Assembly: GCA_904384255.1 (NCBI GenBank)
Contig: CAJFJP010000004.1
Span: forward strand, 1 to 42,842
Reading direction: 5' to 3'
From: Candidatus Timburyella stercoris
Lineage (GTDB): Bacteria > Bacillota > Clostridia > Oscillospirales > Acutalibacteraceae
Length of the DNA: 42,842 bases
A program made the translations under genes and the position numbers. Under the pieces are notes generated by a model that saw only the letters and a program-made list of their open reading frames with translations, did no database searches and was not told where the DNA came from. Positions 1-42,842 of the stretch are shown one piece after another (position 1 is the first letter of the stretch; every line of letters starts with the position of its first letter).

Positions 1-234
1 TAGCAGCTTGGGCTGCTGATACCGAAGTGCCTCCAACACCAGTTCTTCTTTGGAGGGAAAAAAGGTGTAGAAAAAGGTCTTGGAGATGCCTACTTTTTTG
101 CACAGAACATCAATACTGCTGTGGATGAGTCCTCGGTCCACAATACACTGGATCACAGTGGTCAGCAGAGCAGTCCGCACTTGCTCCCGTTCCTGTTCCG
201 AATAGGCTTTTCGCCCCATAGTCTTCAGTCCCAT
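1..234 (-). CDS. TetR/AcrR-family transcriptional regulator, N-terminal part (truncated by window edge)
   Basis: Manual minus-strand translation from ATG at 234: MGLKTMGRKAYSEQEREQVRTALLTTVIQCIVDRGLIHSSIDVLCKKVGISKTFFYTFFPSKEELVLEALRYQQPKLL; TetR-type HTH (GISKTFFYTFFPSKEEL). Confidence 0.8.
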   Translation of the reverse strand, partial: MGLKTMGRKAYSEQEREQVRTALLTTVIQCIVDRGLIHSSIDVLCKKVGISKTFFYTFFPSKEELVLEALRYQQPKLL

Positions 235-645
235 TCAAAATTAAAATCCAAAATAAAAAAATAGTATTTATTTGATTGTATCTTATTTATGGCAAATATG
301 CAATCTGTAATTTATAAAATAAATGTAAATATTCATCATTCAATAAAAAGGGTGATATTCTTTTGTATAACAAAGGAGCCGTCTTTCTCATCTATATGAT
401 TTACAGTTTGCAAGTGGAAGTTTGTGTTTTTTCTTTCTGCTAGTATCTCTCTTAAGGTAGGACATTCAAGGAGAGCTATGATGAACTGGCCCTCGGTTCA
501 CATGGTCCTGCAAGCTGCGTATCGCTCGTTTCATCGTAAAACGATAAAAGCTCGCGCACTTCGCTGTTCGTCCTCTCTCCACAGAATCTTTCAACTTTGT
601 TGGCCCCCGTACAGACAGACTGCTTCCTTGGCGGACAGGATATTT

Positions 646-807
646 TCAGAGCAAACAATATCGATTCGAAGTCGCACTGCCGTTTTCACGGAAGTGCGGC
701 TCTTTTCGCATCAGTCCGACTTTCTCTAAATTTTTCACCGCTCGCTTCACTGTGCTGCGGGATTTCAAATTCGCAAAAATAAACGGGTCTTCTAGACTGT
801 CTATGCT
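646..807 (-). pseudogene. Fragment of a winged-HTH (replication-initiator-like) protein of mobile elements
   Basis: Manual translation ...SLEDPFIFANLKSRSTVKRAVKNLEKVGLMRKEPHFRENGSATSNRYCLL*, preceded by an in-frame stop and no start. Confidence 0.4.
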
Positions 808-1304
808 TTACCTGTTCACACCTAATTTCAACTTCCTGCTCTACGGCTTCGTAGTTCGGAGAAAAATCCTGCTGAAAATCGATATCGATGACGATGTAAT
901 TGAACTGCCACAGGTATTTCTCTGCCCTTCGGCAATGGCCCTGCCAGCTTTTGAAAATGTTGAGAGAGATGCAGGCCGCGAATGCTGAATCCGGCGAAGC
1001 GCTTGCTTCTGTAGCGTATAGACCGATGTATACAGCCCTTGTTTTTCAAAACCAGCATCGCATAGATAAGCGCCGCCCACTTTGAGGGGAAACCCGTAGA
1101 TCTGTTGAAGAAAACGATTGACCTGCTTCTTCTGTTCGCGGGTTATGTATTTTTGTTTCAACATACCACCTCCGAATTCTTTTCGGAGATAGTATGTTAG
1201 AAAAGTTTTCAACTGGTCGCGGCTGTTTTGGTTGTGGGAGGATTTGACCGCGTGAATCAGGCGATTTATACTATAAACAGACCCAACACAAAGGAGGAAC
1301 CAAA

Positions 1305-1493
1305 ATGGAGAGTATCGTGATGTTCGACATAAAAGAACTGGCAAAAGAGGTGGGGTTCCGGAAAATGCTCCGGGAGATCGGCACCTACAAAGACCTGGAT
1401 GAAAAGGTGGAAGCGGAGCTTGACCAGCTCCGCAGGATGGAAGAAAACGACGATTTTCTCTTGGAAGAATGGGAAGAAATGCCGGAGGAATAA
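1305..1493 (+). CDS. Small acidic hypothetical protein of the left mobile element
   Basis: 62-aa ORF with strong RBS (aaaggagg) just upstream; regular acidic/helical composition. Confidence 0.6.
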   Translation: MESIVMFDIKELAKEVGFRKMLREIGTYKDLDEKVEAELDQLRRMEENDDFLLEEWEEMPEE

Positions 1494-1868
1494 AAAATCT
1501 TCCGGCACGGCTTCACAAAAAGGGCGGCCATGGCCGACCTTTTTATGATAGAAAAGAGAAGGCGACCTTCTCAAAGGGGAAGGGCAGGAAGAAAATCAAA
1601 CAGCATAGAAATCCGGAGAAATCACGAGCTTTCGGAAGAGAAATTATGATTCATAGTAGTTTTTCGGCAGCGGAACATAATTTTTTGCCGGCTAAACATA
1701 ATTTTTTGCGGCCTTCTTCCACCCTTTCTCTTAAGAGAGGATAATTTCTGAAAATTACCATGCAAACTGAAAAAATTATCGTTTTTGACGATCTGCTAAA
1801 GTGCGGATCGTCAATTTTCTTTTTTCCGTCATACTATATTTAAAATCAAAATAGAAAGGGGGACGGCT

Positions 1869-2072
1869 GTGTTGAGTGAAAAGAAATTTAATGATACCCT
1901 TCTCACGTTACATGAGGTACAGGAAATTTTTCGTTGTGGGAAACGACAGGCTTATGAACTGGTCCGTGTTCATGGATTTCCGGCGATAAAGATCGGCGGA
2001 AAGTATCTCATCAGCGCCAAAGCCTTGGAACGCTGGATCCTAAGTAACGCTGGAAAAGGGATTATTAAATGA
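1869..2072 (+). CDS. Excisionase-like HTH (MerR/HTH_17 type) protein of left element
   Basis: LTLHEVQEIFRCGKRQAYELVRVHGFPAIKIGGKYLISAKALERWI pattern typical of Xis/HTH_17; GTG start after an A/G-rich RBS; adjacent to an integrase. Confidence 0.8.
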   Translation: MLSEKKFNDTLLTLHEVQEIFRCGKRQAYELVRVHGFPAIKIGGKYLISAKALERWILSNAGKGIIK

Positions 2073-2108
2073 ACCGGAAAGGGCGGGCTAGAAAGTCCGC
2101 CCTTTCGC

Positions 2109-3281
2109 TCATCCGGCATTCAGGATTCCGTCCAGCGTATTGGTAGCGGACGGCAGATCCTCTTTGAGCAGATGAATATAGGTGTTATATGCAATTCCTA
2201 CATCCGCATGACCCAGCAGACGGGATACGATTTTGATATCCACCTTGTTGGCGAACAGTTGGCTGGCAAAGGTGTGACGAAGAGCGTGAATGCCTATATG
2301 GGGGATTCCGGCCCGTTCTAGAATACAATCGTGTGCCCGGTTCAGGTTGCGCGGATTGATCGGTTTCCCTGTTGCATTCGCAAACACCAATGAAAACTGT
2401 CCGTTGATTTTCTGTAATTCCCGAAGTGCCTGAAGCGCCGTCTGGTTGAGAGGAATGGTGCGGTCTCCAGAGGTGGTTTTGGTGCTGCCCTCCACAAAGC
2501 AATACCGCGGTTCTCCCGAAACGATGTTTCGATTCTTGACATATTCCAGCGTACGCTCCACTTTTAGACTTTGTTTTTCAAAATCAATATCTTCCCATCG
2601 CAGTCCTAGTGCCTCGCCTAACCGCAGGCCGGTGAATAGGATGAGAACCAATCCGTATCCAAGATGATACACCGGTTTCCCGTTACCGTACTTTTCTGTG
2701 GCAAACTGGCAATATGCCTGCATCTGTTCTTTCGTCAACACGTCTATCGTTTTAATGCCTTTTTCCGCCTTCTTCGGCAGTCGGATTTCAAAGCAGGGAT
2801 TTTTGACGATCTGATCTTTGACCATAGCAAACTTGAAGCAGGCGTTCAGAGCCAGATAGGCTTTTTTGATCTGGGAGTAAGAGTAACCATCGCCGTCCAG
2901 CTTATTGATGAATTTTTGAATGTCGTCATGAGTCAGCGTAAAGAACTGCATTCCTTTGAAGTAGGGGATAATCTGATGATGAATGGTGCTTTCCAGCGTG
3001 TCGTAGGATTTGGGCTTGAGTTCGATTCGCTTGTAGGTGGTCAGCCAGTTCAGCATATACTCCTCAACGGTCTGCTTTTGAATTTCCCGGTAGGTTCCGC
3101 TTTCCAGCATCTTCTTGAATTCCCGGAATTTTTGGTTGACCTCCGCCTTGGTCTTTCCGTAAATAAACTTCTTTTTTCCCTCCACAGTGATCTGCCGGAA
3201 CCACCGGCCGTCTTTTCGCTGCTTGGGTGCGGTACCTTCGCCGTTATCCCGGCGGGTTTTGGTTTCATTGGTTGCAGGCAT
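2109..3281 (-). CDS. Tyrosine recombinase/integrase of left element
   Basis: Tn916-type integrase features (TGLRLGEALGLRWEDID, HALRHTFASQLFANKVDIKIVSRLLGHADVGIAYNTYIH). ORF track starts at 3446, but ATG at 3281 (MPATNETKTRRDNGEG) has an RBS (ggagtagactt). Confidence 0.93.
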   Translation of the reverse strand: MPATNETKTRRDNGEGTAPKQRKDGRWFRQITVEGKKKFIYGKTKAEVNQKFREFKKMLESGTYREIQKQTVEEYMLNWLTTYKRIELKPKSYDTLESTIHHQIIPYFKGMQFFTLTHDDIQKFINKLDGDGYSYSQIKKAYLALNACFKFAMVKDQIVKNPCFEIRLPKKAEKGIKTIDVLTKEQMQAYCQFATEKYGNGKPVYHLGYGLVLILFTGLRLGEALGLRWEDIDFEKQSLKVERTLEYVKNRNIVSGEPRYCFVEGSTKTTSGDRTIPLNQTALQALRELQKINGQFSLVFANATGKPINPRNLNRAHDCILERAGIPHIGIHALRHTFASQLFANKVDIKIVSRLLGHADVGIAYNTYIHLLKEDLPSATNTLDGILNAG

Positions 3282-3435
3282 AAGTCTACTCCTTTCACTC
3301 GATTTCAAAGGTAGTATGACTTTTCCTGAGAAGACTGGACGTCTGAAATTCTGACAGCCTTTTTCGGGATAAAGGAGGTGCATCGGGGGATAAAAGAGGG
3401 GAAACCGCATCGCCCACAACCTCTTTTCAGCAAAC

Positions 3436-3482
3436 GAAAAAGACACGAAAAACCTTGGTAAATCAAGGCTTTCCGTGTCTTT
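3436..3482. terminator. Terminator-like hairpin abutting the middle att repeat
   Basis: aaaagacacg..ccttg/caagg..cgtgtctttt inverted repeat with T-run, immediately next to the partial tRNA-Trp sequence. Confidence 0.6.
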
Positions 3483-3532
3483 TTCACTGGCAGGGGCAGA
3501 AGGACTTGAACCCTCGGCACGCGGTTTTGGAG
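3481..3532. repeat. attachment-site direct repeat (partial 3' end of tRNA-Trp), middle/left copy
   Basis: ttttcactggcaggggcagaaggacttgaaccctcggcacgcggttttggag, identical over 52 bp to 14072-14123. Confidence 0.92.
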
Positions 3533-3726
3533 TGGATGTGAAATTGAGCGAGACTAAATGAATGATGGCGTTATTAAACGGTTAATGAAGATAGATTAGG
3601 AAAGAGAAGTCAGGTTTGATGCTATATTGATGATATTGCAAGATAATGTAGAATTGCAGTCAAAAATTGCTATGCTGTAAACAAAGAATAGGAATTTACC
3701 GGTTAAAAAACCAATATTGCAATATC

Positions 3727-5607
3727 TTATTCAGAATAATACTGTGCCTGGGCATTCCAAAGTTCGTAATATTTTCCGGTTGTTTCTGCCGACAGGAAAT
3801 CATGACTTCCTCTTTGCACAAGTTTGCCTTCATGGAACACGACGATATCATCGCAGAATCGGCAGGAAGAGAGGCGATGGCTGATATAGATGGCTGTTTT
3901 GTTGCCTACGATGTCGTTGAAGTTGCTGTAAACTTCCGCCTCTGCAATTGGATCGAGCGCCGCTGTGGGTTCGTCAAGGACGATAAACGGCGCATCCTTA
4001 TAAAGCGTTCGTGAGAGCGCTATCTTTTGGGCTTCGCCGCCCGAAATGTCAACTCCTGTTTTGTTGAATTCCTTATACAGATAGGTTTCTAGTCCATCTT
4101 CTAACGTATCCAAACGATCACCGAATCCCGCTTTCCGCAAACACTTTTCGGCTAATTCTTTATTGTATACAACTTTTACGCCAACGTTTTGTCCAAGGGC
4201 AAAAGCAAAGAGTTTGAAGTCCTGAAACACAACAGAAAACATTGCCATATAATCTAAATAATCGTATTCCCGGATATCCGTTCCGTTGAGAAAAATCTCA
4301 CCTTCGGTCGGATCGTAAAGACGACACAGCAGTTTAATAAACGTGGTTTTCCCGCTGCCATTTTGCCCCACAACAGCAAGCCGTTGGCCCGCTTTCAATT
4401 TCATATTCACATTCCGCAGGGCATAGGTATCGCTTCCCGGATATTGAAAGGAGACGTTTTTAAATTCTATCTCATAATCATGCTGACCGCATTTTTCGAT
4501 ATGGAGATTGCCTTGCCGCATGGTATTGGGTATTTCAAGAAACTCAAAAACAAGCTTCAGGAAAGAGGCGTTGTTTCTCATGTCTCCGACAGTTCCGATA
4601 AGGGACGACACGCTTCCGGACAATTTCGTGATAGAAGCGATATATTGCGTAACAGCACCGATTCCAAACGCGCCTGCCCAAGCCTTTAGACAGACAAAGA
4701 CATAAACAAATCCCGTGAAGATCACCGATACGGCGGCGGAAGCGGCGCCATATAACCCGATTGGCCCCTTAGCGTATGTGGCGAAGATTCCTTTCGAACC
4801 GAATGTGTCCGTTTTGTTGCTATTGTATTTATCGCAAATGATGTCCTGACGATACATACGCACATCGGTTGCTAATTCCTGCCGGTAGCCAAGCCAGCCG
4901 AAAAAGCCAAACAGGCGATTTGCCAAGTTGTGCGAGTCTGCTCGATGCGCATAATAGCTGCCGGCCTTATTGGACAAAGCCGGCGAGATGTATGTAACGG
5001 CGAGCATCACAAGAATAACCACGAGAACAAATAAGGGGTTGTTGAGTACCGTCAAACCGCCCGCGCTTTCCGGGACCGGCTGAATAAAAAGTGTCACTGT
5101 CAACGCTATACCGCCGAACAGAGTAAGGATTGCCGAAATAATCGCTTCATAGTTGCCAATCACCCGATAAAGCCCCCAGCCACCACCGTTTTGGTTCTGA
5201 TCGATGGTCGAGAGTTTTTCATGGGTCTTGGTATCATCGAGGCTTACAAAATCCATATCCAGCAGCTTTTGGGTAAAAATCTGTTTAACCTTAAAATACA
5301 TTCCGGCGCACTGTGTATCTCGCCACTTGATAAAGAAGGCGGATACGAGCGAAATAACAGCCGCTGAAATCAGGGTAATCAAAACCAACCTTGTCAATGC
5401 CTGCGGGTTCCTGCTGGTGGAAAGTTCTTCAATAAGCAAAGCCGATAGATAAATGCCGACGTATGGTGTCAGCGCTTCCCAAACAACGCAGACGATTCGC
5501 GAGGCAAACATCTGTGGATACTGTTTATAAAGCAGGTGAAACGCCTTTTGATTGACGGCATATGCCTCTTTCCAAGAGAGAAGCTTCTTATCTTTCTTTT
5601 TCTTCAT
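3727..5607 (-). CDS. ABC transporter, fused permease/ATP-binding (exporter-type half-transporter)
   Basis: Walker A VGQNGSGKTT, signature SGGEAQK, Walker B FIVLDEPTAALD, multiple TM segments. ATG at 5607 with RBS gaaaggagg preferred over the track start at 5691. Confidence 0.93.
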   Translation of the reverse strand: MKKKKDKKLLSWKEAYAVNQKAFHLLYKQYPQMFASRIVCVVWEALTPYVGIYLSALLIEELSTSRNPQALTRLVLITLISAAVISLVSAFFIKWRDTQCAGMYFKVKQIFTQKLLDMDFVSLDDTKTHEKLSTIDQNQNGGGWGLYRVIGNYEAIISAILTLFGGIALTVTLFIQPVPESAGGLTVLNNPLFVLVVILVMLAVTYISPALSNKAGSYYAHRADSHNLANRLFGFFGWLGYRQELATDVRMYRQDIICDKYNSNKTDTFGSKGIFATYAKGPIGLYGAASAAVSVIFTGFVYVFVCLKAWAGAFGIGAVTQYIASITKLSGSVSSLIGTVGDMRNNASFLKLVFEFLEIPNTMRQGNLHIEKCGQHDYEIEFKNVSFQYPGSDTYALRNVNMKLKAGQRLAVVGQNGSGKTTFIKLLCRLYDPTEGEIFLNGTDIREYDYLDYMAMFSVVFQDFKLFAFALGQNVGVKVVYNKELAEKCLRKAGFGDRLDTLEDGLETYLYKEFNKTGVDISGGEAQKIALSRTLYKDAPFIVLDEPTAALDPIAEAEVYSNFNDIVGNKTAIYISHRLSSCRFCDDIVVFHEGKLVQRGSHDFLSAETTGKYYELWNAQAQYYSE

Positions 5608-7444
5608 TGACAGCGACCTCCTTTCTGTAGTACTTACTCTGCACTTCAAACAGTTCAGCGTATCTCCCGCCGCGAGCAAGTAGTTCATCATGCGTCCCTT
5701 CCTCGGTTATGCGGCTTTTCTCAAGAAAGATAATCCTATCGCAAAATCGGGTGGAGGCGAGACGGTGGGATATATAAATAGAGGATCGTCCCCTCGCCAT
5801 CTCACTGTATTTTTCATACATTTCGGCTTCCGCAATCGGATCCAGAGCAGCTGTCGGTTCATCCAATACGATAACGGGTGCGTCTTTGTATAACGCTCTT
5901 GCAAGCATAAGGCGCTGCGTTTCACCGCCCGACAGCATAACGGCATTTTCGTAAACCATTCTGTTCAAATAGGTGTCAAAGCCATCCGGCAGAGATTCAA
6001 TTTTGGAAAGCAGTCCGGCCTGTTCCGTACACGCTTTCACCTTTTCCATATCCATATTGTCCTCTGTCTGCGCGACATTGGTAGCTATAGTTGCGGCAAG
6101 CAAAGAAAAATCCTGAAAAACTGCGGAGAACATCCTGTAATAATCCCGGCGGTTGTATTCTTTGATATTCCGGCCGTTCAGAAGTACCTGCCCTTCAGTG
6201 GGATCATAAAATCCACAGATTAACTTTACGAGGGTGGTTTTCCCGGCACCGTTCAACCCTACGACCGCCAGTTTCTCTCCGGGCCGGAGGGTAAGGTTAA
6301 TGTTTTCAAGTGTATATTTTCTGCTTTCCGGATAGCGGAAGGATACGTTTACCAGCTGAATCTCATAAGCCTGTTTGTTGTCCGGCTCAAGAGATTCGCC
6401 GCTTTCAAAGTCAAACGGTTCGGGATATTCAATGCACTCTCTCACTGTGGATATATCCAAGCTTTGACGATGCAGTGTGGTTAAATCCCCGAGGATTCCA
6501 GACACCCAGGTGGTAAAGCCGCCAACTGCTGAAAAGTACAGCAAAAATTCCGATGCGCTTAATCCGTTTGCCAACACCAGATGTAGTAAATAGGCATAGG
6601 CAATGCCGTTTCGGATAAAGGCGAGAATGAGATCGGCAATCCGTCCCCAAATATAGACGCCGTTGGCTTTTTTATGGAACGCCATAAATGCAGCCATTGC
6701 TTTGGCGCCGAGTTCTTCCAGCCATGGCCGGATATGAAAAATCCTAATGTCCTTGGCGGCACTGTAATCTTTCGCCCTACCGTCTATGTACCACATTTTG
6801 TTCTCGTATTCGGCCACTTCTTCTCGATGCCGGTAGCCGTATTCATTGATGCGCTTACTGATGAGATACCCCATAAGCGTCGTAGCCAGAATGACCGCCA
6901 GCATCCACGGATCGAGCGAGAATAGTAACAGCATATACAGGATAAAGCCGAGAACATTCGTCGTTAAATTCGTAAGGGTAGTCCAAACCGCTTCGGTGGC
7001 CTGGTTGTTGCTACAAGTGGCTTCACTTGCTTTGGTGCATAATTTTTTAAATTTTTCATCACCAACATTAGGATATGAAGTGGTTGCTGCTTTTCGATTA
7101 AGTGCGGTAATAATAGCGCATCTTACCTGGATTCTTCCATACAGCGTGTTCGCGCCAATATAGGAAGAAGCGGCGGCGCATAGCATGAGCAAGCCTACGA
7201 ACACTAAAATAATAACAATCAGCTGCGGTATGGGAACTTTGCTTTCTACGGCTCCCAAAATCGAGGGCGTAACATAGAGGCCCACAAGGCTATTGGTTAC
7301 AGTAAATACGGCGGATAAAAAAGCCAGCACCAAAACCTTTTTCTCTTTTTCACGCCAAGCCAATGAAATCATGTATGCGGCGTTCTGCCACATATTATAC
7401 TTGGGCTTTGGACTTTTTTCTTGTTTTGCTTCTGTGTCTTGCAT
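5588..7444 (-). CDS. ABC transporter, fused permease/ATP-binding (partner half-transporter)
   Basis: Walker A VGLNGAGKTT, SGGETQR, VIVLDEPTAALD; overlaps the downstream ABC gene by about 20 nt. ATG at 7444 follows ggagaggggcgaaacc. Confidence 0.93.
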   Translation of the reverse strand: MQDTEAKQEKSPKPKYNMWQNAAYMISLAWREKEKKVLVLAFLSAVFTVTNSLVGLYVTPSILGAVESKVPIPQLIVIILVFVGLLMLCAAASSYIGANTLYGRIQVRCAIITALNRKAATTSYPNVGDEKFKKLCTKASEATCSNNQATEAVWTTLTNLTTNVLGFILYMLLLFSLDPWMLAVILATTLMGYLISKRINEYGYRHREEVAEYENKMWYIDGRAKDYSAAKDIRIFHIRPWLEELGAKAMAAFMAFHKKANGVYIWGRIADLILAFIRNGIAYAYLLHLVLANGLSASEFLLYFSAVGGFTTWVSGILGDLTTLHRQSLDISTVRECIEYPEPFDFESGESLEPDNKQAYEIQLVNVSFRYPESRKYTLENINLTLRPGEKLAVVGLNGAGKTTLVKLICGFYDPTEGQVLLNGRNIKEYNRRDYYRMFSAVFQDFSLLAATIATNVAQTEDNMDMEKVKACTEQAGLLSKIESLPDGFDTYLNRMVYENAVMLSGGETQRLMLARALYKDAPVIVLDEPTAALDPIAEAEMYEKYSEMARGRSSIYISHRLASTRFCDRIIFLEKSRITEEGTHDELLARGGRYAELFEVQSKYYRKEVAVNEEKER

Positions 7445-7520
7445 GGTTTCGCCCCTCTCCAAATGAAGTTGTTTATTATAATAGTGTCTGTATTGACAAT
7501 TTGGTTTGAAAAAAGTGAAA

Positions 7521-8423
7521 CTAAATTTGATTGAATTGATTACTTTTATTTACATGCTTGGTTTGATATTCTGAAAGATCCTGGCAGGGGTATTCCGAAC
7601 ATTTGCTACAGGATTCTAAATTCTTCTCCTTGCAGCACTTTTTGAATGGACAGCCTTTGCAGAGTTCAAACACATCTTCCGACTTGCCGCCGGAGCAGTT
7701 GAATTTCTCCAGGGGGATATCCTGTCCGAATTCCTCTTTATAGAATCTCCGGGACTGTTCACGCAAAGTATCGTCATTGTTTTGGGTTGCAAGATAGGTA
7801 ACACATTTTGCACAGTCATGACCGCAATAGCAGAGGTTTGTATCCTGTATATTGACAATCAACGAATCATCATCCGTTAAAGCAAATACTTTATATTTTC
7901 CATCCGCCATAAGCTTATTGTATAGCGCCTTGCGATCTTCTGTGTAATGGCAGATAAGTATGCCGTCAAATAATCCCAATCCGTTAAAATCGTTCATACC
8001 GTCAGGAACGGAATCAAAAGCCGATATATGTTCAATGCTTTGGGACGCAATATGCGCTCCGGCGCTTCCACCGATGTAGAGAACGCCGGATTTTACATAA
8101 CGGATTATTTCTTTATCAAAACCGCAATCTTTTATCCGCTTAAGGGTAGCAAAGGTATTACCTCCGCTTATGTAAATAATATCAATGTCAAGTCTGCCAA
8201 ATTGATCAGTATTATAGTAATCAAAAATCCGGACATTGCTTCTTGTAAAACCGAACTCTTGCATTCTTAGATAATACTTTTCGCTGTGAATAGTTTCAAA
8301 AGTTGCTTTTTCGTTAGGAATAAAGAGCAGCCTGCACTGATCGATTGGTTTGCAGAGATTGTCCATTATGGTTTGTCTCGCCTTTTTATTGCGAAAATCG
8401 CAAGACGAAAGAATGAGTTTCAT
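7521..8423 (-). CDS. Peptidase E (S51)/class-I GATase-like domain fused to a Cys-rich DUF3795-like C-terminal domain
   Basis: N-terminus: nucleophile motif YIGGSAGA and IYISGGNTFATLKRI. C-terminus: CGHDCAKCVTYLATQNND...CKGCPFKKCC...CSKCSEYPC. Confidence 0.85.
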   Translation of the reverse strand: MKLILSSCDFRNKKARQTIMDNLCKPIDQCRLLFIPNEKATFETIHSEKYYLRMQEFGFTRSNVRIFDYYNTDQFGRLDIDIIYISGGNTFATLKRIKDCGFDKEIIRYVKSGVLYIGGSAGAHIASQSIEHISAFDSVPDGMNDFNGLGLFDGILICHYTEDRKALYNKLMADGKYKVFALTDDDSLIVNIQDTNLCYCGHDCAKCVTYLATQNNDDTLREQSRRFYKEEFGQDIPLEKFNCSGGKSEDVFELCKGCPFKKCCKEKNLESCSKCSEYPCQDLSEYQTKHVNKSNQFNQI

Positions 8424-8622
8424 CTTTAGTCATCTTCCCTTCAGAATTTTATTTGTGGTTATTTTGACAAAACCACACACTTTTCCTTATCGTTTATATT
8501 GATACGTTTCTTGAACGGCTTAAGCACATGAACTTATTCCGGATGGTCAAAGAAGTCATAGCTTTACCCGCGGTTCAAGAGCGTCACAGCATGAGTGACA
8601 ACTATAACCTCTGGCCAGCTTT

Positions 8623-9174
8623 CTACAAATGGAATCTCTCCTTGATCATTTGTGCGACAACATCGGGTGCAAGATTCGAATTATCAATTTTTATATAATT
8701 TTCAAAAGAGATTTCTCCATCAATACTCTCAAGCCTAGCAAGAGCATCGTCTTCCAACAATCTCTGGTTTGAAGCTTCAATATCTCTCTTAGCTGCCTTA
8801 TGTTTCAATCGGTTTTCTGTGACATTTCGCTCCAAACGAATTTTCTGAGAGGCAACAAGTTCAACATAGTAAAACTTGGTATTATAGGGTTTAAAAATGC
8901 TTTTGACGGCTTCGATATAATCCCAGTCTGATTTCCAGTCAAACGCCCACATATAGGTAAAGATCATGCCATAATTGTCGGACTTGGCAAATTCTTCGAA
9001 AATAACATGACGAAGTCGGTTAATAGCCACTGGGTTAAACTGTCCGAATATCTCAATGACAGGTTCAATTGTCATATGGTTGTGAAATAACCGCAAGCCG
9101 GTTATTTTCATAAGTTCCTGCCCGACTGTCATTTTACCAACAGCGGCATTTCCGATCATAAATAACAATTTCAT
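8623..9174 (-). CDS. P-loop AAA-type ATPase/kinase-like protein
   Basis: N-terminal P-loop-like MKLLFMIGNAAVGKMTVGQEL; 183 aa kinase-like architecture. Confidence 0.75.
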   Translation of the reverse strand: MKLLFMIGNAAVGKMTVGQELMKITGLRLFHNHMTIEPVIEIFGQFNPVAINRLRHVIFEEFAKSDNYGMIFTYMWAFDWKSDWDYIEAVKSIFKPYNTKFYYVELVASQKIRLERNVTENRLKHKAAKRDIEASNQRLLEDDALARLESIDGEISFENYIKIDNSNLAPDVVAQMIKERFHL

Positions 9175-9591
9175 TTTTCACCGCTCTTAATATGTTCACC
9201 GTTCTCTTTCCGGAAGAAGTCGATGGTTACATAGCGTTGAGACGCGATATACTCAAAGAAGCTTAAAATGTCACAGAACACATTCCATCTGGCACTGATG
9301 GGCAGTTGCATAAACCGAGTTATCGAGTAAACATATACGTCTCTTTAATAATATCACAAAAAAATAGATTTTAAAAGATTTTTATTTTATATATTCACTT
9401 AAATTGAAAATAAAGCAGTAAGAGTAAGACGGATTTTGTACCACAGTAAACAAAGAAAACACTATTCCCAAAAAGCAGAAAAATATTCATCCAAATGTTG
9501 ACAACGAACAGACGTTCTGGTATAATGCAATTAATAATTGAATAAGTGCCTACATAAAAGTCTGCCGCAGAGCAGCAAAACATATAAGTGC

Positions 9592-9691
9592 AAAGACCTT
9601 ATCTACATATCGGGCACGGAATATGAAGAAAAGCGAACGAAACCGTCCGTTTTATTTGTGTTACCGTAGTGCGATAGAAGATAAGGTCTTT
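9592..9691 (+). promoter_or_regulatory. Structured leader ending in an intrinsic terminator upstream of xis (candidate attenuator)
   Basis: 13-bp perfect stem AAAGACCTTATCT (9592-9604)/AGATAAGGTCTTT (9679-9691), inner TATC/GATA and GCAC/GTGC pairs, then tttttatttttt and the xis RBS. Confidence 0.55.
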
Positions 9692-9716
9692 TTATTTTTT
9701 AGCAGGAGGTGTCAGA

Positions 9717-9926
9717 TTGAAAGAATCGGCTTACAAAAGCTATGACGAGCTGCCGCTGTTTCTGAATGCGGAGATTGTAGGAAATGTGCTGGGCGTGTCT
9801 TCAACAACAGCCTACGAGGTAATGCACAGAGAAGATTTCCCAAGCATAAGGATCGGCAATCGGCTCATCGTACCAAAAGAAAAGTTTAGAGAATGGGCAA
9901 ATAGCCAGACAGAAAGGAAAAGGTGA
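9717..9926 (+). CDS. Excisionase-like HTH protein of right element
   Basis: LPLFLNAEIVGNVLGVSSTTAYEVMHREDFPSIRIGNRLIVPKEKFREWA; TTG start with aggaggt RBS. Confidence 0.85.
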   Translation: MKESAYKSYDELPLFLNAEIVGNVLGVSSTTAYEVMHREDFPSIRIGNRLIVPKEKFREWANSQTERKR

Positions 9927-9931
9927 TGTGA

Positions 9932-10327
9932 TTGAAGTACAAGCAATATCCCCAAAGAGATGCCATCAAAAACTTTTTTCCTCTGCCGAATGAAATCTTC
10001 TGCCTGGGTCTTTGCTCCGGTGAGATTGCCGTATACGCTTACCTGATGTACTGCGAGGATCGGAAAACCTTTCAGTGCCATCCCAGCTATCGCACCATTG
10101 GCCGGGCGGTAGGACTCAGCCGGAACACGGTCAAAAAATATGTTGCATGGTTAGAGCAAAAGCAACTTATTGCGACACAACCAACAACAATCTATACCAA
10201 GGACGGCAGAAAACGCAACGGCAGCTTGCTGTATACCATTCGTCCTGTCGAAGAAGCAAAAGCACATTACTACGAGCAGCAGTTGGAACGGGCAGCTTTG
10301 CTTCAAGTACGGTCCAAGGCAGGATAG
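9932..10327 (+). CDS. Winged-HTH replication-initiator-like protein
   Basis: FFPLPNEIFCLGLCSGEIAVYAYLMYCEDRKTFQCHPSYRTIGRAVGLSRNTVKKYVAWLEQKQLI, typical wHTH of mobile-element Rep proteins. Confidence 0.75.
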   Translation: MKYKQYPQRDAIKNFFPLPNEIFCLGLCSGEIAVYAYLMYCEDRKTFQCHPSYRTIGRAVGLSRNTVKKYVAWLEQKQLIATQPTTIYTKDGRKRNGSLLYTIRPVEEAKAHYYEQQLERAALLQVRSKAG

Positions 10328-10373
10328 CATATCTTCTGTCAAATTCGGCGGATATTATGGAAAGCAGGTTAAA

Positions 10374-10451
10374 GTGAGGGGTCTATAGCCTCCTCACGTA
10401 TCACATCGGACGGCAGAGCCGACCGTTTCAGAGAAAAAACGAAGGGGTCGG
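10374..10451. promoter_or_regulatory. Candidate oriT region (nested inverted repeats upstream of the mobilization genes)
   Basis: GTGAGG(10374-10379)/CCTCAC(10392-10397) and CCGACC(10419-10424)/GGTCGG(10446-10451) in the intergenic gap just before the accessory gene and relaxase. Confidence 0.35.
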
Positions 10452-10468
10452 TCAGAAACGGAGGGTTT

Positions 10469-10873
10469 ATGGAAGACAAGAAGAAAAAGTATGCCTACTG
10501 GATGCGGCCATCTATGGTGGAGGAAATGGAGAGTATGCTTTCCGAAGCCAATGCCACGTCCAAAAGTGAATTTGTGTGCCAAGCTGTAGAATTCTATATG
10601 GCCTACCTGCGCCAGAATAAGAGTCTGGAATTCTTCTCACCGCTGCTGGCGCAGACGATCAAAACGGAGGTCGAAAGTGTGGAACGGCACATCTCGGAAA
10701 TGCTGTTCAAGGTCGCGGTGGAACAGTCCATTCAGAATAACCTAACCGCCGCTTTTAACGAGGTGGATGAGGATACTATGGCGAGGCTGAGGAACTCCTG
10801 CGCCGGTGAGGTGGCGCGGCTCAACGGTGTGGTTGCATTCGAAGACGCCTACGAATGGCAGCGGGGTGAATAG
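10469..10873 (+). CDS. Mobilization accessory / RHH-type DNA-binding protein
   Basis: Short protein directly upstream of the relaxase; N-terminus YWMRPSMVEEMESMLSEANATSKSEFVCQAVEFYMAYL resembles ribbon-helix-helix. Confidence 0.65.
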   Translation: MEDKKKKYAYWMRPSMVEEMESMLSEANATSKSEFVCQAVEFYMAYLRQNKSLEFFSPLLAQTIKTEVESVERHISEMLFKVAVEQSIQNNLTAAFNEVDEDTMARLRNSCAGEVARLNGVVAFEDAYEWQRGE

Positions 10874-10875
10874 CA

Positions 10876-12228
10876 ATGCCGAAGATCATATTCACCAGCC
10901 GGTATATCAAGAATCCGGCCAGAGCCAATGCCGGTAAGCTGGTCAAGTATATGGGAACACGGGAAGGTGTGGAGAAGCTGCCGGACGGATTCGATCATCG
11001 TCCGGCTACGAAAAAACAGATTGCTCTAATCTGTGATTTAATAAAAGCATATCCACCTGCGTGGGATTATCCAGAATGTGTGGATTTTAGGCAGAAACAG
11101 TCTCGTGGTATGGCAACGGAATTTATAGACGCGTTCATTGAACGCAATGCCGACCGGATTGACGGCATCAAAAAGTTGGTGTCATATATGGGAGAGCGTC
11201 CCGGCGTCGAGAGACTCGGCAAGCACGGACTGTTCAGTCAAAACGATGATAAGATCGATTTGGATGCTGTGGCAGAGGAAGCATCCCATCACGAAGGCAT
11301 CCTCTGGACGCACGTTGTCAGCCTTCGTCGGGAGGATGCGGAACGGCTTGGTTACAACAATGCCAACGCATGGAAAGAACTTGTGCGGCGCAGCGCTTTG
11401 CAAATTGCCGAGGCGCACAAAATCGAGCCTTCGCAAATGCAATGGTATGCGGCCTTCCATAACACAACCCACCATCCGCATATTCACCTGATGGTGTATT
11501 CCAAAGATGTGAAACAGGGGTATCTCACCAACAAAGGAATCGAAGAAATGCGCAGGCTGCTCGCCAACGATATCTTCCGCAACGAAATGTACCATGCCTT
11601 CACGCTGGAAACTCAGATGCGGGATGAGGTTCGGGCAGAAGCGAAAAGGCGGATCAATGAATTGCTGGAAAGCGCGGAAACGCCAATCGCCGCGTCCAAG
11701 GAAATGAAAAATCTGTATAGCCAACTGGTCGGACAGCTTTCCGGTTACAAAGGCCAAAAGGTTTACGGCTATCTTCCTAAAAGTATCAAGCAGACGGTTG
11801 ACGCCATCGTTGCCGAGCTTGCAAAGGATGAACGAATTGCCGAATTGTATGCGGAGTGGAACAAGGCCAACCGTGAAAAGCTGTCGATTTACTATGGCAA
11901 ACCAAAACCGGATATTCCGCTGGAGGACAACAAGGAATTTCGTGACATCAAGAATGCTGTTCTGCGTTCGGCGGTATTGATGATGCAAACCAGCGTCTCC
12001 CTACAATCAGCACCTATCAATTCCGCTGTCGGAAATTTAATTGCCATACTTGCAAAAGCCATAGCCGCAAGCTGTCAAAAGCGGCGGATGAAATTGGATA
12101 CGCAGATCGACTCCAAGCTGAAATCCAGGATCGAGCGGAAGAAACAGGCTCACGGCTTGAAAACTGACCGTTCTGTGCAGGCAGGTCACAACGAAGATGA
12201 GGAACAGGGTATGCACCTCAGTATGTGA
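10876..12228 (+). CDS. MobP-type (MobP3-like) relaxase
   Basis: MPKIIFTSRYIKNPARANAGKLVKYMGTREGVEKL...QWYAAFHNTTHHPHIHLMVYSKD: three-histidine relaxase motif HHPHIHLMV. Confidence 0.88.
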   Translation: MPKIIFTSRYIKNPARANAGKLVKYMGTREGVEKLPDGFDHRPATKKQIALICDLIKAYPPAWDYPECVDFRQKQSRGMATEFIDAFIERNADRIDGIKKLVSYMGERPGVERLGKHGLFSQNDDKIDLDAVAEEASHHEGILWTHVVSLRREDAERLGYNNANAWKELVRRSALQIAEAHKIEPSQMQWYAAFHNTTHHPHIHLMVYSKDVKQGYLTNKGIEEMRRLLANDIFRNEMYHAFTLETQMRDEVRAEAKRRINELLESAETPIAASKEMKNLYSQLVGQLSGYKGQKVYGYLPKSIKQTVDAIVAELAKDERIAELYAEWNKANREKLSIYYGKPKPDIPLEDNKEFRDIKNAVLRSAVLMMQTSVSLQSAPINSAVGNLIAILAKAIAASCQKRRMKLDTQIDSKLKSRIERKKQAHGLKTDRSVQAGHNEDEEQGMHLSM

Positions 12229-12310
12229 CTTTTTCCTTACTTTTTGCAAAGTCGCTGGATATTCCAATCGAGGTGTGGTATGGTGTGTCGTTAAGAAAGG
12301 GGCTGAAAAT

Positions 12311-12619
12311 ATGCCGAAGCTAATTCAAAGCTATGAGGCGGTGGAATGCAAAAGCATACGCAGGATATCCGATACGCCGTATGAAATCTGGAATTGGCGA
12401 GAGGAGTGCATTGGTCTCCGAGGAATCCTGTTTATCTTTGAGAGCGAGAAAAAGCATCCTGGAAAGCACTTTATCCGTTTTATGAATGTGGAATACGACC
12501 TGACAACGGGCTGCGGAGAGGCTACCTTCGAAGATAATGCCATTGCCTTAACCACACGAAACAGCGTTTATGAATTTGAAATATTAGGGGGTGACAAAGA
12601 ATGCAGAGAAGATTGTTAA
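12311..12619 (+). CDS. Small conserved hypothetical protein between relaxase and integrase
   Basis: ATG at 12311 (MPKLIQSYEAVECKSIRRISDTPYEIWNW), RBS aaaggggctg; overlaps the integrase start by 19 nt. Confidence 0.65.
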   Translation: MPKLIQSYEAVECKSIRRISDTPYEIWNWREECIGLRGILFIFESEKKHPGKHFIRFMNVEYDLTTGCGEATFEDNAIALTTRNSVYEFEILGGDKECREDC

Positions 12620-13815
12620 CCAACGGCAATGCCTTCAAGCGTACCGACAACCGCTGGGGCGGCGTAGTCTGGTATATGGACGAGCATGGAGAACGGAAAC
12701 GCAAGAGCTTCTCCGGTACGACCAAAGCCGAGGTCAACAAAAAGATGACGGACTATATCGCGGACTTTGAAAATCAAGCCGTGGAGTCGGATGAGTCCAA
12801 AAAGACACTACAGGACAGTATGCAGAACTGGCTGCAGGTGTTCAAATTCCCATCCGTGGAGCAGACTACCTATGACCGATGCGAATGCAGTGCCAAAAAT
12901 CAGATCTATCCTCTGTTGGGGGAAAAGCCGGTTGGAGACATCACAGCGGCAGATATCAAAAATCTGCTCAACTACTGGATGAACAAAGGCTACGCTTACA
13001 CAACCGTTAAGAAAGCCTACGTGGTGCTAAACGAATATTTCCGATATCTTTATCGCGAAGAACTGATTCCGAAAAATCCCATGGCGAATGTGGAGATGAT
13101 GAAGAAAAGCAATTTCCTGTCGGCGCAGGATAAAGAAGATTTACCGGAATGCGAAACAGTGACTATTTTCACGCCGGAGGAAATTGAGAAATTCAAAGCC
13201 GAAGCGTTCAGCACCTTCAAAGACGGAAAACGGAAATACCAGCAACCAGCGGCATATATCTTGATGCTGAACACAGGATTACGAACCGGAGAGTTGCTCG
13301 GTCTGCTGAACGCTGACATCGACCTTGAAAAGAAAACGCTGATAGTCCGGCAGGGCGTAAAAGAAGTATCGAGAAGAAAAGGTACAGAATTTACAAGCGG
13401 CCGGGAGATCAAAGTCGGCAAGCCCAAAAGCGCCACCAGCAAGCGCACAGTGCCGCTGAACAGGACGGCGGTGAAAATGATCGAGGATCTACGCAGAGAA
13501 GCCTATTTCGGGGAAAATACGCCCCTTGTGGCGGACGGAAACGGAGGCTACACCAAACCGGTCAATCTGCGAAAGAGATTTTACCGAATCCTCAAGGCGG
13601 CGGGGATTGAGCAGAAAGGGCTGCACAGCCTGCGGCATACCTTCGCGACCAATTTGGTCAATGGACAGAAGCAAGCTGACGGAACCATCAAGGCATTATC
13701 GCCAAGGCAGGTAGCCGATCTGCTGGGACACAGTACCTCACAGATCACTGAACTGTACTATGTGAAAAAGGACACGGCAAGACTCAGTGGCATCACCGAA
13801 GGCTTTGAGATGTAA
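12601..13815 (+). CDS. Tyrosine recombinase/integrase of right element
   Basis: NTGLRTGELLGLLNADIDL, LHSLRHTFATNLVNG, RQVADLLGHSTSQITELYYV motifs. Confidence 0.95.
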   Translation: MQRRLLTNGNAFKRTDNRWGGVVWYMDEHGERKRKSFSGTTKAEVNKKMTDYIADFENQAVESDESKKTLQDSMQNWLQVFKFPSVEQTTYDRCECSAKNQIYPLLGEKPVGDITAADIKNLLNYWMNKGYAYTTVKKAYVVLNEYFRYLYREELIPKNPMANVEMMKKSNFLSAQDKEDLPECETVTIFTPEEIEKFKAEAFSTFKDGKRKYQQPAAYILMLNTGLRTGELLGLLNADIDLEKKTLIVRQGVKEVSRRKGTEFTSGREIKVGKPKSATSKRTVPLNRTAVKMIEDLRREAYFGENTPLVADGNGGYTKPVNLRKRFYRILKAAGIEQKGLHSLRHTFATNLVNGQKQADGTIKALSPRQVADLLGHSTSQITELYYVKKDTARLSGITEGFEM

Positions 13816-13822
13816 CTGAAAA

Positions 13823-13850
13823 GACCGCTCAGACGCAAATCTGGGCGGTC
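13823..13850. terminator. Terminator-like hairpin after right integrase
   Basis: gaccgctcaga cgcaaa tctgggcggtc followed by aaaattt. Confidence 0.5.
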
Positions 13851-14071
13851 AAAATTTGCGATGCAGTAAACAAAGAAAAGGCAAAAATCCACCAACAGCA
13901 CCGCCGCTGACTGATGCTATTTTGATGATGTAGTACACGGAATCGTTGCAAACCGTTGGCAGCAGATGCGAAATTGACGCTCGTTTTGAGCATCAAAATG
14001 CGGCAAAGCAGACCGAGCGCCGGGCAGGAAAGATACAAGAAAAGCGGCTCAAACCCGCATGGTTGAGCCGC

Positions 14072-14123
14072 TTTTCACTGGCAGGGGCAGAAGGACTTGA
14101 ACCCTCGGCACGCGGTTTTGGAG
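14072..14123. repeat. attachment-site direct repeat, right copy (inside tRNA-Trp)
   Basis: 52-bp identity with 3481-3532. Confidence 0.92.
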
Positions 14124-14154
14124 ACCGCTGCTCTACCAACTGAGCTATGCCCCT
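14079..14154 (-). tRNA. tRNA-Trp (CCA anticodon)
   Basis: Reverse complement AGGGGCATAGCTCAGTTGGTAGAGCAGCGGTCTCCAAAACCGCGTGCCGAGGGTTCAAGTCCTTCTGCCCCTGCCA folds as a cloverleaf; anticodon loop CTCCAAA; encoded CCA. Confidence 0.96.
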
Positions 14155-14250
14155 ATAGCCGTATGAAATATTATATTACTGTATGTTAATTTTGTCAATA
14201 ACAAAAAATCTGATACAAATATCGTAAAAAAGAAATAAGTGGAGTTATAA

Positions 14251-14541
14251 TTATATATTATTTGTATTATCAGATATTAATCCGAGAGACAATAGCTTTT
14301 GATATTTTCTTTCAATGTCATTAATATCAATTCCCCAAAGTTCATATGCAGTTTGAGTATGTATATCGGAAGATTTCCAGCATTTTATATTTCTTTCACG
14401 CATAATTTTTTGAACCTGCTTTTTCATGTTGAATGCCGTAGATGGACTAACACCAAATAACTGAGAAATTTGCTTTGTGCCCAGACCAGACGGATATTGA
14501 TAATATATTTGAATAGCAGTTTTTAAATCGGGTACTTTCAT
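14251..14541 (-). CDS. Small HTH DNA-binding protein
   Basis: GTKQISQLFGVSPSTAFNMKKQVQ helix-turn-helix pattern. Confidence 0.6.
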   Translation of the reverse strand: MKVPDLKTAIQIYYQYPSGLGTKQISQLFGVSPSTAFNMKKQVQKIMRERNIKCWKSSDIHTQTAYELWGIDINDIERKYQKLLSLGLISDNTNNI

Positions 14542-14725
14542 ATATTACATCACCTTATGTAAGCTTATTTAGCTTGTTGCATAATATCAAACTATATTGT
14601 CAAAAAGGGAAATAAGCAAAAGTGTTAAAATTAAATCATAGTAATAATTAAAGAAAATAAGGAGATTTATATTGACCAATCAGTAGATTTATGATATACT
14701 AATGTAAAATAAAAATAAACCTTTA

Positions 14726-14944
14726 CTATTTAAAAAAGTCAATATCTAAATTAAGTGCTTTACAAATAGCAATAAAATCACTGGCCTTAAGATTTGTTTT
14801 TCCACTTAAACAATCGTTTAAATAAAGTTCCGGCAGGCCAATTTGCATTGAAAGTTTTGAGACTGATATTTTATTGTCATCTAAATAGGTACGTAGCTTT
14901 TCAGCAATCATAATAAACATCACCATATAAGGCAAATTATACAA
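14726..14944 (-). CDS. XRE-family HTH regulator (short)
   Basis: MIAEKLRTYLDDNKISVSKLSMQIGLPELYLNDCLSGKTNLKASDFIAICKALNLDIDFF; true start may be the internal ATG at 14911. Confidence 0.75.
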   Translation of the reverse strand: MYNLPYMVMFIMIAEKLRTYLDDNKISVSKLSMQIGLPELYLNDCLSGKTNLKASDFIAICKALNLDIDFFK

Positions 14945-14963
14945 GAATAGAATAATGGAAAAA

Positions 14964-15046
14964 TTCGTTTTAGATTAAACGAAAAAATAGTTATTATCAA
15001 ATATTAACATGTATAAATTCGTTTGTCAATGCCACAATAAAACGAA
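14964..15046. promoter_or_regulatory. Operator-like repeats between divergent XRE genes
   Basis: Four TTCGTTT/AAACGAA half-sites at 14964-14970, 14977-14983, 15018-15024 and 15040-15046. Confidence 0.55.
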
Positions 15047-15106
15047 ATAGATAGGTTTATTGAAAATCAGAATTATGTATGATAAAATTAGCGCAGGGGT
15101 GGTAAA

Positions 15107-15577
15107 ATGGCAGAGTTTAATTTGGCCAGTAAGTTAAAGCAGGCTCGAATTAACAAGGGATTGACCCAAAAGCAAGTATATAATCAGTTAGGGGTTGTAC
15201 AGTCTACATTCAGTTCTTGGGAGACTGGTAAAGCGGAACCGGATGCTGAAACGCTTATTAAACTGTGCCAAATATATGGAATAACCAGTTTAGATTATTT
15301 TATAAATAGTGATGTTGAGCAGAGTCAATTATATTTAAATAATTTAACTTCAGCAGAGAGAAGTATAATAGATGCCTATAGAGCGAGGCCTGACATGCAA
15401 AAAGCTGTAAACAAGCTGTTGGGAATAACAGGCGACAACACAAAGGAATATGACGGGAAAACAAAATACAGGATAGGAAGAGCTATAGCCTTTGGCGGTG
15501 CAACTTCAGAAACCGTAGTTGATGAAGACAACGACAAAGAGATAGTAAGATTGCTGAAAAAAATAGAAGATAAATAA
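15107..15577 (+). CDS. XRE-family (Cro/CI-like) transcriptional regulator
   Basis: LASKLKQARINKGLTQKQVYNQLGVVQSTFSSWETGKAEPDAETLIKLCQIYGITSLDYFI. Confidence 0.9.
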   Translation: MAEFNLASKLKQARINKGLTQKQVYNQLGVVQSTFSSWETGKAEPDAETLIKLCQIYGITSLDYFINSDVEQSQLYLNNLTSAERSIIDAYRARPDMQKAVNKLLGITGDNTKEYDGKTKYRIGRAIAFGGATSETVVDEDNDKEIVRLLKKIEDK

Positions 15578-15657
15578 AAAGTTTAAATTATTAGTGCTTT
15601 TTGTCGAATGCTGTTGTAAGATTATTATAAGAAAATAATCTTACGGGAGGGGAGCCT

Positions 15658-16509
15658 TTGAAAGTCGACAAAGAAGCAAGGAAGTTTACAAAAGAATATG
15701 AATTAACTCATCCGATAAAAGCAAGTGATATAGAAAGGATAATAAAGCGTCAGGGCTTCAAAGTGGTAAGATACAGCGATGAAAACGATGAAGCGGCGAA
15801 ACTGATAAGTCATTTAAAACTTAGTGAATACACACGTCTTGCAAATTGCTTTACTTATTTTGACAACAAATATAAAATACTTTTTATAAAAGACGGACTA
15901 TCGGCTGAGGATGAAAAGCTGCTATTTTTGCATGAAGAAGGTCATATTTACTTAAACCATTTTAATACTGGGAACACTATGCTCAGCACTGACATAACAA
16001 AAGAGCAAGAAGCACATTGCTTTACAGAATATGTACAGAAATACACAAAAATAAGATCACGGATGAAAAGCATGTTAATACCAGCGTGTGTAAGTTTGAT
16101 TATATGTTCTGTTTTTCTGCTTGTTTACATTTTTATGCCGCATAATTCTGCTACCATTACTGCTGGTGAGCATTCAATAATCTCCACAACAGGAGAAGAA
16201 AGCATATATGTTAACACAAGCGATATTGAAGAAGTGAGCATACCTCCGTCAGATTTTGGTGCAAGCAGCAATGAAGATAATATCTCATCAGATTATTTGG
16301 ATGCAGGTGAAATCGACACATGCTATTGGACGATAAGCGGAGAAGTTTATCATTTATATGATGACTGCCATCATATAAAGAATTCTTCAAGCATATTTTC
16401 AGGTACTGCATCCGACAGTGGCAAGGAAAGAGTGTGCCGCACATGTTACAGTCGCTATATTATGGAAAAATATGAAGGAAGCGATTATTTGCAATATGTG
16501 CAAGGATGA
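15658..16509 (+). CDS. ImmA/IrrE-like zinc metallopeptidase with transmembrane segment and extracytoplasmic Cys/His C-terminal domain
   Basis: HExxH motif LFLHEEGHIYLNH; TM MLIPACVSLIICSVFLLVYIFM; C-terminus VYHLYDDCHHI...VCRTCYSRY. TTG start with gggagggg RBS. Confidence 0.8.
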   Translation: MKVDKEARKFTKEYELTHPIKASDIERIIKRQGFKVVRYSDENDEAAKLISHLKLSEYTRLANCFTYFDNKYKILFIKDGLSAEDEKLLFLHEEGHIYLNHFNTGNTMLSTDITKEQEAHCFTEYVQKYTKIRSRMKSMLIPACVSLIICSVFLLVYIFMPHNSATITAGEHSIISTTGEESIYVNTSDIEEVSIPPSDFGASSNEDNISSDYLDAGEIDTCYWTISGEVYHLYDDCHHIKNSSSIFSGTASDSGKERVCRTCYSRYIMEKYEGSDYLQYVQG

Positions 16510-16799
16510 CTTCACAAGTATAAAACAAGCAAAGCTTGTTAAAAGCTTTAATATTATAATCTTAATTTAGATTAAAAAGTAATTTTTATACTTATTTTTA
16601 TTACATATTTGATTAACACCTTGAAAGAGATAAAATTCTTTCAGGGTGATTTTTTATGATTATAAATATTTAGATGCGAAATGCATCCAGGCTCAGCCTG
16701 ACAGTAAGGTACAGTAAATGTAGTAGACTATAAGCGCGGGCCTAAGAGTGCAAAAAAAGACCGAGCTTAGGGCGCAAAACGCGTCCAGGCCCGGCCTGG

Positions 16800-16876
16800 T
16801 GGTGGACGCTAAGGAACTCGAATCCCTGACCCTGCGCACGTCAAGCGCATGCTCTACCAGCTGAGCTAAGCGTCCA
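16800..16876 (-). tRNA. tRNA-Val (GAC anticodon)
   Basis: Reverse complement TGGACGCTTAGCTCAGCTGGTAGAGCATGCGCTTGACGTGCGCAGGGTCAGGGATTCGAGTTCCTTAGCGTCCACCA; anticodon loop TTGACGT. Confidence 0.92.
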
Positions 16877-17012
16877 TATTTAACTTTTAGATATTATAAA
16901 CTATCTTGGTGTTTATTTCAATACCCATTTTAAAAACATATGCATAAAACAGCAATTATAATATTATATTTTTACAGCAGAGACAAGTTAAACGGTAAAA
17001 CGGAGTAGAGCT

Positions 17013-17240
17013 ATGACATTAAGAGATATACTTCCTGGCAAAAGATGCACAGTACTGAATATAACCGCAGCGCCAGCACTAAAAAAGAAGCTGCTTAGCA
17101 TGGGGATTACTCCCGGAATAAAGATATTAGTAAAAAAGTCTGCACCTTTTGGCGGCCCAACGCAGATTTTTTTAAGAGATTACGATCTTGTATTAAGGAA
17201 AGCGGAAGCGGGAGCTGTTATAGTCAAAAGTGAATATTAA
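17013..17240 (+). CDS. feoA: Ferrous iron transport protein A
   Basis: FeoA SH3-like sequence (MTLRDILPGKRCTVLNI...KKLLSMGITPGIKILV), followed by feoB. Confidence 0.9.
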   Translation: MTLRDILPGKRCTVLNITAAPALKKKLLSMGITPGIKILVKKSAPFGGPTQIFLRDYDLVLRKAEAGAVIVKSEY

Positions 17241-17345
17241 CCGGACGCGTTAATATTGTTGACAGTCTAATTTTATGAATGCAGTCTGATGCATCAGCGT
17301 ACTCCGGCAAACTTTTGGCGGCATTTTAGAAACGGAGGAAATTAT

Positions 17346-19406
17346 ATGCCTGTAAAAGCAGTGCTGGTAGGAAATCCCAACTGCGGGAAAAGCACTCTTT
17401 TTAATGTTCTGACTGGCGGTAATGCGCACGTGGGCAACTGGCCAGGAGTCACGGTTGAGCGAAGACAAGGCAAATACAAAATAAAGAATGAAGAGATAAG
17501 TCTTATAGACTTACCTGGAATATATTCGCTTTCTCCATACTCTCCGGAAGAAGATATAGCCAGACAGCACATAGTAGGCAGTGATACTCCGGATGTAATA
17601 ATAAACATAGTAGATGCAACGGCTATAGAACGCAGCCTATATCTCACAACCGAGCTTATGGAGACAGACATACCAATAGTAATAGCGATTAATATGATGG
17701 ATGCAGCAAAAAAGCATGGCATATCTATTTCCACTGAAAAGCTCTCGAAAAAGCTTGGGGTAGAGGTAATTGCCATATCAGCTGTCAAGGGCAGAGGGAT
17801 TAACGAGCTTATGAAAGCAGTACTGCGCGCCGCGCGGCTCAATCGTATCGGTGTAAGCACACTATATGAATATAATCTAAATAAATATGTAAAAAGTATA
17901 TCGCAGCTTTTAAAGTCCGAGGGTGTAAAACACCCCGCCTATTACGCTGCGAAAATTTTGGAGGAGGGTATGGCAGCATGTAGCAATATCAATTTAGATT
18001 CGACGTCAGATTTGCGAATAAAATCAGCATATGCTGCTGCAAAGCGCTATGCACCGGACGGAGATATTGAAACAGCGGCGGCCATAGCAAGATATAATTA
18101 TATAGACGAGTGCTGTGAAACTTCGGTAAAAAAACTGAAAATCTATAATATGACTGCGTCGGACAAAGCTGATAAGATTTTTACGCACAGACTGTTCGGC
18201 ATACCAATATTTGCAGTTATAATGGCGTTGATTTTCATCCTCACCTTTTCAAGCAGCATATTTGGCCTCCCAATGCCGGGCGCACTGCTGCACAGCGCAG
18301 TTGAGGGAGGAATTGATGTATGCCTTAATGCACTGCGGAGCATACTGGCCAAGATAGGTACAGCGTATTGGCTTGAAAGCCTGATAATCGACGGAATTAT
18401 GGGCGGTATAGGTTCAGTTATAACATTTATGCCGCAGATATTGCTGCTGTTTTTCTTTATAACAATATTGGAATCGAGCGGATATATGGCAAGGGCAGCC
18501 TTTATAATGGACGGGATATTACGCAAAGTAGGACTTTCGGGAAAATCGTTTGTGCCCATGCTTATGGGATTTGGCTGCAGCGTACCGGCTATTATGGCAT
18601 GCCGCACGATAGAAAATGAAAAGGACAAAGCGCTGGCAATTACCCTTATACCATTTATGTCATGCGGTGCTAAGCTGCCGATATACGGCCTGTTTTCGGC
18701 CGCGTTTTTTCCCGCGCATCAGGGAGCCGTAATGGTGCTGATTTACGGAATAGGCGTAGCAGTTGCACTTATGTCGGCGCTGATAATAAAGAAAAGATTA
18801 TTCAAAGGAAACGATGCAGCCTTTATAATGGAGTTACCATCCTACCGTATGCCGACAATAAGAAACATTTCGATAAGCCTGTATGAGAAAATGAAGCACT
18901 TTCTAATAAAGGCCGGCACAATAATAGCATTAGCGTCGGCGGCGGCATGGCTTACGCAAAATGTCAGCTTTTCGCTGCAAATGGTAGACGACCCATCATG
19001 CAGTATGCTGGGAAGCATAGGAAAAGCGATGCTTATAATATTTAAACCAATGGGATTTGGGGATAATTGGCAGCTCCCTGTGGCAATACTGGCGGGAATT
19101 ATTGCAAAGGAAGCCGTCGTATCAACTCTTGGTGTTCTTTATGGCGCGGGAGAAGAAAGTGCTAAAGCGGCTCTTGCAGCTCCGATAGCGTCAGTACTCT
19201 CTTCTGGCATATTAAGTCCGGCGTCAGGCCTTGCCTTTATGATATTTAATCTGCTTGCACCGCCCTGTTCGGCGGCACTTGCCGTTATGAGACGTGAAAT
19301 GCCGTCTAAAAAATGGTTCTGGTCGGCAATGATTTTTTATATAGCTACTGCTTACACAGTGTCTTTGCTTGTCTATGCCATTGCATCGGTAATTTTAAAT
19401 GTGTAG
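17346..19406 (+). CDS. feoB: Ferrous iron transport protein B
   Basis: GNPNCGKSTLFNVLTGGNAHVGNWPGVTVE, DLPGIYSLSPYSPEE, core TM domain GFGCSVPAIMACRTI. ATG at 17346 with ggagg RBS preferred over the track start. Confidence 0.95.
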   Translation: MPVKAVLVGNPNCGKSTLFNVLTGGNAHVGNWPGVTVERRQGKYKIKNEEISLIDLPGIYSLSPYSPEEDIARQHIVGSDTPDVIINIVDATAIERSLYLTTELMETDIPIVIAINMMDAAKKHGISISTEKLSKKLGVEVIAISAVKGRGINELMKAVLRAARLNRIGVSTLYEYNLNKYVKSISQLLKSEGVKHPAYYAAKILEEGMAACSNINLDSTSDLRIKSAYAAAKRYAPDGDIETAAAIARYNYIDECCETSVKKLKIYNMTASDKADKIFTHRLFGIPIFAVIMALIFILTFSSSIFGLPMPGALLHSAVEGGIDVCLNALRSILAKIGTAYWLESLIIDGIMGGIGSVITFMPQILLLFFFITILESSGYMARAAFIMDGILRKVGLSGKSFVPMLMGFGCSVPAIMACRTIENEKDKALAITLIPFMSCGAKLPIYGLFSAAFFPAHQGAVMVLIYGIGVAVALMSALIIKKRLFKGNDAAFIMELPSYRMPTIRNISISLYEKMKHFLIKAGTIIALASAAAWLTQNVSFSLQMVDDPSCSMLGSIGKAMLIIFKPMGFGDNWQLPVAILAGIIAKEAVVSTLGVLYGAGEESAKAALAAPIASVLSSGILSPASGLAFMIFNLLAPPCSAALAVMRREMPSKKWFWSAMIFYIATAYTVSLLVYAIASVILNV

Positions 19407-19845
19407 GGTATTTTATGCTCATACAATACTATTTAATGATGTCTATTGTATTGAACGGAGAACAACTATTTACATAGCACTTTAACAAATGTTTTTTATA
19501 GGTGATTACTGTAATATTAGGGATAAATGCAAAAGTAATATTTCATAAAATAGTAAACAAGTGAGAACAAAAGTCATAATAGAAGTGGACCGTGTAATGA
19601 ATAGCTGAAATAGTGCAATAAAAGCGAAAAAAGATCAAGTCGCTTACAGAAATGTCTGTTTGTGCTGAATGAAAATGGTTGTAAACAGACAAAAGTAACT
19701 TAAGATTAAACAAAATAATGATAAAGCTATAAAAAATAAAATATTTATGATTACTATAGCATATATTTTAAATGAGCGGCATAATCGGCTTAAAATAATA
19801 CGGATTAGCAAGTAAGGCAAATATAAATACAAAGGGGTTTTTGCT

Positions 19846-20613
19846 TTGAATCTTAATACATTATTACAGGCGGTAAGAGACGGCACTATAAGTGTCGAGC
19901 AGGCAGAGGAAAGCATAAGCTCCGTGTGCTGCGGGAGCTTCCCATACACTCCGGCCGAATACAGTGGTCCGAGGATTATAAACTGCTCCGGCAGGAAATG
20001 CGATGAATTTAGAGACATGTTTATAGATCTTGCCGCACAGGGTGACGATATATTGGCTATACATGCCTCTCCGGCATATTACCGCGCGGTAATGCAGAAT
20101 TACCGCAAGGCAAGATATAATCAACTCGCCAGGACCATATCACTGCAGCAGACGGTACCGGCGGAGACAGGTCTGATAACAGTAGCCGTATCTCCGGTCG
20201 CCGCAATGCAGCCAGCGCAGGAAGCTGCCGAAACTTGTCAGATGTTCGGCGCGGCGACAGAGTGCATATATAATCTTGATGCATCATGCATAGGGAGAAT
20301 ATATGCAGATGAAAAAATAATGCAGTCGTCGGCAATAATAGCAGTAATAGGCACTGGTGACGCACTTGCATCAATACTGGCGAATATAACGCAGAAGCCG
20401 GTAATAGCTGTACCTACGGATACTACTTCTGATTCATGTATAAACGGCATGGCGGCGCTGCTTGCATCTGCAGAGGCACAGACGCCGGGGATCGTAACAG
20501 TCGGCATTAATTATGGATTTGCCGCAGGTTATTTTGCAAGCCTTATAAACAGCTCAATAGAAGAAGGCAGGAAAACAGTGCTGCAGGGATTTTTCCGTAC
20601 AAATAAAAGCTGA
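19846..20613 (+). CDS. larB: LarB-like (PurE/AIR carboxylase-related; nickel-pincer cofactor biosynthesis family) protein
   Basis: N-terminus LNTLLQAVRDGTISVEQAEESI and C-terminus KPVIAVPTDT..GMAALLASAEAQTPGIVTVGINYGFAAGYFASLI match the LarB pattern; TTG start with aagggg RBS. Confidence 0.7.
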   Translation: MNLNTLLQAVRDGTISVEQAEESISSVCCGSFPYTPAEYSGPRIINCSGRKCDEFRDMFIDLAAQGDDILAIHASPAYYRAVMQNYRKARYNQLARTISLQQTVPAETGLITVAVSPVAAMQPAQEAAETCQMFGAATECIYNLDASCIGRIYADEKIMQSSAIIAVIGTGDALASILANITQKPVIAVPTDTTSDSCINGMAALLASAEAQTPGIVTVGINYGFAAGYFASLINSSIEEGRKTVLQGFFRTNKS

Positions 20614-20707
20614 GCATAAAGCCGGACATATGTATGCCGCTTAGTCTGTATAAAGTGCAGGTTGTTAGTTAGTGAATATCGCTCATGATTTTATAAGACT
20701 GAGAGTA

Positions 20708-20738
20708 AAGCCGCGCTCATAATTCGAGCACGGCTTTT
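20708..20738. terminator. Intrinsic terminator
   Basis: aagccgcgctc ataattc gagcacggcttttttg. Confidence 0.7.
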
Positions 20739-21546
20739 TTGATTTTAAAGAACTTAAAAGCTCTTACTCCGAGAGAAGAAGGCAAAAATATATTTTTGCG
20801 ATTTTTGCAAATTTAATGTTTAAATGACGACTCTTGCAGCATGCAAATACGTCATACACATTTGCGGTAGCTTTGGCTTAACAGGAGTACAAAGCTTAAT
20901 TTTACGGTATCCAACTGCCTGCAGTAACAATAGCTGTGAGGTGGACCGCCGCGATACTCTATGTATTACAGAAGACAGCAGTACCTTTGTGTTTTATTAA
21001 TAGGCAAAATGATTGAGCGGGCGGAAAGCTGATTTTTTGTGTAAAAGCAAAAAGACAGTATAAAAGGTCATTTTAATGCGGTATATTTTGGCAGTGCGGA
21101 TTTTTTATAAGTTTTATAATCTTGGTATGCTCTTATTAAAGCGGAATATTTTATAAAATATTTAATTTATATAGATTAAGCTGTGCTGGTGTATGTATAT
21201 ATTTTTTACACTTGTTCCATATGGTTAAAACTGCTGTATTTACGTAGTCTTGATATACAGCGACATACACGCCGCAATTTGCGGGATTTCATACACAATA
21301 TACACGATAATGTTATTTTGATAGCCATTTGCCTATTTCGCGGCAAAGTAAAGCTATATCAGGGGAGAAAACGCCTATATTTTTATAAAAACGACAGCGC
21401 AAAAATACTGATTTTTTGTCTGTCAGCTTTAAAAAAATGTTGATATATTCATGGCTATATATTAAAATAAATAAGTTAACAGGAAGAGTAATGTCTTCCG
21501 GCTTTTTTAATATTAATTGCCGATGAGGCAGAGGGAGATATATAGC

Positions 21547-22818
21547 ATGAGATTTGATAAGATGACCAAGGCAGAGTTGTCTGACGCATTAAAAAGCGAG
21601 CAGGCCCGCTATGATGAGCTGAAAGGCAGGGGGCTTAAGCTGAACATGTCTAGGGGAATTCCGTCGCTTGAGCAGCTTGCGCTCAGTAAGGAATTTTTCC
21701 ACAATGTCGATTTTGAAAATGCCTTTGCAGAGGACGGCACCGACTGTCGCAATTACGGCGTCCCATTCGGCCTGCCGGAGCTAAGAAAGCTGTTTGCCGG
21801 CATAATGGGCGCTGATGCTGATAATGTAATAATCGGCGGAAATTCATCTTTAAATCTTATGTTTGATATGATATCGCAGGCCATGCTGTTAGGTTTTGGC
21901 GGCGAGCCGTGGCTAAAGCAGGGAAAGATTAAATTTTTATGCCCGGCGCCAGGGTATGACCGTCATTTCAAGGTGTGCGAGACACTTGGAATAGAAATGA
22001 TAACTGTTCCGATGACTGTGCATGGGCCGGATATGGATACTGTAGAGAGACTTGTAGCAAGTGATGATATGATTAAAGGCATGTGGTGTGTGCCGAAGTA
22101 TTCAAATCCGCAGGGATATATATACAGCGACGAGACGGTGAAACGTCTTGCCTCCATGAAAACGGCAGCGGCGGATTTCAGAATTTTCTGGGACAACGCA
22201 TATGTCGTTCACAGCCTTTACGGTGACGATCATCTCGCCTCTATTATTGATGAGTGCGCTGCTGCAGGCAATCCGGACAGGCCTATAGTGTTTGCATCTA
22301 CTTCGAAGATAGTGTATGCCGGTGCTGGGGTGAGTGCGGTAGCCTCAAGCGCTGACAATATGAAGCTGATTAAGGCAAGAATAACTACACAAACAATAGG
22401 TCCAGATAAAATTAATGAATTAAGGCATATGCGTATGTTTAAAACAGAGGCGGAGCTTAAAGCACATATGGAAAAGCACGCTGCTATACTTCGTCCAAAA
22501 TTTGAAGCGGTAATAGATGTATTTGAAAGAGAGCTTGGCGGCACCGGCCTTGCAGAGTGGACAAACCCACGCGGCGGATATTTTATAAGTGTAGATACGC
22601 TGGATGGATGCGCCTCTGAAACGGTGGCAATGTGCAAGGAGGCAGGCGTTGTATTTACTCCTGCCGGTGCAACGTATCCTTATGGGAAGGACCCATGGGA
22701 TAAGAATATACGTATTGCTCCGACATCTCCGTCGGTTGATGAGCTTAAACTGGCTATGGAATTGTTCTGCATTGCACTTAAGATTGTATCGGCAAAAAAG
22801 ATTATTGAAAATGCATAA
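21547..22818 (+). CDS. PLP-dependent aminotransferase (class I/II, alanine-rich aminotransferase type)
   Basis: MSRGIPSLEQLALS, NYGVPFGLPELRKLFAGIMG, WCVPKYSNPQGYIYSDE, FASTSKIVYAGAG (PLP-lysine region); ATG at 21547 after gagggag RBS. Confidence 0.88.
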   Translation: MRFDKMTKAELSDALKSEQARYDELKGRGLKLNMSRGIPSLEQLALSKEFFHNVDFENAFAEDGTDCRNYGVPFGLPELRKLFAGIMGADADNVIIGGNSSLNLMFDMISQAMLLGFGGEPWLKQGKIKFLCPAPGYDRHFKVCETLGIEMITVPMTVHGPDMDTVERLVASDDMIKGMWCVPKYSNPQGYIYSDETVKRLASMKTAAADFRIFWDNAYVVHSLYGDDHLASIIDECAAAGNPDRPIVFASTSKIVYAGAGVSAVASSADNMKLIKARITTQTIGPDKINELRHMRMFKTEAELKAHMEKHAAILRPKFEAVIDVFERELGGTGLAEWTNPRGGYFISVDTLDGCASETVAMCKEAGVVFTPAGATYPYGKDPWDKNIRIAPTSPSVDELKLAMELFCIALKIVSAKKIIENA

Positions 22819-22944
22819 TAAATAATTGTTTACAATTAATATGTTAATATTATTTGACAATTACTGTTTTGCAAAATATAATAATATCTATGATGCAATC
22901 TATTGACCAAGGCTTAAAATATTTATGTTTTGGAGGATGTGCCC

Positions 22945-24297
22945 ATGAAAAAGGCGGGTAAACCTATTTCAATTATAGTTATCCTGCTTGTATTTGCCTT
23001 TACATATTTTTCTGTATTTGGCGCAGATAATTATTTTGGCGAGAAAAGGATAATATATTTCAAGGACTACAGCGACATAAGACTGGGTATGGATGTCGGC
23101 GGCGGATGGCAAACAGTATATACGCCTGAGACGGAGAACGGCAGCGTACCGACGATGGAAGAGCTGGAAAATATCAAGCAGAAGCTTATGACCAGGATGC
23201 AATATCTCCGTCTTACGGATTATGATATAAGCATTAATGAAGAATCAGGCAAGCTCACAGTCCATCATCAGAATTATGATAATAATGAGATAACAGTAGC
23301 AGAAGCATTTTATGACATGGGTCAAACAGGCCTTGTACAGATATGCAGCGGAAGTACAAATACAAATGTTTTGGCTGACTCCAACGGCGGAATAAAGCGT
23401 GCCGACGTAATGTATGATGCGGTAAACGGTTATTATATTAGAATATATTTTACATCTGCCGGATCTGATGCAATGGCAGCGGGAACAAACGGTGTAAGCA
23501 GTTTGTCTGTTTGGGTTGACGGACAAAATGTAGCGTCTCCTTCAATATCGGAGGCGATAACCAATGGACAAATTAATATAACAATGTCCAGCGAATACGA
23601 AGCGTATCATCTTGCCGGTCTGATGAATTCAGGGTCTTTGCCGTATAAGCTCAGCACCGACACTTATGACGCCTTTACGCCGACTATGGGCGATAATGTT
23701 ATGCTGACGCTTATTATATCAGCAGGCATGCTTTTGGCTGCGGCGATAATAGTGCTTATAGTAAAATACAAGCTGCCGGGCATAGCGGCGAGCATTGCGC
23801 TTATAGGCCAGGCGGCAGGACTTATGGCGGTTATGACAGGCTTCTTCTCACCGGTAAATTCTATAACCTTTACTCTGCCTGTAGCTGCTGCAATACTTAT
23901 CTCGATGTTTGTAGGCATTTCTATGGCAATGGCGACGGCTGCTAATATTAAGGCGGAGATAAATAATGACCGAACGATAGACGGCGCGGTAATAACTGGA
24001 TATCAGAAGACGTTGCCAGGGCTTATAGGCAGCACAATAGTATTAGCGGTAATAGCAATAGTACTTATGGGTACATTTGGGTTTGGTCACAGCTTCACGG
24101 CAAGAATATTCAGCAACATATTCTTCTTTGGAACGCCGGTAGAAGGCCATGTATATTATTTTGCGTATGTACTGTTTGGCGGTGTACTGTTCAGTGCATT
24201 TATGAACGCAATAGTATCAAGGATAATACTCAGAGGCTTGTCGGGCTTTAAGGCATTGAGACGTCCATCGCTTTACGGAGGTGTTAACAATGACTGA
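22945..24297 (+). CDS. SecD-like protein-export membrane protein (divergent)
   Basis: DIRLGMDVGGGWQTVY, FYDMGQTGLVQI, C-terminal multi-TM domain; RBS ggagg before ATG at 22945. Confidence 0.75.
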   Translation: MKKAGKPISIIVILLVFAFTYFSVFGADNYFGEKRIIYFKDYSDIRLGMDVGGGWQTVYTPETENGSVPTMEELENIKQKLMTRMQYLRLTDYDISINEESGKLTVHHQNYDNNEITVAEAFYDMGQTGLVQICSGSTNTNVLADSNGGIKRADVMYDAVNGYYIRIYFTSAGSDAMAAGTNGVSSLSVWVDGQNVASPSISEAITNGQINITMSSEYEAYHLAGLMNSGSLPYKLSTDTYDAFTPTMGDNVMLTLIISAGMLLAAAIIVLIVKYKLPGIAASIALIGQAAGLMAVMTGFFSPVNSITFTLPVAAAILISMFVGISMAMATAANIKAEINNDRTIDGAVITGYQKTLPGLIGSTIVLAVIAIVLMGTFGFGHSFTARIFSNIFFFGTPVEGHVYYFAYVLFGGVLFSAFMNAIVSRIILRGLSGFKALRRPSLYGGVNND

Positions 24298-25006
24298 TAA
24301 AAAAGTCTTTACTGGCAAGATTAAGCTGGTTTTGCTCATATCGCTTGCAGTTGCGGTAGTCGGTGCGGTTGTGCAGCTTATATTTGGATTTTATGCTGAG
24401 AGCGGGCACAGCTCTGTTATAACATCGGACTCAATGGGCATGTTCGTCCTTAAATGTTTATATGCTGTATTAATACTTGCAATTTTGCTCTTTATATATG
24501 TATGGATAAGATTTAATAAGCTGAGGTGGTTCAGTGCTTTTATATCATCTGCCGTGACAGCATTAATAGCTTCAGCGCTGCTTTTCTTTATATATACAAT
24601 AATACGCGTACCGTTTAGTGATTTCTTTTTTGCATCGTTAGCGGCGGTATTTTGCTACACAGCGTATAATGTGTCGATGATATTTGAAAAGTACCGTGAA
24701 AGAAAAGTTGAGCTTGTTGACAAAGCATCTAAAGAAGAGATTATGAATTTATCAATAGGTCAGGCGTTTAAGCCGCTTTTGATATCTTCTTGCATAATAT
24801 ATCTTGCTGCTGTTGTTGCAATAGTAGTATCGCTTTTTACCGGAAGTTTTGGAATTGCAAGATATATGCTACCGCTTTTGCTTGGCCTTGCGGTGTCGTT
24901 TATTCTTTCAATATTTGTAGCGGGACCTCTGTGGATAAAAATTTCACGTTCATCCTCTTCGTCATCGCAGAAAAAATCCAGCGGTAAAAATGGAAAGAAA
25001 AAATAG
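24290..25006 (+). CDS. SecF-like protein-export membrane protein (short, divergent)
   Basis: Overlaps the secD-like stop (8 nt); AVFCYTAYNVSMIFEKYRERKVEL aligns by eye with the SecF GYSINDTVVVFDRIREN region; Ser/Lys-rich C-terminus. Confidence 0.65.
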   Translation: MTDKKVFTGKIKLVLLISLAVAVVGAVVQLIFGFYAESGHSSVITSDSMGMFVLKCLYAVLILAILLFIYVWIRFNKLRWFSAFISSAVTALIASALLFFIYTIIRVPFSDFFFASLAAVFCYTAYNVSMIFEKYRERKVELVDKASKEEIMNLSIGQAFKPLLISSCIIYLAAVVAIVVSLFTGSFGIARYMLPLLLGLAVSFILSIFVAGPLWIKISRSSSSSSQKKSSGKNGKKK

Positions 25007-25041
25007 TAAATATACATTAAATCTTTATAAAATAAAAAATT

Positions 25042-25068
25042 AAGGACAGTGCAAAACTGTCCTTTTTT
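25042..25068. terminator. Intrinsic terminator after secDF-like operon
   Basis: aaggacagt gcaaa actgtcctttttt. Confidence 0.8.
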
Positions 25069-25725
25069 GCTGCCTGCGTAAAAAGCAAAATTTTTATGGC
25101 GGCTTAGCTGATAAAAGCTATAAGCATCAGATTTATGGAACATGTTTATAAAAAAACATTTTAAATTGGCCGAACTATAACAACACATGTTTATTGTAAG
25201 CGACGGCAAGCCATAATAATATATTTTGTGCACTTTAAGCTGCCGTATGTCAAACAGAATATGGTTTTCAGTGTTTTTCCCTTGCGGACTGTGTTAAAAT
25301 TTTTGCCATACAGCAATATGGAGAAATTTATGCCTTGTACATACGAAAACCTTCTCGCTGGAAACTGCTTTACACCTAAAATTCCGGCAGCAGAAATGAA
25401 TTTTTGCCGTTAAGACCGCCGATGTACTGATACACGCCAAAAGTGAAAAAGTGAAAAGTCGATGAGGCAGTGTATTTTGGCATACCTGGTTTAGCTCCCG
25501 GCAGCTTAAATTTTAGCCTTGTGACGCGGCCGTCATAAAGCATTGGCTCAATCATCCGAGCACTGTCACCCAGCATGGCTCAAACTTTCGGCTCGGCCCA
25601 TATATTGACATGCGATTTTTATATCTTTAACTTAGATTAATAAAATACAGCATTGTCTTAAAATCTCGTGGCGATGACGTCTGAAGAATAAACGAGATCG
25701 AGAAAATAAATCTTAATAGGAAAAA

Positions 25726-26253
25726 TTAAAGTAAATCTTTGCCATATATTTCGGTATAAACCATTTTGTTATTCTTGCGCTCAGACTTCATAAGACTTAT
25801 CCTTTTAGCGTAAGCGGTTAGTGCTGTACAAAAAATTTGCTTTGCGGTATAATAATTATTATCGCTGATATTTACTCTGCGCGCAAGAGTTATATGTGGT
25901 TTAAAGGAGCGTGACTCTATTTTAAATCCATTTGAGAGCAATCCTTGCGTAAGCTGCTGCTGTATTTTTTCTATGGCTGATTTATCTTCTATGCCGGTCC
26001 AGAGAATATCGCCGTCATTGCGGCGAAAATGTCCAAGTCCCTTAATTTTGTATTCAAATTTTGGAGCGCATATATCATCTATAATATTTATAATCTCCTG
26101 CACGCGATTAGTTTCGCCTATAAAGTTAAGTGTTACATGCAAGTTTTGCGGCGGTACAAAATTAATATTGCATAACTGAGAAAGACGTAACTCGCGCTCA
26201 TGGATTTTTCCTATAATACTTTTACTTAATAATATGGCAATAAATAATCTCAC
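25726..26253 (-). CDS. thpR: RNA 2',3'-cyclic phosphodiesterase (2H phosphoesterase)
   Basis: Two HxTx motifs (HVTLNFIGE and HITLARR), N-terminus MRLFIAILL. Confidence 0.9.
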   Translation of the reverse strand: MRLFIAILLSKSIIGKIHERELRLSQLCNINFVPPQNLHVTLNFIGETNRVQEIINIIDDICAPKFEYKIKGLGHFRRNDGDILWTGIEDKSAIEKIQQQLTQGLLSNGFKIESRSFKPHITLARRVNISDNNYYTAKQIFCTALTAYAKRISLMKSERKNNKMVYTEIYGKDLL

Positions 26254-26331
26254 ATTATCATCCTTTAAAGCAGATTACTTAGTAAGTTTAACACAAGGCA
26301 AAGCTGTTTAAAAGAGCAGGGAGCTGACAAA

Positions 26332-26934
26332 ATGAGCAATAATCTTGAAAAGCAGGTAAAATTTCTTTTAGAAGTCGACAAGATGAAAAATATACTCCGC
26401 CAAACGCTTAAAATATCGGACCGGAGCAGAGAGGATGACGCAGAACATTCTTGGCATTTTGCGCTTATGGCATTTGTCCTCAGTGAATATGCGTCAGAAG
26501 GCGTTGATATAAACAGGGTTATAAAAATGGCGCTGGTACACGATTTGGTGGAAATTTATGCCGGGGATACATATGCTTATGATATTGAGAGTAATAAGAG
26601 CAAAGCCGAGCGCGAAAAAGCGTCGGCTGACAAGCTGTTTTCAATATTGCCGGAGGAGCAGGGAAGAGAAATAAGAGATCTATGGGAGGAATTTGACGCC
26701 GAACAGACGCCTGACGCCTGCTTTGCGGCAGCGATAGACCGGCTGCAGCCAATGCTGAATAATTATTATACTGACGGTCAGAGCTGGAAAAGTCATAAGG
26801 TGGCAAGCGCATCCGTTTATAAGCGCATGGAGCCTATACGCCGTGCATCTGAAGAGCTTTGGCGGTTTGCAGCAAGTCTTGTAGACGATGCAGTAAAAAA
26901 AGAATGGCTGATAGACAACGGCAAAGAGCTGTAA
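26332..26934 (+). CDS. HD-domain hydrolase (YfbR/HDDC2-like)
   Basis: DAEHSWHFALMAFVLSEYA...ALVHDLVEIYAGDTYAYD. Confidence 0.88.
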   Translation: MSNNLEKQVKFLLEVDKMKNILRQTLKISDRSREDDAEHSWHFALMAFVLSEYASEGVDINRVIKMALVHDLVEIYAGDTYAYDIESNKSKAEREKASADKLFSILPEEQGREIRDLWEEFDAEQTPDACFAAAIDRLQPMLNNYYTDGQSWKSHKVASASVYKRMEPIRRASEELWRFAASLVDDAVKKEWLIDNGKEL

Positions 26935-27338
26935 ATATAGATTTAATGTATTATCGGATTTTGGGCACATGTATGGCTAAAATATTAAAGGACATAATAA
27001 GATTTTATTCTGTTTTTATCTGATATAGTATGTATTGGATTTCGCAAAATCGCCATACATTATATTACGATGCTATTGCCAGTATTGCTGAGTGCTCATA
27101 CAAAATGCCTAAAAGCATAAAATTCTTGGCATATACCCTTTTGCATTATTATAAATTGTTCATCATCATATTTAATAATGCTTTATTTTAAAATTTACAT
27201 ATTTGTACTGCAACTTTAGCCGTATATACTGTGTTGACCATTATAGCTGCAATTAGTCTATCATATAAATTATATCTATATTTTATATATGCCGGCTATA
27301 AAATTATTAAAATGATAAGAGTAAAAATATTTTCAAAA

Positions 27339-27386
27339 TTACGCGGCGTAATATATTGCTTGTTACGCGGCGTAATACTTTATAAT
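27339..27386 (+). promoter_or_regulatory. Candidate MerR-type promoter/operator (TTGCTT-N19-TATAAT with palindromic spacer)
   Basis: TTACGCGGCGTAATA repeated at 27339-27353 and 27363-27377; -35 TTGCTT 27356-27361; -10 TATAAT 27381-27386; 19-bp spacer. Confidence 0.65.
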
Positions 27387-27410
27387 TGCTGGTGAAAGGA
27401 GTGAAAATCC

Positions 27411-28127
27411 ATGCAAAGCTATACTACAGGTGAAATGGCAAAGCTATGCGGAGTATCTGTCAGAACAGTTCAATTTTATGATGCAAAGGGAGTGCTTAAG
27501 CCGTCGCAGCTTACAGAGGGCGGACGAAGAATTTATACAGAAGATGACTTGGCGGGCATGCGTATTATATGCACGCTTAAATCATTAGGGCTTTCTTTAT
27601 CCTCTATTAAGGACATCATGCAGAGCGGCCGGCCGATAGATATGCTGTCGCAATTGCTAAAAGAGCGGAAAAAACAGCTTGAAAGCGAGGCGGAAAATAT
27701 TCGTCACAGTCGAGAGATAATTGATAATATTCTGTCCGAAATCAATACTTCAAAAGCTATTTCGCTTGAATATATTACAGGCATGGAACAAAGAATGAAA
27801 GAAAAAAAGAAAATGTCAAGCCTTTATGTAAAGATGTCTGCTTTAGCCGCAGTTATGGCAGTGTTAGGGATTGCCGCAATAGTTATATGGGCTGTAAGCG
27901 GCTTGTGGTGGATATTTGCTGTTACTATTCCGATTGTAATTGCATTGGCCATACTGCTTACTAACATATATTATAAAAACGCACGGTATATATGCCCTGA
28001 ATGCCAGTCAAAATTTAAGCCTAAATTTTTAGAATTTTTATTCGCGAATCACACAGTAAAAATGCGAAAGCTCACTTGTACAAAATGCCATCAAAAAAAT
28101 TGGTGCATTGAAAGCTGTGATGAATAA
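27411..28127 (+). CDS. MerR-family regulator with two TM segments and C-terminal zinc-ribbon-like domain
   Basis: YTTGEMAKLCGVSVRTVQFYDAKGVLKPSQLTEGGRRIYTEDDL; TMs around residues 140-190; CPEC...CTKC. Confidence 0.88.
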   Translation: MQSYTTGEMAKLCGVSVRTVQFYDAKGVLKPSQLTEGGRRIYTEDDLAGMRIICTLKSLGLSLSSIKDIMQSGRPIDMLSQLLKERKKQLESEAENIRHSREIIDNILSEINTSKAISLEYITGMEQRMKEKKKMSSLYVKMSALAAVMAVLGIAAIVIWAVSGLWWIFAVTIPIVIALAILLTNIYYKNARYICPECQSKFKPKFLEFLFANHTVKMRKLTCTKCHQKNWCIESCDE

Positions 28128-28478
28128 TGATTTAATATTTCATCGTCAAATTCGCCGATTAATTTATTTGAATAGGCTTTAATATAACATATAACAGCCA
28201 TATAAAATATAAATTAGTCTAATTTAAGCAATAAAACTCCAAAGACATCATCAGATGTGCCGACCAAGCCGGCAAAACATTTCCAATTTTTGCATATGAA
28301 TACAGATGATGTATCTGTACACTTATCTATAAGGTATATTTAAAGCTGCTTGATAGAGCATCACTGTCGGAACAAAGCTGCACCGACAAGCAATAAGGGC
28401 GCAATATAAAATGCAGACAGAATTAATAAAGTAACGACGTTAAACTTTAATATAGGCTTGAAGCGTACAAAAATTACT

Positions 28479-28506
28479 AAAGGCCACCGCTTTAGCGGTG
28501 GCCTTT
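28479..28506. terminator. Bidirectional-type perfect hairpin
   Basis: aaaggccaccgc ttta gcggtggccttt, 12-bp perfect arms. Confidence 0.6.
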
Positions 28507-28554
28507 AAATGCATTATTTTGTGAAAAATATTTTCTATACTTTTGTCCAGTATT

Positions 28555-28924
28555 ATGCCGATATATGCGGCCGGCTGAGTATCATAGTCATATTCAGCCA
28601 AGGCCTTTTTGAGCCACGCGACGTAGCGCCACTTTACGCATTTATATCCGGTACTTTGGTAAATTCCTATCTGACGAAATCCTAAAGATTTATACAGCCC
28701 TTTTCTTCTTATATTGAACAAAGCTATTCCGGCATATACCGTATTTATCACCTGAAGCTTTAATATCTCCATTAAAACTAAATAAAGCTGTTTCCGCCCA
28801 CTATTGATTTGAGGTCACAGTCAATATAAACTGACAGCTCGGCGTTCAGATTATATTTCTGACGCTCCATCAACTGGTGTGCATAGACATGCACTATTAT
28901 TTTATCTGCCTTTTCACAAACTAA
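28555..28924 (-). pseudogene. Degraded GNAT (phosphinothricin-type) N-acetyltransferase
   Basis: Two frames: VCEKADKIIVHVYAHQLMERQKYNLNAELSVYIDCDLKSIVGGNSFI* then MEILKLQVINTVYAGIALFNIRRKGLYKSLGFRQIGIYQSTGYKCVKWRYVAWLKKAL; consistent with a GNAT split by stop/indels. Confidence 0.65.
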
Positions 28925-29072
28925 ATAAGGACAAAAGCTCGCGATTTTTTATACACTCTGCAAAAGCGGCTGTACAGGGCGGCGCTTTATATATTCGGAA
29001 TATATCTTCAGCAGTCCGCTGCTGTCTTTTGGAGCTGGAAGGCATATTTTTACCTTTATATTCTTCCTCAGC

Positions 29073-30218
29073 TTAATGCATATCTGCAAGCCGGTCGTGA
29101 TAGTTGCCGAGCACTTTAAAATCCTGCATTTCGTTTTTAAGGGCAGAAAGCAGCCGCCAAGTCTCCTCGCGGTTTATATTTCCGGTAAAATCGAGATAAA
29201 ACATATATTCAAATTTGCCGGAATGCTTGGGCCGCGACTCTATTTTGGTGAGATTAAGCCCCAGCGCCGCAAATCTTGCAAGAGTACGATAAAGCGTGCC
29301 CGGCCGGTGATCGAGTGAGAATACAATACTTATCTTATCGGCATCGGCAGATGATGAAAGCCGGCGCGACAGCGCGACAAATCGCGTGGAATTATTTGAA
29401 GTGTTCTGTATACCTTCTTTGATAATCTCAAGCCCATACTGTGACGCCGCCAGCTTTGATGCTATGGCGCCAAGGCTGACAACGTTTTCCTTAGATATCC
29501 TGAAAGCCGCAGCAGCAGTGCTGAGCTCTTCTATTTGCTGCATGCCGTGCGCCTTTATAAACTCCGAGCACTGCGAGAGCGCCTGCTTATGTGAATATAC
29601 CGCCTTAATCGATGCTTCTGTTGCTCCTTTCACACCCAGCAGGCAGTGTATGACGGGAATTTCTATTCCCGCAACTATATAGAGCGGGTTGTTTATTAAT
29701 ATGTCATAAACTTCGAGCACCGAGCCGGCAGTGGAATTTTCTACCGGCATAACGGCATAATCAAAGCTGCCGTCATTTAGCAGTGCAGCGGCGGTATCGG
29801 CAAATGTCGGGAAAAATTCAATTTTTGCCTCATTAAAAATGCTGCGCGCCGCTATGTGAGCATATGCCCCTTCTCTGCCAAAACAGGCGACGCGGCAGGG
29901 CAAAGATGCGTCAAACTGTGTTGTTTTCTCATCCGCAGGCATACCCGAAGAGTCAATGATATCATGCTGCAGTGCACGGCTTAAATCCATAAGCGTGCCA
30001 TATAGCACCGATGCATAGCCCTTATATTTACCGGCAGAAGCGGAAAGACTTTCAAGTATAGCTTTTTCGCGCTCAGCGTCAAAAATAGGCATGCCGTTTT
30101 CTTTTTTGTACAGCGCTACATTCAGCGCCGTGTCCATTCTTTTACAAAAGAGCGGAACTAACTTTTCATCTATCTCATCTATCTGCTTTCTCAAAGCCTT
30201 CAGCTTGTCTTCAGCCAT
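29073..30218 (-). CDS. pheA: Bifunctional chorismate mutase/prephenate dehydratase
   Basis: N-terminal chorismate mutase (LRKQIDEIDEKLVPLFCKRM), then dehydratase (FGREGAYAHIAA, PVENSTAGSV, ESRP..EYMFYLDF ACT domain). Confidence 0.95.
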   Translation of the reverse strand: MAEDKLKALRKQIDEIDEKLVPLFCKRMDTALNVALYKKENGMPIFDAEREKAILESLSASAGKYKGYASVLYGTLMDLSRALQHDIIDSSGMPADEKTTQFDASLPCRVACFGREGAYAHIAARSIFNEAKIEFFPTFADTAAALLNDGSFDYAVMPVENSTAGSVLEVYDILINNPLYIVAGIEIPVIHCLLGVKGATEASIKAVYSHKQALSQCSEFIKAHGMQQIEELSTAAAAFRISKENVVSLGAIASKLAASQYGLEIIKEGIQNTSNNSTRFVALSRRLSSSADADKISIVFSLDHRPGTLYRTLARFAALGLNLTKIESRPKHSGKFEYMFYLDFTGNINREETWRLLSALKNEMQDFKVLGNYHDRLADMH

Positions 30219-30231
30219 ATGTACCTCCAAA

Positions 30232-31329
30232 TCAGCAGCGCTTTATGGTGCCGTTTTCCAGCAGCAAATCAAATACGGCTATTGCCGCCGCGCTCTCTAT
30301 TACCGGCAGCGCGCGCGGAACTATGCACGGGTCGTGCCGCCCCTTAACAACAAGCTTTGTGTTCTGCATTGTAGCAAGATTTACACTTCTCTGCTCTGTA
30401 GCTATAGACGAGGTCGGCTTTACCGCAGCTCGGAACACTATTGGCATGCCGGTGGTTATGCCGCCGAGTATGCCGCCGTTGTTGTTTGTCATTGTTTTAA
30501 CAGTGTTGCAGGACATTTTATACTGGTCGTTGCCGGACACACCTGTCATGCAGGAGAAATCAAACCCGGCGCCGAACTCTATGCCCTTTACCGCCGGTAC
30601 GGCAAACACCGCCTGCGATATCACATTCTCAACGCCGCGGAACATGGGAAATCCCACACCCGCTGGCATGCCGCAGACAGCGACCTCTATTATGCCGCCC
30701 ACACTGTTGCAGTCTTTTTTTGCAAGCATTATAATGTCCTGCATATCGACTTTTATATTTTCATTTATTACAGCAAAATATTCAGAGGAAAGCCTGTTTA
30801 ACAAATCCTTGTCAACTTCGCACATATCAAATTTATCGTCATATGCATTGCCTATGGAGTATACATGTCCGCCTATAGTAATGTCATAATCTTTTAAAAT
30901 ACTTCGACAAAGCGCGCCGGCAAATACCATGCAGGCGGTAAGCCGGCCGGAAAAATGTCCGCCGCCGCGTATATCGTTGTGGCCGCCGTACTTTACATAT
31001 GCAGGATAGTCGGAATGCGACGGACGCGGTACAAGCTCTATGTTTTCGTAATCTGCCGAGCGTGTATTAGTGTTTTCAATAACTGCCATCAGCGGCGCGC
31101 CGGTGGTTTTGCCGCGGTAGCTTCCGGTCTTTATTACAGGGATATCCGGCTCTTTGCGCTGTGTGGCGCCGGGGTCGTTGCCGGGCGCGCGGCGGGACAT
31201 TTGCTTATTTATATATTCCATGTCGATGTCGCAGCCGGCCGGTAGTCCGTCTATGCATACACCGACAAGCGGGCCGTGGCTCTCGCCGAAAATGGATATC
31301 TCCAAGCATTTACCGAAATTAGATGACAT
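30232..31329 (-). CDS. aroC: Chorismate synthase
   Basis: SFGESHG-like IFGESHGPLVGVCIDGLPAG, RRAPGNDPGATQRKEPD, GRLTA; start MSSNFGK at 31329. Confidence 0.96.
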   Translation of the reverse strand: MSSNFGKCLEISIFGESHGPLVGVCIDGLPAGCDIDMEYINKQMSRRAPGNDPGATQRKEPDIPVIKTGSYRGKTTGAPLMAVIENTNTRSADYENIELVPRPSHSDYPAYVKYGGHNDIRGGGHFSGRLTACMVFAGALCRSILKDYDITIGGHVYSIGNAYDDKFDMCEVDKDLLNRLSSEYFAVINENIKVDMQDIIMLAKKDCNSVGGIIEVAVCGMPAGVGFPMFRGVENVISQAVFAVPAVKGIEFGAGFDFSCMTGVSGNDQYKMSCNTVKTMTNNNGGILGGITTGMPIVFRAAVKPTSSIATEQRSVNLATMQNTKLVVKGRHDPCIVPRALPVIESAAAIAVFDLLLENGTIKRC

Positions 31330-32824
31330 TATATTTACCTCCAAGTGCTTTAAAGTCCTCAAAAAAGTCAGGGTAAGATTTTTTAACCGCCCCCGCGTCG
31401 GATATCTCTACACTGCCTATATGGCTGCCTAAAACGGCAAACGCCATTACTATGCGGTGATCGTTGTATCCGTTGATTTTGCCGCCGTGCAGCGCTTTAA
31501 CGCCGGTTATTGTCAGACTGTCCTGCCCCTCTGTGACGCCGGCGCCGAGTGCCTTTAATCCTTCTGCTACAGCGGAAAGCCTATCGCATTCCTTTATCCT
31601 CAACCGGCCGGCATTTATTATACGCGTCTGTCCATCGGCCATTGCCGCCGCGGCGGCCAGCGCAGGAATTAAATCGGGAATATCAGACGCATCTATAACC
31701 GTACCGCGCAGTTTTGCGTGCCTGCAGAGAAGGACGCTGCCGGCAAAAGCTATATCGCAGCCCATGCGGCGTGCAATGTCTAAAACAGCGATGTCGCCCT
31801 GAACGGATTTTTCTTTCAGTCCGTCCATGAATATCTCGCCGCCTATCATTGCAGACTCTATAAAAAAAGCCGAGTGCGACCAGTCGGATTCAACAATATA
31901 ATCGCATGCAGTATATTTCTGCGGTCCTGGAATAAAATATCCGTCTGGTGTTTTTTCTATATTTATCCCAAACTCGCGCAGGATATCTATAGTAATGTCT
32001 ATATACGACGCCGACTGTAGCGGTGACGAGAGCTTTATACTGCTGCTGCCATCCAGCATTGGCAACGCAAACAGTAGCCCTGTTATAAACTGCGAACTGA
32101 CAGAGCCGTCTATAATATACTCACCGGCCGTAAGCCTGCCGCTTATCGAAATAGGAAGCATATTTCCGCTGAAATTAACACCGTGAAGCGGCAGTGTATC
32201 GGTAAAAATGCTGAGCGGACGCATCGGCAGCCTGCCGCTGCCAGTAAAATGTGCGTTTACGCCAAGCGCAGCGGCTACAGGTATCATAAATCTGAGTGTA
32301 GAGCCGGATTCGCTGCAGTTTATGTCTGCCTCCGTCTCTGGGATGCTTATACCTGTTATATCGGCAAAGAACAGCCGGCTGCTGCTAAAATTGTTCATTA
32401 AATCCGTGCTGCGAACATCAGTCAAATTATTTGACTCACGTAAATAATTTGCATTACTGCCGCTGCCTGTGACTGTACAGCCTGCATCATCTGGTAAAGG
32501 ACATGCTTGTCCTTCACCGTGCAGAACAGGGCCGGACTTTAACTCATCATTTTTGCAGATGCCTTGCGGCAAGACCCCGTTAACGGAGGCGGACATACTG
32601 CTGTCCGTCATCCTCACCTCATATTTTCTGAGACTTACCGCAGCGCCCAGCGCCGTTACTGCGTTAATCGTGCGTATTATATCGTCAGACAGTATAATGG
32701 GTCCGATTGTACTTCTTCCAGAAGATAAAGCCGCGCATATAATAGCCCGATGCATGCAGCTCTTTGACGGCGGCAGCATTATTCTTCCGTTCAGCGGACT
32801 TTTTTCTATAATAATCTTGTTCAC
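31319..32824 (-). CDS. aroA: 3-phosphoshikimate 1-carboxyvinyltransferase (EPSP synthase) with unusual N-domain insertion
   Basis: LPPSKSCMHRAI, ESGSTLRFMIPVAAALG, NDHRIVMAFAVLG; 501 aa; GTG start overlapping the aroB stop. Confidence 0.94.
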   Translation of the reverse strand: MNKIIIEKSPLNGRIMLPPSKSCMHRAIICAALSSGRSTIGPIILSDDIIRTINAVTALGAAVSLRKYEVRMTDSSMSASVNGVLPQGICKNDELKSGPVLHGEGQACPLPDDAGCTVTGSGSNANYLRESNNLTDVRSTDLMNNFSSSRLFFADITGISIPETEADINCSESGSTLRFMIPVAAALGVNAHFTGSGRLPMRPLSIFTDTLPLHGVNFSGNMLPISISGRLTAGEYIIDGSVSSQFITGLLFALPMLDGSSSIKLSSPLQSASYIDITIDILREFGINIEKTPDGYFIPGPQKYTACDYIVESDWSHSAFFIESAMIGGEIFMDGLKEKSVQGDIAVLDIARRMGCDIAFAGSVLLCRHAKLRGTVIDASDIPDLIPALAAAAAMADGQTRIINAGRLRIKECDRLSAVAEGLKALGAGVTEGQDSLTITGVKALHGGKINGYNDHRIVMAFAVLGSHIGSVEISDAGAVKKSYPDFFEDFKALGGKYNVI

Positions 32825-33873
32825 TAAAAAGCCCCCTGCAAAAAGTCTGAAAGCTCAGCGGCACGCAGTTTATGTATAAATGCATGACCTATGTCCGATA
32901 TCAGTATAAAATTAATTATATCACCCATTCTCTTTTTATCAAGGGCGGCAATATCTATTAATTTATCCGCCGGAGCCTCAGTCGCCGTCGGCAGCTTATA
33001 CTGCTTAAGTACCGAGCATATCCGCTCTGCCGTGCCTTTTTTAGTAAGTCCGGCACTTTCACCCGCCTTGGCGGCGATAACCATGCCCATAGCGACAGCT
33101 TCACCGTGCGACGGTCCGGTAAAGTTATAATATTTCTCAATAGCGTGCCCCATAGTGTGCCCGAAATTGAGCTTCATGCGCTCAGAAGTGTCAAACTCAT
33201 CCGCCTCCACAAACGAGCGCTTTATGTCCACATTGCGATAAAGAACATCATCCATATCAAGACTGCCGCGCTCAATAATGTCAAAGAGCTCTGGCGATGC
33301 GATAAGTCCGTGCTTTATTATCTCCGCCATGCCGTCCGATTTATAGCGATGAGGAAGCGTGCTCAGTGTGTCGGGGTCAATTATAACAAGCCGCGGCTGC
33401 TTAAATGCGCCGGCAAGATTTTTGCCGTATGTGAGGTCGCAGCCGGTTTTTCCTCCGACAGAGGAGTCAGACTGGGCTATAACCGTAGTAGGTATTTGTA
33501 TATAATCTATGCCTCTTAAATAAACAGCGGCGGCAAAGCCGGCCATGTCGCCGGTAACGCCGCCGCCGAGTGCTATTATTGCGTCAGAACGAGTAAGACC
33601 GTATGATGCCGCTGCTTCCAGCATGTCCCACACAGTTTTTACCGTTTTGTTCTTTTCTCCAGCCTCAAAAATATGCATGTAAACGTCAAGTCCCTCGCTT
33701 TTTAATGAGCTGGCAATCATTTTGCCGTAAAGAGGAGCCGTATTGGAATCACTTACTATGAGCGCCTTTGTGCCGCGCATTACTCGTGATATTAATTTGC
33801 CGGCGCCGCCAAGCAGACCGCTGCCAACTATGACGTCATACGGAGGTTTAACATTTATTGTAAGCTTTCTCAT
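32824..33873 (-). CDS. aroB: 3-dehydroquinate synthase
   Basis: ALGGGVTGDMAGFAAAVYLRGIDYIQIPTTVIAQSDSSVGGKTGCD. Confidence 0.96.
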   Translation of the reverse strand: MRKLTINVKPPYDVIVGSGLLGGAGKLISRVMRGTKALIVSDSNTAPLYGKMIASSLKSEGLDVYMHIFEAGEKNKTVKTVWDMLEAAASYGLTRSDAIIALGGGVTGDMAGFAAAVYLRGIDYIQIPTTVIAQSDSSVGGKTGCDLTYGKNLAGAFKQPRLVIIDPDTLSTLPHRYKSDGMAEIIKHGLIASPELFDIIERGSLDMDDVLYRNVDIKRSFVEADEFDTSERMKLNFGHTMGHAIEKYYNFTGPSHGEAVAMGMVIAAKAGESAGLTKKGTAERICSVLKQYKLPTATEAPADKLIDIAALDKKRMGDIINFILISDIGHAFIHKLRAAELSDFLQGAF

Positions 33874-34703
33874 TTATCTATGCTCTCCTTTTTTGCTCTG
33901 GCCGATGCAAGCAGACAGCGCAGCTTTTCACTGTCTCCGCGCGATATATATTCTTTAAACAGGCTGAGATTATTTATAAGATTGTCAATTTTCTCTATAA
34001 GCGGTTCGGAATTTTCAATAAAAAGTTCGCTCCACAGTCTGTCGTTTATTTCCGCGACACGCGAAACGTCACGAAATGAGCCGCCGGAAAATCCTCTGTG
34101 ATGCTCGGCGTCAGCGTCAAGCACATATGAGCAGGCTAGAACATGCGGCAGCTGCGAGGTAAGGGCTATCATCTTGTCATGATATTCCGGCGCCGCGGTT
34201 ACCACACGTCCAAAGCCTATCTGCAAAGCTAAATCTGATATAAGATTTACGGCAGGACTGCTGCCGTCGGCGGGAGTTATAATAAAACTTGCGCCGTCAA
34301 ATAAATCGGCTTTGCTGGCAGAAAAACCCGACTTCTCGCTTCCCGCCATTGGATGCGCGCCTATAAAACAAAAGCCGTTTTTTGCAGCTACATCGTTTAA
34401 TGCACAGCAAACGTCAGATTTTATACCGCAGGTATCTATCACAATTCCGCCACTTTTGAAATTTCCGGCGTTATTTTTCACGTAATCGACAGTGTCGCCC
34501 GGATATAAACAAACTATGACAACATCCATTATGCCAAGCTGCTTTGTATCTGATATTATAGCGTCGACGGCGCCGCAGTCAACAGCAGCAGAAAGTACAT
34601 CCGAATTTTTGTCAGCAGCATATACTTTATGGCCGGTATGTAATTTTATGGCTTTGGCAAGAGAGCCGCCTATTAGTCCAAGCCCTATTATTGCAATATT
34701 CAT
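33870..34703 (-). CDS. tyrA: Prephenate dehydrogenase
   Basis: IIGLGLIGGSLAKAIK Rossmann, GAHPMAGSEKSGF, LTSQLPHV. Confidence 0.92.
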   Translation of the reverse strand: MNIAIIGLGLIGGSLAKAIKLHTGHKVYAADKNSDVLSAAVDCGAVDAIISDTKQLGIMDVVIVCLYPGDTVDYVKNNAGNFKSGGIVIDTCGIKSDVCCALNDVAAKNGFCFIGAHPMAGSEKSGFSASKADLFDGASFIITPADGSSPAVNLISDLALQIGFGRVVTAAPEYHDKMIALTSQLPHVLACSYVLDADAEHHRGFSGGSFRDVSRVAEINDRLWSELFIENSEPLIEKIDNLINNLSLFKEYISRGDSEKLRCLLASARAKKESIDK

Positions 34704-35128
34704 AAAATCAACCCTTTATCATATAGTCTGCAATGCAAAAATATGCGACACGCGCCAACATAACCGACATTATTTTGCGGTATATATTTGTGAAAAATTC
34801 CGTGTAATATATTTCCGGCTTAAAAGGCCGATGTAAAGCTGACGATCTGGTTTGTGCCGCCCTTGCAAGACTTCCTAATAAACTTAACGAAGTTGACTGC
34901 GCTCAAAAGATTTTAGAACATGCTTAAGCAGCAAAGCGGTAAGCCTATTTCTGCCTCATCCAGCGCCATATATTATTTACGCTGTCATACCATATGCTGC
35001 ACCGGAAAATAAATAGTCATGCCGCTGCCGCCAATACCTTTTGAATGTAATTACAGTATTACGACATCTGCCATTAAATTGGGACCGTCTGCTCACCATA
35101 CCGAGTTTAAACGGCCGCAGATTTTATA

Positions 35129-36139
35129 TCAAAGATCTGCCAACGCTTTTTTAAGATGAAATACTTTTTTAGCTATGACATCAAAAGCGTCGGGAGTCAC
35201 CGACTGCGCGCCGTCGGACAGGGCATGTGGCGGGTCGTTGTGAACTTCTATTATAAGTCCGTCAGCGCCGGCAGCTACAGCCGACAGGCTCAGCGGCTCA
35301 ACCAGCCAGTCAATACCGGAGGCATGAGACGGATCTACGATAACCGGCAAGTGCGAAAGCCGCTTAAATACCGGCACTGCCGATATATCAAGAGTATTGC
35401 GTGTATAATCCTCAAAGGTGCGCACGCCTCTCTCACAAAGAATTACTTTTTCGTTTCCAGCGCTCATAATATATTCAGCGCTCATAAGCGTTTCTTCGAT
35501 TGTATTGGCAAGCCCTCTCTTTAACAGTATAGGCTTACCGGTGGCGCCCAGCGCCTTAAGCAGCTCAAAGTTCTGCATGTTGCGCGCACCCACCTGAATT
35601 ATATCAACATCGGCAAAAAGGTCTATGTGATTAATGCTCATTATTTCCGTTACAATAGGCAGCCCTGTCTGCTTTTTTGCCTCTAGCAGCAGCTCAATAC
35701 CTTCTGCTCTAAGCCCTTGGAAGGAGTACGGCGAGGTGCGCGGCTTAAAGGCGCCGCCGCGCAAAAACGATGCTCCGGCTGCCTTGACGCGTTCGGCTAT
35801 GCCGCATATCTGGTCGCGGTTTTCTACCGAGCAGGGACCGGCAATAATAGCAATATTTCCACCGCCAATTTTGCGTCCGGCGACTTCTATAACCGTGTCG
35901 TCCGGATGAAATTTGCGGTTAGCCTTTTTATACGGCTCCTGAACGCGCTTTACTGTATCAACAATATCGTTTGCCTGAACGCGCTCAATGTCCACCGACT
36001 GCGTGTCGCCGATAAGTCCCAGCACTGTCGAATGAGTGCCGAACCATGTGTTCACCTTTACGCCGTAGTCACGGCTGAGTTCATCGGAAAAGGATTTTAT
36101 CTTATCCTTTCCAATTCCGTCTTTAAGTACAATTATCAT
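35129..36139 (-). CDS. aroF: 3-deoxy-7-phosphoheptulonate (DAHP) synthase with N-terminal ferredoxin-like domain
   Basis: IIAGPCSVENRDQI, GGAFKPRTSPYSFQGL, PVIVDPSHASG. Confidence 0.95.
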   Translation of the reverse strand: MIIVLKDGIGKDKIKSFSDELSRDYGVKVNTWFGTHSTVLGLIGDTQSVDIERVQANDIVDTVKRVQEPYKKANRKFHPDDTVIEVAGRKIGGGNIAIIAGPCSVENRDQICGIAERVKAAGASFLRGGAFKPRTSPYSFQGLRAEGIELLLEAKKQTGLPIVTEIMSINHIDLFADVDIIQVGARNMQNFELLKALGATGKPILLKRGLANTIEETLMSAEYIMSAGNEKVILCERGVRTFEDYTRNTLDISAVPVFKRLSHLPVIVDPSHASGIDWLVEPLSLSAVAAGADGLIIEVHNDPPHALSDGAQSVTPDAFDVIAKKVFHLKKALADL

Positions 36140-36212
36140 AAAAATAACTCCTTTTTACGCGGCAGGACGCCTGCGCTGAATTTAACAGGCAGCGTTTATG
36201 GGGAACGCCTCA

Positions 36213-36257
36213 GGGCTCCCACAGCATAAAAATAGGAGCCCACTGCCATGAGCTCCC
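36213..36257 (-). terminator. Terminator-like hairpin upstream of aroF with a competing downstream pairing element
   Basis: Minus strand GGGAGCTC (36250-36257) pairs with GGGCTCC (36235-36241), then tattttta; GGGAGCCC (36213-36220) could pair with the same GGGCTCC. Confidence 0.55.
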
Positions 36258-36280
36258 GAAAATCTTACGGTTTTATAATC

Positions 36281-36370
36281 TCACGGCCTGTATTTCCCAA
36301 ACGCAAAATAGCCCTGCCAAAAGCAAGGAAAATAAAAGAAAAAGTTAACTTTTGCGTTTGAAATATGCAT
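36281..36370 (-). CDS. Candidate leader peptide rich in Phe/Tyr/Trp preceding aroF
   Basis: MHISNAKVNFFFYFPCFWQGYFAFGKYRP*: 11 of 29 residues aromatic (7F, 3Y, 1W); GGAG about 10 nt before the ATG. Confidence 0.55.
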   Translation of the reverse strand: MHISNAKVNFFFYFPCFWQGYFAFGKYRP

Positions 36371-36424
36371 ACAGGTCAGTCTCCATTAAACTTTGCGGAT
36401 GTATAATCCGCTGCCTTCACAAAT

Positions 36425-36453
36425 ACTATAAAATATACAAAAGTATTTGTCAA
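36425..36453 (-). promoter_or_regulatory. Sigma-A-type promoter for the aroF leader
   Basis: Minus strand TTGACA (36453-36448), 17-bp spacer, TATAGT (36430-36425). Confidence 0.75.
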
Positions 36454-36461
36454 CAACAAAT

Positions 36462-36959
36462 TTACAGACTTTCGGCAATTTTTTCGGCAATGCATTTTGC
36501 ATCACCGCGCCCGTCTATTATTACATCGGCGGCTGAAGCATAGAACGACCGGCGCTGAGATAGAAGCTGTTTTACTTTCTGATATTTGTCCGGCCCCGAA
36601 AGCAAAGGACGAGTATTGTCATCGCAGAGCCTTTTTATTACAGTGCCGGCGTCTACATCTAAAAACACCACTGTGCTGTAAGATTTAAGCTTACGTGCAT
36701 TTTCGCTGTTTATCACAGCGCCGCCGCCGACAGATATTACCTGATTGTCAAAACCGGCAAGCTCTTTTATAATATCGCTCTCCATTCGCCGAAAGGCTGC
36801 TTCACCGCTCTTTTCAAATATTTTTGATATGGGCATACCGGCGCGCTTTTCGATTTCAGCGTCGGTGTCTATAAAAGTGCAGTTTAATATTTTGGCAAGC
36901 GCCTTTCCAACAGTAGTCTTGCCGCTGCCCATAAATCCGCATAAGGTAATATTCGGCAT
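36462..36959 (-). CDS. aroK: Shikimate kinase
   Basis: LCGFMGSGKTTVGKALA, DTDAEIEKRAG, VGGGAV; start MPNITLCG at 36959. Confidence 0.94.
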   Translation of the reverse strand: MPNITLCGFMGSGKTTVGKALAKILNCTFIDTDAEIEKRAGMPISKIFEKSGEAAFRRMESDIIKELAGFDNQVISVGGGAVINSENARKLKSYSTVVFLDVDAGTVIKRLCDDNTRPLLSGPDKYQKVKQLLSQRRSFYASAADVIIDGRGDAKCIAEKIAESL

Positions 36960-37008
36960 AATATCCTCCCAGTATGAATTGTGATCGCCTACTGATTTTA
37001 CTTGCTGC

Positions 37009-37677
37009 CTATTTTGCAAGCAGATAGCTTATATCAAGCCTTCTGCATATTTCATCGGATGATATAGAATTGTCAAGGCAAATGGTGTACCAGTGCTTTT
37101 TGTTCATATGATATGCCGGAAAGCAGCTTTTTTCTTTTATCCATGTGTCGACATCCTCCGGCGGCGCATGCATATCAATTATTTCCACCATGTCGTCTGA
37201 GTTAAGGCCAAGCTTTGATTTTTCTATCGTCATAAAAACGGCATACCACTTTTTAGTGCCTTTCCGCCGCAAAACAGCGTCTGTCGGGAACTTGGGCCAC
37301 AAAAACTCTAGCATATCGTTGTACCTGCTGTAAGCATATTCTATAATCTCTTTGGTCTGCGGACTCTTAAATACTTCATAATCAAAGCAACTTTCAGCAA
37401 TAAGCTTTAGCTGATCCTCGCATTCATTTATTACCTCGCCTACAAATGATCCACAAACGCCAGTCACATATGCCGGCGAATACTCCTGCCCGTTTTCAGT
37501 TTCATAAACCCTTACAGAAATTTCTGAAGTATCCGATATATAAATCTCTGCCTTAAACTGGCCGCACATTATGCTGCGAGAGATACAAAAACCGCTGCTG
37601 CTGCGCAAAAAGCCGAATTTAAGCAGCTTTTCTTCATTTAGCACCCGATTTTTAAACATGCTTATAGTGTCTATCAA
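37009..37677 (-). CDS. MmcQ/YjbR-family protein
   Basis: C-terminal KWYAVFMTIEKSKLG...HMNKKHWYTICLDNSISSDEICRRLDISYLL pattern. Confidence 0.82.
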   Translation of the reverse strand: MIDTISMFKNRVLNEEKLLKFGFLRSSSGFCISRSIMCGQFKAEIYISDTSEISVRVYETENGQEYSPAYVTGVCGSFVGEVINECEDQLKLIAESCFDYEVFKSPQTKEIIEYAYSRYNDMLEFLWPKFPTDAVLRRKGTKKWYAVFMTIEKSKLGLNSDDMVEIIDMHAPPEDVDTWIKEKSCFPAYHMNKKHWYTICLDNSISSDEICRRLDISYLLAK

Positions 37678-37696
37678 TTAAAACCCTCCGTGCGCT

Positions 37697-38542
37697 TTAA
37701 TGACGGAAATGCTTGTACATATACGCATTTGAATCGTCGATAAGCGTATTGATATCTTTACAGCTGAAGTCTGCACCATACCAGATTTTATGCGCTGCTG
37801 CCGCCTGCCATACAAGCATGGGCATTCCTCCCATTGCCTTTTTCCCCATTTCTTTGGCGGTTTTTAAAAGCTTGGTTTCGCCCGGATTGTAAATTAAATC
37901 GAAAACAGCGCCGCAGCCATTTATTACATCGCTTTGTACCGGCATAGCGTCTATATTTGGATACATTCCAACAGGGGTGGCATTTATTATTATATCATAC
38001 TCACCTGACAGTTCGCTTAACAGGACAACGCTAATATCCGTTCCTTTGAATTTCATGCTTGCTTCAGCGGCAATTTCTTTTGCAGCTGTTATACTCGACT
38101 CTCTCGCGGCTATAGTAATGCGGCAACCCTTTGCAGCACACTCATAGAGGGCCGTTCTTGCGACGCCGCCGGCGCCCAAAATAAGCACTTTTCCAAAAAG
38201 ATTTACACCATAATGCTCAAATGTTTTAAGAAAGCCCTCCGCATCTGTGTTGTAACCGATAATTTTATCGCCGCACTTTACACAGTTGACAGATGAATAC
38301 AGCTTAGCAACGCCGGAAGTATTGTCACACATTTTAATTATGTTGATTTTATGGGGAATAGTCACATTAAAGCCACTATATGTCCTTAAAAGCTCAAACT
38401 TATTTTCCAGCTCCTCAGGGCGTATTTCAAGCATATCATATTCGGCGCTTATACCGGAAATATCAAAAAGCCGGCGGTGAATAAACGGCGACATGCTGTG
38501 ACCAAGAGGAAAGCCTATTATTGCATATTTATTTAAAGACAT
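37697..38542 (-). CDS. aroE: Shikimate dehydrogenase
   Basis: YAIIGFPLGHSMSPFIHRRLF, FNVTIPHK, LILGAGGVARTALYEC, INATPVGM; start MSLNKYAI at 38542 with ggag RBS. Confidence 0.95.
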   Translation of the reverse strand: MSLNKYAIIGFPLGHSMSPFIHRRLFDISGISAEYDMLEIRPEELENKFELLRTYSGFNVTIPHKINIIKMCDNTSGVAKLYSSVNCVKCGDKIIGYNTDAEGFLKTFEHYGVNLFGKVLILGAGGVARTALYECAAKGCRITIAARESSITAAKEIAAEASMKFKGTDISVVLLSELSGEYDIIINATPVGMYPNIDAMPVQSDVINGCGAVFDLIYNPGETKLLKTAKEMGKKAMGGMPMLVWQAAAAHKIWYGADFSCKDINTLIDDSNAYMYKHFRH

Positions 38543-38808
38543 AAAATCATCTCCAAAAGCGAATAATATTAACTGCAAAAGCTCTAAGTGAGACATATAG
38601 GCCAAGAGCAAAAGCAGCACAAGCTTTTTATATATCTAAACATATTTAGATTTAAAACTTTACAAATCAGACATAAAAAATATTATTAAGGGTATTGACA
38701 TTAAGTGAAAAATCTCATATTATTTATGCAAGTTAGTTGCAGAAAAATAATATCACACACTAACGGATTTGTCCACAGACGGTCCGATTATTTTAAGGGG
38801 GATATAAA

Positions 38809-39036
38809 ATGGTATTTGAGAAAATTAGGGAAATTCTTTGTCAGCAGCTGGATATTGAGGAAGATGCCGTAACAATGGAATCCTCGATAATGGAAGATCT
38901 CAACGCCGATAGTCTGGACGTTGTTGATCTGCTTATGACAATGGAGGATGAGTTTGATATAGAGGTGCCGGATGAAGATGTTGAGAAGATGAAGACTGTC
39001 GGCGACCTTGTTAAGTATGTAGAGGCTAACAAATAA
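38809..39036 (+). CDS. acpP: Acyl carrier protein
   Basis: Phosphopantetheine site [15 protein letters not shown] aaggggg. Confidence 0.95.
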
Positions 39037-39062
39037 TTAAAGCTTTTGCTCTTATAATATGG

Positions 39063-39089
39063 CGTCCGCATATTATGCGGACGTTTTTT
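39063..39089. terminator. Intrinsic terminator after acpP
   Basis: cgtccgcat att atgcggacgtttttt. Confidence 0.85.
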
Positions 39090-39748
39090 ATATTATAAAA
39101 ATGAAATTCATATATTTATGTATAAAAGCTGTGTCTGCATAATTCCCGTAATACTTTTTGGAAAAATAAGCTTATCAGAATTTACGTAATGTGTATAATA
39201 GCTTCTAAGCAGTGGTGCATGGCAAGCATTTGCAAAATTTTATATTTTTAATATGATAATTTTTTATAAAAACATTTTAAAATAAAAATTCAATGCGCAA
39301 TTATGATTGCCTATTACATCAGACTGAGTGGAGAATATCAATTAACATATATGTATATATTATTAATATTCATATTTGCATAGCCGGCAATTAATTTGCA
39401 TGTTTTACAGGTGTGCGGTTTATGTATATCTATGAAACTGTAAAGATAAGCCTGCTAATTAAAACAGGCCTATTGTATTTTAATAATTGCAAAAGTTTGC
39501 ACAGATTCGTAGAGTTAACTCATATACGGTGAAATATTTGTCTTTTGACAAAGAAAAATTATGGATTAAAATATGCCTTCAGCTCTTAAATTACTAAAAT
39601 CTAATTAATTAGCTATAAATTAAAAATGTCGATTAATAGATTTTATTGAAAAAAATAAATAATTATAATATAATAAAAATCACGTGATAAAACGCGGGGC
39701 AGGTGTACGGCCTTTTGTTCATACGCCTGTTTGAAAGGGGAAATATAA

Positions 39749-41182
39749 GTGGACGAGAAAAAGATGGTAGAAGCGATAACTCCAATGGAGGAGGACTTTG
39801 CGCAGTGGTATACTGATGTTGTTACAAAAGCGGAGCTGGTAGATTATTCCAGTCTACGCGGTTTTATGGTACTGCGTCCGTACAGTACCGCTATATGGGA
39901 GAACATACAAAGCGAGCTTAACAAAAGGTTTAAGGAGACAGGTCATGAAAATGTCCTTATGCCGATGCTTATACCAGAGAGCTTTTTGCAGAAGGAAAAG
40001 GAACATGTTGAAGGCTTTGCTCCGGAAGTGGCGCTTGTTACTCACGGCGGCGGAGAAAAGCTGGCTGAGCCGCTCTGCATTCGTCCGACATCTGAAACGC
40101 TGTTTTGCGAGCATTATTCTCATATAGTGCATTCATGGCGCGATTTGCCGAAATTATATAATCAGTGGTGTAGTGTAGTAAGATGGGAAAAGTCCACACG
40201 CCCGTTTCTTCGCTCACGTGAATTTTACTGGCAAGAGGGGCATACTATACATGAGACGGCGGAGGACGCTGTAGCCGAAACATTTAGGATGCTTAATGTT
40301 TATGCTGACTTCTGCCGTGATGCTTTGGCAATGCCGGTTATAAAGGGCAAGAAGACTGAAAAGGAGAAGTTCGCAGGCGCTGTCGATACTTATACAGTAG
40401 AGGCGATAATGCACGACGGCAAGGCGCTTCAAGCGGGAACCTCGCATTATTTTGGCGACAAATTCTCACGTCCTTTTAATATAACCTTTACCGGACGCGA
40501 CAACAAAATAAATTATCCTATGCAGACCTCTTGGGGCATGAGCACGAGGATAATAGGTGCAATAATAATGTCGCACGGTGACAACAGCGGGCTTAAGCTG
40601 CCGCCGAGGATAGCACCATGCCAGGTGATAGTTGTGCCGGTAGCCTCGCACAAGCCTGGAGTAAAGGAAGCAGCGGAAAAGATAAAGCAGGATATATCAA
40701 GCTATGCAAGAGTGGAAATAGATTTATCAGAACAGTCACCGGGCTGGAAGTTTGCTGAGTATGAGATGCGTGGTGTGCCTCTAAGACTTGAAATAGGTCC
40801 GCGCGACTTGCAAAGCGAGCAGTGCGTATTAGTGCGCCGCGACACAGGTGAGAAATCAATAGTGCCGCTAAGTGACCTTGAGAGGGAAATACCGCGCCTG
40901 CTTGATGATATTCATATGAATATGTATAAAATGGCAGAGAAGCGTCTTAACGATATGACATTTACAGCAAAGACATATGATGAATTTAAGGAAATATTTG
41001 AACATGGAAACGGATTTGTAAAAGCCATGTGGTGCGGCGACAGAGAATGTGAGGAAAAAATAAAGGAAGAGACAGGTGTAACCTCGCGCTGCATGCCATT
41101 TGAAGAGGAACATGTGTCGGATACATGCATTTGCTGTGGTAAAAAGGCGAAAGCTTTGGTATACTGGGGAAAGGCTTATTAA
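39749..41182 (+). CDS. proS: Prolyl-tRNA synthetase (short form without editing domain)
   Basis: 477 aa; [56 protein letters not shown]. Confidence 0.95.
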
Positions 41183-41284
41183 ATTTTAATACCTTGTAAA
41201 TAAATAATATTAATAGTTGTAAAAAGGAACATAAAGTGATAAAATAGCATTTACGAATTTATAAAAGCATTAGGAGTGGTTCTT

Positions 41285-42262
41285 TTGTCTCGGTCAGGAA
41301 AAATTGCAGCGATTTATACGCTTGTGGTGGTTATGCTGCTTTCTGCTACGATATGGACATTTGCCGAAGAAGACTCCAGCAGCTCTTCGCCGGGAACATC
41401 AAGTGTTTCACAGCCGTCTTCAGTGGCTTCCGAGCCGGTCTCAGAACCCTCAGAATCTTCAGACGGAGCAAGTTCGTCGTCTATATCTGAATCGAGTTCT
41501 TCTCAGCCTTCGGAATCATCCGAAGCTCCAGCAGAAAGTTCTAGGCCTTCATCGTCATCCAGGCCATCTTCATCATCACGACCGTCATCATCGTCGCGGC
41601 CTTCATCTTCATCTCGCCCGTCGTCATCACGCACATCGTCGAGGGTTTCTTCATCATCACGTGTAGAATCGAGCGAGGACAGTGAGTCAGAGGAAGAGAG
41701 CAGCAGTTCTTCGCAGTCAAGCAGCTCGGCCAGTTCGTCCGAATCGGCGGCGGCCGGTACAGTGACTTCAAGCGAGGCAAGCAGCAGTCAAGCGGCAGGC
41801 GGCTCCGGCGGCGGAATATCGAGCATTAAATCATGGATATGGCTGCCTATAGTTCTTATTGTATTATCTATAGGCGTGCTTATATTTGTAAATGTCAATG
41901 CATACAGGCAGCGCAAGATTCAGAAAGCTGCGGATGCTAAGCTTGAACGTTACCGCAAGGGGCTTGTCGGTGAGGATGAGATGATATACAGCGATGAGGA
42001 AAATGCCGGTGTAAGCGAAGACGTTGAAGAAATGCCTGAAGAGGAGCATGAAGACTTCTATATAGACGACAGATATTTTGACGATGACTTTAATATGAAT
42101 AATGAGTCGTCTGATGCACAGCAATCCGGTTATGATGATTACAATGACATGTATGAGGACAATAATGGCTATAACGGCTATGATAATCAGGACTTAATTG
42201 ATAATAAGTCGGACAGTGTAAAGAAAATGAAAAAGAGAATAGATGATAATCCGTTTGTCTAA
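41285..42262 (+). CDS. Ser-rich single-pass/secreted membrane protein with acidic, Asn/Tyr/Asp-rich cytoplasmic tail
   Basis: Signal-like N-terminus, long Ser-rich tract with (S)SSRP repeats, TM IWLPIVLIVLSIGVLIFVNV; TTG at 41285 after ggag RBS (track starts at GTG 41276). Confidence 0.75.
   Translation: MSRSGKIAAIYTLVVVMLLSATIWTFAEEDSSSSSPGTSSVSQPSSVASEPVSEPSESSDGASSSSISESSSSQPSESSEAPAESSRPSSSSRPSSSSRPSSSSRPSSSSRPSSSRTSSRVSSSSRVESSEDSESEEESSSSSQSSSSASSSESAAAGTVTSSEASSSQAAGGSGGGISSIKSWIWLPIVLIVLSIGVLIFVNVNAYRQRKIQKAADAKLERYRKGLVGEDEMIYSDEENAGVSEDVEEMPEEEHEDFYIDDRYFDDDFNMNNESSDAQQSGYDDYNDMYEDNNGYNGYDNQDLIDNKSDSVKKMKKRIDDNPFV
41539..41631 (+). repeat. Tandem SSSSRP-encoding repeat
   Basis: About six copies of [S]SSSRP (ESSRPSSSSRPSSSSRPSSSSRPSSSSRPSSSR) within the Ser-rich protein. 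Confidence 0.7.
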
Positions 42263-42272
42263 AATTAAAGCT

Positions 42273-42299
42273 ATCCGCCGGCTTTTTGTCCGGCGGATA
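42273..42299. terminator. Intrinsic-terminator-like hairpin
   Basis: atccgccgg ctttttgt ccggcggat. Confidence 0.6.
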
Positions 42300-42404
42300 T
42301 TAATTTATAAAAATAATCATAAAAAGATGAAAAAAGTGCTTGCAATACAGCGAATAGTGTGATAATATTATCAAGCATGCTGTGGTAGTGTGCATTGATA
42401 TGCG

Positions 42405-42560
42405 TTGATGCGGTAGGTGGCCGTCCTGCGAGACGGGGAATTACCGCGGAGTATGTCCGATTTTAAACCGGGCGAAATTATCATATACTTATAATATGTA
42501 TATGAAAGCTGAAGACCCGGATGCAGCCCTGTGGCTGGTCCGGTTTTATCATTGTAAAGG
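42405..42560 (+). ncRNA. Structured 5' leader of the S10 ribosomal protein operon (candidate r-protein leader)
   Basis: Stems GCGGTA/TACCGC with CCGTC/GACGG, TCATATAC/GTATATGA, and CCGG..AGCC/GGCT..CCGG followed by tttt; located between a promoter-like site and rpsJ. Confidence 0.45.
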
Positions 42561-42629
42561 ATGAAACACCCGGCACAATGTAAAGTTTTTGGCAAGCCCG
42601 CCATCTAAAATTTTTGGGAGGCGACGTAA

Positions 42630-42842
42630 GTGGCAGTAAAAGCAAAAATCAGAATAAGGATAAAGGGCTATGATCACAAGCTTGTGGATCAGGCGGCCGA
42701 CAAGATAGTCGATACGGTTAAGCGCACAGGCGCCCGCGTATCTGGTCCGGTGCCGCTGCCGACGGAGAAGGAAGTTGTAACAATACTCCGCGCGGTGCAC
42801 AAGTACAAGGACAGCCGTGAGCAGTTTGAGATGCGCACGCAT
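42630..42842 (+). CDS. rpsJ: 30S ribosomal protein S10, N-terminal part (truncated by window edge)
   Basis: GTG start, gggaggcgac [74 protein letters not shown]. Confidence 0.95.

Follow-up and report, generated by a model that had tools for sequence, protein, structure and literature searches.

The window analyzed here comprises 42,842 nucleotides of contig CAJFJP010000004.1 of Candidatus Timburyella stercoris. At positions 14251–16648 it contains a four-gene divergent locus, one half of which is a gene pair encoding an XRE repressor and a metalloprotease. The pair was found between the tRNA-Trp and tRNA-Val genes, ahead of feoAB, both in this genome and in a sister species of the same genus (G001). 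The following features were recognized in the locus:

14251–14541, minus strand: HTH protein encoded downstream of the Cro-like gene; 79% identical and in the same place in G001
14726–14944, minus strand: divergent Cro-like small HTH protein, 72 aa, with internal ATG starts possible (HTH_26, 4.5e-6; HTH_3, 6.1e-5)
14964–14983: putative operator O1, palindrome TTCGTTT-N6-AAACGAA, kept in G001
15001–15029, minus strand: predicted promoter of the divergent Cro-like operon, TTGACA-17-TAATAT with extended -10
15018–15024 and 15040–15046: two further putative operator half-sites around the -35 of the divergent promoter
15060–15088, plus strand: predicted promoter of the XRE–protease operon, TTGAAA-17-TAAAAT
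15107–15577, plus strand: XRE/ImmR-like repressor, 156 aa, consisting of HTH, helix, linker with RAIAFGG, and final helix
15578–15657, plus strand: conserved protease-gene leader, 80 nt
15600–15608, plus strand: 0A-box-like site TTTGTCGAA over a -35-like site, with a -10-like site extending to 15628
15614–15646, plus strand: 13-bp leader hairpin ahead of the Shine–Dalgarno sequence (fold z of -1.7 and -2.8)
15658–16509, plus strand: M78 (ImmA/IrrE-type) metalloprotease, 283 aa, with one transmembrane helix and a predicted external H-C-C-C module
15931–15945, plus strand: HEEGH catalytic motif, residues 92–96
16003–16005, plus strand: third ligand, E116
16075–16131, plus strand: single transmembrane helix, residues 140–158 (hydropathy 2.68; flanking charge +5 on the N-side and -1 on the C-side)
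16303–16476, plus strand: Ada-like H-C-C-C module with H232, C237, C260, and C263
16617–16648, plus strand: strong intrinsic terminator closing the two-gene operon, 13-bp stem and T run

The region to the left of the locus is occupied by a mobile element:

3488–14120: integrative element at tRNA-Trp, bounded at 3488 and 14079 by direct repeats of the tRNA (at least 40 bp)

This element contains two ABC exporters, a replication-initiator-like gene, a mobilization-type gene, and an integrase (12601–13815), and it is probably mobilizable. A second integrase gene, located to the left of it (2109–3446), suggests a tandem element on that side. The possibility that the switch locus is a part of the integrative element was ruled out because the tRNA-Trp repeats end at the tRNA. 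The locus has no integrase of its own, the nearest one being that of the neighboring element; this copy is chromosomal and is not accompanied by an element of its own. A connection with iron uptake by FeoAB (17013–19406) was also set aside: the terminator and tRNA-Val lie between, and the O1 palindrome is exclusive to the switch locus. No Feo genes were seen beside the pair in more distant loci.

The other half of the locus consists of the Cro-like gene, which is kept in the orthologous locus of G001, and the HTH gene downstream of it, whose product is a probable co-regulated target; weaker homologues of this second protein were found in six further genomes of 98. The O1 palindrome lies just downstream of the divergent promoter. 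Its exact sequence occurs once in this genome, and the sister species has it at the orthologous position and nowhere else (0.01 occurrences are expected by chance in the window), and four of the window's 10 TTCGTTT half-sites fall within 83 bp. The operator/promoter region is 85% identical to that of G001, compared with 70% for XRE DNA and 62% for protease DNA. Since conserved operators cover the divergent promoter, the XRE protein is predicted to repress the Cro-like operon, as in the switches of phages and ICEs; a divergent Cro-like gene with operators between, a feature of phage/ICE lysogeny modules, is present here.

The XRE gene lies directly upstream of the protease gene, as the first-pass annotation of the sequence had stated. 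Its product carries an HTH_3 domain (Pfam profile match, E 6e-13), and the DNA-binding domain of ICEBs1 ImmR (7t8i, 8.8e-8) was its sole PDB match below 1e-5. The protein is 75% identical to its G001 orthologue, reaching 91% in the HTH part. In ImmR, the point cleaved by ImmA is F95-M96, situated in the linker joining the last two helices (PMC8960796). A small-small-aromatic/basic-Gly motif was found in the C-terminal region of 20 of 27 partner XRE proteins, compared with 4.7 by shuffling; its version in the window is RAIAFGG. The motif was retained in upstream partners having no HTH family match, namely AAHGG in L028, AAYGE in L084, and AARNG in L089, the latter adjoining a soluble protease. 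From these sequences we infer that the tail motif may mark the site of cleavage or recognition or lie close to it. Related motifs are present in partners of soluble proteases as well, and a division of membrane and soluble systems by an aromatic residue or Arg in the tail was dropped, because a wider sample included soluble-protease partners with FAGG. The L084 partner (298–1389) is a 363-aa protein without a recognizable DNA-binding domain, encoded upstream of a gene for an M78 protease with transmembrane helix and module and ending in an XRE-like tail, TAAYGEESSFVDDEQ; it is possibly a non-repressor substrate.

The protease gene starts with TTG, preceded by the Shine–Dalgarno sequence GGGAGGGG. 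The Peptidase_M78 family (PF06114) matched the encoded protein with 18.6 bits, below the curated cut-off of 22, which counts against the switch reading developed below; several relatives of the same architecture scored 23–53 bits, over the cut-off, and PHROG 87 “metallo-protease” also matched the window protease. In an AlphaFold model built with five family members, most of the N-terminal domain and the transmembrane helix were modeled with confidence, pLDDT exceeding 90 in a large part of the former. The best Foldseek matches of the N-terminal domain model were M. tuberculosis M78-type regulators and IrrE/PprI (probability 0.77–0.99; for the top ones, probability 0.95–0.99 and E 0.03–0.1). 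A profile of 12 members searched against the PDB ranked CapP first, followed by three proteins of which two were IrrE-type, all of these matches being weak (E 0.005–0.14). Judging from these models, the N-terminal domain is predicted to have the M78 fold.

An HEEGH protease with a transmembrane segment after its catalytic domain had already been described in the first-pass annotation, and both elements were confirmed. The outside domain of roughly 130 aa ending in a Cys/His motif, proposed at the same time, needed revision: the motif (YHLYDDC...CRTC) is indeed located near the end, and the part following the helix counts 125 residues, most of which are an unstructured linker preceding a module of about 55 aa. 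Linker and module came out disordered in the full-length model. In comparison with the G001 orthologue, the catalytic domain is 66% and the module 64% identical, versus 25% for the transmembrane helix and linker.

The module alone gave a confident model with 15 sequences (pLDDT 89). Its Foldseek search returned four matches in total, three of which were E. coli N-Ada, at low probability (TMq 0.44–0.48, E of about 7). Of nine further M78 members, four showed sub-threshold matches to Ada_Zn_binding on the module (E 0.0003–0.009), as did the DnaJ-TM-module protein of L047; no Pfam family matched the module above its cut-off. The ligands of Ada are C38-x3-C42...C69-x2-C72, the first being the methyl-accepting cysteine. 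In every aligned member of the present family the first ligand position is occupied by His, so the four-Cys ligand set of Ada is not found here; an additional cysteine of the module, C222, is retained among close relatives. We therefore class the module as Ada-like without counting it among the Ada family proper, and expect it to bind zinc without methyl transfer.

The same module terminates lipoproteins and secreted proteins having lipoprotein or export signals (L043, L072, L079, and L080), and thus it normally works outside the cytoplasm. It is also found at the end of surface or membrane proteins from Bacteroidota, Fusobacteria, Slackia, and other Bacillota (L070–L081). A short protein of the CI region in a Fusobacterium phage record is annotated “Metal binding domain of Ada”, and the inducible Ruminococcus phage RG-TP1 encodes a DUF4236-TM-module protein between repressor and integrase. 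Beside some XRE–M78 pairs, the module is found on a separate protein (L047, 1246–1860; L025, 5797–6318; L041, 2978–3505) in the form of DnaJ-TM-module, TM-module, or module with linker, a split version of the same arrangement. Since many unrelated surface proteins bear this module, its sensor role is something we only infer, and it may be a generic anchor or stabilizer and not a sensor.

Relatives were sought in 98 related genomes, in 300 from the family, and in 391 from the class. Homologues with the same architecture, for which the first-pass annotation had proposed a search, do exist: a scripted survey of the fetched loci counted 35 proteins, and two more (L021 and L174) were recognized by eye. 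Their common layout is an M78 domain with HExxH and the downstream Glu, one transmembrane helix, a variable linker, and a C-terminal His-Cys-Cys-Cys module. The pattern H-x3/4-C, about 24 residues, C-x2-C was detected by script in 31 of 34 proteins. In 12 divergent homologues only H92, E93, H96, E116, and A119 of the catalytic domain and G228, H232, C237, C260, and C263 of the module are invariant, which argues that the architecture is not due to chance; the loss of the protease motif in homologues, named in advance as evidence against the proposal, was not observed in these members. One M78-TM-module relative (L042, 1459–2304) has a degenerate HExxH (VQIGH) and no adjoining XRE gene, possibly being a decoy or a receptor without protease activity.

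A single hydrophobic segment was found by hand in 13 of 14 members, and the protease-side flank of the transmembrane helix was more positive in 33 of 34 according to the script. These charges support an N-in/C-out topology, with the protease domain predicted in the cytoplasm and the module outside; the opposite orientation, which would have spoken against the earlier proposal, is not indicated. In a tree of the protease domain, several branches of which were weak, 34 membrane-module proteins were placed apart from 26 soluble ImmA-type proteases with two label changes. We consider the overall architecture, an M78 protease with a transmembrane helix and an external module, to be very likely.

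In 28 of the 35 loci, an HTH gene is the immediate upstream neighbor; the seven loci without a directly adjacent one, of which one is cut by the contig end, speak against the switch reading. In eight of the 35 relatives a gene of a site-specific recombinase follows within 750 bp downstream. A finished plasmid of Monoglobus pectinilyticus shows such an arrangement: a divergent HTH gene, then XRE, M78-TM-module, and integrase genes in the other direction. About 10 of the 300 genomes of the host's taxonomic family contain a member. A phylum sample of 399 genomes searched with a strict cut-off revealed no further one, and the family therefore looks confined to the class (Clostridia where the records were named), being sporadic there. 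Single-protein scans of genome-contig and viral-contig collections found no relatives, nor did tblastn searches in which full-length proteins were compared with phage records; among sequenced phages, the complete architecture is therefore uncommon.

Regarding function, the locus may well be a bistable phage-type switch of the ImmR/ImmA kind whose ImmA-like protease spans the membrane once and acts as a receptor, an explanation to which we give an even chance. The XRE protein would bind the TTCGTTT/AAACGAA operators and repress the divergent operon of the Cro-like and second HTH proteins, probably also tuning its own promoter. The cytoplasmic M78 domain would inactivate the repressor by a cut in the linker of its last two helices, near RAIAFGG, and the external zinc-binding Ada-like module would govern protease activity or assembly across the membrane in response to a presumably extracellular signal. 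The loss of XRE would flip the locus to the Cro-like state; in relatives from mobile elements, a switch adjoining the integrase would control excision. Inactivation of XRE by the protease seems likely, and for gating by the module from outside we regard the arguments as equally balanced. The one-step transmembrane switch suggested in the first-pass annotation is thus still the best reading: architecture, XRE linkage, and topology agree with it, and the divergent operon with conserved operators adds support.

The membrane part might simply be a tether: the protease would cut XRE upon an intracellular signal (DNA damage, ssDNA, or free zinc, as with ImmA, PprI, and IrrE), and the transmembrane helix and module would merely anchor the enzyme or hold it off the nucleoid. 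Free zinc activates IrrE, DNA damage activates other ImmA-like systems, the linker is unconserved at 25% identity, and unrelated surface proteins carry the same module, all of which is in line with such a tether. However, the module ligands are as invariant as the catalytic residues, the module is far more conserved than the linker, and surface zinc proteins recur in lysogeny modules, so that we regard a mere anchor as rather unlikely. A membrane anchor would equally suit sequestration, i.e., an M78 protein acting as an anti-repressor that binds XRE at the membrane without proteolysis, as proposed for Rir/Crh; Rir acts without cleaving the repressor despite its HExxH (cited in PMC7907104). The invariance of HExxH and the third ligand across 12 divergent members makes this mode of action improbable. 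Phage lysogeny regions often encode surface exclusion proteins, and in phage RG-TP1 a module protein lies between repressor and integrase; hence the module could serve an independent function at the surface, for instance superinfection exclusion, and be merely carried by a lysogeny gene. Its fusion to the protease via one transmembrane helix in about 35 proteins, and its retention in chromosomal copies without an element, leave this the slightest of the probabilities considered here.

The leader of the protease gene bears on a further explanation, in which the main input is developmental: Spo0A would drive protease synthesis from the gene's own promoter, and XRE would be removed at sporulation entry. 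With 92% identity to G001, the leader is more conserved than either the XRE or the protease gene, and about 50 bp ahead of the protease start, over the -35-like site, it contains TGTCGAA, the consensus of the Spo0A core box (PMC3485338). A near-match, CTTTTTGTCGA, is common to two further species of the same clade (L067 and L068), right after the XRE stop codon, and Spo0A is encoded by all four genomes, those of both sister species and of the two further ones. However, this is one short site, for which 0.42 matches of the 9-mer are expected by chance in the window, and in most other members the XRE and protease genes are separated by hardly any leader. A mainly developmental input is accordingly doubtful in our estimation; it is compatible with the transmembrane switch, and the 0A-box-like site suggests a second input to the latter.

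In general terms, we tentatively propose, at somewhat less than even probability, that M78-based one-protein transmembrane receptors exist, in which an external Ada-like zinc/thiol module directly gates the cleavage of CI/ImmR-like repressors, allowing domesticated chromosomal switches as well as mobile elements in Clostridia to read the extracellular environment, with Spo0A as an additional input in one clade. The stress activation of the other ImmA-type (COG2856) proteases studied is described as unclear (PMC7907104). If the proposal is true, a sensor built in through the membrane would make the input side of these proteases directly testable, with the invariant residues, operators, and partner tails as ready mutants; it would also account for how elements integrated in gut Clostridia could let extracellular cues decide on their excision.

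The Xre-COG2856 pair as a type has long been known and was listed as a candidate type II toxin–antitoxin system (PMC2701414). The closest described systems are ImmR/ImmA of ICEBs1, CapH/CapP, and DdrO/IrrE, with which the window pair shares gene order, the XRE fold, and the M78 motifs and fold; the linker between two C-terminal helices and the use in mobile-element switches are further likenesses to ImmR/ImmA. ImmA-type proteases have been described without a membrane anchor, whereas a transmembrane helix and an H-C-C-C module are fused to the protease here, and the window copy has no element. In a review, the membrane-bound M56 proteases are listed separately from IrrE (M78) (PMC7593790), and among the open-licence papers searched we found no published description of an M78 protease that is anchored in the membrane and carries an external module. 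The family, with its 35 or so relatives, is real and apparently undescribed.

In ligand spacing, and by weak matches also in predicted fold, the module resembles the Ada zinc domain of E. coli (N-Ada, PF02805), and relatives give sub-threshold profile matches; it differs in having His in place of the methyl-accepting Cys, in its predicted extracellular position, and in falling under the Pfam cut-off. Another parallel is offered by pneumococcal ImmAR prophages, in which the “surface-exposed zinc” proteins SzaL and SpaL alter induction, SpaL affecting its density dependence (PMC12637031). These are likewise surface zinc proteins of an ImmR–ImmA lysogeny module; however, they are separate polypeptides, whereas the present module is fused to the protease, and the two are likened by description and not by sequence.

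The receptor BlaR1, which combines an external domain with a cytoplasmic metalloprotease, cleaves the repressor BlaI (PMC9834060). BlaR1/BlaI and MecR1/MecI share with the window pair a membrane metalloprotease with an external domain encoded beside a repressor gene, and one-protein signaling by repressor cleavage is predicted here. BlaR1 and MecR1, however, belong to M56 and have several transmembrane helices, a penicillin-binding sensor, and a repressor of another family; the window protease, with one transmembrane helix, an M78 fold, and no penicillin-binding sensor, has no sequence relation to them. By analogy, BlaR1/BlaI would be the nearest functional parallel, an unrelated one, and the window protein, if the proposal is true, a receptor of the BlaR1 type built on another protease family.
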